A DNA stretch of 64,000 bases from Phycisphaerales bacterium. Its GTDB lineage: Bacteria; Planctomycetota; Phycisphaerae; Phycisphaerales; UBA1924. The notes beneath the pieces are model-generated. The model saw nothing but the letters and a program-made list of their open reading frames with translations. It searched no databases and was not told where the DNA came from. Positions 1 through 64,000 of this stretch are shown one piece after another (position 1 is the first letter of the stretch; each line of letters opens with the position of its first letter). The position numbers were made by a program, and so were the translations under genes. The stretch covers positions 310,001 through 374,000 of the forward strand of contig JAJDDC010000070.1 of the NCBI GenBank assembly GCA_029260515.1, read 5' to 3'.

Positions 1-329
1 CGATCTGGCAGAGCGGGCGGCGCCGCCCACGCGATAGGTCCGAGTGCGCCCTTGGGCGTCGCAATCCGACGCGGATACGGGCCCGCAGACCCCATACAGG
101 GTGGTTTGGCCAACTGGCAGGGGTGTTGCAGCCGATAGACCCGGAGGCCCGTCCCAGGCGTACTCAGCCTGGGCGGACCGATAGGATCCCCCGGGAGTGC
201 GTGGAATACGCCCGCCCGGTCAGCGAATCAGGGATTCGGGCGGCGCTGTGATAGGGAGCGACGCCCGGCGGAGGAAGGCTGGCCACACCAGCGGCCACCA
301 GAGGGTCCCCGAGGGCCCGGGAGCGACCG
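1..329. other. Leader region upstream of clpC
   Basis: No gene can be assigned here. A short frame from base 2 ends in a stop near base 37 and could be the tail of a gene lying left of the window, but 11 codons are too few to judge. The rest is the probable clpC leader. It contains the sigma-54-like promoter at 115-130, which leaves about 190 bases of leader before the clpC start. No tRNA, riboswitch or CIRCE-type inverted repeat was recognised. Confidence 0.4.
115..130 (+). promoter_or_regulatory. Candidate sigma-54 (-24/-12) promoter of clpC
   Basis: The sequence TGGCAGGGGTGTTGCA matches the RpoN promoter consensus TGGCAC-R-N4-TTGCA. Both blocks (TGGCA and TTGCA) are exact and at the exact spacing; only the sixth base differs. 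It lies about 200 bases upstream of clpC and points at it. RpoN itself is encoded in this window at 11168-12712. No enhancer-binding-protein site was identified, so regulation is inferred. Confidence 0.45.
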
Positions 330-2864
330 ATGTTCGAGCGATTCACAGACCGTGCCCGCAAGGTGATGGCCCTGGCCAACCAGGAGGCGCAGCGGTTCAA
401 CCACGAGTACATCGGGACCGAGCACATCCTCCTGGGCCTGGTCAAGGAGGGCTCGGGGGTTGGCGCCAACGTGCTCAAGAACCTGGACGTGGACCTGCGG
501 AAGGTCCGCCTCGAGGTCGAGAAGCTCGTCAAGGCGGGCCCCGAGATGGTGACGATGGGCAAGCTGCCCCAGACGCCGCGGGCCAAGAAGGTCATCGAGT
601 ACGCGATCGAGGAAGCACGCAACCTGAACCACAACTACGTGGGCACCGAGCACCTGCTGCTGGGACTGCTGCGTGAGCACGACGGCGTGGCGGCGCAGGT
701 GCTGATGAACCTGGGGCTGAAGCTCGAGGAGGTCCGCGAGGAGGTCCTGAACCTTCTGGGCGCGGGCGCCGAGAGCGAGGGCGGCGAGGCCGCGACCGCC
801 GGCGGCGGAGGCGGCTCGGGCGAGACGCGGTCGGCCAAGAGCAAGAGCAAGACGCCCGCGCTGGACAGCTTCGGGCGCGACCTGACGGAGCTGGCCAAGG
901 AGGGCGCGCTGGATCCGGTGATCGGGCGTGCCAACGAGATCGAGCGCGTGACGCAGGTGCTGTGCCGACGCACGAAGAACAACCCTGTGCTGCTGGGCGA
1001 GGCGGGCGTGGGCAAGACCGCGATCGTCGAGGGCCTCGCGCAGCGGATCATCGCGGGCGACGTGCCCGAGATCCTGCACGACAAGCGTCTGGTCGTCCTC
1101 GACCTGGCGATGATGGTCGCGGGCACGAAGTACCGCGGGCAGTTCGAGGAGCGGATCAAGGCGGTCATGAACGAGGTCCGTCGGGCCAAGAACGTGATCC
1201 TGTTCATCGACGAGCTGCACACGCTGGTCGGGGCGGGCGGGGCGGAGGGCGCGATCGACGCGTCCAACGTGCTCAAGCCCGCGCTGGCGCGTGGCGAGAT
1301 CCAGTGCATCGGCGCGACGACGTTCGACGAGTACCGCAAGTACATCGAGAAGGACGCGGCCCTCGCCCGTCGCTTCCAGTCGATCCCGGTCGATCCGCCG
1401 AGCAACGAGCAGACGGTCGAGATCCTCAAGGGTCTGCGCGACAAGTACGAGGCGCACCACCGGGTGCGGATCACCGACGAGGCGGTCAAGGCGGCGGTGG
1501 ACCTGAGCGGGCGGTACATCACCGGGCGTGTGCAGCCCGACAAGTCGATCGACGTGATCGACGAGGCCGGGGCGCGGGTTCGTATCAAGAGCATGACCAA
1601 GCCGCCAAACCTCGCGGAGATCGAGGGCGACATCGAGCGTCTGTCGATCGAGAAGGACGAGGCGGTGAAGGGCGCGGACTACGAGCGTGCCGCCGAGCTG
1701 CGCGACCGGGCCGAGAAGCTCCGGAAGCAGAAGGAAGAGATCCAGAAGGACTGGCGCGCCAAGGCCCAGGAAGTGGACGGGATCGTTGACGAGGAGGTCA
1801 TCGCCGAGGTGGTCTCCAAGATGACGGGCGTGCCGTTGCAGAAGCTCGAGAAGGAGGAGGCCCAGCGCCTGCTCGGCCTCGAGGACGAGCTGCACAAGCG
1901 CGTCATCAGCCAGCACGAGGCGATCAAGGTCGTCTCCAAGGCGATCCGCCGGGCTCGCGCGGGCCTCAAGGACCCCAAGCGCCCGATGGGCAGCTTCATC
2001 TTCGTCGGCCCCTCGGGCGTCGGCAAGACGCTGCTGAGCAAGGCGCTGGCGGAGTTCATGTTCGGCGACCCCGACGCGATGGTGCACCTGGACATGTCCG
2101 AGTACATGGAGAAGCACAACGTGTCCCGCCTCGTCGGCGCGCCCCCCGGGTACGTCGGCTACGAGGAGGGCGGGCAGCTGACCGAGCAGATCCGGCGCCG
2201 CCCGTACTCGGTGGTCCTGCTCGACGAGGTCGAGAAGGCCCACCACGACGTGTTCAACATGCTCCTGCAGATCATGGAGGAGGGGCGCCTGACCGACTCG
2301 TTCGGGCGACACGTCGATTTCCGCAACACGATCCTCATCATGACCTCGAACATCGGCGCGGACCTGATCAAGGGCGGCGGCGGGTTCGGGTTCCAGAAGC
2401 GGACCGAGGGCGTGGACTACGCCAACATCAAGTCGGTGCTGATGAAGGAGATCGAGCGGTTCTTCCGCCCCGAGTTCATCAACCGGCTCGACGAGGTGAT
2501 CGTCTTCCAGCCCCTGACACGCGACGACCTGACGAAGATCATCGAGTACGAGGTCGAGAAGGTCTCCGACCGCATCCGGATCCAGGGCTTCTCGATCGAG
2601 CTGGAGCAGCCGGCCAAGGACTTCCTGATCGAGAAGGGGTACAACCCCGACTACGGCGCCCGCCCGCTGCGGCGTGCGATCGGCTCGTACATCGAGGACC
2701 CCTTGTCGGAGATGCTGCTCTCGGGCGAGCTGCACAACAAGGGGCTGATCAAGATCAGCCACGTGCCCGAGGCCGAGAACCTCACGTTCAACGCCGAGGA
2801 CCTCCCCGCGGCGCCCGAGACCAAGGACGACAAGCCGGTCAAGAGCGGCGCCGGCTCGGCCTGA
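330..2864 (+). CDS. clpC: ATP-dependent Clp protease ATP-binding subunit ClpC
   Basis: This is a HSP100 AAA+ unfoldase (844 aa, usual ClpC length) that feeds unfolded proteins to ClpP in the cytoplasm. It has two N-terminal Clp repeats (about 1-150) and a first AAA+ domain with Walker A GEAGVGKT near residue 229. A coiled middle region carries a UVR-type motif (about 445-475), which separates ClpC from ClpA and ClpB. The second AAA+ domain has Walker A GPSGVGKT near residue 566, and a GFGF motif downstream fits the ClpP-docking loop. The ATG is preceded by GGGAG at normal spacing. ClpP and McsA/McsB partners are not in the window. A strong hairpin terminator follows directly, so the gene is probably monocistronic. 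Confidence 0.97.
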
Positions 2865-2889
2865 GCGAGCCGCCTTACGCGATAACGAT

Positions 2890-2927
2890 CAGGGCCCGCG
2901 CCGGGTGGCGCGGGCCCTGTTTTTTTT
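2890..2927 (+). terminator. Rho-independent terminator of clpC
   Basis: A perfect 13-bp GC-rich stem (2890-2902 with 2907-2919) and a GGGT loop are followed by eight T residues (2920-2927). It sits 26 bases after the clpC stop and 17 bases before the end of the convergent gene. Confidence 0.95.
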
Positions 2928-2943
2928 CGTGTGCGGGCGTGCG

Positions 2944-4725
2944 TCAGCGGGGCCGGCGGGCGAGATCGAAGAGCATGATCAGGTCGCGGGCGTCGATCGA
3001 GGCGTCGCCGTTGATATCCAGCGGTTCATCGCCCGGGCGGACCGGGCCGAGGCTCGAGACGAGCCGCTGGAGGTCGAGCGTGTCGATCCGCCCGTCGCTG
3101 TTCGAGTCGCCCAGCATCGAGGGGGGCACGAGGGTCCAGGTCGTGCCGGCCTGGTAGTTGGTGAGCGTGCGGGTCTGCCCGTCGGGCCAGCTGGCCTCGA
3201 CCGAATCGACGACACACGAACTTCCCAGGCCGTAGTGGAGTGTCAGCTCGTTCTGGGTGCGGTAGTTGTTGCCGCCGACGAGGACCTCGGCGATTTGCGT
3301 GCGCCCGTTGGCGGTGACGCGGACGACCGCGCCGACCGCGTCGCGGTTCGGGGGGTCGCCGACGGCGTGGAAGCGGATCCAACGCTTCTGCGAGCCCACG
3401 TTGTTGATGTACAGGCGGAGGCGGCTGTCGATGTCCTGGACGAGCAGGTCGATGTCGCCGTCGTTGTCGATGTCGGCGGCCGAGGCGTTGTACGTGGGGC
3501 CCGTGTGGTCCAGGCCCATGTCGGCGGCGATCTCCTCGCAGGGCCAGAACGGGTTCCAGTCGTACATGTAGTTGGCGGCGTTGGAGTGGACGACGAACAG
3601 GGCCTGGTGGGTGTCGTTGTCGTGGTCGAAGAAGATGCAGGACCACCCGAGCTTGTTGGCGGTGACACCGGCCGCGGCGGCGGTCCAGTCGAAGGTGCCG
3701 TCCCCGTTGTTGAGCATGAGCGCGTGCCCGGGGGGCGGGGGGGTGTTGGTGCAGTAGAAGTCGGGGAAGCCGTTCTCGTCAAAGTCACCGATGGCGATGC
3801 CCATGGTGTCGGTGCACGACTCGGTGTTGGAGAACGCCGTGACGTCGGTGAAGACGCCGCCGTCGTTGCGGAAGAGGATGTTGGTCCACTGGGTGCAGTT
3901 GGAACCCTTGTCGTTGCCGATGTAGAGGTCGGCGTCGCCGTCGAGGTCGTAGTCCACGAACGCGGACGTGAGGGTGGGCGCAAGACCGAGATCGACGCCC
4001 ATGGCGACGCCGACTTCAACGAACGTCCCGTCGCCCTGGTTGTGGTAGAGGCGGTTGGGCTCGGTAGAGAAGGTCATGTTCGGGCGGAGAGTGCCGGTGC
4101 GGTTGGAGACGTACAGGTCGAGCCAGCCGTCGCCGTCGAAGTCGCCCCATGTATTCCCGACCCCTGGCGCCTCCTCGTCGATGATGCCGGCGGCGGCGGT
4201 GACATCGGTAAACGTCCAGTCGCCGTTGTTCATGAGCAGAAGGTCGCGGCGGAGGATGCGCGAGATGTAGAGGTCCATGTCGCCGTCGGCGTCGTAGTCT
4301 GCGCCCACGATGCCGCCGGCCTTGGGGTACAGCCCGACGCCCGAGCCGGCGGTGCGGTCGATGAAGTTCCCGGACCCGTCGTTCTCGTAGAACGCGACGA
4401 TGCCCGAGTTCTCGCCGGTGGCGACGATATCGGGATCGCCGTCGGCGTCGATGTCGATGAACGAGGCGGCGCCGACGCCCGAGTCGAGCGGGAGGCCGTC
4501 GGCGACGATGTAGTTGACGCCGCGGGCGAGGGCCTCCTCGGTGAACGGGAGCGGTGTCGCGACGGGGATGGGCGGGCAGGCGGTCTTGGCCGGGGGCCCG
4601 CTGGCGGGGGACCCGCCCGAGACCCCCGAGACCTGTCCGAACGCCGAGGCGGCGCCGAGCGTCGCGGCGAGCAGCCCGAGGGACGCCATGCTCCGACGTC
4701 CGAGCCCGAAAGCAGAATCGCGCAT
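2944..4725 (-). CDS. Secreted FG-GAP/VCBS repeat protein with ASPIC/UnbV domain and canonical dockerin tail
   Basis: This is a predicted exported 593-aa beta-propeller protein. The start at 4725 was chosen over an upstream ATG because GGGGAAGGA precedes it and a signal peptide follows, ending near ASAFG. The body has many D-x-D-x-D-G calcium-type FG-GAP motifs. A CRTAC1-like ASPIC/UnbV region follows (DAVGAVVRV, then ASWPDGQTRTL). The C-terminus holds two textbook type I dockerin repeats, DSNSDGRIDTLD and DINGDASIDARD, with all calcium ligands. It is therefore tagged differently from the GC-dockerin proteins further right. Substrate or partner is unknown; a surface-binding or adhesion role is inference. 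Confidence 0.85.
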   Translation of the reverse strand: MRDSAFGLGRRSMASLGLLAATLGAASAFGQVSGVSGGSPASGPPAKTACPPIPVATPLPFTEEALARGVNYIVADGLPLDSGVGAASFIDIDADGDPDIVATGENSGIVAFYENDGSGNFIDRTAGSGVGLYPKAGGIVGADYDADGDMDLYISRILRRDLLLMNNGDWTFTDVTAAAGIIDEEAPGVGNTWGDFDGDGWLDLYVSNRTGTLRPNMTFSTEPNRLYHNQGDGTFVEVGVAMGVDLGLAPTLTSAFVDYDLDGDADLYIGNDKGSNCTQWTNILFRNDGGVFTDVTAFSNTESCTDTMGIAIGDFDENGFPDFYCTNTPPPPGHALMLNNGDGTFDWTAAAAGVTANKLGWSCIFFDHDNDTHQALFVVHSNAANYMYDWNPFWPCEEIAADMGLDHTGPTYNASAADIDNDGDIDLLVQDIDSRLRLYINNVGSQKRWIRFHAVGDPPNRDAVGAVVRVTANGRTQIAEVLVGGNNYRTQNELTLHYGLGSSCVVDSVEASWPDGQTRTLTNYQAGTTWTLVPPSMLGDSNSDGRIDTLDLQRLVSSLGPVRPGDEPLDINGDASIDARDLIMLFDLARRPR

Positions 4726-4767
4726 GGCCGTTCCTTCCCCTGGTGCGGAGCGCGGGAGTGATCCCAG

Positions 4768-4804
4768 AAAAAAGACCCGCACCGGCTGTCGCCGGGGCGG
4801 GTCC
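4768..4804 (-). terminator. Rho-independent terminator of the PEP-CTERM gene
   Basis: Read on the minus strand, the stem pairs 4774-4780 with 4797-4803 and 4782-4786 with 4791-4795, with a TGTC loop on the top strand. It is followed by six T residues (top-strand A at 4768-4773). It lies between the end of the PEP-CTERM gene (4830) and the start of the FG-GAP gene (4725), so the two leftward genes are separate units. Confidence 0.88.
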
Positions 4805-4829
4805 GAATGATCAGAAGGCTCGGGCCCGA

Positions 4830-5366
4830 TCAGCGGCGGCGGCGCATCGCCGCGAGGCCGCCCATGCCGAGCAGCGCGAGGCTGCCGGGGGCCGGGACCT
4901 TGTTGATGGTCATCGTGCCGTTGAGGATGCCGTCAACGCCGAAGTCATCGAAGTCCTCGAAGATGAAGACTTCCCAGACGCCAGCCGTCTCGGCCGGGCC
5001 GGACCAGGCAACGCTGTCGTTGCTGGCGAAGATGCCGGAGGACTCGCCCCAGCCGAAGAGGACGTCGGACGGGATGGTGTCGCCGAGGTTCGGCTCGCCG
5101 CCGTCGAAGTTGATCGAGAAGCCGGAGCCGAGGTGCGTCAGGACGATGTTGAGCTCGGCGCCCCACGAGGCGTTCGCGCCGTTGACGCCCGCGTTGTAGG
5201 TCAGGTCCCAACTGAAGCCCTCGAGGGGGCCGCTGTCGGTCTGGACGATGGTGAACGTGATCGGCTGCGCGGCATCCACGTTCAGGTTGTTGAAGACGAT
5301 ATCGGTCTGGGCGGACGCAAGGCCGGCAAACGCCGCCACGGCCACCACACTCATGGTCTTGGTCAT
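4830..5366 (-). CDS. PEP-CTERM sorting-domain protein
   Basis: This 178-aa secreted protein has an N-terminal signal peptide (cleavage probably after GLASA). The C-terminal anchor consists of a PAPGS motif, a short hydrophobic segment (LALLGMGGLAAM) and a terminal Arg cluster, the arrangement recognised by exosortases. The middle of about 130 residues is acidic and beta-rich, with no recognised domain. The start at 5366 was chosen because AGGAG lies just upstream; longer in-frame extensions lack a signal peptide. The exosortase is not in this window. An extracellular or polysaccharide-associated role is known for the class but unproven here. Confidence 0.85.
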   Translation of the reverse strand: MTKTMSVVAVAAFAGLASAQTDIVFNNLNVDAAQPITFTIVQTDSGPLEGFSWDLTYNAGVNGANASWGAELNIVLTHLGSGFSINFDGGEPNLGDTIPSDVLFGWGESSGIFASNDSVAWSGPAETAGVWEVFIFEDFDDFGVDGILNGTMTINKVPAPGSLALLGMGGLAAMRRRR

Positions 5367-5668
5367 CTGATTCTTCTCCTCTTTCTCTCTAGTTGCTTTC
5401 TCGAACACTGACTCGAGAATGCTCCCCTCGAGCACGCTTCTGCATCTCCCCGTCCCCACGATCCTGCGGGCACGGGGCACATTGGTGTCGCGGGGGCCGG
5501 ATCTCTTTCCCTTGAGAGCACTCCCTCCGCCACAAGGAAGGTAACGGGAGCGCCTCCAGGGGATCAAGAGGGACGGCGAGAAAACTCCGCAAATTCGCTC
5601 GCATCCAGTCGTGTTCTTATTTTGTACGGCGTCATAAAGCCCGCCCCCGCATCGGGCTAGCATCGGCG
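5367..5668. other. Divergent intergenic region
   Basis: This 302-base region separates the leftward PEP-CTERM gene from the rightward permease gene and must hold both promoters. A locally AT-richer patch at about 5610-5640 is the most promoter-like part, but no confident -35/-10 pair could be assigned. No additional gene was seen. Confidence 0.4.
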
Positions 5669-7531
5669 ATGCCCGTCGTCCTCCGCTGGCTCCTGAATCT
5701 CGCCCCGACGAACCCGATCGCGGTCCGTCTGGTCCAGAACGCCTCGAGGCGGTCCAAGCACCTCTACGTCCGCTCGGGGTACCTCGCGGTGCTGATCCTG
5801 GTGCTGCTGTGGCTGCTGCTGGTGAACACGTCCGCGGGCGAGATGAGCTTCCGGGACCTGGCCGCGGCCGGGGCGTTCAGCTTCTCGGCGATCGCGTACC
5901 TGCAGATCGGGCTGATCTGCGTGCTGGCGCCCGTGTTCATGGCCGGGGCGATCGCCCAGGAGTCGGACGGGAACACCTGGGACATCCTGCTCACGACGCC
6001 CCTGAGCCAGCTGCAGATCGTCCTGGGCAACCTGCTCGGACGCCTGTTCTTCGTGCTGGCGCTGCTGGTCGCGAGCCTGCCCCTGTTCGCGCTGACGCAG
6101 TATTTCGGGGGGGTGCCGGGGAGATCGATCTTCGCGAGCTACCTGATCGCCGCGTGCGCGGCGTTGGTGGTCGGGGCGATCGCGATCGCGCTGTCCGTCT
6201 CGCGTCTGGCCGGGCGCCGGGCGGTGTTCACGTTCTACATCGCGGTCATCTCGTACCTGGGCGTGACGGCGGCGATCGACGCCTGGCTCCGCAACGGCGG
6301 GCAGGGGGCCGGGGCCGCGGGCGACGGCGTGACGTGGGTGACCGCGATCAACCCGTTCCTCGCCCTGACGGCGCTGCTCAACCCGACGACCTACCCCCGC
6401 GCCGACGCGGGCACGCACTCGGGGCTCGCGGCGCTGTTCCTCGAGCACCCGGTGACGGCGTGGTGCACGCTCAGCGCTGCGCTGAGCCTCGCGCTCACGG
6501 GCCTCAGCGCGTTCACCGTCCGCATGGGCGGGCTGGCGACGATCGGGCAGGGGCGGTCGGGTGTGCCCCTGCACAGGCGGGTGATGGGCCTCGGGGCCAA
6601 GGGCGCCGAGTACCGCCCGCCCAGGGCCGTGTGGACCAACCCGATCGCGTGGCGCGAGGCCGCGGCCCGCAACGCGACGCTCGCGCGGATGGCCGCCCGC
6701 TGGGCGTTCGTCACGCTCGGGATCCTCTTCGGGCTCGCGTTGATCGTCGCCTACCACCTGGGCTCGATGACGCCCGCGGCGTTCCGCTTCGTGCTCGCCA
6801 GCGCCACGTGGACCGAGATGGCGGTGATCACGCTCATCGCGGTCAACATGGCGGCGACCGCGATCAGCCGCGAACGCGAGGACGGCACGCTGGACCTGAT
6901 CCTGACGACACCCGTCACGCCCGTGGCGTACCTCTCGGGCAAGCTCCGCGGGCTCGTCGCGTACCTGCTCCCGCTGCTGCTGGTCCCGATCCTGGGGCTG
7001 GCGATGGCGGGGCTGTACTCGCTCGCCGGCGGGCTCGGAAACCCGGCCGGGGCGAGCGTGACGAGCACGCTCGCGGGGGGGAAATTGGTGACCACGCCCC
7101 TGGTCCTGCCCGAGGCCGCGATCGTCGCGCCCCTGGCGTTCATCCCCTTCATCGCCTTCTGCGTCATGGTCGGGCTGCACTGGTCGCTCAAGAGCAAGGG
7201 CACGATCGCGTCGGTCATCGCGACCGTGGGCGTCGTGGGCGCGGTCGGGGGGATGATCTCGCTGTGCGCGTGGCACTCGGGGATCGGGATCCCCGTGCTC
7301 GGGCCGGCTGTGGGCGCGCTCTCGCCCGCCAGCGCGATCTACGCGTCCGTCCACCCCGAGCTGGCGACGGCCTCCACGATCAAGGAAGCCGGGCTCGTTG
7401 AAGCACGCGTGGCGCTCGTGGTCGGCTCGGTGCTGGCGGCCGGTGTCTACGCGGTGATCGTCTACCTGATGCGGGCGAACATGGTCCGCGGCTTCGACTT
7501 CACGGTGCGGAAGCTGGCGGGGACGCGGTAG
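5669..7531 (+). CDS. ABC-2 type transporter permease, internally duplicated
   Basis: This 620-aa polytopic membrane protein contains two ABC-2 permease units in tandem. Each has the cytoplasmic coupling signature after a transmembrane helix: QESDGNTWDILLTTP in the first half and EREDGTLDLILTTP in the second. Both are followed by a G-x-L-x-G/R-L helix and further hydrophobic segments. One polypeptide could thus supply the two permease positions that usually need two subunits. No ATP-binding subunit is adjacent: the left neighbour is a PEP-CTERM gene and the right one a convergent amidohydrolase. The substrate is unknown; planctomycete relatives are usually annotated only as ABC transporter permeases. 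Confidence 0.85.
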   Translation: MPVVLRWLLNLAPTNPIAVRLVQNASRRSKHLYVRSGYLAVLILVLLWLLLVNTSAGEMSFRDLAAAGAFSFSAIAYLQIGLICVLAPVFMAGAIAQESDGNTWDILLTTPLSQLQIVLGNLLGRLFFVLALLVASLPLFALTQYFGGVPGRSIFASYLIAACAALVVGAIAIALSVSRLAGRRAVFTFYIAVISYLGVTAAIDAWLRNGGQGAGAAGDGVTWVTAINPFLALTALLNPTTYPRADAGTHSGLAALFLEHPVTAWCTLSAALSLALTGLSAFTVRMGGLATIGQGRSGVPLHRRVMGLGAKGAEYRPPRAVWTNPIAWREAAARNATLARMAARWAFVTLGILFGLALIVAYHLGSMTPAAFRFVLASATWTEMAVITLIAVNMAATAISREREDGTLDLILTTPVTPVAYLSGKLRGLVAYLLPLLLVPILGLAMAGLYSLAGGLGNPAGASVTSTLAGGKLVTTPLVLPEAAIVAPLAFIPFIAFCVMVGLHWSLKSKGTIASVIATVGVVGAVGGMISLCAWHSGIGIPVLGPAVGALSPASAIYASVHPELATASTIKEAGLVEARVALVVGSVLAAGVYAVIVYLMRANMVRGFDFTVRKLAGTR

Positions 7532-7547
7532 GCGACCGGGTCGCGGG

Positions 7548-9596
7548 TTACTCCCGGGGGCCGAGCTCCATCGTCAGCTCGCCGAAGGGCATGGTCATGA
7601 CAGCGCGGAGCAGGACGCCGTCGGCGTCGGTCCAGGCGCGGGTGGTGAACGCACCGCCCTCGGTCTCGAAGCTCGACTCGTGGACGCGGGCGTTCACCTC
7701 GCCCCCACCCCACTCGATCGTCTCGTCGTCGAGGCGTGTGACCTGCACGGGCAGGGCCCGGACGCGCCAGCCGCCGATGCCGAAGGCGACGGACTGGTAG
7801 GTCGCCGACTCGCCCGGTGCGAGCCCGAGGGCGGTGTTGACGATCATGTCCGCGACGTTGTTGGGCCCGGTGACGATGCCGCCCTCGGGGATGGTGAACT
7901 CCTGCCGCTCCTCGCCGCGGGTCGCGACGACGACGCCGTCTGCGACGACGTAGGTCGTTTCGGTGGTGTCGCCCGCCAGCTCGCGGTACCGCGCACGGCG
8001 GACCTGCATGTCCTCGCCCAGCTCGTACTCGGTCACGCTGGGCTGCTGCATCCCGCCCATGGGGCGGAAGCGGGCGTAGAGGTTGTGCCCTGTCTCGGTC
8101 TTGGTCAGCACGAACGACTCGTGCCCGGCGTCCCACTGGCCGAACGTGAAGGCCAGGCGCCCGTCGCGGATCGGCTCGCCCTCGATCTCGAGGCCGTCGT
8201 CGAACTCGTTCGCCTGCCCGATCTGCTCTCCGGCCGCGGCACGGCGGGCGTCGTCGAGCATTGCGTCCAGCGCGGTGCGGTCGTGGTGGTCGCCGGCGAG
8301 CCAGACGCCCTGGATCGTGCCCAGCGCACCCAGCCCGTCGAGCGGGTTGTCGCGGAGGAGGACGAACGAGGCTTCCTTGCCACGCTCGATCGAGCCGAAC
8401 CGGTCGTCTACGCCGAACAACTCGGCGGGCGCGAGCGTCGCCATCCGCAGGACGTCGGCGGGCGGGATGCCGGCGTCGGCGAACAGCTCCATCTCGCGGT
8501 GCACGCCGAAGCCCGGGAAGACGTACGGGTTGGCCAGGTCGGTGCCGACGATCATCGGCACGCCCGCGCGGTGCATGCGGCCCAGGAAGTCGAGCATGAT
8601 CGGCAATCGCCGATCCAACGCCCGCGCGTACGCCTTGTACCCGGGCTGCTCCCAGAACGACACCATCGCGTCGGGGACGTAGGCCATCAGTTCGAGCTGC
8701 GCCCGGTCCTCGTCGTCGGCGCGGGCGATTCCCTCGTACACGACCAGCGTCGGGCACTGCACGATGCCCGTCGCGGCGAGTTCCGCCAGCCGCGCGTCGA
8801 TGTACGCGGCGTCGGCCTCCGGGATCATCTCCCACCGGTCGCGGGCGCCGATGCGGTCGTTCTCGCCGGGCTCGTAGGGCGGGAGGACAACGGACGGGAC
8901 GCCCATCAGGTGCTCGGCGGTCCGCTGGCCCGCGGCCGCCGCTTCCTCGATGGTCACCGACTCGGGGACGTGCCCGACCGCCATGAGCCCGCGCCTGCCG
9001 GCCTGGTCGATCGCGGCGAGGTACGTCTCGCGGTCGAGCTTGGAGTAGACCTTGATGAGGTCCACGCCCGCGTCGGCGAGCTTGTTGACCGCGGCCCTCG
9101 CGGCCTCGGGCGAGTCGCACGCCTCGGAGAAGGGCCAGACGGGCGGGTCGCCGTCGACGATTGCGCCCGTCGCGAGCATCCGCGGCCCGAGTCGCTCGCC
9201 CGCGTTGAGCGCGTCGCGGAGGGGCAGGATCGTCTGTGTCGCGCTGCCCATGTCGCGGACGAGGACGACGCCGTTGGCGAGCATGGCCCCGCCGTAGATC
9301 TCGGGCGTGACGAAGTGGACGTGCGAGTCGATCAAGCCCGGGATGAGGTACCCGCCCTCGGCGTTGATGACCCGGGCGCCCTCGGGCGGGGTGCGCCCCG
9401 CGTCGAAGATCGCCGCGACCTTGCCGTCGCGGATAAGCACCGCCCTGTCCGTGACGAGCTCGCCCACGCGGACGTCAACGATGTTGACGTGGTCGACGAG
9501 CTGGGTCTGGGCGAGCGCGACGTGGGCCGAGCAGGCGAGCGCGATCAGGGCTCCAGCGAGCCGTCGGGCGGGAGGTGCGGGGCGGGTGCGGGCCAT
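7548..9596 (-). CDS. Secreted metal-dependent amidohydrolase
   Basis: This 682-aa protein of the amidohydrolase superfamily (imidazolonepropionase-like branch) starts at 9596, behind AGGAGAT and ahead of a signal peptide ending near residue 29. The metal-binding HxH is at H92/H94 (LIDSHVHF). Later family motifs include VGHVPE, TAEHL and the metal Asp in GTDLANP. The final 200 or so residues are an extra beta-rich domain that I do not recognise. It is the last gene of the leftward run recR-rpoN-serine hydrolase-amidohydrolase, 98 bases behind the hydrolase. A periplasmic or extracellular peptidase- or amidase-like activity is likely; the substrate is unknown. Confidence 0.87.
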   Translation of the reverse strand: MARTRPAPPARRLAGALIALACSAHVALAQTQLVDHVNIVDVRVGELVTDRAVLIRDGKVAAIFDAGRTPPEGARVINAEGGYLIPGLIDSHVHFVTPEIYGGAMLANGVVLVRDMGSATQTILPLRDALNAGERLGPRMLATGAIVDGDPPVWPFSEACDSPEAARAAVNKLADAGVDLIKVYSKLDRETYLAAIDQAGRRGLMAVGHVPESVTIEEAAAAGQRTAEHLMGVPSVVLPPYEPGENDRIGARDRWEMIPEADAAYIDARLAELAATGIVQCPTLVVYEGIARADDEDRAQLELMAYVPDAMVSFWEQPGYKAYARALDRRLPIMLDFLGRMHRAGVPMIVGTDLANPYVFPGFGVHREMELFADAGIPPADVLRMATLAPAELFGVDDRFGSIERGKEASFVLLRDNPLDGLGALGTIQGVWLAGDHHDRTALDAMLDDARRAAAGEQIGQANEFDDGLEIEGEPIRDGRLAFTFGQWDAGHESFVLTKTETGHNLYARFRPMGGMQQPSVTEYELGEDMQVRRARYRELAGDTTETTYVVADGVVVATRGEERQEFTIPEGGIVTGPNNVADMIVNTALGLAPGESATYQSVAFGIGGWRVRALPVQVTRLDDETIEWGGGEVNARVHESSFETEGGAFTTRAWTDADGVLLRAVMTMPFGELTMELGPRE

Positions 9597-9694
9597 GCGG
9601 GGATCTCCTGGGCGGATCTCGGCCGCCACCGGAAGGCTACCGGGGCGTCGGCCCACGGTGTTGCCGTCCGCTGGGTGGTGTGGTCGGCGTCCGA

Positions 9695-11113
9695 TCACGG
9701 CGCGGGCGACTCGTCCTCGCGTCTGGCCACACCCATCAGAAAGCCGTACCGCTCAAGGGGCCACCAACCGGCGCGGTCGCCGTCGAGGATAAACCAGCAG
9801 CGCGTGGTGGGCTTGTCGATCATGACGAACCGGAGCCCGCCCGCGTGGGCGAACCGCTCGATGATCTTGTCTTTGTAGAGCACCTCGAGCATGCCATCGG
9901 TCGAAGCCCTGGCGGTGTACACCCCACCGTCGTGGTAGTCGCCCTGGATCTGCTCGATCTGCGCCGGGGTCAGGGATTGTGCTTCGGGTGTTTCCTGCGT
10001 GAGCCCGAGCATGAGGGCCGCGATCTGCGCCTCGATCGAGAGCGCGTGCGGCACGCCCTTCCCGTATGTGTTTGTCAGGACCGCGATGCTCAACCCGTCA
10101 CCCGGGTAGTGGGCCAGGGCGGCCGACCCGCCGTCGTACGTGCCCGTGTGCCCGATCTTGGCGCGATCGCCCAGCGTCCCGAGGCGCAGAGCCATCCCGT
10201 AGGGGATCTCTCCCGTGGCGCTCGCGCCGTGAACCAGCGTCGGGGATCGCATCTGCTTGAGCGACGCCTTCGTGACGATCCGCCCCTCGTTGAGGGCGTG
10301 CTGCCAGCCCAGCAGATCGACCACGCTGCTGCAGACCGAGCCCTGGCCGGCGTACACGGACATGTGGATCAGCGGCACGCGCTCGATTCCTTCGGGCGAG
10401 CGGTGGATGGAGTCGGCCATGATCGAGGCGGGCGCGCGGTCCCCCACCACGATGCCGTCGAGCCCCGCGGGGCGCAGCAGTCGGTTGGTGAGGTAGTCCG
10501 GGTACGCCTCGCCAGACGCCGCCTCGACCGCGACCCCGAGCATGAGGAAGCCCGGGTTGCAGTACTTCCAGGTCTCGCCGGCCCCGAATTTGATCGATCC
10601 CTCGTTGAGCTCGACGTCGTCGAGCACCTCGAGCCCGGTGCGTTTCTTGTCGAGGCCCGCCGGTGGGTTGAGTTCGTCCAGCCTTCCCGCGGCGAACCCG
10701 GACGTGTGGCGGAGCAGCTGCTCGATCGTTGCGTCGGGAAAGTGCGCTGGCGCCTGTGGCACGACCTGTTTGATGGAGTCGTCGAGCGAGAGCTTGCCGT
10801 CCTCGACCAGCCGGAGGATCGCCGCGGCCGTGAACTGCTTGCCGGTCGAGGCGATGTCGTAGACCGTGCCCTCGTGCGCGCCCCGGGTTCGTTCGAGGTC
10901 CGCGAACCCGAACCCGTGTGCGTACACGAGCTCGCCGTCGATCGCGATCCCGACCGAGAGGCCGACGATGCCGCCCTCGTCGATCGCCCGCTGTGCGATC
11001 TGCCTCACGCGCTCGCCCTGGACTTGCAGCGCGTCGTCCCCCGACGGCTCGGGCTGGGCGGCCGCGATGCCGACGCACAAGACACATGCCGAGATCGCTG
11101 CGCTGTTCTTCAT
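9695..11113 (-). CDS. Secreted serine hydrolase, beta-lactamase/PBP-like family
   Basis: This 472-aa protein has a signal peptide (cleavage near AAAQP). The active-site SxxK is S89-T-G-K92 (IASTGKQF). A Y-x-N element (YCNPGF) and an HTG third motif (GHTGTYDGG) are typical of class C beta-lactamase-related enzymes and DD-peptidases. A separate C-terminal beta domain of about 100 residues follows. The start at 11113 is favoured because it begins the signal peptide. It lies 54 bases downstream of rpoN. The family includes esterases, peptidases and beta-lactamases, and the sequence does not tell which. Confidence 0.88.
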   Translation of the reverse strand: MKNSAAISACVLCVGIAAAQPEPSGDDALQVQGERVRQIAQRAIDEGGIVGLSVGIAIDGELVYAHGFGFADLERTRGAHEGTVYDIASTGKQFTAAAILRLVEDGKLSLDDSIKQVVPQAPAHFPDATIEQLLRHTSGFAAGRLDELNPPAGLDKKRTGLEVLDDVELNEGSIKFGAGETWKYCNPGFLMLGVAVEAASGEAYPDYLTNRLLRPAGLDGIVVGDRAPASIMADSIHRSPEGIERVPLIHMSVYAGQGSVCSSVVDLLGWQHALNEGRIVTKASLKQMRSPTLVHGASATGEIPYGMALRLGTLGDRAKIGHTGTYDGGSAALAHYPGDGLSIAVLTNTYGKGVPHALSIEAQIAALMLGLTQETPEAQSLTPAQIEQIQGDYHDGGVYTARASTDGMLEVLYKDKIIERFAHAGGLRFVMIDKPTTRCWFILDGDRAGWWPLERYGFLMGVARREDESPAP

Positions 11114-11167
11114 GGGGCACAGCCTACCCCCGGCCCGGTCACGAAACCAACGCAGGATCAGAACCAA

Positions 11168-12712
11168 CTAGAACTGCTTGCGCATCCGGGCGCTGGGCAC
11201 GTCCATCTGCCCGCGGTACTTGGCGACCGTCCTGCGGGCGATCTCGTAGCCGCGTTCCTTGAGGGCCTCCGACAACGCGTCGTCCGACAAGGGCTTGGCC
11301 TTGTCCTCGTTGTCGATGATCTCCTGCAGCGCCGCGCGGACCGCGTTGGCGCTGACCTCCTCGCCCGACTCGGTCGTCATCCCGCCCGTGAAGAAGCTCC
11401 GCAGGGGCACGACGCCCCGGGGCGTGAGCAGGTGCTTGTCGGCGACCGCCCGCGAGACCGTCGCGACGTGGATGCCCAGCTGCTCGGCGACCTGCGTCAT
11501 CGGCAGCGGGCGCAGCGCCTCGGGGCCGAAGTCGAAGAAGTCGCGCTGCTCGGCGATCACGACGTTGATCACGCGCATCACGGTCGAGCGGCGCTGCTCG
11601 ACCGCGTCGAGCAGCCACTGGGCGTTGGACAGGCTCTTCTTGAGGAACTCGCGGTCGCGCTTCGGCGCGGCCCGGTCCTTGGCCATGATCGCGTACTCGC
11701 GGTTGATCCGCAGGCTCGAGGCCCTCGTGTCCGCGAGGTAGGCGATGTACCGGTCGTTCTCCTCGTCGAACTCCACGATCGCGTCGGGGATAACGGGCTC
11801 GGCCGCCTCGTTCGAGAGCGCCCGCGCCGGCGCGAGCGACAACCGGCGCAGCACGTCCACGCCCCGCTTGAGCTCGTCCAGGCCCACACCCAGCGCGTCG
11901 GCGATCCTGGGCATCCGGTTCTTCGCCAGGTCGTCGAGCCCGACGTCCGCGATCCGGCGTGCCAGGTCGATGTCCACGCGGGGCGCGATCCGGGCCTCGT
12001 CGGGGCGGTCGGCGTGCGCGTCGAGTTGGAGCAGCAGGCACTCGCGTGCGTCGCGGGCCGCCACGCCCGCCGGCTCGAGCAGGACCTGCACCGCCGCAAG
12101 CGCCCGCTCCATGGTCGGCGCGTCGGGCCCCCCGCCCCGCACGTTCTGGGCGACGTCGGGCAGCGTGACGCGGAGGTACCCGTCGTCGTCGAGCGACTCG
12201 ACGATCGCCTCGCCCGGGGCGCGTAGGTCCTCGTCCACGTCCACCATCCGCCACTGGGCGAGCAGCTGCTCGCGCATCGAGGGCCCCCGGGCGGGGGCGG
12301 AGGCCATCGCGTCGGTCTTCGCGTCGCGCTCGCCGTCGAGGCGGGTCGAGCGGATCGACGATTCGCGCAGCCCGTCGCGCTGGGCGAGCATGCTGTCGGC
12401 CTGGAGGTTGGACTCGCTGAACGCGTTCTCGGCGGCCTCGGGGTTTGACTCCTCGAAATCGTCGAGACGCGCGAAGTCGTCCACCGACTCGCCGGGCGCC
12501 TCGCTCGGCTCGTCGGGGCGCCGATCGTCGTCGTGCGCGTCGTCGGGGCCCTGGTCCTGCAGCTCGAGCGTCGGGTTCGCCTCCAGCTCCTGCTCGATCC
12601 GCTCCTCGAGTTCCAGCAGGGGCATCTGCAGGATCTCCATGGACTGGATCATCCTGGGCGCCAGCTTCATGTGCTGGCCGAGCTTCATGCTTTGGGAGGT
12701 TTCGAAACGCAT
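11168..12712 (-). CDS. rpoN: RNA polymerase sigma-54 factor
   Basis: This is the alternative sigma factor that recognises -24/-12 promoters and needs an AAA+ enhancer-binding activator (514 aa). The N-terminal Region I has the family opening (LGQHMKLAPRMIQSMEILQ) and is followed by an acidic linker (about 50-130) and the core-binding domain. A helix-turn-helix lies around 403-423 (VAEQLGIHVATVSR). The near-invariant RpoN box ARRTVAKYR is at 492-500. The gene starts 15 bases after the recR stop, suggesting co-transcription. A candidate target promoter lies in front of clpC. Confidence 0.97.
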   Translation of the reverse strand: MRFETSQSMKLGQHMKLAPRMIQSMEILQMPLLELEERIEQELEANPTLELQDQGPDDAHDDDRRPDEPSEAPGESVDDFARLDDFEESNPEAAENAFSESNLQADSMLAQRDGLRESSIRSTRLDGERDAKTDAMASAPARGPSMREQLLAQWRMVDVDEDLRAPGEAIVESLDDDGYLRVTLPDVAQNVRGGGPDAPTMERALAAVQVLLEPAGVAARDARECLLLQLDAHADRPDEARIAPRVDIDLARRIADVGLDDLAKNRMPRIADALGVGLDELKRGVDVLRRLSLAPARALSNEAAEPVIPDAIVEFDEENDRYIAYLADTRASSLRINREYAIMAKDRAAPKRDREFLKKSLSNAQWLLDAVEQRRSTVMRVINVVIAEQRDFFDFGPEALRPLPMTQVAEQLGIHVATVSRAVADKHLLTPRGVVPLRSFFTGGMTTESGEEVSANAVRAALQEIIDNEDKAKPLSDDALSEALKERGYEIARRTVAKYRGQMDVPSARMRKQF

Positions 12713-12727
12713 GGTGGAGCGCGGGCG

Positions 12728-13405
12728 TCAGCCCATCCTCTGCCTTCCCTCGATCGCGTCCGCCAGCACGGCGGTGTTCGCGTACTCGAGCTGGGCGCCC
12801 GTGGGCAGGCCGCGGGCCAGGCGCGAGACGCTCACTGTCCGCTTGCCGAGTTCTTGTGCGAGGTGCAGGGCGGTGCCGTCGCCCTCGAGCGTGGGGTTGA
12901 GGCCGAGGATGACCTCCTCGATAGGCGTCGCCGCGCCGCCCGGGGGGGCGAACTTGTCGGGGTGGTCGAGGCGGTCGAGCAGGTGGTCGATGGTCAGCGA
13001 GTCGGGCCCGACGCCCTCCAGGGGCGAGAGGCGCCCCATGAGCACGTGGTAGAGGCCCCGGTACATCCCCGTCTGCTCCAGGGCGATCAGGTCCTTGGGC
13101 TGCTCGACGACCAGCACACGCGTCCGGTCGCGCTTGGGGCTCGCGCAGATCGGGCACAGCGTGCCGTCGCACAGCGTGAAGCAGTGCTCGCAGTGCCTGA
13201 CCGTCTTCTTGAGGTCCTCGACGGCCTTGGCCAGACGCATCGCGCTGGGCGTGTCGGCCTTGAGCAGGTGGAAGGCGAGGCGTTCGGCGCTGCGGCGACC
13301 GATCCCGGGCAGGCGGGAGAACTCGGCGATCAGGCGATCGACGGCCTCCGGGTAGGCCGAGGAGGACGCCCGCTTCGGGGGGCCATTGGACTCGCGGTCG
13401 CTCAC
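12728..13405 (-). CDS. recR: Recombination mediator protein RecR
   Basis: RecR acts with RecO/RecF to load RecA at gapped DNA. The 225-aa protein has the helix-hairpin-helix at 32-48 (LPGIGRRSAERLAFHLL), a C4 zinc finger at C72/C75/C84/C87, and a Toprim domain starting at RVLVVEQ. A GTG at 13405 is the probable start. No strong ribosome-binding site is visible, and a TTG two codons further upstream (13411) is an alternative. The 5' end abuts the divergent phosphatase gene. It is first in the leftward run leading into rpoN. dnaX and ybaB, its usual neighbours, are not here. Confidence 0.95.
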   Translation of the reverse strand: MSDRESNGPPKRASSSAYPEAVDRLIAEFSRLPGIGRRSAERLAFHLLKADTPSAMRLAKAVEDLKKTVRHCEHCFTLCDGTLCPICASPKRDRTRVLVVEQPKDLIALEQTGMYRGLYHVLMGRLSPLEGVGPDSLTIDHLLDRLDHPDKFAPPGGAATPIEEVILGLNPTLEGDGTALHLAQELGKRTVSVSRLARGLPTGAQLEYANTAVLADAIEGRQRMG

Positions 13406-13423
13406 ATGCAAATCATATGCCCG

Positions 13424-14110
13424 ATGGCCGACGACCCCACACCCGATCCGGGCCAGCCCGACGCGCACGCCTGGTCCTGGCCCCGGTTCACTCGCAACGC
13501 GCTGATCATCGCGGCGGTGGTCGGCCTCGGCGGATGGGCGTGGGTCGCGAACATCTCGCCCAACCTCCACCCCAAGAACTTCGGCGTGGTCGCCGAGGGC
13601 GAGGTCTACCGCGCCGGGCGCCTCACGCCAGAGGCGATCCGCAGGGTCGCCCGCGAGCACGGCGTGCGCACGATCGTGGACCTGGGCGCCCACCACGCGG
13701 GCTCGGCGGGCGAGCGGCGCGAGGCGATGACCGCCGCGGCGCTCGGGATCACCCGCTACGAGTTCCCCCTCTTCGGCGATGGCACGGGCGACCCGAACCA
13801 GTACGCCCGCGCCCTGCGCGTGATGACCGACCCCGACGCGCAGCCCGTGCTCGTCCACTGCGCCGCCGGCGCGGAGCGGACGGGCGTCGCGGTCGCGCTG
13901 TACCGGATGCTCGCCGAGAACGCGACGCTCGAGAGCGCGATGGACGATGCCCGCGAGTATCGGCACGACCCGGCGGGCAACCCGCGTGTCCGCGAGATGC
14001 TCGAGACCTGGCGGGATCCGATCGCCGAGGCGCTGGCGACCGGGGGGGTGATCCCCTACGAGGGCCCGGTTCCCGAGGGCGCCGAGCCCACCGCGCCCGG
14101 GCCGCCGTGA
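13424..14110 (+). CDS. Membrane-anchored dual-specificity-type phosphatase
   Basis: This 228-aa protein has one N-terminal transmembrane helix (about 24-43) and a tyrosine/dual-specificity phosphatase domain. The catalytic P-loop is HCAAGAERTG with Cys146 and Arg152. Upstream motifs VYRAGRL and TIVDLG match small prokaryotic DSPs. An ATG at 13406 would add six residues and abut the recR start codon; 13424 is a cautious choice. The stop overlaps the GTG start of the downstream glycosyltransferase by four bases (GTGA), implying translational coupling. A role linked to lipid-linked sugar phosphates or phosphoproteins is inference. Confidence 0.85.
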   Translation: MADDPTPDPGQPDAHAWSWPRFTRNALIIAAVVGLGGWAWVANISPNLHPKNFGVVAEGEVYRAGRLTPEAIRRVAREHGVRTIVDLGAHHAGSAGERREAMTAAALGITRYEFPLFGDGTGDPNQYARALRVMTDPDAQPVLVHCAAGAERTGVAVALYRMLAENATLESAMDDAREYRHDPAGNPRVREMLETWRDPIAEALATGGVIPYEGPVPEGAEPTAPGPP

Positions 14111-15708
14111 ACGGGCCCGAAGCGGTAGGCTCGCCCGGCGTGCGCACGTACCTTGCCCGGCATCTCTGGCTCCAGGCGTCGCTCGTGCTGCTGGTGTGCG
14201 CCGCGGTGTACTGGCCCGCGCTCGGGCACGGCGGGATGGCGATGAGCGAGGCCCACCGGGTGGTTCCGGCGCACGAGATGCTCGACTCGGGCGACTGGCT
14301 CACGCCCACGATGTTCGGGGCGGCGTACGCCCGCAAGCCGCCAGGCATGAGCTGGGCGATCGCGGCGTGCTCGATGGCCTTCGGGCAGACCGAGTGGGCG
14401 GCGCGGGCGGTCTCGGCGTTGTCGATGACACTCATGGCGCTGGGCGCGTGGCGCGTCGGGACGCGGTGGTTCGGGTCGCCCTGGGGCCTGGCCTCGGGGC
14501 TCGCGGTGGCGCTGATGCCCCAGATGTGGGAGTCTGGACGCAGCGCAGAGATCGAGGCGCTCAACAACCTGGGGACGCTCGTGTGCGCGCTGGCGGTGCT
14601 GGAGATCGTGCTCGCGCGGAACGACGGGCGTGTGCGCACGCGCGTGGCGCTGGGCGTCGTGCTGGCGCTGGGCGTCGTCGTCATGGGCTTGGCGAAGGGG
14701 CCCGCGGGGGCGCCGGTGCTCGGGGGCGCCCTGCTGGCTGGCGCGGCGTTGCGTCTGCGCGGGCTGGCGCGGGTCGAGCTGTGGGGCGGGCTGGCGCTGG
14801 GGGCGCTCGTGGTCGCGGGCGCGTATTACGCTGTCTGGCGGTCGGTGGATGCCAGCGGGCTCGACTCGCCCGTCGCGTTGCACGGCACACACCTGTGGCG
14901 CCCGGGGCACGTGCTGGGCGTGCTCACGCTGGCGCCGACGGCGTGGGTGTGGGCGTTGCCCGCGTCGCTGGCTCTGCTGTTCGCGTGGGGGCCCGACGCG
15001 CGGCGGGAGGCGGAGGGCGACGAGGATGCGCGCGCCCGACGCACGTACGCCATGGGCGCGACGCTCGCGTGGGTCTTCGCGCTCGGGATCTACACGCTGC
15101 TGGGCATCTCGAACGCGCGGTACGCCGCCCCGGCGGGCGGGTTGGCGGCGGTCGCGGCCGCGTACGCTGTGCGCGGCGCAGCGTGCGGGAGTGTGTTCAC
15201 CGACAGGCGGCGGGGGATCGCGCGGGCGATGCTGCTCGGTCGGGCGTGGGTGTGGGTCGTGCTGCTGCTGGTCGGGGCGTGGGTGTACATCTCGACACGC
15301 GAGGGCGACGTCCGCGCGACAAGCGGGCGCGGGGCGGGGGTGCGCCTTGCGGGCGTGATCGCGGACGCGGTCGGCGAGGGGCGTGTGCGCACGCCGACGA
15401 CGCTGGTCGCCGACGACGCGATCGAGGCCAGGCCCGAGGTGCTGGCGAGCGCGCGCCGAGAGCTGGGACGCCTCGGGCTGGGACGTGATGTGCGCGTGGT
15501 GTGGAACGTGGGAAGATGGGCAAACTGGAACCCCGAATATGGGGATCTGGTGCTCCTGCGCCTCGATGCCGGGAGCGAAGAATCACAGCTTGTTGAAGGA
15601 CCGGGCGCCAGGGCGGGGCTTGTCGAGCTCGGGCGGTTCGATGTGCACAAGTACAAGCTCGGTCTCTATTTGAGTGAACCGAATGGGGAGAGTCCCCCGG
15701 GCGGGTAG
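14107..15708 (+). CDS. Membrane glycosyltransferase, ArnT/PMT-like (GT-C fold)
   Basis: This 533-aa polytopic protein has about ten hydrophobic segments. The first luminal loop has the GT-C pattern: an acidic MSEAHR after helix 1, then ARKPPGMSWAIA, as in ArnT and other dolichyl- or undecaprenyl-phosphate sugar transferases. It starts at GTG 14107, sharing GTGA with the preceding phosphatase stop; a second in-frame GTG lies at 14140. The C-terminal 110 residues are soluble. It probably transfers a sugar from a polyprenyl-phosphate donor to lipid or protein on the periplasmic face. Acceptor and donor are unknown. Confidence 0.82.
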   Translation: MNGPEAVGSPGVRTYLARHLWLQASLVLLVCAAVYWPALGHGGMAMSEAHRVVPAHEMLDSGDWLTPTMFGAAYARKPPGMSWAIAACSMAFGQTEWAARAVSALSMTLMALGAWRVGTRWFGSPWGLASGLAVALMPQMWESGRSAEIEALNNLGTLVCALAVLEIVLARNDGRVRTRVALGVVLALGVVVMGLAKGPAGAPVLGGALLAGAALRLRGLARVELWGGLALGALVVAGAYYAVWRSVDASGLDSPVALHGTHLWRPGHVLGVLTLAPTAWVWALPASLALLFAWGPDARREAEGDEDARARRTYAMGATLAWVFALGIYTLLGISNARYAAPAGGLAAVAAAYAVRGAACGSVFTDRRRGIARAMLLGRAWVWVVLLLVGAWVYISTREGDVRATSGRGAGVRLAGVIADAVGEGRVRTPTTLVADDAIEARPEVLASARRELGRLGLGRDVRVVWNVGRWANWNPEYGDLVLLRLDAGSEESQLVEGPGARAGLVELGRFDVHKYKLGLYLSEPNGESPPGG

Positions 15709-16023
15709 GCGCGGAATAACGCGAGTTTCGCGCCTGCACGCTTGTGGGGTGTTGTCCCGCGCTTGGGGGATCGTTAGTGTGGATGCGCGTCCGTGTCGGG
15801 AGAGAGAGCGGCCCTCGGGTCGTCCTCCCCGCTCGTGGGGAGGTATCGATCGGACGCACCGCGACCAGCAGCTCCGGGGCGTGTCTGGAGAGAGGTGACG
15901 CCCTTGGGCTGCTGTGTCGCTTTTGGGCGGTGGCGCTTGTCGAGCGCATGAGAAGCCCCGGCATTTGCATGCCGGGGCGTTGATGTGCGCAGGGTGTTTC
16001 GGACGGTTGAGCGGCCGCGGGCG
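15709..16023. other. Convergent intergenic region with two hairpins
   Basis: No gene is seen in this 315-base stretch between the rightward glycosyltransferase and the leftward GC-dockerin gene. It holds a 7-bp hairpin (15824-15830 with 15837-15843, loop GCTCGT) that could end the glycosyltransferase transcript. Nearer the leftward gene it holds the 10-bp hairpin listed at 15955-15978. Confidence 0.5.
15955..15978 (-). terminator. Hairpin terminator candidate
   Basis: A perfect 10-bp stem (15955-15964 with 15969-15978) and a 4-base loop lie 46 bases beyond the end of the leftward gene. The trailing T run is weak on either strand, so it may be a Rho-assisted or bidirectional terminator. Confidence 0.5.
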
Positions 16024-18540
16024 TCAGGAGCAGCCCGTGCCGAACGCCGTGAGGAACGCGATCACATCCGAGAAGTCGAAGACGCCGATGGGTTCTGCGA
16101 GGTCGGCGAGGCCGTCGCCCGTGCCGAACGCGGTGAGGAAGACGATGACGTCGGAGAAGTCGAGTACGTCGTAGGGCGGTGCGAAGTCGCCCTCGCAGGT
16201 GTGGACAAGCAGGACGCGGTCGGCCTCGTAGAAGACGCGGTAGACGCGGTTTGGCAGGGTGGTGGGGAGTGTCACGCTGTCGAACTGGCCGGTGACCGAA
16301 CCTCCGTCGATGATGACGAACTCGTCGCCCACGGCCGGGAAGTAGGCCTCGATCTCGGTGACGATGAGCGATCCGGCGAGGACGTGGTCGGCGTTGCCCG
16401 AGATGCGGTCGTGCGACGAGCCGTCGGCGAGGGCGAGTTCGACCTCGTAGACCGAGGTCGCGGTGCGTGTGATCGTGCCGTTGTTGGACTGGATCTCGCC
16501 GACGCTCTCGCCCGGGGCGATCGTGCCGTGGATTGTGAGGTCGCCGACGGTGCGCCCGGTCCCGGTGATGGTCTGGCCTGCGCCGATGGTGGCGGCGCCG
16601 ACGGGGACGTTGATCCGGGCGTCTGCGAAGTCCGTGCTTCCGGGGGCGAGGTTGATCTCGCCTGCGCCCGTGATCGAGGCGGCGTCGGCGAGTGCGAGGG
16701 TGGCGTTGAAGACCTGCGCTGTGCGGTTGACGAGGACGCGGCCGTCGTTGACGATCGTGCCCGAGGCGGCGAGGACGCAGTTCGTGCCGTCGATGCCCAG
16801 GTCGCCCGAGTTGGTGAGGTCTGTGATGGCGTTGGCGCCGTCGGCGGCGGTGACGACACCGTTGTTGGTGGTTTCGAGCGTGCCACCGGTGACCGAGCCG
16901 TTGACGATGGCGAGGACGGCGTTGTCGGCGGCGATGACCGCGCCCGCGCCCTGGGCGATGGAGCCGCGGATCTCGAGCGGGCCCTCGGCGGAGTTGGCCT
17001 CGATGCGGGCGTCGGAGGTGAAGTCGCCAACAAACCGTCCGGCGCCCGTGATTGTCTGACCGGCGCCGATCGCGGTGGTGACGCCCGTGTCGGACTCGAT
17101 GCGGGCGTCGTTGGTATCGCCCGCGACGATGGACATCTCGATCTGGCCCGTGCCGGCGATGCTCGGGGTTCCCGTGAAGAAGAGCGTCGAGTTGAAGACG
17201 GTGAGGTCTGGGTTGAGCTGGACGACGCCGTTGTTCGTGAGCGTGCTGTTGACCTCGAGTGTGTGTCCGCCGCCCATGACGGCGAGCGTGCCGGCGTTGG
17301 TGGCGGGGGCGTCGAGGAGGCTCGTGCCGTTGGTCGTGCGGACGCGGCCGCCGGCGGAGGAGTCGAGGTTTGCGTTGGTGATGGTGGCGGAGCTGAGGCC
17401 GATCTCGCCGCCGTTGGCGCGGACGATGGCGGCGCCCGAGAGGGTCAGGGTGTCGAAGATTTCGAGGAGCTGGCCCGGGGCGTCGGCGTCGAGCGAGCCC
17501 TGGAGGACGAGGTCGCCGACGAGGCGCCCGGCGCCGTGGACGTCGATGTCGGGCCCGAGCGTGCCTGTGAAGCCGTCGGCGGCCTGGATGCGGGCATCGC
17601 CGGTGTCGTTGTCCACGGTCCGCATGATGATCTCGGCATCGCCCGAGAGGGTGGCGGAGTCGGTGAAGCGGAGGGTGGCGTTGAAGACCTGCAGGGAGCT
17701 GTTGATGTCGATGATGCCGTCGACGGTCGCGTTGCTGGCGAGGTCGAGGGTGAGGCCGCCGCCGGGGATGTTGATCGTGCCGGTGATCTGTGGGGCGCCC
17801 GCGAGGACGGACGTGCCCGCGTCCACGACGAACGAGCCGCCGGCGGACGAGCTGAGCGTGCCGCCGATGACAGTGGCCGTGTGGAGGATGACGTCGGCGC
17901 CGTCGGCCGAGAGCGTTCCGCCCCCGGACTGGTCAACGGTTTCCAAGATGCGGATTCCGACGGAGGTGGGGACGTTGGAGGTGATCAGGCCGTTGTTGAC
18001 GAAGTCGCCCTCGAGCTGGCCGGCGCCGTCGATGGTGTGGGTCGCGGCGTGTGTGAGCGTGAGCCCCGCGGCGACGGTGATCTTCGCATCCGGGTGGGCG
18101 CTCGGCGCGCCGAGCGTAACCGTGCCCGACCCGTCGAGTGTGAAGCCGGCGAGGGGGGTCGTGACGCCCGACCGGAACGCGAGGCTGGCGTCGAACACGG
18201 AGGCGGTGGAGTTGACGAGGACGGCGCCGTCGTTGGTGACGCGGTCGTAGACGCGGAGCGGGATCCCACCGCGGATCTCGAGCAGGGCGTCGGGGTTGGG
18301 GATGTCGATGGAGGTGATATCAATGGCGCGGTCGAGGTCGACGGTGTAGGCGCCGACGAGGCCGAGCGTCGCGGTGTCGCCGTCGAGATCGGGGTAGGCG
18401 GTGCTGGGGGACCAGTTTGTGCTGATATCCCAGAGGCCGTCGGAGGCGGCGGCCCAGGAGTACGCGGTCTGTGCGGTGGCGGCGGACGCGGAGCCGGCGA
18501 TGGCGAGCAGCGTCGCCGCGGCGGTCGGGCGGATGGGCAT
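16024..18540 (-). CDS. Secreted beta-strand-repeat protein with GC-type dockerin
   Basis: This 838-aa protein starts at 18540 behind AAGGGGAGAG and has a signal peptide (cleavage near ATAQT). An N-terminal block (YSWAAASDGLWDISTNW) resembles the opening of autotransporter-associated beta-repeat proteins. It is followed by about 600 residues of Asn/Gly/Thr-rich strands with recurring elements such as GAGQTITGAGR, VFNATL and NNGVV. This points to a parallel beta-solenoid. The tail (about 782-838) has I at the variable site in both halves, a divergent first half (FAPPYDVLDFSDVIVFL) and ends GCS rather than GCP. Likely a structural or adhesive surface protein; no enzyme motif was seen. Confidence 0.85.
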   Translation of the reverse strand: MPIRPTAAATLLAIAGSASAATAQTAYSWAAASDGLWDISTNWSPSTAYPDLDGDTATLGLVGAYTVDLDRAIDITSIDIPNPDALLEIRGGIPLRVYDRVTNDGAVLVNSTASVFDASLAFRSGVTTPLAGFTLDGSGTVTLGAPSAHPDAKITVAAGLTLTHAATHTIDGAGQLEGDFVNNGLITSNVPTSVGIRILETVDQSGGGTLSADGADVILHTATVIGGTLSSSAGGSFVVDAGTSVLAGAPQITGTINIPGGGLTLDLASNATVDGIIDINSSLQVFNATLRFTDSATLSGDAEIIMRTVDNDTGDARIQAADGFTGTLGPDIDVHGAGRLVGDLVLQGSLDADAPGQLLEIFDTLTLSGAAIVRANGGEIGLSSATITNANLDSSAGGRVRTTNGTSLLDAPATNAGTLAVMGGGHTLEVNSTLTNNGVVQLNPDLTVFNSTLFFTGTPSIAGTGQIEMSIVAGDTNDARIESDTGVTTAIGAGQTITGAGRFVGDFTSDARIEANSAEGPLEIRGSIAQGAGAVIAADNAVLAIVNGSVTGGTLETTNNGVVTAADGANAITDLTNSGDLGIDGTNCVLAASGTIVNDGRVLVNRTAQVFNATLALADAASITGAGEINLAPGSTDFADARINVPVGAATIGAGQTITGTGRTVGDLTIHGTIAPGESVGEIQSNNGTITRTATSVYEVELALADGSSHDRISGNADHVLAGSLIVTEIEAYFPAVGDEFVIIDGGSVTGQFDSVTLPTTLPNRVYRVFYEADRVLLVHTCEGDFAPPYDVLDFSDVIVFLTAFGTGDGLADLAEPIGVFDFSDVIAFLTAFGTGCS

Positions 18541-18683
18541 CTCTCTCCCCTTAAAAATATGGGGCGCTGTCGCGCCCGTGAATCAGATGGACACTCCCCC
18601 GGCGCCCACGCAGGTCGCGGGCGCGGCGATCGGGAGTCACAGTAGAGCGGTTCGGGCGCTCTGGGTCCAGCCTACGTCGGGGA

Positions 18684-20222
18684 TCAGGGGCAGCCGGAGG
18701 CGAAGCTTGTGAGGAACGCGACCACGTCGGAGAAATCCCACTGCCCGATCGGCTCGGCCAGGTCGGCGGCGGGGTTTGATGCGCTGAACGCAACGAGGAA
18801 CGCGACCACATCGGAGAAATCGATCGAGCCGTAGGGAGCGTCCAGGTCGGCGGGCGAGCACGCGGGATCGCCCAGGCGCCCGTCGCGGTTGACGCGCTGG
18901 GCGACGACGAGGTCGTCGTTCCCGGGCAGGTCGTGCTGCCACGAGGCGACGATGCCATCGGCGGACGGGGCGGCGCTGACGCCGATGGCGGCGGCGCCGA
19001 CGCCGACGGGAACGGGCGCGAGCGCGGGTTGTCCCATCGCGTCGAGCGTGTGCAGCGTGACGCCGTCGGCGCTCGCGGTGACGATGGAGAGGCGGTCGCC
19101 CTGCCAGAGGGCGTCGAACGCATCGGGCTGCGTGAGTGACGCGACGGCGACGCCATGGTCGGTCCAGAGGCGGTCGCCCGCGGGCGTGACGCGCTGGGCG
19201 TGGACACCCTGGTCAGCAAGCACGCCGTCGCGCCAGACGACGAGCAGGTCGCCCGATGCGGGGTCGGCGTGGACGATGGGGTCGAACTGGCGGTTGTCGC
19301 CGAGCGAGACACGGACGGGCGCCGTGATCGGGAAGGCGAGCGAGCCGTCGGGCGCGATCCCCTGCATGCGCAGGGGCGCGGGCTCGAAACCGGTTTCGAA
19401 GCCCTGCGCGAAGACGACGACGGCGCCGCCCTGGCCATCGGGGACGGCGACGGGGTCCGAGTGGCGCGAACTGGTGATGTCGTTGGGCGAGCTGACGAGG
19501 CGGACGGACGCGGGCCAGGCGATCTTGCCGTCGGCGTCGATGCGTTGGGCGCGGATGAGGCGGGTGTAGGCGAACGCGGAGGAGTCCCAGAAGACGTAGG
19601 CGCCGCCGTCGGGATTGGGGACGATCGCGAAGACGCGGAGGTTGGAGCCGGTATCGCTCTCGAACTGCGCCGGTGTTGCCCAGACCGGGTCGCCCGCGGC
19701 GTCGAGGCGGTGGGCGTGGAAGCTTGAGCCGAGGACGGTGACGATGAGCGTGTCGCCACCGGGCATCCGGGCGGCGGCGCCGAGGTATCGCGGCTCGGTC
19801 GTGGAGAAGCCGTCGGGCCAGGCGATCGCGCCCGAGGCGTCGAGGGTCTGGATGGTCTCGGCGTTGAGACCGGCGAAGGCGCGGCTGACCATCGCGCCGT
19901 CGGCGACGGGAACGAGCACGGGCGGGAGGATGAACCCGCACGTCTCGTCGGGCTGGACCTCGAGGCCATCGGGCGTGAGCAGGGAGGCGTCGGGCGCGAT
20001 GCGCTGGAGGCGGACGGCGCCGCCGTCGAACCCGCCGCAGAAGCTGTCCTGCCAGGCGATCCAGACCGCGCCGTCGTCCGAGGCGATCGCGGAGAGGCGC
20101 GGGCCGAAGGCGCCCTCGGCCTGGCCCACGACGAGCGGGGTCGCGGGGTCGGCGGGCCAGTCGGCGAGGGCGGGCGATGTTGCGAGCGCAAGGGTGAGCA
20201 GGGCGCGCGCGGCGGGTGTCAT
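18684..20222 (-). CDS. Secreted propeller-like protein with GC-type dockerin
   Basis: This 512-aa protein opens with a clear signal peptide (MTPAARALLTLALATSPALA). The body repeats a pattern of hydrophobic strand, D-A-x-G, and I-x-W-P blades (GAIAWPDGF, GKIAWPASV, GSLAFPI, GDRLWTDHG). This fits a beta-propeller built of blades of about 45 residues, although I cannot name the family. The tail has V in both halves with the QW signature before the second half and AFS after the first (subtype 1). The 143 bases separating it from the next leftward gene suggest independent expression or a loose operon. Function unknown. Confidence 0.82.
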   Translation of the reverse strand: MTPAARALLTLALATSPALADWPADPATPLVVGQAEGAFGPRLSAIASDDGAVWIAWQDSFCGGFDGGAVRLQRIAPDASLLTPDGLEVQPDETCGFILPPVLVPVADGAMVSRAFAGLNAETIQTLDASGAIAWPDGFSTTEPRYLGAAARMPGGDTLIVTVLGSSFHAHRLDAAGDPVWATPAQFESDTGSNLRVFAIVPNPDGGAYVFWDSSAFAYTRLIRAQRIDADGKIAWPASVRLVSSPNDITSSRHSDPVAVPDGQGGAVVVFAQGFETGFEPAPLRMQGIAPDGSLAFPITAPVRVSLGDNRQFDPIVHADPASGDLLVVWRDGVLADQGVHAQRVTPAGDRLWTDHGVAVASLTQPDAFDALWQGDRLSIVTASADGVTLHTLDAMGQPALAPVPVGVGAAAIGVSAAPSADGIVASWQHDLPGNDDLVVAQRVNRDGRLGDPACSPADLDAPYGSIDFSDVVAFLVAFSASNPAADLAEPIGQWDFSDVVAFLTSFASGCP

Positions 20223-20312
20223 GGAATCCTCCTCGATTGAGCAAGCCCAGCGTACCCGGGGGCCCGCCGTCCTCGACCCCTCTGTTCAGCGGGCGTGCCG
20301 CGGTCGCGGCGG

Positions 20313-21692
20313 CTATTGGCATCCGCCGCCGAAGGATGTCAGGAACGCGAACACGTCTGAGAAGTCAAAGCCTCCGAACGGCTCGGCGAGATCGGCCGCG
20401 GGATCCATGGCGCCGAACGCGACGAGGAACGCGAACACATCGGAGAAATCGAGCACGCCGAATGGTTCGGCGAGATCCGCCGGGCAGGGCGGGTCGAGCA
20501 GGAAGAGGTAGGCCGCGCCGCTGTTGTTGCCGTTCGTGTCCTCGTTGGGGGCGCCGACGACGACGTAGCGTCCGCTGATTGAGACCGCCGAGCCGAAGAG
20601 GTCGAAGAGCTGGGCGTCGCCGGCGGTGAGCTTGGTGACGATGTCGCCGGTGTCGGCGTTGATGACGTACGCGGCGCCGGCGCCGGAGGCGGCCTCGTCG
20701 TCGCCGGGCGCCCCGATGACGGCGAGCGACGGCGCCCCCCGGGATGGCGAGCTGTCCGTGGCAACAGATCGTCCGACCTCGTCTCCCTCGGCGCCGGAAC
20801 TGAAGGTGTGCAGCTCGGTCGCGCCGGCGTGGTCGGAGGCCGTGACGACGCCGGCGGCGGTCTCGTCGTCACTGGAGGCGAGCGGAGCGCCGATGAGGAG
20901 GGCGGTCTCCGTGAGTGCGACCGTGCTGCCGAACGCGCTGAACGACTGCGGGCTATCGCTCACGATTGTGTTGAGGAACTGGAGCGAGTTCGTGTCGAAC
21001 GTGTGGGCGCCGCCGATGCTGCCGCCGTGGCCCGGCGTCCCCACGACGATGATGCCCCCCGCCACCGCGACGGAAGTGCCGAACCTGTCGCCCGGGGTCG
21101 CGTCCGGGGCGCGGAGCTTATCGATCTGGTTGCACGTCGTGAGATCGAAGACATAGACAGAGCCTTCGTTGTCGTTTGTTGGGATGTCCGAGAGATCGTC
21201 GTTAGGCACACCAACGACGACGATATTGCCGCTGATCGCAACGGACTGCCCGAAGCCTTCGCCCGCGGTCGGGTCTTCGGGGACGAGCTTTTTCTCCTGT
21301 CCCGTCGTGATGTCGTAGACGTAGACGGCGCCCGAGGACGCGAGGCCATCGAGCGAATGTCCGTAGGCCCCGACGACGACAATCTCGCCCTCGATATCGA
21401 TCGCCGAACCGAAGAGATCCAATACGCGGCCGTCCGACGGTGACAGTGTCCTGAGGACTTCGCCCGGGTCTGTGACGTCGTAGACGTACACCGCACCGAC
21501 AGGGACGTCCTCTGCATTTGGGCCGGTACCAGCCCCGATGACGACGACATCACCGCTCTGCGCAACGGCTTCGCCGAAGTTGTCGTTCTCGTCCCCCGGG
21601 TTGTGGAACGTATCGACCTCGATCTGGGCATGGGCGGCGTGCGTGCCGGCGACCATGAGCCCGGCGACGAGCAGGCGAGACGAGCATCTCAT
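20313..21692 (-). CDS. Secreted FG-GAP-type repeat protein with GC-type dockerin
   Basis: This 459-aa protein begins at 21692, chosen because the signal peptide (MRCSSRLLVAGLM) starts there; the longer frame adds 14 unlikely residues. It contains seven FG-GAP-like blades of the type D-x-FG-x-S-V-A-I-x-G-x-x-V-V-V-G-A-P (for example EGFGQSVAISGNIVVVG and DLFGSAVSISGRYVVVG), consistent with a seven-bladed integrin-alpha-like propeller. Unlike the FG-GAP protein at 40165, the blades lack D-x-D-x-D-G calcium loops. The tail has F in both halves and ends GCQ. Probable surface-binding protein. Confidence 0.87.
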   Translation of the reverse strand: MRCSSRLLVAGLMVAGTHAAHAQIEVDTFHNPGDENDNFGEAVAQSGDVVVIGAGTGPNAEDVPVGAVYVYDVTDPGEVLRTLSPSDGRVLDLFGSAIDIEGEIVVVGAYGHSLDGLASSGAVYVYDITTGQEKKLVPEDPTAGEGFGQSVAISGNIVVVGVPNDDLSDIPTNDNEGSVYVFDLTTCNQIDKLRAPDATPGDRFGTSVAVAGGIIVVGTPGHGGSIGGAHTFDTNSLQFLNTIVSDSPQSFSAFGSTVALTETALLIGAPLASSDDETAAGVVTASDHAGATELHTFSSGAEGDEVGRSVATDSSPSRGAPSLAVIGAPGDDEAASGAGAAYVINADTGDIVTKLTAGDAQLFDLFGSAVSISGRYVVVGAPNEDTNGNNSGAAYLFLLDPPCPADLAEPFGVLDFSDVFAFLVAFGAMDPAADLAEPFGGFDFSDVFAFLTSFGGGCQ

Positions 21693-21805
21693 GAGGAACC
21701 CCCGTTTCCTGCACCAATCTACCGCCGAGGACACGCGAGCAGAAGCGTAAAAAGTACCAGAGCCCCCTGAATGCTCGAGGTCCGGCGGGTCGTGGTGTGG
21801 CCCGG

Positions 21806-23545
21806 TTATGGGCAGCCGGCGCCAAAGGCGGTCAGGAACGCCAGCACGTCGGAGAAGTCATACACGCCGAGGGGCGGCGCGAGATCGGCGGCGGGCTGCA
21901 TGCCCCCGAACGCTGTGAGGAAGGCGAGCACGTCGGAGAAGTCGAGTGCGCCGAAGGGCTCGGCGAGGTCGGCGGGGTTGCAGGGTCCGCCCGGGGTCGT
22001 GCCCTGGATCTCGGCGCAGCCGAGGTCGACGATGGCGTTCACGCCGTCGCCGACGCCGTTGTCGGGCGTGCCCGTATCGTCGTGGAAGCGCGGGTCGCCG
22101 TAGTAGTCGAGCGAGCCAAACGGGCCGAGCAGGAGATTGTTGCCGAAGTCGATCGCGGGCGAGCCGGGCATGAGGCGGACGTTGTCGTCGGGCGTGCCGG
22201 GGTTGTTGTCCGACCCGTCGGCGTCGACGAACATCGGGTCGCCGGAGAAGCTGCCGAAGCCGGGCGGGACTGGGTCGCCCACGCCGAGGAACTGGATGAT
22301 GCAGCGGTCGGCGGAGACGGTGCCGAGGAGGTTGGTCCAGAGGCTGATGTCCTGGCCGCCCGAGCCGACGGTGGTGTTGCCCCAGATGATCGTGTTGTCG
22401 AGGTCGGTGTGCCCGTCGGCGGCGAAGACGGCGCCGCCGTTGGTGTTCAGGGCGTTGTGCGAGATCGTCGAGTTGACGATGCGGAGCGTGCCGTCGCTCT
22501 CGTTGTTGATCGCGCCGGCGCCCTGGCCGTCGTTGCCCGAGACGAGGCAGTTTTCGATGAGAAGTGTCGTCCCAACGTCGGTCCCGAACCGGATCGCGTT
22601 GGCGCCGGAGGAGGTCGACGAGTTGTCGATGAAGCGGGACCCGCGGATCTCGTGGTCCCCGTCGAACAGGTAGGCGATGGCGCCGGCCTGCGTGTTCGAG
22701 TTCGAGCGGAAGTCGCAGCCGTCAAAGATGGTCACGGCGTCGGATGCGGTCATCACGACGGTCACGGCGCCGCCCGTGCCGACGTCCGCGGAGTTGGATC
22801 GGAACTCACAGTCGAAGAGGGAGTGCACGCCGGTCCCGGCGAGACGGAGCGCCCCGCTCGAGCTCGCGGAGTTCGAGTTGAAGACGCAGCGCTCGAACGT
22901 CGTCGAGACCTCGGCGCCGGCGGCGCCCGCGCTGCTGTCCGATGTGTTGTCGAGGAACTGGCAGTCCGAGATCGTCGCGAAGTTGGCGACGGAACCATCG
23001 AGCGCCAGAGCGCCGCCCCGGGAGGCGGCGAAGTTTTCTGTGAACACGATGTTCCTGAGCGTCGGCGCCGAGTCGTCGGCGTAGACCCCCCCGCCGCGGG
23101 CGTTGGGCCCGGCCCCGTCCGCGAAGCCCTTGGTGATGACGAGGCCGTCGAGGATCGTGCCGGGGCCGGCGTTGATGATCTCGACGACGTGGTAGACGGC
23201 CGCGCCGCCGTTCAGGGTGACGCGCGGGTCGAGGGGGTCGCCGCGTTCGGCGAGGGAGTTCTCGTCCCCCTCGAACCCGCCGTAGACCTGCACGCCGTCG
23301 GGGATGAGGAAGGTCGCGTCGGGCCCGGCGGGGGTGTCCGGGATGTACTCGCCCTCGGCGATCCAGATCTGGTCGCCTGACGAGGCCGCGGCCAGGGCGT
23401 CGGTGAGCGAATCGAACGCGCGGCCCCAACTCGAGCCGTCGCCGCCGGGTGCGGCGTCGTCATCGACGCGGAAGATGTCGGCGGACGAAGCGCCGGCGGC
23501 GCACGAAATGATGACGCCGAGCGTCAGTACAGCACAAGCTCTCAT
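21806..23545 (-). CDS. Right-handed parallel beta-helix protein (choice-of-anchor Q type) with GC-type dockerin
   Basis: This 579-aa secreted protein has a signal peptide ending near ASSAD. The N-terminal element FRVDDDAAPGGDGSSW, the block A-L-A-A-A-x-S-G-D-x-I-W-I-A-E-G-x-Y and the later GSPAIDFGN are hallmarks of choice-of-anchor Q proteins. Between them, coils such as GGGVYADDSAPTLRN, GGALALDG and GGAVFAADG form a pectate-lyase-like beta-helix. No catalytic triad could be assigned. The tail has L in both halves with non-identical codons. Polysaccharide binding or cleavage is typical of such folds, but activity cannot be claimed here. Confidence 0.9.
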   Translation of the reverse strand: MRACAVLTLGVIISCAAGASSADIFRVDDDAAPGGDGSSWGRAFDSLTDALAAASSGDQIWIAEGEYIPDTPAGPDATFLIPDGVQVYGGFEGDENSLAERGDPLDPRVTLNGGAAVYHVVEIINAGPGTILDGLVITKGFADGAGPNARGGGVYADDSAPTLRNIVFTENFAASRGGALALDGSVANFATISDCQFLDNTSDSSAGAAGAEVSTTFERCVFNSNSASSSGALRLAGTGVHSLFDCEFRSNSADVGTGGAVTVVMTASDAVTIFDGCDFRSNSNTQAGAIAYLFDGDHEIRGSRFIDNSSTSSGANAIRFGTDVGTTLLIENCLVSGNDGQGAGAINNESDGTLRIVNSTISHNALNTNGGAVFAADGHTDLDNTIIWGNTTVGSGGQDISLWTNLLGTVSADRCIIQFLGVGDPVPPGFGSFSGDPMFVDADGSDNNPGTPDDNVRLMPGSPAIDFGNNLLLGPFGSLDYYGDPRFHDDTGTPDNGVGDGVNAIVDLGCAEIQGTTPGGPCNPADLAEPFGALDFSDVLAFLTAFGGMQPAADLAPPLGVYDFSDVLAFLTAFGAGCP

Positions 23546-23650
23546 GGATCACTCCCCTGATGTCCGCCCAGTGTGGTGGACGCGCGGGGGTTGTGCAAGG
23601 GCCGCGCCGCCAAACGGGCCGGAACGCCGATCATGCGCGGGGGTCGGGGC

Positions 23651-25198
23651 CTACGCGTGGATCATCCGCCCCTCGCTCGCCAGCGCCGCCTCGTGGACGG
23701 CCTCGTGCATCGTCGGGTGCGCGTGCACCGTCGCGATGAGTTCCTCGCTGGTCGCTTCGAGGCGGCGGGCGAGCGACATCTCGGCGATCAGCTCGGTGGC
23801 CTGGTCGCCGATGATGTGCGCGCCGAGGATCTCGCCCCGGGGCAGGCCCCGGATGATTTTGACGAACCCGTCGGTGTGCATCGCTGCGATGGCCTTGCCG
23901 TGGGACTGGAAACCGCACTTGCCGACCTCGTAGTCGGTCCCCTTCTTGAGGCCCTGGGCCTTGAGCGCGTCCTCGGTGAAGCCGACGGACGCGACCTGCG
24001 GGTTGCAGTACGTGCACCCGGGGATGATGGAGTAGTCCATCGGGTACGGCTCGTGCTCGAGCTTGCCCTCCCGGAGCGCGATCCGCTCGACGCACAGGAC
24101 GGCCTCCTCCATCGCGACGTGCGCGAGCCAGGGCGGGCCGATGACGTCGCCGACGGCGTAGATGCCCGGCAGGTTGGTCTTGTAGTCGAGCTTCTTGACG
24201 GGCGCGAGCTCGCCGGGCACGTAGTCGGTCTTGATGTGCCCCTTGACGACTTCGAGCCCGAGCTTGTCGTCGAACAGGCCGTCGAAGCGTCCGGTGACGC
24301 CGATGGCGAGCAGGATGCGGTCGGCTTCCAGGGTCTTGGCCTTGGAGGCGTCGGGCTTGCCGTCCTTCATGGGGGCGATGGTGGCCTTGACGCTCTTGCC
24401 CTTGACGTCGATCGCGGTCGCGACGTGCCCCAGCTCGAACTTCATGCCCGCCTTCTTGTACGTCTTGAGCAGGGCGGCGGAGACCTCCGAATCCTCGACG
24501 GGGACGATGCGGTCGAGCATCTCGACGACGGTTACCTCGGTCCCGAACGAGTGGTAGAAATAGCCGAACTCCATGCCGATAGCGCCCGAGCCGATGACGA
24601 TGAGGCGCTTGGGGTTTTCCTTGTTGTACATCGCCTCGCGGGCGCCCCAGATCTTGGGGTCGGACCCGAACTTGGCGAACGGCAGGTCACGGGCGACCGA
24701 GCCGGTGGCGATGACGACGTGCTTGGCCGTAATCGTCTCGCGGGGCTTGGCGGCGGGCTTGGCGGGTGCGTCGGTCCGTTCCTCCTGCACCTCGCAGTCG
24801 TAGATCTCGACCTTGCACGGGTCATTGCCCTTGGCGGCGGAGACGATCTTGGCGCTGGCGACGATGTGGTCGATCTTGTTCTTCTTGAGGAGGAACTCGA
24901 CGCCCTTGTTGAGCTTGCCCGCGACGTCGCGGGAGCGTCCGATGACCTTGTCCCACTCGAAGCCGACCTCGCCCTTGATCTTGAGGCCCCAGTCGGCCTG
25001 GTGGGCGAGCTTCTCCATCAGCTCGGCGTTGGAGAGCAGGGCCTTGGAGGGGATGCACCCCCAGTTGAGGCAGACGCCGCCGAGCTTGGCCCGCTCGACG
25101 CACGCGACCTTGTAGCCGAGCTGCGCGGCGCGGATGGCGCCGACGTAGCCGGCGGGCCCGCCGCCGATGACGATGACGTCGTAGTTCTTGGTGGCCAC
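23651..25198 (-). CDS. lpdA: Dihydrolipoyl dehydrogenase (E3)
   Basis: This flavoprotein reoxidises dihydrolipoamide in 2-oxoacid dehydrogenase and glycine-cleavage complexes (515 aa). It has an N-terminal FAD Rossmann motif (GGGPAGYVGA) and the redox disulfide C43/C48 in GGVCLNWGCIPSK. The NAD-binding motif is IGSGAIGMEFG, and the second FAD motif ends IYAVGDV. The C-terminal interface holds the catalytic His (HAHPTMHE). The GTG start at 25198 has AGGAAA seven bases upstream. Two insertions (an Ala/Pro-rich one before AKHVVIATGS and one around KDGKPDASKAK) make it longer than the usual 460-480 aa. It is the only cytoplasmic metabolic gene inside the GC-dockerin array, and no E1/E2 genes are nearby. 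Confidence 0.95.
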   Translation of the reverse strand: MATKNYDVIVIGGGPAGYVGAIRAAQLGYKVACVERAKLGGVCLNWGCIPSKALLSNAELMEKLAHQADWGLKIKGEVGFEWDKVIGRSRDVAGKLNKGVEFLLKKNKIDHIVASAKIVSAAKGNDPCKVEIYDCEVQEERTDAPAKPAAKPRETITAKHVVIATGSVARDLPFAKFGSDPKIWGAREAMYNKENPKRLIVIGSGAIGMEFGYFYHSFGTEVTVVEMLDRIVPVEDSEVSAALLKTYKKAGMKFELGHVATAIDVKGKSVKATIAPMKDGKPDASKAKTLEADRILLAIGVTGRFDGLFDDKLGLEVVKGHIKTDYVPGELAPVKKLDYKTNLPGIYAVGDVIGPPWLAHVAMEEAVLCVERIALREGKLEHEPYPMDYSIIPGCTYCNPQVASVGFTEDALKAQGLKKGTDYEVGKCGFQSHGKAIAAMHTDGFVKIIRGLPRGEILGAHIIGDQATELIAEMSLARRLEATSEELIATVHAHPTMHEAVHEAALASEGRMIHA

Positions 25199-25853
25199 GT
25201 CTGGTTTCCTGTCTCTGGGGCGCGTTCGAGGGGCAAAGTTGGGGGTCACTATAGGTCCGGCGCGGATCGGGGAGTCGGGCTTCGCGGCGTGGTTCCCGAG
25301 CGGTTGCCTGTACGGTTGCGGGACGATCGAGCCCGGGGTTCGCACGATGAACCGGGCCACGACGCCGAGCCCCGCGGCGTGATCGATCGCGCCCGAGCGG
25401 AGAGGCGGCGTGTTCGCGCCCGGTTCCGACATCATCCCCGGTGCGGGCACGCGCACGCTGCGGGTTGGTTCCCGATCGCGACCGACACCCCACGCTTCGT
25501 GGGTACGCGCACGCTCGACGATGCGCTCGAGATCCACCCCATGTGGGCGCCCGGCCGGCCGGGGCTGTTGTCGCCCTCGCCACAGAAGAGAAGTTCGCCG
25601 GCTTGTTCGTCCTGGCCGGCCTCCCCCGGACGGACGTTCTGCCGCATCCGGCCCTCGCCGACGCCGGTATCACTCGTCGGCCGCCGCCCCACGGACGTGG
25701 ACGGCAGACGGGTGATTTCGATCGTCCCGACGTCACCGCGTGCCACGCGTGGTCCGGCGCAGGATGCTGATAGTGCTGGGCGCGGGGGCGGGTATCTGCA
25801 ATACTTGAGGTCTCGGAACGGTGCTCGCGGGGGTTGGATCGAAGGAGTACCGC
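25199..25853. other. Long divergent intergenic region
   Basis: This is the largest gap in the window (655 bases), between lpdA leftward and the Asp-box protein rightward. No gene is convincing. A leftward frame at 25432-25746 (104 codons) is open but has weaker G/C bias at third positions than its neighbours and no recognisable motif. On the plus strand, two frames around 25480-25700 give protein-like fragments (FVGTRTLDDALEIHPMW, then FAGLFVLAGLP) that would need a frameshift to join. They may be a decayed gene or chance. Confidence 0.3.
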
Positions 25854-28499
25854 ATGCGGATCAACAACGCGCTCGTGGCCGGGCTGCTGGTCTTGGCGGG
25901 GTGGGGGTGCGCGCCCCGCGCGTCGGCGCCGAGCGACGCCGGGCTGCTGGCCGCGGGGCGTGAGGGCGTGGCGCGGAAGGTTGCACGCCTGGAGCAGCGC
26001 GGGCCCAAGTCGTTCGACAGCCCGGATCTGGCCGCCGAGTTCTTCTACCAGCAGCGCGTTGCGCCCGGGCAGACCGAACTTCCCGTCGCCCGGCTGCGGG
26101 CCGAGCTCGAGACCATCCGCGCCCGCGAGAACGAATCCCGCTCGGGCTCACCGGGCGGGATCGGCTCGTGGGAGTCGATCGGGCCCGGCAACGTCGGCGG
26201 GCGTACACGCGCGATCGCGGTCCACCCCACGGACCACGACATCATGTACGCGGGCGGCGTCGCCGGCGGCGTGTGGAAATCAACCGACGGCGGGGGCAGC
26301 TGGTCGCCCACCGACGACTTCATGCAGAACCTCGCCGTCACCACGATCGTGATCGACCCCAGCGACCCCGACACGGTCTACGCGGGCACGGGCGAGGGCG
26401 TCTGGTCCAACACCGTGTTCGTCCGGGGGCTGGGGGTCTTCCGCTCGACGGACGCGGGCGCGAGCTGGTCGCAGCTGGCGGCGACGAACAACACGAACTT
26501 CCACTACGTCAACCGGATGATCGCGAGCCCGAACGTGCCCGGGCGCGTGTACGCGGGCACGCGGACGGGCGTGTGGCGCACCGACGACGGCGGCGAGAAC
26601 TGGTCGGTCGTGCTGCGCAACCCGAACTACGTCGCAGGGCCAGAGCCCGCGACCAACGGGTGCTTCGCCGGGTGCATGGACCTCGTCGTCCGCGCCGACC
26701 GCGACCCGGACGTGCTGTTCGCCTCGTTCGGCAACGGGCAGGCCGACGGTCTGTTCCGCTCCGACGACGCGGGCGCGAGCTGGGTCTCGTACACGGTCCC
26801 CGCGAACCAGGGGCGGGTTTCGATCGCGCTGGCGCCGAGCGACAACGACGTGATGTACCTGCTCATGGCCGACAACGGTTCGGGCGGCGCCTTCGGCTCG
26901 ATCGTCAACGTCTACCGCTCGGACGACGGCGGGCAGAACTGGACCGGGCAGGTTGACTTCGGGAGCCTGTTCGGGCCGTGGCTGCTCGCGAACACGATCC
27001 TGGGCACCGGGTGCAACACGACCTCGCCCCCTTACCACCAGGGCTGGTACGACAACGCGATCGCGGTTGACCCAGCCGACCCCGACACCGTCTGGGCCGG
27101 GGGCGTGGACATCCTCCGCTCGGACAACGCGGGTGTGAGCTGGGGTCTGGCGGGGCACTGGATCTACTACACGCTCGCCGATCCTCCGCCCGAGTACATC
27201 CACCCCGACCATCACACCATCGTCTTCCATCCTGGCTACGACGGCGTCGAAAACCAGACGATGTTCGTGGGCAACGACGGGGGGGTCTGGAGGACAGACA
27301 ACGCGCGGGCGGCGACCACCCAGGACGGCTGCCCGACCCAGGCGCCCCTCGTCCGCCCGGAGATCGTCTGGGAGTCGCTCAACAACGGGTACGGCGTGAC
27401 CCAGTTCTACCACGGGGACGCCGCCAAGGGCATCGACCGCTTCATCGGCGGGTGCCAGGACAACGGGACGCAGCTCGTCCACTCGAGCACAACGCCCGAC
27501 GAGTGGCGCATCGCGTTCGGGGGCGACGGCGGGTACTGCGCGATCAACCCGAACAACGACAACATCATCTACCTGGAATACCACGCGTTCCCCTCGATCC
27601 ACAAGTCGATGAACGGCGGGGTGAACTTCGTCCAGAGGACCAACGGCATCACCGACACCGACGGGATCTTCATCACACCCTTCGCGATGGACCAGCAGGA
27701 CCCGGGCACACTCTGGACGGGCGGGCGGCGCCCGTGGCGCACGACCAACGGCGCCGCATCGTGGCACGTCGCCGGGCCCAATCTCCCCCAGGCGGCGCTG
27801 ATCTCCGCGATCGCGATCGCCCCGAGCGATTCGGACGTGGTCTACCTCGGGTTCACGAACGGGTACGTCGCTGCCTCGAGCAACGCGACAAGCGAATCTC
27901 CGACCTGGTCGGTGCACGGCTCCGGGCTCCGCGTGGGCGCCTGGATCAGCTCCGTCGCGGTCGATCCGCGCAATCCACAGATCGCCTACGCGACGTACGC
28001 GAGCTATGGCGGGGAACACATCTTCCGCACGACCAATGGCGGCGCGAACTGGGCCCCGATCGACGGGATCGCTTTCGACGGCGTGCCGGACATCCCCGTG
28101 CACTGGGTCGAGGCCCGGCCCTGCGACCCGACCGTGCTGTACGCGGGCACGGAGCTTGGCATATTCGCGAGCGACGACTGGGGCGCGACATGGGCGCCCG
28201 CGAACGCGGGGCTCGCGAACACGGTCGTCGAATCGCTCGACTTCAGGGACCGGGACTCGCTCGTCGCGTTCTCGCACGGGCGGGGGGCGTATACCGCGGA
28301 CCTCGCGCCCTGCGGCCCGTGCGCCGCGGGTGAGTTCGCCCTGCCCTACGGGCAGCTGGATTTCATCGACGTGCTGGTTTTCCTGCAGCGCTTCGGCGAC
28401 GGATCGCCCGCCGCGGACCTAGCGGCGCCGTTCGGCCAGCTGGACTTCACCGACGTGCTCGCGTTCGTCGCCGCGTTCGGCGCGGGGTGCGACGATTGA
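25854..28499 (+). CDS. Secreted Asp-box (BNR/VPS10-like) propeller protein with GC-type dockerin
   Basis: This 881-aa protein starts at 25854 behind AAGGAG. The N-terminus is hydrophobic and ends AGWGC, only a poor lipobox, so lipidation is uncertain. At least nine Asp-boxes (S/T-x-D-x-G-x-x-W) are visible, including KSTDGGGSW, RSTDAGASW, RTDDGGENW, RSDDGGQNW, RTTNGGANW and ASDDWGATW. They indicate tandem propellers like sortilin/VPS10 and GH74-type proteins. The tail has L in both halves but is the most divergent of the set: it uses DFIDV and DFTDV and ends GCDD. A glycan- or protein-binding role is likely; hydrolase residues could not be assigned. Confidence 0.88.
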   Translation: MRINNALVAGLLVLAGWGCAPRASAPSDAGLLAAGREGVARKVARLEQRGPKSFDSPDLAAEFFYQQRVAPGQTELPVARLRAELETIRARENESRSGSPGGIGSWESIGPGNVGGRTRAIAVHPTDHDIMYAGGVAGGVWKSTDGGGSWSPTDDFMQNLAVTTIVIDPSDPDTVYAGTGEGVWSNTVFVRGLGVFRSTDAGASWSQLAATNNTNFHYVNRMIASPNVPGRVYAGTRTGVWRTDDGGENWSVVLRNPNYVAGPEPATNGCFAGCMDLVVRADRDPDVLFASFGNGQADGLFRSDDAGASWVSYTVPANQGRVSIALAPSDNDVMYLLMADNGSGGAFGSIVNVYRSDDGGQNWTGQVDFGSLFGPWLLANTILGTGCNTTSPPYHQGWYDNAIAVDPADPDTVWAGGVDILRSDNAGVSWGLAGHWIYYTLADPPPEYIHPDHHTIVFHPGYDGVENQTMFVGNDGGVWRTDNARAATTQDGCPTQAPLVRPEIVWESLNNGYGVTQFYHGDAAKGIDRFIGGCQDNGTQLVHSSTTPDEWRIAFGGDGGYCAINPNNDNIIYLEYHAFPSIHKSMNGGVNFVQRTNGITDTDGIFITPFAMDQQDPGTLWTGGRRPWRTTNGAASWHVAGPNLPQAALISAIAIAPSDSDVVYLGFTNGYVAASSNATSESPTWSVHGSGLRVGAWISSVAVDPRNPQIAYATYASYGGEHIFRTTNGGANWAPIDGIAFDGVPDIPVHWVEARPCDPTVLYAGTELGIFASDDWGATWAPANAGLANTVVESLDFRDRDSLVAFSHGRGAYTADLAPCGPCAAGEFALPYGQLDFIDVLVFLQRFGDGSPAADLAAPFGQLDFTDVLAFVAAFGAGCDD

Positions 28500-28514
28500 C
28501 CACCCCCTCTTGTT

Positions 28515-28540
28515 AGGGGGGCCGGTAAACCGGCCCGCGG
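28515..28540 (+). terminator. Hairpin after the Asp-box gene
   Basis: GGGCCGG at 28519-28525 pairs perfectly with CCGGCCC at 28530-28536 around a TAAA loop. It overlaps a second weak C-run/G-run hairpin just upstream. There is no T tract, so termination is a guess. Confidence 0.35.
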
Positions 28541-28601
28541 GCGTACATTCATGCGCGGGGCGGGGTTGTTCGCGCTCCGCCACCCTTCTAGGAGATACGA
28601 G

Positions 28602-29405
28602 ATGCACGCCCGAACCATCGTGACCGCCACCACGCTCTGCCTGACACCCATCGCCCTCGCCGCCGAGCGTGACGTCCAGTTCCGGTCCGCCAACTTCGAG
28701 ACCGCGGTGCTCGAGCTGCACAACTGCGGCGGCGAGGACATCGACCTGTCCAACTGGCGGTTCTGCTCGCACGACGACAACCAGGTCCGCCAGTACACGG
28801 GCTCCGACGGGCTCGACGGGGTCACCATCGAGGCGGGGACGTCCGTGTTCATCCACTTTAATAACGACGCGCCCGCGGGCCCGGACAATATCGACGTCTC
28901 GACGCTCGGCGGGCTGATCGCGGCGCCATTGGACGCCGACGGGGCATACGCCATCGCCCTCTTCTTCCCCGACGCGGACGGCGACATCTCGTTCGCCGAT
29001 TTCGGACGCACCGACATCATGGGCGATCACATCCAGTGGTCCACGGGCGGGCTGAGCAACGCGATTGCCGACGAACGCTCGCAGCAGGCGGTCAACGCCG
29101 GGCTCTGGACACTCGCCAGCGCGTGGATCTCGACCACGCTCGACACGGTCTCGATCGAGCTGACCGACACCACCTGCGGCCTGCTGCACGGTCCCGCGAA
29201 CTACCAGGTCAACGAGCCGGGCGGGCCCTGCAACGGCGCGGACCTGGCCGAGCCGTTCGGCACGCTCGATTTCTCCGACGTGATCGCGTTTCTGACCGCC
29301 TTCGGCACGATGGACGCGGCGGCCGACCTGGCCGACCCGATCGGGACGTTCGACTTCTCCGACGTGATCGCGTTCCTGACGGCGTTCGGCGGCGGCTGCC
29401 CCTGA
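28602..29405 (+). CDS. Secreted lamin-tail-like protein with GC-type dockerin
   Basis: This 267-aa protein starts at 28602 behind GGAGAT and has a signal peptide ending near IALAAE. The N-terminal domain (VLELHNCGGEDIDLSNW, IEAGTSVFIHFNN) follows the lamin-tail/LTD pattern of a beta-sandwich often appended to secreted bacterial nucleases and surface proteins. Here it stands alone before the anchor. The tail has I in both halves, with DFSDVIAFLTAFG identical in both but differing at four synonymous positions. Likely a small surface-displayed binding module. Confidence 0.83.
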   Translation: MHARTIVTATTLCLTPIALAAERDVQFRSANFETAVLELHNCGGEDIDLSNWRFCSHDDNQVRQYTGSDGLDGVTIEAGTSVFIHFNNDAPAGPDNIDVSTLGGLIAAPLDADGAYAIALFFPDADGDISFADFGRTDIMGDHIQWSTGGLSNAIADERSQQAVNAGLWTLASAWISTTLDTVSIELTDTTCGLLHGPANYQVNEPGGPCNGADLAEPFGTLDFSDVIAFLTAFGTMDAAADLADPIGTFDFSDVIAFLTAFGGGCP

Positions 29406-29494
29406 GACGGGCCGGCCCTCGGATCGCGCTGTGAAGGCGCTCGATGCGCCGGTATATTGATCCCGCCTCGTGGATTCAACGAGAGGGGATCGCG

Positions 29495-31180
29495 ATGAGA
29501 ACCGGACGAACGATGCACACACTGGGCGCGATCGGGCTGACCGGCGCGATCGGCGCGCTGTCCATGGCGGACTTCACCAGCGCCTCGTTCCGTGCCGCGG
29601 GCTTCCAGGCCGCGGACGGCGAGGTCCGGGGCGTCGCGCTCAGCGCGTCGCAGAAGACCGTCGTCACCCAGGCGATCAACCTGCTCGACAACAACAACTC
29701 CTCGACGACGCAGGCGTGCGTGGACTGCCTGCGCACGCTGCTTGCCAACGACCGGATCTGTCTGGAGGCGGGCACAACGACCGCGGGCGCGACGACGCTG
29801 GCCGACGAGAAGGCCGGGTGCAACCCGCGGACCGAGGGGATCCACATCTCGCCCGGGATGTTCCATCAGCGGACCGAGGTCATCGCGTGCGTTCTGGCGC
29901 ACGAGTGGTTTCATATCAACCAGTCCGCGGCTGACTACCAGGGGAACTTCGAGGCGCCCGCGTACCAGCACGAGATCGACTGCCTTGTCGCGCTGGGCCT
30001 GACCGGGAGCAACCGGCACATGCAGATGGTGAACTGCCTGGCCGCCCTCAACCAGCCGCCCCAGTCCCCTCCCTTCGACGCGGGGCGCACGAGCGAGGGC
30101 GGCAAGATCGCCTTCGACGACTCCGGCTGGAGCTACTCGATGGGCTCCGACTTCCCGGGTTTTTACATCAGCGCTCCCGACAACGTGATGATGTATGGCC
30201 ATCTCGTCGACACCCCCGTCCCCTACGACTTCGAGGTCTACACCGCCGACGACAAGAAGTTTGTGACGATCAGCGGGTACGACCCCGTCGCAAGCTCCGG
30301 CGTCATTGTCTCGTACGAGGTCGTCGCCGACGGCCAGAGCTTCTTCCTGCACCACGCCCAGACGCTGACTGATTCAGAGCCATTCTCGCTGACCCGCAGC
30401 ACGGACGGCTCGCGCCTCTTCGCACTCGACACGCGCTGGGACCGGGTCGTGACCTTCACACGCGACGCCGACGGCGCCTACACCGTCCCGGGCGCGGACT
30501 ACGCGGGCTTCGATGACTACCCCGCCCTTGGGGGTGCGCTGGGCATCAGCGCCAACACGGCCGATGCCCGCCGCGGCATGGCGGGCGACAGCCTCATCAT
30601 CGATTACCACGACACGCGGGCCCAGTCCGCGGTCGTCGTTGACCGCCCCCGGGCCGTCCTGTTCGACGACAACGGCGACGGCGCCGCCGACCGCCAGGAG
30701 ACGCTCGACACCGACGGCACGCCGATCGACTGGTACGACTTCATCGCGGTCGTCCCCGGGTTCGTGGACGAGCCCGTGTTCGGGGATACGGGCGTCACCG
30801 TCTTCGCGGGCGCGGGCGCCGCGATCGAGATCCAGGCGGTCGATTCCGGCGGCGCGTTCATCGAGACACTCGGCGCCGGGACGATGCCGACCGACGACAA
30901 CGAGGCGCCATTCGCGCTCTCGCGTGCGCTCAACCCGTGCGAGTACATCCAGGCGGTGGACACCGACAACATCGCGGCCGTCCCGCCCCGCCCGTGGTAT
31001 ATCCCGAACCCTGTGGACTACGCCGAGCCGTTCGGCGCGCTCGACTTCTCGGATGTGTTCGCGTTCCTGGTCGCCTTCGGGGCACAAGAGGCGCCCGCGG
31101 ACCTGGCCGACCCCGAGGGCGTGTTCGATTTCTCCGACGTCTTCGCGTTTCTGGTCGCGTTCGGCGCGGGGTGCGGGTAG
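29495..31180 (+). CDS. Secreted protein with HEXXH motif and GC-type dockerin
   Basis: This 561-aa protein starts at 29495 behind GAGAGGGG, with a signal-like hydrophobic N-terminus. A zincin-type motif LAHEWFHIN (H136, E137, H140) is followed by an acidic/His stretch (QHEIDC, about 22 residues on) that could supply a third ligand. The flanking Cys-rich segment (CVDCLRTLL) and the C-terminal 350 residues, which look propeller-like, are not recognised. The anchor has F in both halves. It is the only tail lacking the opening Cys, although the closing GC is present, ending GCG. An extracellular metalloprotease is plausible from the motif alone. Confidence 0.8.
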   Translation: MRTGRTMHTLGAIGLTGAIGALSMADFTSASFRAAGFQAADGEVRGVALSASQKTVVTQAINLLDNNNSSTTQACVDCLRTLLANDRICLEAGTTTAGATTLADEKAGCNPRTEGIHISPGMFHQRTEVIACVLAHEWFHINQSAADYQGNFEAPAYQHEIDCLVALGLTGSNRHMQMVNCLAALNQPPQSPPFDAGRTSEGGKIAFDDSGWSYSMGSDFPGFYISAPDNVMMYGHLVDTPVPYDFEVYTADDKKFVTISGYDPVASSGVIVSYEVVADGQSFFLHHAQTLTDSEPFSLTRSTDGSRLFALDTRWDRVVTFTRDADGAYTVPGADYAGFDDYPALGGALGISANTADARRGMAGDSLIIDYHDTRAQSAVVVDRPRAVLFDDNGDGAADRQETLDTDGTPIDWYDFIAVVPGFVDEPVFGDTGVTVFAGAGAAIEIQAVDSGGAFIETLGAGTMPTDDNEAPFALSRALNPCEYIQAVDTDNIAAVPPRPWYIPNPVDYAEPFGALDFSDVFAFLVAFGAQEAPADLADPEGVFDFSDVFAFLVAFGAGCG

Positions 31181-31295
31181 GCGCCCGCCGCGGGGCGCCC
31201 GGCCCGAACCGACTGTTGCGCTTTGAATCACCGCCGCGACGCTTTAGTCTGTCGTCGGACGCCCCCGACCCGCCGGCGTCGCGAGGAGAGACCCG

Positions 31296-33812
31296 ATGAC
31301 CCCGACCCGGATGATGATCGCGCTGTGCCTGGCATCCGCCATCCCCGCCCACGCCCCGGGCCAGAACCCGGACGCCGACCCCGTGCACGAGCGGGTGTAC
31401 CTGCCCGCGTCCGAGGCGCCGCTCGCGTTCCCGAGGACGGAGCGCCCGCTGGGCCCGGTGTACGCCCGGGGCTCGGGCGCCGAGTTCTTCTTCACGGGCC
31501 AGCTCCCGGAGGGCGACGCGCCCTCGGGCGTGGTCTACACCCACGACGGGGCGACGATCATCATCGCCCACCGCGAGAGCCGCAACCTGATCCTGTGGGA
31601 CGCGGCGACGCTCGCGTTCGCGGGCGAGGCGCCCGTGTCGGGCGCGGCCCAGGCCGTGGACGTCACGCCCGACGGCGCCACCGCCGTCGTCGCGTGCGTG
31701 GACACCGACTCGGTCTCGATCGTTGACATGGGCACGCTGAGCGAGACCGACATCGTGCCCGTTGGCCAGAGCCCTGGCGTTGTGAAGATCAGCCCCGCGG
31801 GCGACGTCGCGGCGGTGGGCAACGCCTTCGACTCGACCGTCTCCGTCATCGATATCGCGACCGGGACCGTCCTCCGCACCATCGCCGGCGTCGGATTCTC
31901 GCAGACGCTCTCGTTCTCCCCCGAGGCGCCCGCGACCTCGCTGTCATACTCGGAGTTCTTTTTTATCGACGACGACCGCGTGCTCAACGCGGACCGCTTC
32001 GGGGGCGAGGCCCAGTTCATCGACGTCCGCACGGGCGCGGTCAACCGCGTCCCGATCGCGTCAAACGCCAACGACCTGACGATCTCGGGCGACGGGACGA
32101 CCGGCGTGATCGCGCACGGCTCGAGCACACGGCTGATCACACTGCTCGACCTCGCCGGCGAATCGATCGGCTCGGTGGTGCTGACGTCGTTTGATATCTT
32201 CGGCGACATCGCGGTCAACACCGACGCGACCAAGGCGGCGGTCGTTGTCCTCAACGCGACGCGCGTGGTGGACCTCGGCTCCGGCGCCGCGGGCCCGGAG
32301 CTGCCGACCTCGGGCCTCAACGACCTGCTGACCACGTCCGACGGGAACCGCGTGCTGGGCGTCGGGTACTCGGGCGCGCTGATCGACATGTCCACCGGGT
32401 TCCTCGTCGGGCTTCCCAACCAGATCGTCTCGTGCCAGATCGGCGCGGTCTCGCCCGTCACGTCGCAGGGTACGCTCTGCTCGACGACCTTCGGCGACGA
32501 CATGGTCGTGATCGACACCGCCCCGCTCGGGGGCACGCTGCTCGCGTTCCAGCGCTCGGGGCCCGAGGCCGAGGGCGACCGGTGCCGCACCGGCGCGATG
32601 AGCCCCGACGGCTCGGTCGCCGTGGGCGTCTCGATCTTCTCCGACACGCTCACGATCATCGACCCGACCTCGCGCGCGGTCACCGGCTTCGCGCCCTTAG
32701 GCATGCGCCCTTCGGGCGTCGCGATCTCGCCCGACGCAACGACGGCGGTCGTCGCCAACCTCGACTCGACCTTCGCGACCGTCGTTGACCTGGCCAGCGC
32801 GACCTCGACCAACGTCCCCATCTCGACCCGCGGCTCGCAGGCCGCCATCAGCCCCGACGGCGCGTACGCCTACGTCCCCGTCGTCGCCAGCGGCGACGGC
32901 GTCTGGCGCATCAACCTCGGGACGAACACGGTGGACGGGCCCAAACTCGTCACCGGCAACATGGGCGGCGTGGGCTACAGCTACTCGCAGTCGAGCGGGA
33001 TGGCGCTGAGCCCCGACGGCTCGGTCCTCGCCGTCGCCGGCTCGTTCGACGACGTCGTCACGTTTATCGACACCGCGGGCTGGAGTGTCATCAACTCCGT
33101 CGCGACGGGCGACTTCCCGACCTGGCTGGCCTTCAGCGCCGACTCGCAGACGTGCTACGCGGCGGTTAAGAACGTCGATCAGGTCGCCGTCATCGACCTC
33201 TCGGGTGCGCTGCCCGCGCTCGCCGACACCATCGGCGTCGGCGTCCAGCCCTGGCACATGGCCGACCTGGGAGACGGGCGCCTGCTCGTCAACAACTGGA
33301 ACTCCAACACCATCGGCGTGATCGACCTGGGCCTGGGCGCCCAGACCGCGACCATCGCGCTGGGCGAGTACTGCACGGGTTTGTTTGCCGACCCGGACGC
33401 TGGCGTCGCGTACGCCGCGACGGGGACGTCAACGACGACGATCGGCGGCGACGTCGGCTGGGCGCACAGCGAGGACGGGCGCGTGCACGTCATCGACCTC
33501 GCTTCGCTCGTGATCACGGACACGATCGAGCTGGGCGTCGCGCCCTCGATGATGAGCTTCGACAGCGCCGGGAACCGCGCCGTCCTGCCCGCCCCCCAGG
33601 GCGACGGCGCCGTCGTGATCGACGTCTCGGGCGCGTGCAACGTCGCGGACCTCGACGAGCCTTTCGGCGAACTGGACTTCTCCGACGTGCTCGCGTTCCT
33701 GGTCGCGTTCGGGTCGATGGCGCCAGAGGCGGATCTGGCCGAGCCCATCGGCGTCTTCGACTTCTCCGACGTTCTCGCGTTCCTGTCCGCGTTCGGCGCC
33801 GGGTGCCCCTGA
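31296..33812 (+). CDS. Secreted YVTN-type beta-propeller protein with GC-type dockerin
   Basis: This 838-aa protein starts at 31296 behind GAGGAGAG, with a signal peptide ending near APGQN. Blades of about 40 residues follow the YncE/YVTN pattern: xVxxSPDGxxAxVxN followed by xxVxVIDxATGxVxxTI (for example VKISPAGDVAAVGN, SVIDIATGTVLRTI, VAISPDATTAVVAN, TFIDTAGWSVINSV). There are probably two or more propellers in tandem. The tail has L in both halves; the first half begins DLDEPFGEL. In other organisms YVTN proteins are surface-layer or adhesion components. No catalytic motif was seen. Confidence 0.88.
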   Translation: MTPTRMMIALCLASAIPAHAPGQNPDADPVHERVYLPASEAPLAFPRTERPLGPVYARGSGAEFFFTGQLPEGDAPSGVVYTHDGATIIIAHRESRNLILWDAATLAFAGEAPVSGAAQAVDVTPDGATAVVACVDTDSVSIVDMGTLSETDIVPVGQSPGVVKISPAGDVAAVGNAFDSTVSVIDIATGTVLRTIAGVGFSQTLSFSPEAPATSLSYSEFFFIDDDRVLNADRFGGEAQFIDVRTGAVNRVPIASNANDLTISGDGTTGVIAHGSSTRLITLLDLAGESIGSVVLTSFDIFGDIAVNTDATKAAVVVLNATRVVDLGSGAAGPELPTSGLNDLLTTSDGNRVLGVGYSGALIDMSTGFLVGLPNQIVSCQIGAVSPVTSQGTLCSTTFGDDMVVIDTAPLGGTLLAFQRSGPEAEGDRCRTGAMSPDGSVAVGVSIFSDTLTIIDPTSRAVTGFAPLGMRPSGVAISPDATTAVVANLDSTFATVVDLASATSTNVPISTRGSQAAISPDGAYAYVPVVASGDGVWRINLGTNTVDGPKLVTGNMGGVGYSYSQSSGMALSPDGSVLAVAGSFDDVVTFIDTAGWSVINSVATGDFPTWLAFSADSQTCYAAVKNVDQVAVIDLSGALPALADTIGVGVQPWHMADLGDGRLLVNNWNSNTIGVIDLGLGAQTATIALGEYCTGLFADPDAGVAYAATGTSTTTIGGDVGWAHSEDGRVHVIDLASLVITDTIELGVAPSMMSFDSAGNRAVLPAPQGDGAVVIDVSGACNVADLDEPFGELDFSDVLAFLVAFGSMAPEADLAEPIGVFDFSDVLAFLSAFGAGCP

Positions 33813-34043
33813 CCCGCGGACGGGTCGGGACGTGTCTTCGACGGGGCCCGGGTGCAGTGCTCGGGCTGGCAAGTCGCCAACCCCCCAGCCCCCCACCGTC
33901 TTGGTCGCGGCATGAATCCGCCCGCCGCTCCCGGGCGTATCGGACCAAAACCCGGGGGATCTTCCCCGGATTGACCTCGGATTCTCCGGGGCGTGCGGTA
34001 TGCTTCCTCGTCCGGCGATCGGGCCGGCTTCTGGGAGGATTTC

Positions 34044-34880
34044 ATGGCCAGGACCCGCCTGACCGGGGCGATCGTCGCCTTCTCGCTCGCCGGCGCCGCC
34101 GCCTCGGCGGACACCACCACCCTCGTCGTGGACTCCTCGCAGTCCTCGATGAACCTCGACCTCACCATCACCATCGCCCTGCTCGGCTCGGACTCGGACT
34201 CGGGCTCCACCCCGATCTCGGGGACCGTGGACATCGAGCTGGACGACTACGGCGTGCCCACCGCCATCACGATCCACGACTTCGACCTCACGCTCGACAA
34301 CGACCTTTCCTTCGATTTCGAGTGGTTCCTGTCGGACCTGAACGTCTCGGGGACGGACCTGGGCGCGGCCTACGAGACCCCGGGCACGCCCTCGGGCCCA
34401 GTCCCGGTCGTCGCCGACGCGTTCTCGTTCGCCTCCGTGCTCACCGCCTTGTCGGGCACGATGACCGCGACGGGCGACGTTTTCGGCGCCGGCGCGGTCA
34501 ACGAGATGATCGTCCTCGACGACCAGGAAGCCTTCGACGCGCCCGTCTCGGGTGTGGTGACATCCGACGGCACGACCGTGACGATCAACGGCGGGATGAT
34601 CACGTTCGCCGGCTCGACCGAGATCATCCCGGGCCTCGCGACGCTCGACGTGGTGGGGACGGTCAGCTTCGTCGCCTCCGGGCCCGCGCCCCAGCCCTCG
34701 GGCTGCAACGCGGCCGACCTGGCCGAGCCGTTCGATCAGCTTGATTTCTCCGACGTGGTCGCGTTCCTGACCGCGTTCGGGACGATGGGCCCGGACGCGG
34801 ATATCGCCGCGCCGATCGGGCAGTGGGATTTCTCTGATGTGGTCGCGTTCCTCCAGGCCTTCGGGGTCGGGTGCCCGTAG
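34044..34880 (+). CDS. Small secreted protein with GC-type dockerin
   Basis: This 278-aa protein starts at 34044 behind GGGAGGATT and has a signal peptide ending near AAASAD. The body of about 200 residues is acidic (calculated by eye as strongly Asp/Thr/Ser-rich) and all-beta, with hydrophobic alternation such as TTLVVDSSQSSMNLDLTITI. It resembles the choice-of-anchor or PEP-CTERM-associated secreted domains of planctomycetes but matches no family I can name. The tail is subtype 1: V in both halves, QW before the second half. It lies 30 bases upstream of the cytochrome gene, so the two are probably co-transcribed. Confidence 0.78.
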   Translation: MARTRLTGAIVAFSLAGAAASADTTTLVVDSSQSSMNLDLTITIALLGSDSDSGSTPISGTVDIELDDYGVPTAITIHDFDLTLDNDLSFDFEWFLSDLNVSGTDLGAAYETPGTPSGPVPVVADAFSFASVLTALSGTMTATGDVFGAGAVNEMIVLDDQEAFDAPVSGVVTSDGTTVTINGGMITFAGSTEIIPGLATLDVVGTVSFVASGPAPQPSGCNAADLAEPFDQLDFSDVVAFLTAFGTMGPDADIAAPIGQWDFSDVVAFLQAFGVGCP

Positions 34881-34910
34881 TCCTGGCGATGTTGTTCTCG
34901 GGAGGCGCCG

Positions 34911-36773
34911 ATGCGCGTGCAATCTGGATTCGTTCGTAAATCGGCGCTGACGGTCGCGTGCGGCGTCGGCGTGGTGTGGGTCGGCCTTGCCGGGTACGCG
35001 ATCGCGCAGCCGCGCGGCGCGGGCCCGCTCCCGCTCCCGACAACACTGACTGATTTCTTCCAGCCCGGCTCCCAGCCGGGCGATCTCGTCGCGCCGATGG
35101 CCAGCGCGCAGAGCTGCGGCGGCTGTCACGGGTTCTACGACGAGGCCGTCGAGCCCTACACCTCGTGGACCGCCTCCATGATGGGCCAGGCCGCCCGCGA
35201 CCCGATCTTCTACGCGTGCCTCGCCATCGCAAACCAGGACGCCGACTTCGCCGGCGAGTTGTGCCTGAGGTGCCACGCCCCACAGGGCTGGATCGAGGGG
35301 CACTCAACCCCGCCCGACGGCTCGGCCCTGACGGGGCTGGACTTCGAGGGCGTCGGGTGCAACTTCTGCCACCGCATGGTGGACCCGTTCGACCCGGACA
35401 ACGTCTCGCCCGCCGAGGACGACGCGGTCCTGGCCGGGACCGCTGACCTGCCCGTCAACCCGCACTCTGGCCAGTACGTGCTCGACTTCGAGGACCGCCG
35501 ACGCGGGCCGTTCGTCACACCGAGCGCGCCGCACGAGTGGCTCCAGTCGCCCTTCCACCGCTCCGCGTCGATGTGCGCCACGTGCCACGACGTCTCGAAC
35601 CCCGCACTCACGCGGCAGCCCGACGACAGCTACGACTTCAACGACCTGGACACCCCCCACCCGACGCACGACAAGTACGACGAGTTCCCCCTCGAGCGCA
35701 CCTACTCCGAGTGGTCCATGAGCGACTTCGCCCAGGGGCCCATCGACATGGGCGGGCGATTCGGCGGCGCCAACCCCCTCGTCTCCACCTGCCAGGACTG
35801 CCACATGCCCGACGTCAACGGCGCGGGTTGCTTCTTCACCGACCCCTGGCCCGACCTTCCCCGCCACTTCTTCAACGGCGCCAACACGTGGGTCCTCAAG
35901 GCCATCCGCAACCTGTACGACGACTCCGAGTCGCTGCTGACCGAGGACTCGGTCAACGACTCGATCGCCCGGGCCATCGGGATGCTCCAGGCCGCCTCCG
36001 ACCTCGAGCTGACGCACGACGGCGTTGACCTCACCGCCCGCGTCATCAACCAGTCAGGGCACAAGCTGCCTACCGGCTACCCAGAGGGGCGCCGGATGTG
36101 GATCAACGTGCGCTACTACGACGCCACGGACCAGCTCGTCTTCGAGCACGGCGCCTACGACGCGGGCGCGGCCGACCTCGACGACGGCTCGACCAAGGTC
36201 TACGAGGGCAAGCTCGGGCTCGACGCGCACGCCGCGAGCCTCTCGGGCCTGCCCCAGGGCGAGAGCTTCCACTTCGTGCTCAACAACACCTGGCTCAAGG
36301 ACAACCGCATCCCGCCCCGCGGCTTCACCAACGCCGGTTTCGAGAGCGTCCAGGCCGCCCCGGTCGCCTACGCGTACGCCGACGGGCAGTACTGGGACGA
36401 CACCGAGTTCTCGATCCCGCTGACCGCGGCGTACGCCGAGGTCCGTGTGTTCCACCAGCTCGTCTCCAAGGAGTACATCGAGTTCCTCCGCGACGAGAAC
36501 ACCACCAACACCGACGGGCAGACCGCCTATGACCAGTGGGCGCTGCTGGGCAAGAGCCCGCCCGTCGAGATGGACTTCGGCACGATCTCGTTCGGGTGCA
36601 ACGATGCCGACCTGGCCGCCCCGCTGGGCCAGCTCGACTTCTCCGACGTCGTCGCGTTCCTCGTCGCGTTCAGCGCCATGGAGCCGGCGGCCGACATCGC
36701 GTTGCCCATGGGCCAGTGGGACTTCTCCGACGTCGTCGCGTTCCTGACGGCGTTCGGGACCGGGTGCCCGTAG
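34911..36773 (+). CDS. Exported pentaheme cytochrome c with GC-type dockerin
   Basis: This 620-aa protein has a signal/anchor helix near residues 12-32. Five CXXCH heme-binding motifs begin at residues 69 (CGGCH), 118 (CLRCH), 150 (CNFCH), 222 (CATCH) and 294 (CQDCH). They resemble the cytochrome c554/multiheme group. Several unpaired His residues between them (EGHST, APHEW, PFHRS) could be distal ligands. A beta-sandwich of about 200 residues follows (VINQSGHKLPTGYPEGR, a motif common after such heme domains), then a subtype 1 tail (V/V, QW, AFS). It is 30 bases behind the small secreted gene and upstream of a PQQ-type dehydrogenase with the same tail subtype. An extracellular electron carrier is the likely role; its partner is inference. 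Confidence 0.9.
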   Translation: MRVQSGFVRKSALTVACGVGVVWVGLAGYAIAQPRGAGPLPLPTTLTDFFQPGSQPGDLVAPMASAQSCGGCHGFYDEAVEPYTSWTASMMGQAARDPIFYACLAIANQDADFAGELCLRCHAPQGWIEGHSTPPDGSALTGLDFEGVGCNFCHRMVDPFDPDNVSPAEDDAVLAGTADLPVNPHSGQYVLDFEDRRRGPFVTPSAPHEWLQSPFHRSASMCATCHDVSNPALTRQPDDSYDFNDLDTPHPTHDKYDEFPLERTYSEWSMSDFAQGPIDMGGRFGGANPLVSTCQDCHMPDVNGAGCFFTDPWPDLPRHFFNGANTWVLKAIRNLYDDSESLLTEDSVNDSIARAIGMLQAASDLELTHDGVDLTARVINQSGHKLPTGYPEGRRMWINVRYYDATDQLVFEHGAYDAGAADLDDGSTKVYEGKLGLDAHAASLSGLPQGESFHFVLNNTWLKDNRIPPRGFTNAGFESVQAAPVAYAYADGQYWDDTEFSIPLTAAYAEVRVFHQLVSKEYIEFLRDENTTNTDGQTAYDQWALLGKSPPVEMDFGTISFGCNDADLAAPLGQLDFSDVVAFLVAFSAMEPAADIALPMGQWDFSDVVAFLTAFGTGCP

Positions 36774-36872
36774 GGCGCCCCACCGATGAGGATCTGGGGC
36801 GTTTGCCCGGGGTCCAGAGCCCGAGAAGCCCGGATCCGCCGGGCCGTCGCGGACGAATCAGGACTTGGTCGT

Positions 36873-36890
36873 TGCCCCGGCTCCGGGGCA
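36873..36890 (+). terminator. Hairpin after the cytochrome gene
   Basis: TGCCCCGG at 36873-36880 pairs perfectly with CCGGGGCA at 36883-36890 about a 2-base loop, 100 bases downstream of the cytochrome stop. No T tract follows. A tight loop of two is unusual, so the true loop is probably four bases. Confidence 0.35.
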
Positions 36891-37009
36891 GTGTGTAGCT
36901 TCGAACATGTCGAAGGGTCGTCCGCCGGGGGTTTCGTCCGGCGGCGGGGGTAGGCCCGACCAAACACCGTCAGTCCGGGCGCCGATGGCGCCGAGAGGGA
37001 GATCCCGTC

Positions 37010-38398
37010 GTGATCCGTACCACCGCTTTCGCCTCTGTTTGCGCCGCCGCGCTCTGCTCGGTCGCCGACGCCCAGGTCACCACCGAACTCATCACCAACG
37101 CGGTGACAAACCCAACATTCATGACCACCGCGCCCGACGGCTCCGGGCGCCTCTTTGTCCTCCAGCGCCGCGGACAGATCCGCATTATCGAGGACGGCTC
37201 CCTGCTCGGCGCCGCCTTCCTCGACATCGACTCGCTCATCCCGAACATCAGCGGCTCGGACGAACGCGGCCTGCTCGGCCTCGCGTTCCACCCCGACTAC
37301 GCGAACAACGGCAGGTTCTACGTCAACTACACCAACAGCTCCAGCGACACGGTCATCGCCGAGTACACCGTGTTCGGCGCCAACCCCAACCTCGCCAACC
37401 CGACCTCCGCCAACATCATCTTGGTCATCGACCAGCCCTTCACAAACCACAACGGCGGATGGATCGACTTTGGTCCCGACGGCTACCTCTATATCGGCAC
37501 CGGCGACGGCGGCTCCGGCGGCGACCCCGGGAATCGTGCCCAGGACATCACCAACCAGCTGCTCGGCAAGATGCTCCGCATCGACGTCGATGGCGACGAT
37601 TTCCCAGGCGATCCGAACCGCGACTACGCCATCCCCAGCGACAACCCCTTCGTCGGTGTCACCGGCGATGACGAGATCTGGGCCTACGGCCTGCGCAACC
37701 CCTGGCGGTCCAGCTTCGACACCGCCAACGGCGACCTCTGGATCGCCGACGTCGGCCAGAATGCCATCGAGGAGATCAACTACCAGGAGTCCAACACACG
37801 CGGCGGATCTGTCGGCGGCGAGAACTACGGCTGGCGCTGCTACGAGGGCAACAACCCCTTCAACACCTCCGGCTGCGCCCCCGCGGGCACCATGACCTTC
37901 CCCGTCCACACCTACAACCACAGCGCGGGCCGCTGCTCGGTCACCGGCGGCTACGTCTACCACGGCTGCGCCATGCCCGAGTACGAGGGCTTCTACATCT
38001 TCGGCGACTACTGCGGCGGCCAGGTCTACGCCATGGACCCCTCCGACTTCTCCGTCACCCAGATCTTCGACATCGGCTCGGGCCTCTCGGCCTTCGGCCA
38101 GGACGACGACGGCGAGATCTACGTCCTCGCCCTCTTCGGCAACTCGCTCTCCAAGCTCGTCCCCACCACCTTCCCCGACAAGAACAGCGACGGCATCCCC
38201 GACACATGCCAGACCTTCGGCTGCAACGCCGCCGACCTCGCCGAGCCGTTCGGCCAACTCGACTTCTCGGACATCACCGCGTACCTCATCGCCTTCAGCA
38301 CGATGGCCCCCGAGGCCGACCTCGCCGACCCGATCGGGCAGTGGGACTTCTCCGACGTGGTCGAGTTCCTGACCGTCTTCAGTGCCGGGTGCCCGTAA
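37010..38398 (+). CDS. PQQ-dependent sugar dehydrogenase-like propeller with GC-type dockerin
   Basis: This 462-aa protein starts with GTG at 37010 behind GAGGGAG and has a signal peptide ending near VADAQ. The six-bladed soluble glucose dehydrogenase/HHIP-like fold is marked by DERGLLGLAFHPDY, NGGWIDFGPDGYLYIGTGDG, GKMLRIDVDG, ARNPW-type GLRNPWRSSF and DVGQNAIEEIN. The His preceding NGG and the Arg in GLRNPWR correspond to catalytic and cofactor residues of sGDH. The tail is subtype 1 with QW but breaks the pairing rule (T in DITAYL, V in DVVEFL). It would oxidise sugars outside the cell if loaded with PQQ; the substrate is unknown. Confidence 0.9.
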   Translation: MIRTTAFASVCAAALCSVADAQVTTELITNAVTNPTFMTTAPDGSGRLFVLQRRGQIRIIEDGSLLGAAFLDIDSLIPNISGSDERGLLGLAFHPDYANNGRFYVNYTNSSSDTVIAEYTVFGANPNLANPTSANIILVIDQPFTNHNGGWIDFGPDGYLYIGTGDGGSGGDPGNRAQDITNQLLGKMLRIDVDGDDFPGDPNRDYAIPSDNPFVGVTGDDEIWAYGLRNPWRSSFDTANGDLWIADVGQNAIEEINYQESNTRGGSVGGENYGWRCYEGNNPFNTSGCAPAGTMTFPVHTYNHSAGRCSVTGGYVYHGCAMPEYEGFYIFGDYCGGQVYAMDPSDFSVTQIFDIGSGLSAFGQDDDGEIYVLALFGNSLSKLVPTTFPDKNSDGIPDTCQTFGCNAADLAEPFGQLDFSDITAYLIAFSTMAPEADLADPIGQWDFSDVVEFLTVFSAGCP

Positions 38399-38612
38399 GG
38401 GTTGTGGCCAAATGTATGGGTATTGTTCGTAAAAAAAGCCAAGAATGGCCCACCGCGGGGTAGGACCCGCGGCGTCGGATGATTAGACTGGGACACGTAA
38501 CTTGTTCTCTGGACTCGGCTCCGTGCGGTTCGTGGGGTTTCGTCGCACTGGTGCGGCGGCCGGGTGTGTGTGACGAATCGCGGGACCCTCAACCCAACTG
38601 GTGAAAAACGAT

Positions 38613-40004
38613 ATGAAAACGAAGAAGATTTCCATCGCCGTCGCCTCGCTCCTGGCCACCTGCGCGTCGACCGCCCTCGCCGGCGGCGGCAACCCCGGCC
38701 CCGACGTCATCGTCGGCGGCCTGACGAACATCAACCACTACACCTCGGGCGGCGCCGTCGGCGGCTACCGCGCGTACTCCGTCGGCACCGACGCGTGCAA
38801 CATCGGCACCGAGCCGGCCAACTGGGTCGACAACTCCGTCAACCACCCCGTCATCGCCCAGTCGCTCTACCGCCTGCGTGACGGGCGCCTCGAGCAGATC
38901 GGCATCTCCTGGCTCAAGCACTCGTTCGCCTCGCTCCAGGGCAACACCTGCGCCATTTGCCAGGGCGACGGCGACTTCCAGCACCTCGGCACCGGCTGCT
39001 CGGACCCCTACGACGCGTCGCTCAACGGCGGCCAGTCGGGTCTTGGCCCCCGCTTCGAGGTCAACGCCTCCAACGGCGTCTTCCCCTGGCCCTACTCCAA
39101 CCCCGCCGGCTCCACCGGCAACGCCCCCTTCAAGCGCATCCAGGTCCCCGAGACCAAGCTCGCCCCCAACAGCGGCGACCAGTACTTCATGGAGGGCCAG
39201 TACGTCACCCGCGACGACGCCCTCGCCGGCAACCACATGAACAACGCCTCCTACCGGCGCACCATCCTGAACACCAACTTCAGCATGGCCAACGTCGGCG
39301 GCACCTTCCGTGAGCGCCCGGCCATCTTCGCCTGGCTCGACCACGGCGGCGGCGCCAACGTCCCCGACAACGACGTCGTCATCCAGTCCGTCATCATCGC
39401 CGGCGACGGCAAGTTCGACGTCGGCGCCAAGGTCACCGACAACGGCGACGGCACCTGGCGCTACGACTACAACCTCCACAACCAGAACTCCCACCGCTCG
39501 GCCCGCGCCATCTCCATCCCCACCAGCGGCGCCACCACCTCCGACCACTACTTCGCCGCCCCGCACTACCACTCGGGCGAGACCGTGATCAACACCCCCT
39601 GGTCGGCCGCCGAGGGCGGCTCGGCCATCACCTGGTCCAGCGCGGCCTGGAGCGCCGGCAACGACTCGTCGGCCAACGCCGTCCGCTGGGGCACCATGTA
39701 CACCTACTCCTTCGTCGCCAACACCGGCCCCGAGGACGGCACCGTCTCGGTCGAGTTCTTCCGCCCGGGCGCCGGCGGCTCCGGCTTCGACGTCACCCTC
39801 CCCGTCCCGTCCGCGGCCGCCGGCGGCTGCAACGGCGCCGACATCGCCGAGCCCTTCGGCCAGCTCGACTTCTCCGACGTCACCGCCTTCCTCGTTGCCT
39901 TCAGCAACATGGAAGCGGCCGCCGACCTCGCGCTGCCCATCGGCCAGTGGGACTTCTCCGACGTGACGGCCTTCCTGGGCCTCTTCGGCGCCGGCTGCCC
40001 GTAA
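38613..40004 (+). CDS. Secreted protein of unknown function with GC-type dockerin; strong codon bias
   Basis: This 463-aa protein starts at ATG 38613; a GTG at 38601 is possible. The signal peptide is charged then hydrophobic and ends ALAGGG. The body (PDVIVGGLTNINHYTSGG, HPVIAQSLYRLRDGRLEQIG, SWLKHSFASLQG) belongs to a recurrent secreted protein type that I recall from other planctomycetes and marine bacteria, without a function. Paired Cys residues (CAICQGDG, GCSDPY) suggest disulfides. The tail is subtype 1 with T in both halves. Nearly every codon ends in C, far more uniformly than in neighbouring genes, and a very strong terminator follows. Both suggest an abundant product. Confidence 0.82.
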   Translation: MKTKKISIAVASLLATCASTALAGGGNPGPDVIVGGLTNINHYTSGGAVGGYRAYSVGTDACNIGTEPANWVDNSVNHPVIAQSLYRLRDGRLEQIGISWLKHSFASLQGNTCAICQGDGDFQHLGTGCSDPYDASLNGGQSGLGPRFEVNASNGVFPWPYSNPAGSTGNAPFKRIQVPETKLAPNSGDQYFMEGQYVTRDDALAGNHMNNASYRRTILNTNFSMANVGGTFRERPAIFAWLDHGGGANVPDNDVVIQSVIIAGDGKFDVGAKVTDNGDGTWRYDYNLHNQNSHRSARAISIPTSGATTSDHYFAAPHYHSGETVINTPWSAAEGGSAITWSSAAWSAGNDSSANAVRWGTMYTYSFVANTGPEDGTVSVEFFRPGAGGSGFDVTLPVPSAAAGGCNGADIAEPFGQLDFSDVTAFLVAFSNMEAAADLALPIGQWDFSDVTAFLGLFGAGCP

Positions 40005-40035
40005 GCCCGCGACCGACCTCCTGATCGCTTCTTGA

Positions 40036-40072
40036 AGCGGCCCGCGCCCCGGCGCGGGCCGCTTTCTTTTTG
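40036..40072 (+). terminator. Strong Rho-independent terminator
   Basis: A perfect 13-bp stem (40036-40048 with 40051-40063) with a minimal loop is followed by a T-rich tail (40063-40071). It lies 31 bases after the stop of the codon-biased secreted gene and separates it from the FG-GAP gene. Confidence 0.95.
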
Positions 40073-40164
40073 CGCTCACCGGCGCCCCTCTCGCGAACGG
40101 ATCCACGCACGCCGCGCACGCGTATCTGATCCACGCGGGACACCGCGCCCCGAGGAGACCCCGC

Positions 40165-41577
40165 GTGCCCCACCGAACCACCACCGCCCTCGTGCTCGCG
40201 TGCGCATGCCACGGCGCCGCCCACGCGCAGTTTGTCGAGCCCGACGCGACCGCGATCCACACCCTCCAGGGCATCGGGACATTCGGATGGGCGGTCTCGG
40301 AGCTGCGCGATATCGATGGCGACGGCGTCCCCGAGGTCATCACGGGCTCGCCCACGCGTTCGGGTGTCAACACCGGACGGGTCAGCGTCCACTCCGGCAC
40401 GACAGGCGCCGAGATCTTCCACGCCGACGGCCTCGCCAACGCCGAGCAGCTCGGCTGGTCCATCGCCGACGCGGGCGATGTGAACGACGACGGGCGTACC
40501 GACATCGCCGCGGGCGGTGTCGGCGGCTCGGGCGTCGTCCGCGTCTTCTCGGGCCACCCCGACACCCCGGGTGACGAGATCCTGACAATCAGCGGCGCCG
40601 CCGCGGGTGATCAGCTCGGCTACGCCGTCTCGCGCCTCGACGACACCAACGACGACGGGCACGCCGACCTGCTCGTCGGCGCCCCGGGCGAGGACCCGGG
40701 CGGCATCAACAACGCCGGCCGCGCCTACATCCGCTCGGGCGATGATGGTTCGATCCTCTGGACACTCGACGGGCCGGGGATCGCGGGAGCCCTCTTCGGC
40801 CAGGGCGTCGCGGGCGTCGGCGACCTCGACGGCGACGGGGTCTGGGACGCCGTCGTCAGTGCGCCCGGCGTCGGCGTCGCCTACGCCTTCTCGGGCGCAA
40901 CAGGCCAACGCATCCTCACCGACCTTCACGCCGACCCCACCAACGCCAGCTTCGGCCAGTTCTTCGTCGGACGCGTCGGAGATGTCAACAACGATTCGAT
41001 CCCAGACATTTACATCGGCGACTTCGCCGACTCGGGCGGGGTCGGGCGCTGCTACGTCTTCTCCGGCTCCGACGCCTCCGTCCTGCACAACATCGCGGGC
41101 GAAGGGCCCGGCTCGTGCTTCGGGCCCGGGCGCGGCGTGCAGGCCGACATCAACCACGACGGGCACGACGACTTCGTTGTCGGCTCCTACCTCTTCTCGG
41201 GCGGCGCGGGCCAGGGCGGTCGGTTCACGATCTTCTCAGGCCGCACGGGCGGCGTGCTCCGCGTCGTGACCGGTTCGGCCGCCTTCCGCCAACTCGGCTT
41301 TGACGTCGTCGGTCTGGGCGACATCAACGACGACGGGATCTGGGACATCCTCGCCTCGGCGCCCAACCGCAACTACACCTACGTCATTGCCGGCGTCGAG
41401 CCGTGCCCCGCGGACCTGGCCGAGCCCTTCGGCGTTCACGACTTCTCCGACGTCAGCGCGTTCCTCGTCGCGTTCGGCGCGATGGACCCCGCCGCCGACC
41501 TCGCAGAACCGCTCGGCGGATTCGACTTCTCCGACGTGCTGGCGTTCCTCGTCGCCTTCGCCGCCGGCTGCCCGTGA
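40165..41577 (+). CDS. Secreted FG-GAP (integrin-alpha-like) propeller with GC-type dockerin
   Basis: This 470-aa protein starts with GTG at 40165 behind CGAGGAGACC and has a signal peptide ending near GAAHAQ. Seven FG-GAP blades with calcium loops are visible, for example FGWAVSELRDIDGDGVPEV, LGWSIADAGDVNDDGRTDI, FGQGVAGVGDLDGDGVWDA and LGFDVVGLGDINDDGIWDI. It is thus a calcium-type counterpart of the protein at 20313. The tail is one of two that break the pairing rule (S in the first half, L in the second). It is the last gene of the rightward block and converges on transketolase. Confidence 0.9.
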   Translation: MPHRTTTALVLACACHGAAHAQFVEPDATAIHTLQGIGTFGWAVSELRDIDGDGVPEVITGSPTRSGVNTGRVSVHSGTTGAEIFHADGLANAEQLGWSIADAGDVNDDGRTDIAAGGVGGSGVVRVFSGHPDTPGDEILTISGAAAGDQLGYAVSRLDDTNDDGHADLLVGAPGEDPGGINNAGRAYIRSGDDGSILWTLDGPGIAGALFGQGVAGVGDLDGDGVWDAVVSAPGVGVAYAFSGATGQRILTDLHADPTNASFGQFFVGRVGDVNNDSIPDIYIGDFADSGGVGRCYVFSGSDASVLHNIAGEGPGSCFGPGRGVQADINHDGHDDFVVGSYLFSGGAGQGGRFTIFSGRTGGVLRVVTGSAAFRQLGFDVVGLGDINDDGIWDILASAPNRNYTYVIAGVEPCPADLAEPFGVHDFSDVSAFLVAFGAMDPAADLAEPLGGFDFSDVLAFLVAFAAGCP

Positions 41578-41600
41578 CCGCCCCCCACTCCTCGATAGAA

Positions 41601-41633
41601 ACGGCCCCGTCGGCGGGTAGCCGGCGGGGCCGT
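41601..41633. terminator. Bidirectional hairpin between convergent genes
   Basis: A 14-bp stem with one G-U wobble (41601-41614 with 41620-41633) and a 5-base loop sits between the FG-GAP gene (ends 41577) and transketolase (ends 41663). On the minus strand it is followed by TTTCTAT, on the plus strand by no T run. It therefore mainly suits the transketolase transcript. Confidence 0.7.
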
Positions 41634-41662
41634 ACTGCTGTTCCGCGGTGATCGCCCGCCGC

Positions 41663-43633
41663 TCACGCGACCTGCAGGATCTCCATCGTCTTGGCGACGA
41701 TGTGCGCGGCGCTGAGCCCGCACATCTCGAGCATCTCCTCGGGCGTCTTGGCGCTCTTGGGGATCCGCGTAACGTGCATCTGTTCGAGGGTGAACCCGTC
41801 GCCCGAGCGTGTCAGGGCGTCGGCGATCGCCGAACCGAGTGCGCCGCCGTAGTTGTCCTCGAGCGAGATCACGTACCCGCCGTTGGCCCCCACGATGTCG
41901 AGCAGCTTGTCCTCGTCGAACGGGATCGAGTACATGTCCAGCAGCGTCGCGCTGATCCCCGCCTTGTCGAGCAGCTCGAGGGCCTTGTTCGCCTCGTGGA
42001 CCATGTACCCCGCGGCGCACAGTACGATGTCCCGCCCCTGGGCCAGCGTCTCGAACCCGCCCAGGTTGAACACCTGGTCGTCGGAGTAGATGAACTCGGT
42101 GTCCGCCCGCAGCGTCCGCATGTAGCACACGCCCTCGTACTCGGCCATCACGCCCGTCAGCGCGTACGCCGCGAACGCGTCCGCGGGCTGGAGCACGTAC
42201 ACCCCGGGGTTGCCCCGGTGGTCGGTCATCGTGGACAGCGAGCGGAACCAGGCGATGTCGGGCATCGCCATCTGGCTCGGCCCGTCGGCCGCGAGCGTGA
42301 TCCCCGCGTGCGAGCCGACGACTTTGAGGTTCGCGCCCGAGTAGATCGCCATCTCGATCTGGTCGTACGCCCGCGTCGCGAACTTGGCGAACGTCGAGCA
42401 GAACGGGATCTTTCCGCCCGCGCTGAGCCCGGCGCCGACAGAGATCATGTTCTGCTCGCCGATCTTGCACTCGACGAACCGCTCGCCGAGCTTCGGGTCC
42501 TTCTCGAACGTCTCGGCGAAGGTCGAGTTCTTGACGTCCGCGTCGAGCACGACCACGTCCTCGACGAGCCGGCCCATCGCCCGCAGCGCGATGCCGTACG
42601 CCTTGCGTGTCGCCAGGCGCCCCGAGTGCAGCACGCTCTCCATGTCCATCGCGCGCATCGCCTGCGAGAGTGTCGGGATGTCGCCCGCGGGCGTCTTGGG
42701 CTCGGGCGCCTCCTTGGGCGGCTCGATCGTGAACTGGTCCGTGCTCGCCAGCGCGCTGGTCAGCTCGATCCGCCGATCGTCGAGCTCGGAGAGCGCCCGC
42801 TCGAGCACCTCGCCCGTCGGCGGCTTGCCGTGCCACCCGTTGCCCTGGATCGAGGGGGCGCCCCAGCCCTTGACCGTCCTGGCGACGATCGCCGAGGGCG
42901 TGCCCGAGCCGTCCCCGCTGCGTGCGGCGAACTTGTCGATCGAGGCCTTGATCTCGGCGGGGTTGTGCCCGTCAATGACGTCCACCTCGAAGCCGAACGC
43001 CTCGAGCTTGCGGGCCATGGTCTCGGCGGACTGCTGCGAGCTCACCCGGTCCGCCTGGCCGTACTCGTTGCAGTTGAAGATCGCCAGGACATTGTCGAGC
43101 TTGTGATCGACGATGAAATCGAGCGCCTCGCTGATCTGGCCCTCGCGGGCCTCGCCGTCGCCACAGATGCAGTAGACGCGCTTGTCGATCCCATCGATCT
43201 TGGCCGCCTTGGCGACGCCCGCCGCGACGCTGAGCCCCTGGCCCAGCGAGCCGGTCGCCGCGTCGAAGAACGGGAAGCCCTCCATCGGGTTCGGGTGCCC
43301 GTCGAGCACGCTGTCGAGCTCGCGGAGCGAGTTGAGGTCTTCGACCGTGAGCTTGCGTCGTGAGTCCTCGTCCTTGCCGACGACGACGCCCAGGCGGGCG
43401 CCCGCGGCGTACACCGCCGGCACGGCGTGCCCCTCGGAGAGCACGAGCCGGTCGCTCGTGGGGTAGTCCGGGTAGTCCGGGCTCCAGCGCATGCTCGAGA
43501 ACATGAGGACCGTGACGATGTGCGAGATGCTCATCGCGCTGGTCGGGTGCCCCGAGCCGGCGCGCGCGCACATGTCCAGACAATGCCGGTCGATCTCGAT
43601 CGCCTGGGCGTGGACCGCCGCTTCGAATGACAT
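41663..43633 (-). CDS. tkt: Transketolase
   Basis: This thiamine-diphosphate enzyme of the pentose phosphate and Calvin-type pathways is 656 aa, full length. Substrate/TPP-binding His residues occur in SGHPTSAMS and SEGHAVPAVY. The TPP/Mg motif begins GDGEAREGQ and ends FNCNEYGQ. The pyrimidine domain contains GEQNMISVGAGLS and the transketolase signature region around GSHAGITLAADGPSQM. The start at 43633 has AAGGAAGG eight bases upstream, giving the usual N-terminus. Divergent from dnaN. The family overlaps with transketolase-like dihydroxyacetone synthases, but length and motifs favour Tkt. Confidence 0.93.
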   Translation of the reverse strand: MSFEAAVHAQAIEIDRHCLDMCARAGSGHPTSAMSISHIVTVLMFSSMRWSPDYPDYPTSDRLVLSEGHAVPAVYAAGARLGVVVGKDEDSRRKLTVEDLNSLRELDSVLDGHPNPMEGFPFFDAATGSLGQGLSVAAGVAKAAKIDGIDKRVYCICGDGEAREGQISEALDFIVDHKLDNVLAIFNCNEYGQADRVSSQQSAETMARKLEAFGFEVDVIDGHNPAEIKASIDKFAARSGDGSGTPSAIVARTVKGWGAPSIQGNGWHGKPPTGEVLERALSELDDRRIELTSALASTDQFTIEPPKEAPEPKTPAGDIPTLSQAMRAMDMESVLHSGRLATRKAYGIALRAMGRLVEDVVVLDADVKNSTFAETFEKDPKLGERFVECKIGEQNMISVGAGLSAGGKIPFCSTFAKFATRAYDQIEMAIYSGANLKVVGSHAGITLAADGPSQMAMPDIAWFRSLSTMTDHRGNPGVYVLQPADAFAAYALTGVMAEYEGVCYMRTLRADTEFIYSDDQVFNLGGFETLAQGRDIVLCAAGYMVHEANKALELLDKAGISATLLDMYSIPFDEDKLLDIVGANGGYVISLEDNYGGALGSAIADALTRSGDGFTLEQMHVTRIPKSAKTPEEMLEMCGLSAAHIVAKTMEILQVA

Positions 43634-43922
43634 GCCGGCCTTCCTTTCTGGCAACGACCGCCCCCGCGTTCCTGGTCCCCGCCCGAGAAGGGCGCCGGGG
43701 ACGCGGTTCGCCGGCCGCTGGTTGGTGGTCTTTCACCCTCACGATAGACCGGGTGAGGGCACGTGATCGCCCATTCTGGCCGAATACGACCCGCCCCGCC
43801 AGCCCGCGCCAGCTCCGGCCCACGATTTGCACACATCTTCCACGCCCACCGCCCGACCCGCTACACACTGGGCCAGGGATACACTTGCCCCGCGAGATGT
43901 AGTCTCCCAGAGGGTTCGACCT

Positions 43923-45080
43923 ATGAAAGTTATCTGCGACCGCGCCCCGCTCCTCGAGGCGATCAGCCTGGTCTCGGGCGTCGCCGCCTCACGCACACCC
44001 AAGCCGCAGCTCACATGCGTCAAGCTCGGCGCGACCAAGCAGGCCGCGGCGGGCGAGCTCTCCCTCGCCGCCACCGACGCCGAGATCTCCCTGACCGTCC
44101 GCCTGGGCTCTGTCAAGGTCGAGGAGGCCGGCGAGGCCCTCGTGCCCGCCCAGAAGCTCTCGCAGATCGTCTCGGCCGAGGAGGACGACCCGACCCTCAC
44201 CATCGAGTCGGGCGACGACCTGACCACCGTCAAGGGCGCCGACGCCCAGTTCAAGCTCCACGGCTACCCCCCCGCCGACTTCCCCCCCATCCCCGATTTC
44301 GCCAAGATCATCTCCGGCGGCTCGCGGGGCACGGTCCAGCTCCCCGCGGGCGTGCTCTCGCTGATCATCTCCCGAACACTGTTCGCCGCCGCCCGCGAGA
44401 ACTCGCGGTACGCGATCAACGGCGTCCTCTTCAAGAAGGACGCGAAGAAGCTCGAACTGGTCGCGACCGACGGCAGGCGCCTCGCGCTCTCGCGGGCCGC
44501 GACCTCGGGCTCGGGCGACACCACCTTCGCGTGCATCGTGCCCGCCAAGGCCCTGGGCGTGCTTCTCAAGCTCATCGACGACGCCGACGAGCCAGTCCAC
44601 CTGGCGGTCACCGACAACCAGATCGTCTTCGCCCTGGGCGACGACCCGGCCGACGCCCGGGCGGTCCTGGCCTCCAACCTCGTCGAGGGCGCCTTCCCGC
44701 CCTACGAGGACGTCATCCCCAAGGACCAGGACATCCGCGTCGGGTTCGACCGCGACGTGCTGTTCAGCGCGGTCCGCCGGGCCGCCCTGCTCACCAACGA
44801 GGAATCGCGGGGCGTGCGTATGGCGTTCACGGCCGCCGACAAGAAGCTCGAACTCTCGAGCCGCTCGCCCGAGATGGGCGAGGCCCACGTGGGCGTGGAC
44901 CTCAAGAGCTACGAGGGCGACGACATCGAGATCGGCTTCAACCCCGGCTTCATCAACGACGCGCTCAAGGTCATCCACGAACCCGAGGTCATGATCGAGC
45001 TCAAGGCGAGCAACAAGCCCGGCCTGTTCCGCTCGGGCCCCGACTTCGTCTACGTCGTGATGCCCGTCAACCTGCAGTGA
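43923..45080 (+). CDS. dnaN: DNA polymerase III beta sliding clamp
   Basis: This processivity clamp is 385 aa and consists of three topologically similar domains, forming a dimeric ring on DNA. It begins MKVICDRAPLLEAI and has family motifs VATDGRRLALS and IEIGFNPGFINDAL-like. The C-terminus is YVVMPVNLQ, matching the canonical IMPM/V-xL ending that shapes the protein-binding pocket. The start at 43923 follows AGAGGG, and a longer frame adds a non-conserved 32-residue leader. Unlike the common dnaA-dnaN arrangement, it lies 16 kb left of dnaA, beside transketolase. Confidence 0.96.
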   Translation: MKVICDRAPLLEAISLVSGVAASRTPKPQLTCVKLGATKQAAAGELSLAATDAEISLTVRLGSVKVEEAGEALVPAQKLSQIVSAEEDDPTLTIESGDDLTTVKGADAQFKLHGYPPADFPPIPDFAKIISGGSRGTVQLPAGVLSLIISRTLFAAARENSRYAINGVLFKKDAKKLELVATDGRRLALSRAATSGSGDTTFACIVPAKALGVLLKLIDDADEPVHLAVTDNQIVFALGDDPADARAVLASNLVEGAFPPYEDVIPKDQDIRVGFDRDVLFSAVRRAALLTNEESRGVRMAFTAADKKLELSSRSPEMGEAHVGVDLKSYEGDDIEIGFNPGFINDALKVIHEPEVMIELKASNKPGLFRSGPDFVYVVMPVNLQ

Positions 45081-45109
45081 GCCCCGCGAATCCCGCGTGC
45101 CCGGACCGA

Positions 45110-45493
45110 TCAGCGGTCTTGGTCCGCGCCGAGGGCCTCGACCGACGGCACACGCACGCGCCTGCTCTGGCGGGGCGCCCTGGGCGCATGCGCCGTGTGT
45201 GAAACGACCGACGCCCGCGTGCCCCACGCCTCGTGCTCGTAGGTTTCGCCCGTGTCGGCGCCAGGACACGGGCGCGCCGCCCGCGCGACGCGCGTATCCA
45301 GACGCATCGCCAGCAGCGCCAGACCCGGCGCCGCCAGCAGTGCCACGACCCCGACCAGCGACGCCGTCCCGACCTGCTCGACCACGCCCGGGCGTACCAA
45401 CGCCCAGACCAGCGTCATCCCCGCCCACAGCGTCGCGAGCGAGGCGGCCACCAGGCCGAGCCTGCGGATCACACAAACTGCGCGTCGAACCAC
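45110..45493 (-). CDS. Small two-helix membrane protein, hypothetical
   Basis: This is a possible 127-aa protein with a GTG start at 45493. It has two hydrophobic segments (LGLVAASLATLWAGMTLVWAL and VGTASLVGVVALLAAPGLALL; each shown up to its core) followed by a polar tail of about 55 residues rich in Arg, His and Ala. The frame extends further upstream but becomes compositionally unlike coding sequence. It is convergent with dnaN, ending 30 bases after its stop. I do not recognise a family, and the existence of the gene rests on the helices alone. Confidence 0.45.
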   Translation of the reverse strand: MVRRAVCVIRRLGLVAASLATLWAGMTLVWALVRPGVVEQVGTASLVGVVALLAAPGLALLAMRLDTRVARAARPCPGADTGETYEHEAWGTRASVVSHTAHAPRAPRQSRRVRVPSVEALGADQDR

Positions 45494-45770
45494 ACCTGTC
45501 CCCGGGGTCCAGGCCGACCCCGCGGGATCGGCGATCCGTGCCTGAGTTCGGCGGCCCGCGCACGCGCGGGGGTCGCCCGCGGGGCGCCGCTCCTTGGCGA
45601 CCCGCGTGTCGGCCTCGGTCGGCCGACGGTGCAGAGCATACCCTACCCACCCCCCCATCGCCGGGGGAAGTCCCCGCGGACCGACGCCGTCGGACGGATC
45701 ACAGACCCGATCGCCCGGGCGCCAGAGATGGTCGCCCAACACCGCCCGATTTGTGCCCGTGAACGCCCCG

Positions 45771-48266
45771 ATGTATCGTCCCCACCACGTGAACGGATGC
45801 TCACGACCGAACGTCGGCCCCGCCGGCTCGCACGGACCGCGCGCCCGCGGGGCAAGCGCCGTCGTCCTCGGCGCCCTCGCCCTGATCCTCGTCGGGGCGC
45901 CCACGCCGCGCGCCCACGCCCAGGACGCCCCGCCGGCCCAGCCCGCAGACGACCTGGGCGTCTACGAGGGGCGTGTGATCAACGCGGTCCTGCTGGTCGA
46001 GCCGCTCGAAGAGGGCGGCGCCCAGCCGATCGCCGGCCCCACCCGCCAGAAAGCCCTCAACAACATCCGCGCCTACGCGGGCGCACCCTTCCGCCTCGAG
46101 ACGATCAACGACGACGTGCGGCGTCTCAACCGCCTCGCGCTGTTCGCGCGCGTCGAGGTCTTCGTCCAGCTGCTCGACGACGGGAGCGTGGACGTCACGT
46201 TCCGGCTGCTCGAGCGCCCCGTCATCGTGGACGTGCAGGTCTCGGGCAACCGCCGCCTCAACGACCAGCAGATCGCCTCGGAGGTTGACCTGCTCGTGGG
46301 CGCGCCGATCGACCGCTTCCAGGTGGACCGCGCCGCCAGGCGCATCGAAGACCTATACCGCGAGAAGGGGTACTACTTCGCCCAGGTCAGCGTGGACGAG
46401 GACGAGCTGGCCGACTCGGGCGTTGTCCTGTTCCGCATCCGCGAGGGCCAACGCCTCAAGGTCACCTCGATCCGCTTCGAGGGCTCGGACGCGTTCAGCG
46501 ACAAGCAGCTCCGCCGCGAGATAGACACCAGGACCTCGGGCATCTTCCGCAAGGGCCAACTCGACGACGACGTGCTCGACGCCGACATCGCCGCACTCAT
46601 CCAGTTCTACCGCAACAGCGGCTACCTCGACGTCCGCGCCGACACGCTCGTCCAGCCCTCGCCCAACGGCAAGGAAGCCATCGTCACCTACCTCGTCGAG
46701 GAGGGGCCCCTCTACACCCTCCGCTCCGTCGAGGTCCGCCTCGAGGACGCCGACGAGCCGGTCTTCACCCGGGCGCAGATCGCGGGCCTCATGCCCCTCA
46801 AGCCCGGAGACGTCTACGGCGTCCGCGCGCTCCAGGAATCGCTCACCGCGATCCGCGACGCGTACAACAAGCTGGGCTACCCGGACGCCGCCGTCGGCAA
46901 CGTCGAGAAACGCGACCCGCAGCGCCCCCTCGTGGACCTGGTCGTCATCGTCGCGCAGGGCGATCGCTTCCTCACGGGCGAGGTCGTGATCATCGGCAAC
47001 GAGCTGACCAGGCAGAAGATCCCCCGCAAGCTGCTCGATATCCGCCCGCAGCGACCGCTGGACATGAACCAGGTCCGCAAGTCGGAGCGGCAGATCATCG
47101 AGTCCCGCCTCTTCGACCCGCAGGGCGTCAAGATCACGCTCCAGCCGCCGGACCCCGCGGAGCCCGAATACCGCGACGTGCTCGTCGAGGTCGCCGAGAC
47201 CAACACCGGATCGTTCAACATCGGCGCCGCGATCAACTCCGACGCGGGCGTCATCGGCACCATCTCGCTCACCCAGCGCAACTTCGACATCGCCGACACC
47301 CCGGACTCCTGGGGCGAGCTGTTCACCGGGCGCGCGTTCCGCGGCGCCGGCCAGACCTTCAAAATCGAGCTGCTCCCGGGCAACCAGGTCCAGACGTACT
47401 CGATCTCGCTCACAGAGCCATACCTCTTCGACTCCGATTACTCCGGCACCGTCGCCCTCTCGTACAACAGCCGCGACTTCGACGAGTTCGACGAGCAGCG
47501 CATCGCCGCCCGCTTCGGCGTCGGGCGCCGCTTCGGCACACGCTGGAACGGCTCGGTCGGCCTCCGCCTCGAACACGTCGAGCTCTCCGATATCGCGCCC
47601 AGCCGCCCCCTCGATGTCTTCGCCGCCGCAGGACCCGACATCATCACAGGCGTCGGCTTCACCTTCAGTCGCAACACGCTCAACGACCGCTTCCGCCCCT
47701 CCCGCGGCTCGGTCACGTCCATCGGCGTCGAGCAGGTCGGCCTTATCGGGGGCGACTACCTCTTCACACGCTTCGACGCCTCGCACGCCGTCTACCTCGC
47801 CATCCGCGAGGACTACCTCAACCGCTCCACCGTCCTCGAACTCCGTGGGCGCGTCGGCTACATCCCCCAGGGCCGCGGCGACGTGCCCACCTACGAACGC
47901 TACTACCTGGGCGGGCAGACCATGCGCGGCCTCGAGTTCCGCACCGTCTCGCCCAAGGGCATCCGCGCCGACACCCTCATGCAATCCAACGACCCCGTCG
48001 GCGGCACCTTCCTCTTCTTCGCCGGCGCCCAGATCACACAGCCCGTCTTCGAGGAGATGTTCTCCGTCGTCGCCTTCATCGACTCGGGAACCGTCACGTT
48101 CGACCCCGGATTCGACGACTACCGCGTCACCGTCGGCGTCGGCATGCGGTTCTATGTCCCCGCGCTCTCGCCCGCCCCGCTCGCCTTCGACTTCGGCATC
48201 CCGCTGATCAAGGGCGACGGCGACGAGAACCGCCTCTTTACCTTCACGATCGACCTGCCCTTCTAG
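45771..48266 (+). CDS. bamA: Outer membrane protein assembly factor BamA
   Basis: This is the central subunit of the beta-barrel assembly machinery (831 aa). After a signal peptide (ending near PRAHAQ) come several POTRA domains. Their strands are recognisable as EVFVQLLDDGSVDVTFRLLE, RIEDLYREKGYYFAQV, IQFYRNSGYLDVRAD and IRDAYNKLGYPDAAVG. The C-terminal Omp85/D15 barrel has the VRGF-like lid motif as TMRGLEFR and ends in an aromatic residue (TIDLPF), the usual barrel C-terminal signal. The ATG at 45771 has no good ribosome-binding site; GTG codons at 45759 and 45789 are alternatives. It heads the ompH-lpxD-lpxC cluster, as in proteobacteria. Confidence 0.93.
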   Translation: MYRPHHVNGCSRPNVGPAGSHGPRARGASAVVLGALALILVGAPTPRAHAQDAPPAQPADDLGVYEGRVINAVLLVEPLEEGGAQPIAGPTRQKALNNIRAYAGAPFRLETINDDVRRLNRLALFARVEVFVQLLDDGSVDVTFRLLERPVIVDVQVSGNRRLNDQQIASEVDLLVGAPIDRFQVDRAARRIEDLYREKGYYFAQVSVDEDELADSGVVLFRIREGQRLKVTSIRFEGSDAFSDKQLRREIDTRTSGIFRKGQLDDDVLDADIAALIQFYRNSGYLDVRADTLVQPSPNGKEAIVTYLVEEGPLYTLRSVEVRLEDADEPVFTRAQIAGLMPLKPGDVYGVRALQESLTAIRDAYNKLGYPDAAVGNVEKRDPQRPLVDLVVIVAQGDRFLTGEVVIIGNELTRQKIPRKLLDIRPQRPLDMNQVRKSERQIIESRLFDPQGVKITLQPPDPAEPEYRDVLVEVAETNTGSFNIGAAINSDAGVIGTISLTQRNFDIADTPDSWGELFTGRAFRGAGQTFKIELLPGNQVQTYSISLTEPYLFDSDYSGTVALSYNSRDFDEFDEQRIAARFGVGRRFGTRWNGSVGLRLEHVELSDIAPSRPLDVFAAAGPDIITGVGFTFSRNTLNDRFRPSRGSVTSIGVEQVGLIGGDYLFTRFDASHAVYLAIREDYLNRSTVLELRGRVGYIPQGRGDVPTYERYYLGGQTMRGLEFRTVSPKGIRADTLMQSNDPVGGTFLFFAGAQITQPVFEEMFSVVAFIDSGTVTFDPGFDDYRVTVGVGMRFYVPALSPAPLAFDFGIPLIKGDGDENRLFTFTIDLPF

Positions 48267-48350
48267 CAAACCCGCGACAGGGCGGGCGGGGCGTACCATC
48301 CCCGTGAGAGCGCCCCCCAGGCGGGCGCCCACCACGACCAGGAGCCTTGC

Positions 48351-48980
48351 ATGCAGACCACACGGACCACCGCCGCCGCCGCACTGGCCCTCGCGGGCGT
48401 GCTCGCCGCCTCGCTCTTCACCGGCGCCGCCGTCGCCACCGCCGCCCGCCCACCAGCCCAGCCGACAGCAGTCGCGGTCGTGGACGTGCCCGCGATCCTC
48501 GACGGCCTCAACGAGAAGGACCGCCTCGAGGCGGACCTCCAGACCGCGATCAAGGACAGCCGCGCGAAGCTCGAGGAGCTGACCAAGGAGGCCATGGCCC
48601 TCCAGGAGGAACTCGACCCCGAGAACGGCATCCTCAAGCAGGGCTCCCCCGAATACATCCGCGCCCTCGGCCGCCTCATCGAACTCCAGTCCCAGGCCAA
48701 GGCCCGCTCGCAGGTCCTCGAGCAGACACTCTCGCTCCAGCAGGGCGAGATGCTCCGCACCCTGTACGAGAAGATCGAGGCCGCCATCACCAAGATCGCC
48801 GACCGCCAGGGCTACGACATCGTCCTGCTCGACGACTCGACCTTCCCGCTCTCCAACCCCGCCCCGTTCAACCAGACCCAGGGCGAGATCCTCAACCGCT
48901 CCGTGATCTACGCGCACGATTCAACCGACATCACCGACGACGTCGTCACGCTGCTCAACAACGAGTACCAGGCGCCCTAA
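48351..48980 (+). CDS. OmpH/Skp family periplasmic chaperone
   Basis: This 209-aa protein starts behind AGGAG and has a signal peptide (cleavage near TAARP). A first beta strand ([12 protein letters not shown]) is followed by a long coiled coil (about 60-150, [20 protein letters not shown] and onward). A return segment ([14 protein letters not shown]) gives the Skp jellyfish topology. It ferries unfolded outer-membrane proteins to BamA, whose gene is 84 bases upstream. Gene order bamA-skp-lpxD supports the call. Confidence 0.88.
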
Positions 48981-49006
48981 CGCCTCTGAGCACAGGCGCC
49001 CACGCC

Positions 49007-50083
49007 ATGGCCCAGCCGCAACCAACCTACACCACCGGCCAGCTCGCCCAAATGCTCGGCGCGGAGCTCGTCGGCCCCGACGACATCGAGCTGACCGCCA
49101 TCGGCACGCTCGAGCACGCGCAGTCGGGCGCACTCTCGTTCATCCGATCCGCCGACTTCGCGGGCCAATGGGCGGCCAGCAACGCCTCGGCCGCTCTCGT
49201 CACCCGAGGCGTCAGCGTCCCCGGGCACGACCCCCAGCGCCGCGCGATCCTCTACGTCGACAACGCCGACGCCGCCCTCGTCCAGGTCCTCTCGGCCATC
49301 GCGCCCGACCCAGACCTGCCCCCCGTGGGCGTTGACCCCACCGCCGCCGTCCACGAGACCGCCCGCGTGGACCCCACCGCCCGCATCGGCCCCCTGTGCC
49401 GCGTCGGGCCCGGCGCCACCATCGGGACCAACGCCGCGCTCGTCTCCAGCGTCGTCATCGGGCGCGACGCGCACATCGGCGCCGACACCATCATCCACGC
49501 CGGCGTCGTCGTCCAGTACGACTGCGTCGTGGGCGACCGGTGCCTCCTGCACCCGGGCGTCGTCATCGGCGCCGACGGCTTCGGGTTTATCCAGGCGCCC
49601 GACAAGCAATCGCACGTCAAGATCCCCCACCTCGGCAACGTCGTCGTCGGCAACGACGTCGAGCTCGGCGCCAACTCGTGCATCGACCGCGCAAAGCTCG
49701 GATCCACCACCATCGGTGACGGGTGCAAAACCGACAACCTCGTCCACGTCGGGCACAACTGCACCATCGGCAAGAGCGTCATCATGTGCGGCGGCGTCGT
49801 CATCGGAGGCTCCGTCGTCATGGGCGACCGCGTCCAACTCGGCGGGCTCGTCGCCATCGCCGACGGCACCGTTGTCGGCGAGGACGCACGCGTCGGGGGC
49901 GCGGCCGCCGTCATCAAGTGCGTCATCCCCCCGGGCGAGACCTGGTGGGGCAACCCCGCCGGCCCCGCGCGCCAGGCGATGTCGAACCTCTCGGCCCTCC
50001 GCAAGCTCAGCCCAACCCTCCGCGCCATGCGCAAGGAACTCGACGAACTCAACGAGCACGCCCGCGACCGGGCCACGCCGTGA
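49007..50083 (+). CDS. lpxD: UDP-3-O-acylglucosamine N-acyltransferase
   Basis: LpxD adds the second acyl chain in lipid A synthesis (358 aa). It has an N-terminal uridine-binding domain ([28 protein letters not shown]) and a left-handed beta-helix of hexapeptide repeats. The catalytic His lies in [12 protein letters not shown]. The C-terminal helix after [13 protein letters not shown] completes the trimer. The ATG at 49007 gives the usual N-terminus. It begins 26 bases after the ompH stop and overlaps the lpxC start by four bases. Confidence 0.95.
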
Positions 50084-50967
50084 CCCCGTCCGGCCGACCG
50101 AACCCCCAGCCGCACGCCCGCACGCTCCGAGCCCCCGCCAGCATCGAGGGTCGCGGCCTGTTCACCGCCGCCACCGCCGCCGTCACGATCCGCCCGGCCC
50201 GCGCGGGCGAGGGCATCAGCTTCCGCCGCGGCGAGCAGCGTGTCCCAGCCCACATCGACGCGCTGAGCGACGACCCGATCCACCCCGCCTTCGCCGCCCT
50301 CCCGCCCCGGTGCACGATCCTCCGGTCCCCGGGGGAACCCGGCGCCCCGATCGCGACCGTCGAGCACCTGCTCGCCGCCATCGCGGGGCTGGGCGTGACC
50401 GACGCGATCATCGAGATCGACGCGCCCGAGGTCCCCATCGACGACGGGTCCGCCGCCGCGTTCGTTGACGCGATCCTGGCCGCTGGTCTCGTAGACCTCG
50501 ACGCGCCCGCCGATCCCCTGCGCGTCGAGCGCGAGCTGCGCGTCGAGTCGGGCGACGCCTCGGTCACGATCTCACCCGCCGACGCGCCCGAGTACATCTA
50601 CGACCTCGACTACGGCGCCGCCTCGCCCATCGCCGCCGCCAGCGTGCGCTGGTCGGGCGACCCCGACGCCTTCGCGACGCAGATCGCCCCCGCGCGCACC
50701 TTCTGCCTCCAGCAAGAGGCCGAGGCGATGACCGCGATGGGCCTGTTCAAGGACCTCTCGCCCCGCGACATGCTCGTCATCGGAGCCGACGGACCGATCG
50801 ACAACGACTACCGGTTCGAGGACGAGCCGGCGCGCCACAAACTCCTCGACCTCGTCGGCGACCTCGCGCTCGTCGGGCGCCCGCTGATCGCCCGCGTCCA
50901 CGCCGTCCGCGCCGGGCACGCGCTCAACCACGCCGCCGCCAGAGCGATCCTCGACTCGCTCGCCTAG
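50080..50967 (+). CDS. lpxC: UDP-3-O-acyl-N-acetylglucosamine deacetylase
   Basis: LpxC is the zinc deacetylase that commits UDP-GlcNAc to lipid A (295 aa). The first zinc His and its Glu partner are in [12 protein letters not shown]. The second motif [12 protein letters not shown] supplies the His and Asp ligands. The general acid/base His is in AGHALN. The [10 protein letters not shown] motif is also present. It starts at GTG 50080 within GTGA shared with the lpxD stop, so translation is probably coupled. In planctomycetes LpxC may be fused to FabZ, but here the frame ends without a dehydratase domain. lpxA and fabZ are not downstream. Confidence 0.95.
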
Positions 50968-51161
50968 CCCCGGGCGACCGCCCGCGCGCGCAACATCGCG
51001 GCACCCCGGTCGTATTCAGCCCCCGATCCTCGACACCGCCCCGCGCAGGGCGGACAATTGCCGTCCCCCCACACCCATCGCGCATCTCACGCCGCCCCGG
51101 ACGCGTCCGCCGAGGCGACGAAACGTTCGCGCGGACGCGCCGGTATGAGGGGGGAAGACCA

Positions 51162-51746
51162 ATGACGAATCTGAGGCGGGTGCTCCTGGGCGCCCTGGCG
51201 GCGGGCACGGCGATGCTCGGGGGGTGCGTGGACATGGACGCGGTCGAGAGCATGCGGCAGGCCGCGATACAGACCCGGGACCAGCTCGCCGCCGAGGTCG
51301 AGACCCTCGAGACGCTCCGCGAGTCGATCCCCGACGGCGCGCCCGAGGCGGGCGCGGCCGACGCCCTGGCGGCGTCCGGATCCGCCAAGCTCGCCGCGAT
51401 CGAGGCCGCCATCGCCCGGATCGACCAGACCCTGGCCGAGGCGAACAATCCCAGCGACGGGCTGACCCTGGCGGCACAGGGGGTTTCCCCGCTGCTGCCC
51501 GCCCCGGTGCGTCTGCCGGTGGTCCTGGGCGCGGCACTCGCCGCGACCCTCCTCCGGGCGGGCCAGCTCAAACGCGGAGCTGTCTCGATGGCCCAGAGCA
51601 TCAACAAGGCGCTCGAGACCGACGACGATCTGAGGCAAGCCTTCGCCAGGCGCGCCGATACCCTGCGCTCGATCCAGACGCGGACGGCACGACGCATCGT
51701 GGACCAGGCCTCGGGCAAGGCGGCCCTGCCCGCCCTGCCGATCTAG
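51162..51746 (+). CDS. Putative lipoprotein, unknown function
   Basis: This 194-aa protein begins with a lipoprotein signal peptide ending in the lipobox MLGGC (Cys at about 22), preceded by a purine-rich site (GGGGGAAGA). The mature part is alpha-helical and Ala/Asp/Glu-rich, with heptad-like segments (IQTRDQLAAEVETLETLRE and IEAAIARIDQTLAE). In the middle, a hydrophobic stretch (VRLPVVLGAALAATLL) could be a second membrane-associated helix. It lies 10 bases upstream of the pseudopilin-like gene, so they are probably co-transcribed. No family recognised. Confidence 0.75.
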   Translation: MTNLRRVLLGALAAGTAMLGGCVDMDAVESMRQAAIQTRDQLAAEVETLETLRESIPDGAPEAGAADALAASGSAKLAAIEAAIARIDQTLAEANNPSDGLTLAAQGVSPLLPAPVRLPVVLGAALAATLLRAGQLKRGAVSMAQSINKALETDDDLRQAFARRADTLRSIQTRTARRIVDQASGKAALPALPI

Positions 51747-51756
51747 GAAGCGACTC

Positions 51757-52494
51757 TTGACAGGACCGCGAGCCATCCCCCCGACCCCGCCCGGCGCCTG
51801 GCGCGTGCGCGCGTTCACGATCATCGAGCTGCTCGTCGTCATCGCCGTCATCGCGACCATCATCGCGATCACGCTCCCCGCGCTGGGCAGCGCCCGCCAG
51901 GCGGCCAAGCGGGTCGAGTGCATGAACAACCTCCGCCAGCTGGGCGTGGGCGTCACGATGTATATGGACACCGAGTCCAAGGGCGTGCTCCCCGAGGTGT
52001 TCCCGATCATCACCCCGGAGAACAACAACGAGGTCACGCTGCTCGACATCATGCAGAACTACATCGACGCGCCCAAGCCGCGCCGCGAGACCCCGGGCGA
52101 CACGGACTCGCCCTGGATCTCGACCAACCCCTACCGCTGCCCCAACGATAAGTTCTCCGACGACTCGTCCATCCAGAACCGCGCCACGCACGAGCAGTAC
52201 GGCACGTCGTACGCCTACCTCCCCGGCGCGGTCTTCTGGTGGCTCGAACTCGCCCTGAACATGAGCCCGCCCTACGCCAAGGCCGTCACGACCGTCTGGC
52301 GCAACCGGGCCGACCGCAACGCCGAGCCGGCGCTCGTCTTCGACTTCGACGACTGGCACCCGAGGTCCGACGGCCCGGGCAAGAATGCGCTCTTTATCTC
52401 CGACGGGCGCGTCCAGTGGCTCGAGAAATCCCGGGCCGACGACGCGATGCCCGAGATCATCGAGGAGACGGTCCGGGCGATGGGGGCGCCGTGA
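51757..52494 (+). CDS. Pseudopilin-like protein with prepilin N-terminal methylation motif
   Basis: This 245-aa protein carries the type IV pilin/T2SS signature AFTIIELLVVIAVIA near residues 19-33, with Glu at +5 of the mature protein, followed by a helix and QAAKRVECMNNLRQLG. The C-terminal region matches the planctomycete prepilin-like proteins (FISDGRVQWLE near the end). TTG at 51757 is the probable start because AGGAAG precedes it; a GTG at 51802 just before the motif is an alternative. Its stop overlaps the next GTG start (GTGA). It is likely processed by a PilD-type peptidase; whether it builds a pilus or a secretion pseudopilus is unknown. Confidence 0.85.
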   Translation: MTGPRAIPPTPPGAWRVRAFTIIELLVVIAVIATIIAITLPALGSARQAAKRVECMNNLRQLGVGVTMYMDTESKGVLPEVFPIITPENNNEVTLLDIMQNYIDAPKPRRETPGDTDSPWISTNPYRCPNDKFSDDSSIQNRATHEQYGTSYAYLPGAVFWWLELALNMSPPYAKAVTTVWRNRADRNAEPALVFDFDDWHPRSDGPGKNALFISDGRVQWLEKSRADDAMPEIIEETVRAMGAP

Positions 52495-53291
52495 ACGAGC
52501 AATCCACACGACGCGAGGACTCCCTGCTCGACGAGGACATCCTCCGCGAGCCGCCCGAGCGTGCGCGCTGGGCCGCACGTGTCGAGGGGCGGGTCAAAGA
52601 CTCCATCGCGGGCGTCTGGGCGCGCCCGCTCGTACGGCGCACGCTCAGCGTCGCCCTCGGCGCAGCCCTGGGCATCACGGCTTTGGGCGTCTTCCTCGCC
52701 CTCCGCCCCATCCCCCAGCCCGACTACGCCGCGGGCGACATGGACGACCTTTTCAACTACACGCTGCTCACCGACGAGTTCAACAACCTCTCCGTGGACG
52801 AGCGCCTCGAGCTGCTCGCCCAGCTCCGCGACCGCCTGGGCTCGATGGACGCGGGCCAATCGGTGCTGCTGGCCGCCTTCGCCGCGAGGATCAAGGGCGA
52901 GATGCGCGAGCAGCTGATGGAGAACGTCTCGCGCCTGGGCATCGACATCGTGGACCTGCACGCCGCCGACTACAACCCCGCCGGCACGCCCCAAGAACGC
53001 CGCGAGTACCTGCTCACCGCCTTCGTTGACCTGCACAGACGCATGGACAAGCTCGAGGGACGCGACCGCGACCTCTCCGACGAGGAGCGTCTCCAGGAGG
53101 GATTCGACCAGGCCCAGCGCGACCTGGACACGCTCGAAGATGCGCAGATCACGGGCGAGCAGGCCGGGCAGCTTTTCGGGGTCGTCAACGACGTCTTCGG
53201 GGCCAACGCCTCGCAGCACGAGAAGATCCGCAGCGCCCTGTTCATGCGCGATATGTCGCGTGTGCTCCGCTCGGGCGGCGGCGCGCCCTGA
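52491..53291 (+). CDS. Membrane-anchored helical protein, unknown function
   Basis: This 266-aa protein starts with GTG inside GTGA shared with the pseudopilin gene stop. It has one transmembrane helix (about 45-67, LSVALGAALGITALGVFLAL) after a charged cytoplasmic N-terminus. A helical, acidic extracytoplasmic domain of about 190 residues follows, with no Cys and several E/R-rich amphipathic helices (SVDERLELLAQLRDRLG, LSDEERLQEGFDQAQRD). Coupling to a pseudopilin suggests a role in the same envelope apparatus, but no family is recognised. It converges on the next gene with 9 bases between stops. Confidence 0.75.
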   Translation: MNEQSTRREDSLLDEDILREPPERARWAARVEGRVKDSIAGVWARPLVRRTLSVALGAALGITALGVFLALRPIPQPDYAAGDMDDLFNYTLLTDEFNNLSVDERLELLAQLRDRLGSMDAGQSVLLAAFAARIKGEMREQLMENVSRLGIDIVDLHAADYNPAGTPQERREYLLTAFVDLHRRMDKLEGRDRDLSDEERLQEGFDQAQRDLDTLEDAQITGEQAGQLFGVVNDVFGANASQHEKIRSALFMRDMSRVLRSGGGAP

Positions 53292-53300
53292 GGGCCGGGC

Positions 53301-54218
53301 TTATTCCTCGCCCGCCAGCACCCCGTCCGAGACCCCCGCCTCGTCGCCCCACCGACCGTCGGGCGAGTACTCCGTCAGGCACGTGATCGCGACCCACCCC
53401 TTCTCGGCCCGCAACGCCACCAGCCGCACGCGCCGGTTGTCGGGCAGACGCACCACCGGACGCTCGGCGATCGGCTCCTCGCCCGCGACGATCCGGAAAA
53501 ACGTTTTGGCCTGGGGCACATCGCGGAGCTCTGCCGGGATCAGGTCGTCGGCGCGCGCCTCGGCCTCGTTGAGCACCCACGAGGCCGGGATCGGCAGCCG
53601 CCCCACGTGCACCCAGTCCGCCTTCACCCACAGCGAACCATCCCCGCGGAGCTCGGGCGTCAGCGTCGCGCTCAGGTAATGCTCGCGGCCCTCGGCACGC
53701 ACCTTCGCGCCGATGCGGATCAGCGGCGCGTCGAAGTGCACCTGCAGGTCCGTCATCTCGTCGGGCCACACGAATCGCTCGTTCTCTCGCGCCATCCAGA
53801 CCGGCAGGCGCACGTTGAGCCAGGCGTTGGCGTCCTCGGCCCGCATCGCGACGGTCCACGGCTCGGTCCGCCAACCCCCGCCGTCGTCCGCGTCGATCGC
53901 CCCCGGGCGGACCATCGAGATGTGGCTGCTGATCGCGCCCTCGAGGTCCTGGGCACGCCGGGCGGTTTTCTGGTCGCCCGGGTCGATGTTGCGCCACCAC
54001 GCGGGGGCGGCCCGGGTCATCGAGCCGACAACGATCCACCCGCCCGCCGCCACCAGGGCCAGCATGACCACGAGCCAGGCGACGAACGTAATCCTGCGAC
54101 GACGACGCGCCGCCCGATCCGGGGGGGGGGCGCCCCTCGCCAGGCGTGGGTCGAGGGCGCCGCGCCGCGAGAGCGGCGTGTCCTCCTGCATGGTCTGGCT
54201 CGAGATCGTCGCGTGCAT
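53301..54218 (-). CDS. Single-pass membrane protein, unknown function
   Basis: This 305-aa protein has a cytoplasmic Arg-rich N-terminus (RAARRRRR), one transmembrane helix (about 45-66, FVAWLVVMLALVAAGGWIVV) and a beta-rich extracytoplasmic domain of about 230 residues. The latter includes WWRNIDPGD, AWLNVRLPVWM and VHFDAPLIRIGAKVR. The last resembles lipid- or sterol-binding SMP/TULIP-like strands only loosely, so I do not name it. Start 54218 or ATG 54191; neither has a clear ribosome-binding site. It lies downstream of the rpsI terminator on the same strand. Confidence 0.7.
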   Translation of the reverse strand: MHATISSQTMQEDTPLSRRGALDPRLARGAPPPDRAARRRRRITFVAWLVVMLALVAAGGWIVVGSMTRAAPAWWRNIDPGDQKTARRAQDLEGAISSHISMVRPGAIDADDGGGWRTEPWTVAMRAEDANAWLNVRLPVWMARENERFVWPDEMTDLQVHFDAPLIRIGAKVRAEGREHYLSATLTPELRGDGSLWVKADWVHVGRLPIPASWVLNEAEARADDLIPAELRDVPQAKTFFRIVAGEEPIAERPVVRLPDNRRVRLVALRAEKGWVAITCLTEYSPDGRWGDEAGVSDGVLAGEE

Positions 54219-54291
54219 TTCCCGCCGTCCGTGGCCCGTGATTCTGACACTCTACCCCAAAGCCCGCCCAAACCGCGTGTCCAGAACGCGT

Positions 54292-54332
54292 GCTGCAAAA
54301 CAGAACGCGGCCCGAGTTTCCTCGGGCCGCGT
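54292..54332 (-). terminator. Rho-independent terminator of rplM-rpsI
   Basis: A perfect 12-bp stem (54305-54316 with 54321-54332) and 4-base loop lie 37 bases after the rpsI stop. Read on the minus strand it is followed by TTCTGTTTTG. It also separates the ribosomal operon from the membrane-protein gene downstream. Confidence 0.9.
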
Positions 54333-54368
54333 GGGGTCTTGCTGGATGCGGGGCGCGTGCCCCCTGGA

Positions 54369-54902
54369 TCAACGCTTGGAGAACTGGAAGCGCTTGCGGG
54401 CGCCGGGCTGGCCGTACTTCTTCCGCTCGACCTTCCGGGCGTCGCGGGTGAGGTAGCCGGCGTCGCGGAGGGCGGGCTCGAAGTTCGGGTCGTAGCCCAC
54501 GAGGGCCCGGGCGATCCCGAGCCGCAACGCCTGGGCCTGGCCCATGTACCCGCCGCCGGCCAGCCGGACGACGACCTCGAGGGCGCCCATGGTGTCAGTG
54601 AGCGTGAGGGCGGCGGTCGCGTCCTTCTGGTCGCGAAGCTCGGAGAAGTACTCCTCGACGTCCTTGAACTTCTTGTGCGTGGACTGGATCTGGATCTTGC
54701 CCTGCCCGTCCTTCGCCGGGCGGAGGCGGACCCGGGCGACCGCTCTCTTGCGTCGTCCGGTGCCCCACCACCAGCCGTGCTTGTCGGCGGGCTTGGGATC
54801 GGGGAGCACGCGTGCGGCCTGGGGCGCGGCGTCGGCGCCGCGCATCAGCTCGCCTGCCAGCTCCGGGTTCGTGATCGTCGTCTCGAGGGCCTGCTCTGCC
54901 AT
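54369..54902 (-). CDS. rpsI: 30S ribosomal protein S9
   Basis: S9 is a small-subunit protein whose C-terminal tail reaches the P-site tRNA. The core begins near residue 48 with GTGRRKRAVARVRL and continues GGGYMGQAQALRLGIARAL, ending with the signature ARKRFQFSKR. At 177 aa it is about 45 residues longer than the bacterial norm. The excess is an N-terminal extension rich in Ala, Pro and acidic residues (LAGELMRGADAAPQAAR). It starts 49 bases after rplM, the usual L13-S9 operon. Confidence 0.97.
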   Translation of the reverse strand: MAEQALETTITNPELAGELMRGADAAPQAARVLPDPKPADKHGWWWGTGRRKRAVARVRLRPAKDGQGKIQIQSTHKKFKDVEEYFSELRDQKDATAALTLTDTMGALEVVVRLAGGGYMGQAQALRLGIARALVGYDPNFEPALRDAGYLTRDARKVERKKYGQPGARKRFQFSKR

Positions 54903-54951
54903 GTGCGTCTCGCTCGGTCGTGCGCCCCGGCGTATTCCGGGGACGCGGGGG

Positions 54952-55398
54952 TCAGATCGTCAGGGGGACCGGGTTGTGCTGGGCGTGGGGGTGCTCGGCG
55001 CCGGGGTAGACCCGCAGCTTCTTGAGCATCACACGACCCAGGCGGTTCTTGGGCAGCATGCGACGCACCGCGTCCTCGATGAGCGACTCGGAGCGACGCT
55101 CGCGGAGGTGGCCGAACGTCTCGGCCTTGAGCCCGCCGGGGTGCCCGGTGTAGCGCATCTTCAGCTTCTGGGTCGCCTTGGCGCCCGTCAGCCCGATCTT
55201 CTTGCCGTTGGTGACCACCACGAAGTCGCCCGTGTCCACATGGGGCGTGTACTCGGGGCGGTGCTTGCCCATCAGCACGGTCGCGACCTCGGCGGCCAGG
55301 CGCCCGAGGGGCACCCCGTCGGCGTCGATCACCCGCCACTCGCGGGGGACGTCGCCCTTCTTTGCCATCCAGGTCTGGCGTCGCAGGTCCGTCGCCAT
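54952..55398 (-). CDS. rplM: 50S ribosomal protein L13
   Basis: L13 is an early-assembling large-subunit protein (148 aa). Family motifs are RLAAEVATVLMGKHRPEYTP, GDFVVVTNGKKI and RMLPKNRLGRVMLKKLRVY, with the ending HPHAQHNPVPL. The start at 55398 was chosen because AAGGGAG precedes it and it gives the normal length. It is the first gene of the two-gene ribosomal operon. Downstream it is followed by rpsI and a strong terminator. Confidence 0.97.
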   Translation of the reverse strand: MATDLRRQTWMAKKGDVPREWRVIDADGVPLGRLAAEVATVLMGKHRPEYTPHVDTGDFVVVTNGKKIGLTGAKATQKLKMRYTGHPGGLKAETFGHLRERRSESLIEDAVRRMLPKNRLGRVMLKKLRVYPGAEHPHAQHNPVPLTI

Positions 55399-55674
55399 GG
55401 CGAAAACTCCCTTGCACCCGAGGCGGCGCGATCCCGCGAGCAATCACACCCGCGAGGCGACGCGTCGCCCGTTCGTCACGCCGCCTGCCGGGCGGGTCGG
55501 GCCCGGGCCGATCCGTCCGTGGGATCGGGCCGAGCAAACTTTCGAACCATTCTCCGACGGGCCCCACGCCTCCGGGCGGGCCCCACCGGAGCGGGGGAAG
55601 CGTAGATCCCTGCTCGCCCGGGTCAAGCTGCCCCCGATCCAAGTTGCCCCCGATCATGGCGGGCCAAGCCCCCC

Positions 55675-57195
55675 ATGCCGATGAATCGGGCGATGACCGA
55701 TTCCCCACCCCACGCCGCCGCCACGACCCGGTCCGACCCCCAGGCGAGCGGGGCCAGGGCCCCGGACCCGGGGTCGCCGACAACCCGCCTGCTGGCGATC
55801 CTGGCCGCGATCGTGTGCGCCGGGGCGGCGATCCTGTGGCAGAACACGCCAATCGAGCGTCAGTACGAGCTAGTGGGCCAGGCGCCGCCCGTGTCCCGAT
55901 CCGAGGCGGTCATCGACCCGGTCTCGCAGGTGGGCCTGATGGGGCGGGTCTACATCCGCCTGGGGGCGTTGTACGACTCGCTGGGCACACCCATCGGGCC
56001 GATGGCGATGCCGGTGATCGACGCCTCGGCGCTGACGCCGGCCGAGCGGATCGCCGCGGGCATCGCCGCGGGCGTCCTGCTCGACGACGAGGCGGCGATC
56101 GAGCGGATCGAACGCGAGCGCGAGGCCCTGCTCGCCCTCGACGTGGACGCGATGGACGAGCAGGAACAGACACGCCACGTCGATCTGCTCCTGGACACCA
56201 AGCACCTGCTGGCGATCTACCGGGGCGAGGGCGGGTTCGTCTCCGACGAGGCGCGCGACCGGCTCGTCCGGCGCTACCGCTACTTCGGCGAGCTGGCGAC
56301 CACACACACCCTGCCCGACGAGGACCCCGCACGCGCCCACCTGCTCTCGGGCGGGACCGCGATCATCGTGTTCTTCCTCGCGATCGGCGCGGGAGCGTTC
56401 ATCATCTTCTTCACGGGCCTCATCGTCCTGCTCGTCGGGTGGACGCGCCTCGCGGGCGGGCGCCTGCGCATGGCGTTCCGCCCCCCCGCGCCCGGGGGGA
56501 GCGTGTTCCTCGAGGTCTACGCGCTGTTCGTCGCGTGCTTCCTGGCCTACGCAGTCCTGACGACCGCGCTCGACGTCACGGGCCTTGTCTCGCTGGCGAT
56601 CCAGTGGGGGCTGCTGCTGGTCCCGTTCTGGCCCTTGCTGCGGGGCATGAACGGGAAACAGTGGCGCGAGTCCATCGGCCTGCACCGGGGGCGTGGTGTG
56701 TTCCGCGAGATCGGCGCGGGGCTCGTGGCCTACCTCGCGTCGGTCCCGCTCTTCGTCCTCGGCGTGCTCATGACCCTCGTGCTCATGCTGCTCTACGCGC
56801 TGGTGATGGAAGCCCTGCAGCGCCCCGAGCCGGCGCCCCCGACCAACCCCATCATCGAGATCGTCGAGCAGTCCGGGCCCTTCGCGCTGGTCATGATCTT
56901 CCTGCTCGCCTCGGTCTGGGCGCCGCTGACCGAGGAACTCGTCTTCCGCGGCGCCCTGCACCGGGCCCTGCGCACCCGCCTGGGCTGGGTCGCCGCCGCC
57001 CTGGTCGGGGCGCTGCTGTTCGCGTTCATGCACGGGTACGGCCCGCTGTTCGTCTCGCCCCTCGTCGCCCTGGGATTCATGTTCGCGTTCATGCGCGAGT
57101 GGCGCGGCTCGCTCATCGCCTCGATCACGGCCCACTTCACGCACAACACCGCGATCCTGCTGATCGTCGGGACGATGATCTACCTGGTCTTCTGA
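55675..57195 (+). CDS. CPBP family intramembrane glutamic endopeptidase
   Basis: This is a 506-aa polytopic membrane protein whose C-terminal 150 residues carry the CPBP/Abi motifs. Motif 1 is LTEELVFRGAL with the Glu pair and Arg, motif 2 is FAFMH, and motif 3 is HFTHN. Upstream lie one N-terminal helix, a soluble segment of about 150 residues (acidic, coiled, about 60-210) and further helices. The soluble segment is unusual for the family. ATG at 55675 is used; ATGs at 55681 and 55693 are equally possible, all with poor ribosome-binding sites. Relatives process prenylated or bacteriocin-type peptides; the target is unknown. Confidence 0.85.
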   Translation: MPMNRAMTDSPPHAAATTRSDPQASGARAPDPGSPTTRLLAILAAIVCAGAAILWQNTPIERQYELVGQAPPVSRSEAVIDPVSQVGLMGRVYIRLGALYDSLGTPIGPMAMPVIDASALTPAERIAAGIAAGVLLDDEAAIERIEREREALLALDVDAMDEQEQTRHVDLLLDTKHLLAIYRGEGGFVSDEARDRLVRRYRYFGELATTHTLPDEDPARAHLLSGGTAIIVFFLAIGAGAFIIFFTGLIVLLVGWTRLAGGRLRMAFRPPAPGGSVFLEVYALFVACFLAYAVLTTALDVTGLVSLAIQWGLLLVPFWPLLRGMNGKQWRESIGLHRGRGVFREIGAGLVAYLASVPLFVLGVLMTLVLMLLYALVMEALQRPEPAPPTNPIIEIVEQSGPFALVMIFLLASVWAPLTEELVFRGALHRALRTRLGWVAAALVGALLFAFMHGYGPLFVSPLVALGFMFAFMREWRGSLIASITAHFTHNTAILLIVGTMIYLVF

Positions 57196-57241
57196 AGCCC
57201 GCCCGGGAGCCGCGCCCCACACGCGTGCGTATCGGGGGTGC

Positions 57242-57904
57242 GTGGGCGTTCAACGAGACACCCCGCGCCTGCTCAGGCCGCTGCAGCACCCGGTCGTGCT
57301 GCTCGTGTCGGCCGCCATCGTGGTCGGCGAGTTACTCTACTTCTTCCCGGTCCTCTCGATGGCGCGCAGGACCCACTGCCGATGGCCCGCGTACGAGGCG
57401 TACGTGTACGAGCGCGAACCCGGGATCGAGATCCACGATCGGATGTCCTGCGAGGGGTGCTACGAGCTGCGACCCGAGCATGGCGAGCCCATCGGCAAGG
57501 TCGATATCTGGACTATTAACGACACGTCGGGCCCCTGGTTCGACACCGTCAGGACCTACGGCGCCTACTCACGGACGTCCACCTGGGTACAAACAGCCCC
57601 CCCGCTCCCGCTGGACATCGAGCAGCGCGTCGTCGCGGTGCTCACAAACGATCCCGAGTACGCGTGGCTCTTGCCGTACCAACCGGGCCAGCCCTTGAGA
57701 CGCTCCATTCTCTGGTCGGGGGTGATCGCCAACGCCTTCTCACTGATGGCGTGTGTCGCGCTTGCTTACGGGCTCCCGACTGGGATCAGGCGTTGGGTGC
57801 GTCTCGCCCGCCTCTCCGGCGAACGGTGTCCCAACTGCCGGTACGACACCCGCGGCCTGCCCACCGATCGCTGTCCAGAGTGCGGCAAGCCCTTCGGCGT
57901 CTAG
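57242..57904 (+). CDS. Membrane protein with C-terminal zinc ribbon
   Basis: This 220-aa protein has an N-terminal hydrophobic segment (about 18-38), a central soluble domain (about 45-155) with a CEGCYEL motif, and a second helix (about 160-180, ANAFSLMACVALAYGL). The cytoplasmic C-terminus is CPNCRYDTRGLPTDRCPECG, a four-Cys zinc ribbon typical of small planctomycete membrane proteins. It starts with GTG at 57242. Its stop overlaps the stop of the convergent gene in a shared CTAG. Function unknown; no catalytic motif. Confidence 0.78.
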   Translation: MGVQRDTPRLLRPLQHPVVLLVSAAIVVGELLYFFPVLSMARRTHCRWPAYEAYVYEREPGIEIHDRMSCEGCYELRPEHGEPIGKVDIWTINDTSGPWFDTVRTYGAYSRTSTWVQTAPPLPLDIEQRVVAVLTNDPEYAWLLPYQPGQPLRRSILWSGVIANAFSLMACVALAYGLPTGIRRWVRLARLSGERCPNCRYDTRGLPTDRCPECGKPFGV

Positions 57905-58722
57905 GCCGGTGTGTCTGTCTCGGCGCCCGGCCCCCCGCCGATTTTCTCCAGCGCCTTGTTCGCGATCTGCGCCACCACCATCGCGACCACCACCACGCTC
58001 GCGAATCCCACGATCAGCATCCAGCGCGGCTGCGACAACTCGTCCACGTTGCTCACCTGCGAGCCGATCCACGTGTACACCAGCGTCCGCGGCGCCATGC
58101 CCACGAGCGTGCCCAGCAGGTACGCGCTGAACCGCGTCTCGGCGGCGTACAACGCCAGATTCATGATGCTGAAGGGCGAGTTGAACGGCGCCCGCACCAG
58201 CGCGACGATCCCGACCGTCCGCAACCACCCCTTGCCCACCAGCGCGTCGCGGACCGCCTTGGCCTTCTTGTGCGACTCGATCTCGCGCTCGACCCGGTCG
58301 CCCGCGACCAGGTGCGAGACGCCGAAGCCCACGACCGCCGCCAGCGTGAACCCGGCCCAGGCCGCGAAGAACCCGCCCCACATCCCGAAGACGTACCCGC
58401 CGATGACCGCCTGCGTCCACGTGGGCAGGAGCCCGAGGCCCGCCGCGAGCATGAACGCACCGATGTATACCGCGACGCCCGTGACGTCGTCCTGGGCGCG
58501 GAGCCAGTCGGCGACTTCCTGGCGGAAGCTGATGAAGACCGTCAGCCCCAGGACCGCGGGCAGGGCGGCCCACAGCACGCCCAACACCGCCGCCGGGCCC
58601 AGGCGCCGGAGCACGGCTGCGGTGCTGTCGTCGATCGTGGGCGTCTGTGCGTCGTCGCCCGGGCCTGGCGCCTGCGCCTCGCCCGCCCCGCCGGGCCCGT
58701 TCTCGTCATGTGGGTCGCTCAC
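57901..58722 (-). CDS. TVP38/TMEM64 (VTT/DedA-like) membrane protein
   Basis: This 273-aa protein starts with GTG at 58722. A polar N-terminus of about 40 residues precedes five to six helices. The VTT core contains the re-entrant Gly pattern GGYVFGMWGGFFAAWAGFTL, the loop Arg motif LVRAPFNSPFSIMNLALY and GSQVSN. Members are scramblase-like or lipid carrier recyclers of the DedA superfamily. The gene is convergent with the zinc-ribbon gene and divergent from the MBL-fold gene. Substrate unknown. Confidence 0.88.
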   Translation of the reverse strand: MSDPHDENGPGGAGEAQAPGPGDDAQTPTIDDSTAAVLRRLGPAAVLGVLWAALPAVLGLTVFISFRQEVADWLRAQDDVTGVAVYIGAFMLAAGLGLLPTWTQAVIGGYVFGMWGGFFAAWAGFTLAAVVGFGVSHLVAGDRVEREIESHKKAKAVRDALVGKGWLRTVGIVALVRAPFNSPFSIMNLALYAAETRFSAYLLGTLVGMAPRTLVYTWIGSQVSNVDELSQPRWMLIVGFASVVVVAMVVAQIANKALEKIGGGPGAETDTPA

Positions 58723-58840
58723 GCCGCCAGCCTAGCGGCGCCGGGGGGGCACATGGCGATCGCCTACGATCTTGCCGAGGACGCGCGGCGCCCTCGATCG
58801 TCCCCTCCCGCGCGAAACCGCGGGCCCGCGGAGTTCCCCC

Positions 58841-59773
58841 ATGATCCCCAAGCCACCGCCCAGAGAGGGCGCCCTCGGCTTCCTCTTCCTGCCCCCCTAC
58901 CGCGTCCAGGGCTTCTCGATGGCCGGCGAGGCCACCTGCCTGCACATCCCCGAGATCGACCTGTGCTTCGACATGGGCCTGTGCCCACGCCCGAGCCTGG
59001 CCGCCAAGTTCTGCGCCATCACCCACGGGCACATGGACCACATCGGCGCCCTCGCCTACTGGTGCTCGCAGCGCAACTTCCAGGGCATGGGGCCGGGCAC
59101 GATCGTCTGCGACAAGCGCATCGAGAACGACATCCGCGGCATGATGGCCGGCTTCGTTGACCTCGAACGACAGACCACCCCCTACGAGCTCGTCACCCTC
59201 GAGGACGGCGCCCAGCTCGAGATCAAGAACAACACCTTTCTGCGGGCCTACCACACCGACCACACGTGCCCCTCGGTCGGGTACAGCGTCGTCGAGAAGC
59301 GCACCAAGCTCCGCGAGGAGTACGCGGGCCTGCCCCAGGAAAAACTGCGCGAGATGAAGGAGAAGGGGACCGAGATCACGCGCTCGTTCGAGGTCCCGCT
59401 CATCGCGTACACGGGCGACACGCTCCCGGGCGCACACCTGGTCCGCGAGGACGTGCGGACCGCGAAGATCGTGATCGCCGAGTGCACGTTCTTCGAGCCC
59501 GACCACAAGGGGCGCGCAACGATCGGCAAGCACATGCACGTGGACGACATCGCCGAGTGGTCGAGCGTGCTCGAGTGCGAGGACGCTGTTCTCGTGCACA
59601 CGTCGCGCCGGACGCACGTGACGTACGCGCGCAAACGGCTCGACGAGCTGCTGGGTCGCGAGAAGGGGGAGCGTTTCCACCTGCTTATGGACCAGCGGAC
59701 CAACCGCCTGCGCTACGAAACGCAGGCCGCCGAGGCCGAGCGGCGCGAGCGGGAACTGGCACAGCGCTCCTGA
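58841..59773 (+). CDS. MBL-fold metallohydrolase, RNase Z-like
   Basis: This 310-aa protein starts at 58841 behind GGAG. The zinc signature HxHxDH is THGHMDHIGAL, a further His occurs in RAYHTDHTCPSVGY, and the metal Asp lies in YTGDT; an acidic ECTFFE and a terminal HTSRR follow. The arrangement matches RNase Z/ElaC-type nucleases, but the flexible exosite arm is not clear. tRNA 3'-processing is therefore possible rather than shown. It is 200 bases upstream of dnaA on the same strand. Confidence 0.83.
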   Translation: MIPKPPPREGALGFLFLPPYRVQGFSMAGEATCLHIPEIDLCFDMGLCPRPSLAAKFCAITHGHMDHIGALAYWCSQRNFQGMGPGTIVCDKRIENDIRGMMAGFVDLERQTTPYELVTLEDGAQLEIKNNTFLRAYHTDHTCPSVGYSVVEKRTKLREEYAGLPQEKLREMKEKGTEITRSFEVPLIAYTGDTLPGAHLVREDVRTAKIVIAECTFFEPDHKGRATIGKHMHVDDIAEWSSVLECEDAVLVHTSRRTHVTYARKRLDELLGREKGERFHLLMDQRTNRLRYETQAAEAERRERELAQRS

Positions 59774-59827
59774 GCCCGACGCGACAAGCGTTTGCGCCCC
59801 CGCCGCCAACGATTTGTCCCCGCTCGG

Positions 59828-59856
59828 TTGACAGTCTGTGCAGAGACGATTACGTT
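59828..59856 (+). promoter_or_regulatory. Candidate housekeeping promoter of dnaA
   Basis: TTGACA at 59828-59833 is an exact -35 hexamer. A 17-base spacer leads to TACGTT at 59851-59856 as a weak -10. Transcription would begin near 59863, about 110 bases before the dnaA ATG. Confidence 0.45.
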
Positions 59857-59973
59857 TGCGGGGTTGTCGCGGGGTCCGAACGTCTTGGGAGGCGCCGGGC
59901 CGCGCACGAACGGGCAGTGTGTGCAGGGGTGGGCGCCAAGGCGTCGGCTCCCTAAAAATGAGGCGTCGTTGAC

Positions 59974-61431
59974 ATGAGCGACCCCGATCGCAAGACGTGG
60001 GACGGTATTGTTGCGCACTTGCGTTCCTCGCACCCGGTGGTTTGCCGCCAATGGTTCCGCGAGCTCGAGCCCCTCGGGGTCGCCTCGGGCTCGTACGGCA
60101 TCCGCGCGCACTCCTCGCTGCACAAGAACTACCTGCGGCGCGAGTGCCTCGAGGCGTTCAACGACGCCGTCCGCTCGGTGACGGGCCAGCTCATCGGCGT
60201 CCGCTTCCTGGGGCCCGACGACGACGCGTCCACCTTCGAACGCCCGCGCCGCCGCAAGACCGCGCCCAAGAGCGCCAAGGCCGACGCCGCCTCCGACCCG
60301 CAGCCCTCCACGCATGCGCCCGAAGCCCGCACGCCCGCGAGGCACGACGAGACGACGTTTTCAGAGTCCATCCCCGCCGATTATCCGGACGCGCTGCCCA
60401 TCAACCCGGACTTCGGGTTCGACACGTTTGTGATCGGGCCCAACAACGAGCTGGCCCAGGCCGCGGCGCTCGCCGTCAGCGCCAAGCCCGGTCGGGCGTA
60501 CAACCCGCTGTTCATCCACGGCGACGTGGGGTTGGGCAAGACGCACCTGCTCCAGGCTGTTTGCCTCAAGGTCAAGCACAACCGCCCGGACGCGAAGGTC
60601 GTCTATATCTCCTGCGACGGGTTCATGAGCCAGTTCATGGCCGCGGTCCAGGACGGGTCGATGAGCGAGTTCCGCCACCGCTTCCGCGACGTGGACCTGC
60701 TGGTCATCGACGACATCCACTTCCTGGCCAAGCGGGACCGGACCCAGGAAGAGTTCTTCCACACATTCAACGCGCTGTACCAGAACAACCGCCAGATCAT
60801 CCTCAGCTCGGACACGCCGCCCGAGGAGATCCCGCACCTCGAGGACCGGCTCGTGTCGCGCTTCAAGTGGGGCCTGGTCGCGAAGGTGGACGCGCCGGGG
60901 TACGAGACGCGGATCGAGATCCTCCGCGCGAAGGCCGAGCTGCGGGGCGTCGAGCTGACCGACGACGTGCTGTGCTACATCGCCCAGCACATCGACACGA
61001 ACATCCGAGAACTCGAGGGCGCGATCACCACCCTGCAGATGCGCGCCAGCGTCGAGAAGCGCGACGCGGATCTCGAGTTGGCCCAGGACTGCCTGGCCGA
61101 GCTGGGCGCCGCCCCCGCCTCCGACGGCCCGACGATCGAGTCGATCATCGCCGCGGTCAGCGACTTCTACTCGGTCCGCAAGGCCGACCTGCTCGGCAAG
61201 CGGCGCCACAAGTCGATCTCGCTGCCCCGCCAGGTCTCGATGTACCTGGCCCGCGAGCACACGAGGCACTCGCTCGAGGAGATCGGCAACCACTTCGGCG
61301 GGCGCGACCACACGACGGTCATGCACGCCGTCCGCACCGTCAAGGCCCGCCGAGGGGGCGACAACGATTTCGAGGCCGTCGTCCGCTCGCTCGAGCAGCA
61401 GGTCCGACGACGCCGCCCGGGCCGCGACTGA
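59974..61431 (+). CDS. dnaA: Chromosomal replication initiator DnaA
   Basis: This AAA+ ATPase binds DnaA boxes and melts oriC (485 aa). Domain I is at 1-80 ([13 protein letters not shown], atypical but positionally right), then comes a variable Ala/Pro-rich linker (85-130). Domain III has Walker [10 protein letters not shown] and Walker [11 protein letters not shown], sensor LSSDTPP and arginine-finger region RLVSRFKWG. Domain IV has the DNA-binding signature in [20 protein letters not shown]. It is not followed by dnaN. The downstream intergenic region carries two consensus DnaA boxes. Confidence 0.98.
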
Positions 61432-61777
61432 GGCCTCCCGCCCCGCCCCCCACGCGGGGGACATCCTGTGGAAAACTCGTCGCCCACCGTCGCCAGCGCT
61501 CGCGCCGCACCGCGTACCGCCGTCGCCGCATCCGCGCCCGCCGAGCGACCGAGCGCCAGCGCCTTCTGACGACCGCGAGCCGACAGGTTGTCGCGGGCGG
61601 TGCCGCAATCTAAACAACGGCGGGATATGTGGTTACAAGCTGTGACCCCGGGTTCTCCCCAACCGACGCCCGCAATTCCTGGTGATGATGAACTCTCTTC
61701 TCTCCAAGAAGAAGAGGAAAGACAAACTCGGGGCCCTGTCGCCTGATCGCCCGTGCATCCGGGCGAGCGAACACCCC

Positions 61778-61786
61778 TGTGGATAA
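61778..61786 (-). promoter_or_regulatory. DnaA box 1
   Basis: Reads TGTGGATAA on the top strand, the exact complement of the consensus TTATCCACA. It is 12 bases from box 2 in the same orientation. Confidence 0.8.
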
Positions 61787-61789
61787 GCC

Positions 61790-61798
61790 TGTGGATAA
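61790..61798 (-). promoter_or_regulatory. DnaA box 2
   Basis: A second exact TTATCCACA complement, ending two bases before the mutM stop codon. The 12-base period places both boxes roughly one helical turn apart. Confidence 0.8.
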
Positions 61799-61799
61799 G

Positions 61800-62678
61800 T
61801 CATGCCTGGCAGGCGTTGCACCAGACGCTCGTGCGTTGGCCCACGAGCGCCGAGGCGAGCGGCGACCCGCAGGCATGGCAGGGGAGCCCGGCACGCCCGT
61901 AGACGCTGTGGGCGAGCTGGAAGGCGCCCGGGTCGCCGTCGGCGTCTCGGTAGTCGCGGAGGGTCGAGCCACGGGCCCTGACCGCCCGGGCGAGCACGCC
62001 GCGGATCGCGCGGGCCAGGCGGGTGGTCTCTGTGCGAGTCAACGACTCGGCCGGCCTTCGCGGGTCGATGTCAGACCCAAACAGCGCCTCGTCGGCGTAG
62101 ATGTTCCCGACGCCCGCGATCGCGCGTTGGTCCAGCAGCGCCGCCTTGACCGGGCGGCGCGACCGGGCCAGCGCCCGCCCGAGCTGTGCCGACGTCACAG
62201 CCAGCGCGTCCGGGCCCAGCGCGTCCCAGCGGGCGAGGCGGAGATTGTCCATGCCCGGGAACGACCAGAGGCCACCGAAGCGGCGTGGATCGCGGAAGAC
62301 CAGGCGCGAGCCGTCGTCCAGGCGCCAGTGTGCGTGGACGTGGTCGGCGCGCTCGAGCCGCTTCCCCGGCGCCCGCCAGAGCAGCGCCCCGCTCATACCC
62401 AGGTGGACGCACAGCACGCGCCCCGAGGCGCCGACGATCGCGAGTTGCTTGCCATGCCGGAGCACCCCATCGACGCGGTCGCCCCCGAGCAGATCCGCCG
62501 CCCGGACGCGCCGGAACCGCGGCGCCGCCCCGCGGGCAGATCGTGAGAACCCGCCGGGCGGGTCGCCCGGAACGACGAGCATGTCGCGCCGCTTGATCGT
62601 TGCCCGCTCGATCACGCGCCCGAGAAGCCGCGTTTGCAGGGTTGTGCGGACGGTCTCGACCTCGGGCAGCTCGGGCAT
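61800..62678 (-). CDS. mutM: Formamidopyrimidine-DNA glycosylase
   Basis: MutM/Fpg excises 8-oxoguanine and cleaves the AP site (292 aa). It begins PELPEVETV (after Met removal Pro is the nucleophile, Glu the acid). It also has the conserved Lys of HGKQLAI, a helix-two-turn-helix region (AIAGVGNIYADEALF) and a C-terminal zinc finger (CHACGSPLASA to WCNACQA). The start at 62678 is fixed by the N-terminal Pro requirement. It follows tadA by 8 bases and ends at the DnaA boxes. Confidence 0.97.
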   Translation of the reverse strand: MPELPEVETVRTTLQTRLLGRVIERATIKRRDMLVVPGDPPGGFSRSARGAAPRFRRVRAADLLGGDRVDGVLRHGKQLAIVGASGRVLCVHLGMSGALLWRAPGKRLERADHVHAHWRLDDGSRLVFRDPRRFGGLWSFPGMDNLRLARWDALGPDALAVTSAQLGRALARSRRPVKAALLDQRAIAGVGNIYADEALFGSDIDPRRPAESLTRTETTRLARAIRGVLARAVRARGSTLRDYRDADGDPGAFQLAHSVYGRAGLPCHACGSPLASALVGQRTSVWCNACQA

Positions 62679-62686
62679 GGGCGATG

Positions 62687-63175
62687 CTACTTGCCGCGCC
62701 CGGGAGCGCCGCGCAGCGAGCGGAAGAACGAGGTGAGCAAGTCGCCCGCCTCCCCGCCCATGACCCCGGCGACCACCTCGCACCGGTGGTTGAGGCGGTC
62801 GTCCTCGAGCAGCCGGTAGAGCGAACGGACGGCGCCCGCCTTCGGATCGCTGGCGCCGAATACCACCCGCCCCACGCGTGCGTTGACGATCAGCCCGGCG
62901 CACATCGGGCACGGCTCGAGCGTGACCGCCAGCGAGCAGTGGTTCAGGCGCCAGTCGCCGATCTCGCGGCACGCCGCCAGGACCGCGATGTGCTCGGCGT
63001 GCGCGCTCGGGTCTCGGTCCGCCTCGCGCCGGTTGCGTCCCTCGCCCAGCACCCGTCCCGTGCCGGTCTCGTAGACGACCGCGCCGATGGGCGCCTCGCC
63101 CGCGCCCGCCGCCTCGCGGGCGAGCGCGAGGGCCAGGCGCATCATCGCCTCGTCTGCGGGCGTCGGGGCGCTCAC
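62687..63175 (-). CDS. tadA: Nucleoside deaminase, TadA-like
   Basis: This zinc deaminase of 162 aa has HAE within DPSAHAEHIAV and PCPMCAGLI, the three zinc ligands plus catalytic Glu. Upstream ALALAREAAGAGEAPIGAVV matches the TadA N-terminal helix. TadA converts wobble A34 to inosine in tRNA-Arg(ACG); guanine deaminases are close relatives, but the EAPIGAVV and NHCSLAVTLEPC motifs favour TadA. GTG start at 63175 within GTGA shared with the tatC stop, so it is translationally coupled. Confidence 0.9.
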   Translation of the reverse strand: MSAPTPADEAMMRLALALAREAAGAGEAPIGAVVYETGTGRVLGEGRNRREADRDPSAHAEHIAVLAACREIGDWRLNHCSLAVTLEPCPMCAGLIVNARVGRVVFGASDPKAGAVRSLYRLLEDDRLNHRCEVVAGVMGGEAGDLLTSFFRSLRGAPGRGK

Positions 63176-64000
63176 GCGTCGTCCTCGCTGGCCATGCGCT
63201 CGTGGCCCGCGGGCCAGACCCGCAGCAGCAGCACGCCCAGCTCGTACAGCCCGTACAGCGGGATCGCCAGCAGGACCATGCTCATCGGGTCGGCGGGCGT
63301 GAGGATCGCGCCCGCGATGGCGCACCCCGCGACCGCGTGGCGCCGGAGCTTCTTGAGCATCGGACGGGTGACGATCCCGGCCCATCCCAGCAGCAATACG
63401 ACGACGGGCATCTGGAACCCGATCCCGAACGCGAGGCCCATGTTGAGCAGCGTCCGCACGTAGTCGGCGATCTTGTAGTGCTGGTCGATCCCGGTGCCGA
63501 CCGTCATCTCGCTGCCCAGGATGACCGGGGGCTTGCCCTCGGGCAGTTCGATGCACATCCGGTGCTGGCGCAGGCGCTCGTTGAACCACTGGGCGCCGAC
63601 GACAAGCTCGTCGGTCGGCGGGTCCGCCGCCAGCACCGGGATCGCCGGCAGGACCACGCCCTCGTGCAGCGCCGCCGTCGGCGCGGGCCCGCCGCCCACG
63701 TTGGCGCCGAACCCGATGAAGAAGGCTAGCACCACGGGGAGAATGACCCAGTACAGGAACGCGACGCTGGAGGCGGTCAACGCCGCCGACAGGGGCGCAA
63801 GCCGGTAGAAGAACTTGCGTTCGGCCCGGTAGAGCCCGGGGGCGACAAACAGCCAGAGCTGGTAGAGCAGCCAGGGGCTGCCGACGAGGACGGTGATGAC
63901 AAGCGCGATCTGGACGACGGCGCCGAAGGTCTCGAGGGGGGCCGTCGCCTGCAGCGACGTCGCCTGGCCCTTGGCCCGCAGCTGCTCCTGGGCCGGGGCG
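63172..64000 (-). CDS. tatC: Sec-independent protein translocase TatC (5' end outside window)
   Basis: This is the C-terminal 275 or so residues of TatC, the twin-arginine signal receptor in the inner membrane; the frame runs open to the right edge. Family motifs include PWLLYQLWLFVAPGLY and ERKFFYRL, followed by the helices FLYWVILPVVLAFFIGFG, a long periplasmic loop, GIGFQMPVVVLLLGWAG and CAIAGAILTPADPMSMVLLA. The loop (about 80 residues, VVLPAIPVLAADPPTDE) is larger than in E. coli. It is first in the leftward tatC-tadA-mutM operon. Confidence 0.95.
   Translation of the reverse strand, partial: APAQEQLRAKGQATSLQATAPLETFGAVVQIALVITVLVGSPWLLYQLWLFVAPGLYRAERKFFYRLAPLSAALTASSVAFLYWVILPVVLAFFIGFGANVGGGPAPTAALHEGVVLPAIPVLAADPPTDELVVGAQWFNERLRQHRMCIELPEGKPPVILGSEMTVGTGIDQHYKIADYVRTLLNMGLAFGIGFQMPVVVLLLGWAGIVTRPMLKKLRRHAVAGCAIAGAILTPADPMSMVLLAIPLYGLYELGVLLLRVWPAGHERMASEDDA

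What the first reader, a model, noticed from the sequence alone, without database searches (positions are those of the whole stretch)
61432..61799. Candidate oriC between convergent dnaA and mutM
Two perfect TTATCCACA boxes 12 bases apart, a near-box and an AT-richer stretch occur in the only gene-free region beside dnaA. By eye, top-strand lines are C-rich through much of 41-61 kb and turn G-rich after 61.8 kb, although mutM and the TVP38 gene are both leftward. This is the skew change expected at an origin.
Basis: partly seen in the sequence, partly recalled or inferred. Interest (0 to 1): 0.6.

Follow-up and report, generated by a model that had tools for sequence, protein, structure and literature searches.

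The report
DnaA-trio replication origin beside dnaA
The stretch between dnaA and mutM is very probably where this Phycisphaerales bacterium opens its chromosome for copying, built like the known Bacillus origin, but the strand-composition switch that normally marks an origin lies 73 kb away at the chromosome-partition site, a mismatch that recurs across the family.

Summary
The boxes are real: two exact TTATCCACA 12 bp apart plus TTTTCCACA in 61432-61799, over 100-fold above the local rate (P ~1e-6). The region is very probably oriC. A conserved core (window ~61578-61721: DnaA box, GC-rich spacer, DnaA-trio-like triplets, AT dip) recurs in 34 of 40 Phycisphaerales genomes, usually just 3' of dnaA. 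The model, built from Phycisphaerales only, also hits the region right after dnaA in five Bacillaceae, box to box and triplets to DnaA-trios. In a one-contig relative dnaA lies over 1 Mb away, yet the element stays 72 kb from parB; four others keep it beside mutM without dnaA. So it is an origin-domain locus, not a dnaA control site.

Skew does not turn G-rich after 61.8 kb; it stays mostly negative for 73 kb, then reverses sharply (-0.21 to +0.26) at parB and the assembly's only two parS matches. Several other genera also reverse at parB, with only a small step at the element. Synonymous-site skew flips in both gene orientations, so the reversal looks replicational. Why polarity turns at parS is unexplained. 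No replication was measured.

The parts
59974..61431 (+). dnaA (DnaA1, 485 aa: AAA+ ATPase and DnaA C-terminal helix-turn-helix)
   Evidence: Pfam PF00308 E 3.5e-67, PF08299 E 1.7e-29
61432..61799 (.). oriC candidate: gene-free region between convergent dnaA and mutM
61467..61475 (-). dnaA-proximal DnaA box TTTTCCACA (1 mismatch); the family often has a pair here
61580..61592 (+). conserved CCGACAGGTTGTC motif at the start of the core (CGACAGGTT in most relatives)
   Evidence: alignment A1
61578..61721 (+). conserved origin core
   Evidence: profile trained without the window: best hit in 254 kb of the contig, C70:371580-371715, 14.3 bits, E 0.029; model R1, which includes this copy: C70:371578-371721
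61653..61661 (+). BUS-type DnaA box TTCTCCCCA (2 mismatches; commonest form in relatives TTGTCCACA)
61662..61675 (+). 14-nt GC-rich spacer / degenerate second box (ACCGACGCCCGCAA; relatives CCGACAG, Bacillaceae TCCACAG)
61676..61690 (+). DnaA-trio-like triplets TTC CTG GTG ATG ATG (complementary strand 3'-NAN-5', 5 in a row)
   Evidence: rule from PMC8287927
61778..61786 (-). exact DnaA box, first of the mutM-side pair
61790..61798 (-). exact DnaA box, second of the pair; one base from the mutM stop; paired spacing kept in two congeners with degenerate boxes
61800..62678 (-). mutM; stays beside the core in four relatives in which the core has left dnaA
   Evidence: Pfam

Best explanation
61432-61799 is the chromosomal origin of replication (oriC) of a Phycisphaerales bacterium. 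DnaA would bind the flanking boxes (61467, 61778, 61790) and the core box at 61653, load as an ATP filament across the short GC-rich spacer onto the triplets at 61676-61690, and open the duplex next to the AT dip and pyrimidine-rich stretch, where helicase is loaded. Shown here: the boxes, the conserved core, its match to the Bacillaceae element, and its linkage to parB. Inferred from B. subtilis work (PMC6669920, PMC10721633): DnaA binding, filament loading, unwinding, initiation. parB/parS lies 73 kb away in the same origin domain. That strand polarity turns at parS and not here is not explained by this model.
For: (1) Box density in the 550 bp 3' of dnaA is 2.83/kb against 0.10/kb elsewhere over 27 loci. 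(2) A 145-bp profile trained on 13 genera without the window finds the window copy and copies in other families, all within 0.9 kb 3' of dnaA. (3) Genome-wide, 34 of 40 order genomes hold it at E<=0.001, 14 of them outside the training set, nearly always at one strong place; seven further public records carry it just 3' of dnaA. (4) The model hits the region right after dnaA in five Bacillaceae (E 1.3e-4 to 2.2e-3), aligning their TTATCCACA, spacer and CTACTACTATTACTA-like triplets with the core box, spacer and triplets. (5) The window copy meets the published BUS rule: box with 2 mismatches, 14-nt spacer, 5 consecutive triplets. (6) The element is separable from dnaA: beside mutM but away from dnaA in G008, G018, G020 (weak hit) and G022; in one-contig genome G070 it is 72 kb from parB while dnaA is about 1.2 Mb away, in G052 75 kb against 990 kb. 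(7) In all 20 genomes where core and parB share a contig they lie 6-157 kb apart. (8) A small upward skew step at the element in 18 of 20 genomes.
Against: The main skew reversal is at parB/parS, 73 kb away, and recurs there in several genera. The window copy is weak: 14.3 bits against 40-67 in trained genera, and its core box and triplets have drifted. Some relatives' core boxes have 3-4 mismatches. No core was found in G023, G038 or G039. No replication or binding data.
Confidence: 0.8

Rival explanations
1. The main initiation site is at parB/parS (C70 ~445 kb), as the skew says; the dnaA-mutM element is an ancestral or secondary unwinding site kept for occasional or regulatory use.
For: Skew flips within about 1 kb of both parS sites and 73 kb from the core; clear steps at parB in G004, G006, G012, G015, G019, G021, G022 and, outside the family, G038; both gene orientations flip; the window's core is degenerate.
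Against: No DnaA-box cluster or core copy near parB; the flip lies in a tight divergent gene pair without a large intergenic gap; the core is conserved over the order; in other families the parB step is mostly absent.
Confidence: 0.12
2. The element is a DnaA titration or dnaA autoregulation site (datA- or DARS-like) and not an origin.
For: Adjacent to dnaA in the window and in most relatives.
Against: It separates from dnaA by about 1 Mb yet keeps parB linkage; it carries box-spacer-triplet anatomy matching the Bacillaceae unwinding region.
Confidence: 0.05
3. Initiation is at the element (as in the best explanation), and the skew step at parS is a fossil of an earlier origin position next to parS. 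This is an add-on to the best explanation, not an alternative to it.
For: Small up-step at the element and a large one at parS; core-parB distance varies from 6 to 157 kb.
Against: Needs separate, recent relocations from the same spot in several genera; an inversion that carries the origin keeps polarity consistent, so only translocation would do this.
Confidence: 0.25
4. Ordinary spacer/terminator between convergent genes with boxes by chance.
For: A CTCTTCT..AGAAGAG inverted repeat near 61694-61715 (sequence).
Against: Box excess P ~1e-6 and 28-fold enrichment across relatives; core conserved when the neighbours change.
Confidence: 0.01

Closest known systems
Basal unwinding system (BUS) of Bacillus subtilis oriC (PMC6669920, PMC8287927, PMC10721633)
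   Same: DnaA box, short GC-rich spacer with a second degenerate box, DnaA-trio-like triplets, AT-rich stretch; directly 3' of dnaA; model R1 aligns five other Bacillaceae with it position by position.
   Different: The neighbour is mutM; few boxes; in the window the core box has 2 mismatches and the triplets are not the GAT consensus; in some relatives the element has left dnaA.
Putative double origins at dnaA and parB, Dehalobacter sp. CF (Gao 2015, PMC4403523)
   Same: A dnaA-side candidate and a parB-side skew switch on one chromosome (the parB-side candidate there is at about 150 kb).
   Different: There both sites carry at least 3 DnaA boxes; here none were found on the parB side. In both cases initiation at two sites is unproven.
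Origin-proximal parS sites next to parB (general bacterial pattern, own knowledge)
   Same: Two parS-like sites beside the parB 5' end, in the origin domain.
   Different: Here the strand polarity switch sits at parS itself and not at the DnaA unwinding element.

Membership tests
bacterial oriC, BUS type | Cluster of DnaA boxes above chance | tested here: met
   3 boxes in 332 bp, P ~1e-6; 28-fold enrichment across 27 loci
bacterial oriC, BUS type | Box (<=2 mismatches) + spacer <=16 nt + at least 3 triplets 3'-NAN-5' | tested here: met
   TTCTCCCCA, 14-nt spacer, 5 triplets; several relatives have 3-4 box mismatches or fewer than 3 such triplets
bacterial oriC, BUS type | Sequence match to an experimentally studied kind of unwinding region | tested here: met
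   R1 hits the region after dnaA of 5 Bacillaceae, E 1.3e-4 to 2.2e-3 in 74 kb; B. subtilis itself was not in the set
bacterial oriC, BUS type | Conserved in relatives, one strong copy | tested here: met
   missing in G023, G038, G039
bacterial oriC, BUS type | AT-rich unwinding stretch | tested here: met
   44% GC bin against about 70% background; a dip recurs in many relatives
bacterial oriC, BUS type | GC-skew minimum at the site (a correlate, not strictly defining) | tested here: not met
   minimum in 280-534 kb at C70:444,981, 73 kb away; step at the site only +0.05
bacterial oriC, BUS type | Origin domain: linked to parB/parS | tested here: met
   6-157 kb in all 20 genomes with both on one contig, even when dnaA is about 1 Mb away
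bacterial oriC, BUS type | Replication starts here (marker frequency, autonomous replication, DnaA footprint) | not testable with these tools
   no reads or experiments available
DnaA titration / dnaA autoregulation site | Position tied to dnaA | tested here: not met
   element separates from dnaA in several genera but stays near mutM or parB

The most novel reading that the evidence does not exclude
These chromosomes use two or more initiation sites: the DnaA unwinding element near dnaA/mutM and a stronger site without recognisable DnaA boxes at parB/parS (some relatives show further sharp reversals). This would explain why the sampled strand-polarity steps are sharp upward and only gradual downward, as between multiple origins.
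Probability: 0.13. Interest if true: 0.85.

Novelty: new member of a known kind. Interest (0 to 1): 0.5.

Why it matters
It gives a concrete, conserved oriC element for a mostly uncultured planctomycete order and suggests that the box-spacer-trio unwinding module extends from Bacillaceae to Phycisphaerales. It also exposes a testable conflict: the DnaA unwinding site and the strand-polarity switch are separated by tens of kb in several genera, the switch sitting at parS. If real, skew-based origin calling and coverage-based growth-rate estimates would be biased in this group, and what sets fork polarity near parS becomes an open question.

Tried and rejected
Skew flip as a transcription effect: rejected, synonymous skew flips in both gene orientations wherever both could be scored at 17 steps. 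Inversions as the cause: 12 sharp up-steps >=0.3 against no down-step of that size at 4 kb and 2 at 6 kb, but sampling was centred on dnaA, parB and the core. An origin element at parB: no box cluster, core copy or conserved intergenic sequence found. Rfam on two 20-kb stretches, one holding the flip: nothing. Literature on planctomycete origins: nothing specific found in the searches made.

Full report
What is there. The window lies at C70:310001-374000 of a 3.83-Mb, 113-contig assembly; its relatives by DnaA are Phycisphaerales/Phycisphaerae MAGs. dnaA (59974-61431, +) and mutM (61800-62678, -) converge on a 368-bp gene-free region with TTTTCCACA at 61467 and two exact boxes at 61778 and 61790. 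Against 15 boxes with <=1 mismatch in 254 kb, three in 368 bp has P 1.7e-6. Only six exact boxes exist in the assembly and this is the only close pair.

The skew claim fails. Inside the window skew is negative from 26 to 62 kb and about zero at 62-64 kb. Beyond the window it is near zero for about 20 kb, then strongly negative to C70:444 kb, and reverses from -0.21 to +0.26 within about 4 kb; the minimum of the 254 kb read in full is at 444,981. That is between parB (443,626-444,636; Pfam ParB domains) and its divergent neighbour, on top of the only two places in the assembly that match a parS-type pattern, 444,996 and 445,848.

Is that peculiar to this assembly? In the window's family, steps over +-8 kb at parB were +0.38 (G000), +0.40, +0.28, +0.25, +0.18, +0.17, +0.43 and +0.56 (G004, G012, G015, G019, G006, G021, G022); G008, G011, G014 and G017 had weak steps of +0.07 to +0.11. 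At the dnaA/mutM-side element steps were small (+0.05 to +0.12 in most) but positive in 18 of 20 genomes of all families. In other families parB shows little step except in G038, and G026 steps at the element. So in this family the main polarity switch tends to track parB, although the element is 6-80 kb away in these genomes. At all 17 reversals examined, four-fold-degenerate skew changes sign in both + and - genes wherever both could be scored: strand polarity, not transcription.

The element. Orienting 27 relatives on dnaA, box density in the 550 bp past dnaA is 2.83/kb against 0.10/kb elsewhere. Alignment shows paired boxes after the dnaA stop, CGACAGGTT, GTAA, an AT dip, TTGTCCACAaCCGACAG, a triplet repeat such as CTTACTACTACGACTACGAG, pyrimidine-rich DNA, and a last box by mutM. 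A profile trained without the window finds one strong copy per genome near dnaA, other families included, and the window copy as the best hit in its contig stretch, though weakly (14.3 bits, E 0.029). A genome-wide model (20 training sequences, window included) finds it in 34 of 40 genomes at E<=0.001, 14 of them untrained. It recurs in seven public records outside training and less often across the class: 33 of 120.

Identity. The same model hits the region immediately after dnaA in five Bacillaceae, aligning for example TTATCCACAAATCCACAGTGCCTATTACTTCTATTACTA with the core box, spacer and triplets. This is the layout of the B. subtilis basal unwinding system (PMC6669920). The window copy meets the published search rule (PMC8287927): box TTCTCCCCA with 2 mismatches, 14-nt spacer, five consecutive triplets with the middle adenine on the complementary strand. 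The triplets are not the GAT consensus, several relatives keep a period-3 A on the top strand better than the canonical middle adenine, and the window's genus has drifted further.

Independence from dnaA. In G008, G018, G020 (weak hit) and G022 the core has left dnaA but sits beside mutM; in G021 it has left both. In one-contig relative G070 the core is at 3.12 Mb, parB at 3.19 Mb and dnaA at 0.70 Mb; G052 is alike (core hits of 27-30 bits). Wherever core and parB share a contig (20 genomes) they are 6-157 kb apart. This is what an origin domain should look like and not what a dnaA control element should look like.

Reading. The element is oriC with confidence 0.8. The displacement of the polarity switch to parS is unresolved. 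Options: initiation really at parS, a fossil skew, or two initiation sites. In sampled stretches there were 12 sharp up-steps >=0.3 and no down-step of that size at 4 kb (two at 6 kb), with two or three up-steps on one contig in G014 and G036. That pattern resembles multiple origins, but sampling was centred on suspected origins and these are mostly draft assemblies, so it stays a lead. Putative dnaA/parB double origins have been proposed before (Dehalobacter, PMC4403523). The 73-kb gap is 1.9% of the genome, inside the usual agreement between skew and oriC (PMC8941118).

Noticed in passing
L132:8485-10314 (+), G000:C95 about 138.5-140.3 kb: A second DnaA paralog (609 aa from the first TTG, 31% identity to DnaA1 over 330 aa, with ATPase and DnaA C-terminal domains); nearly every genome of the order searched has both types. 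Its signature reads RNHSTV instead of RDHTTV, so its box may differ.
   Followed up: partly
G036:C18 (645, 712, 765 kb); G014:C1 (635, 729 kb); G021 and G022 (two contigs each): Several sharp replication-type skew up-steps in one genome with no equally sharp down-steps at 4 kb; resembles multiple initiation zones.
   Followed up: partly
L137, G019:C22:235969 and 235981: Another pair of exact TTATCCACA boxes 12 bp apart, in an AT-rich island (37-45% GC against about 68%), 68 kb from dnaA and without the conserved core.
   Followed up: no
C70:438.8-446.1 kb (L123): Conserved neighbourhood clpB - small gene - helix-turn-helix gene - parB, divergent from a NUDIX gene and a histidine kinase, at the polarity switch in many family members.
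   Followed up: partly
L123:7911-8604 (C70 about 441.9-442.6 kb): Roughly 700 bp with no convincing gene near the polarity switch; no Rfam match.
   Followed up: no
window 1-26000: Local block of positive skew (up to +0.21 at 16-18 kb) inside an otherwise negative arm, followed by a gradual decline.
   Followed up: no
G070:C1 and G052:C2: dnaA lies about 1 Mb away from the origin element in this genus, while the element keeps its 72-75 kb distance to parB.
   Followed up: partly
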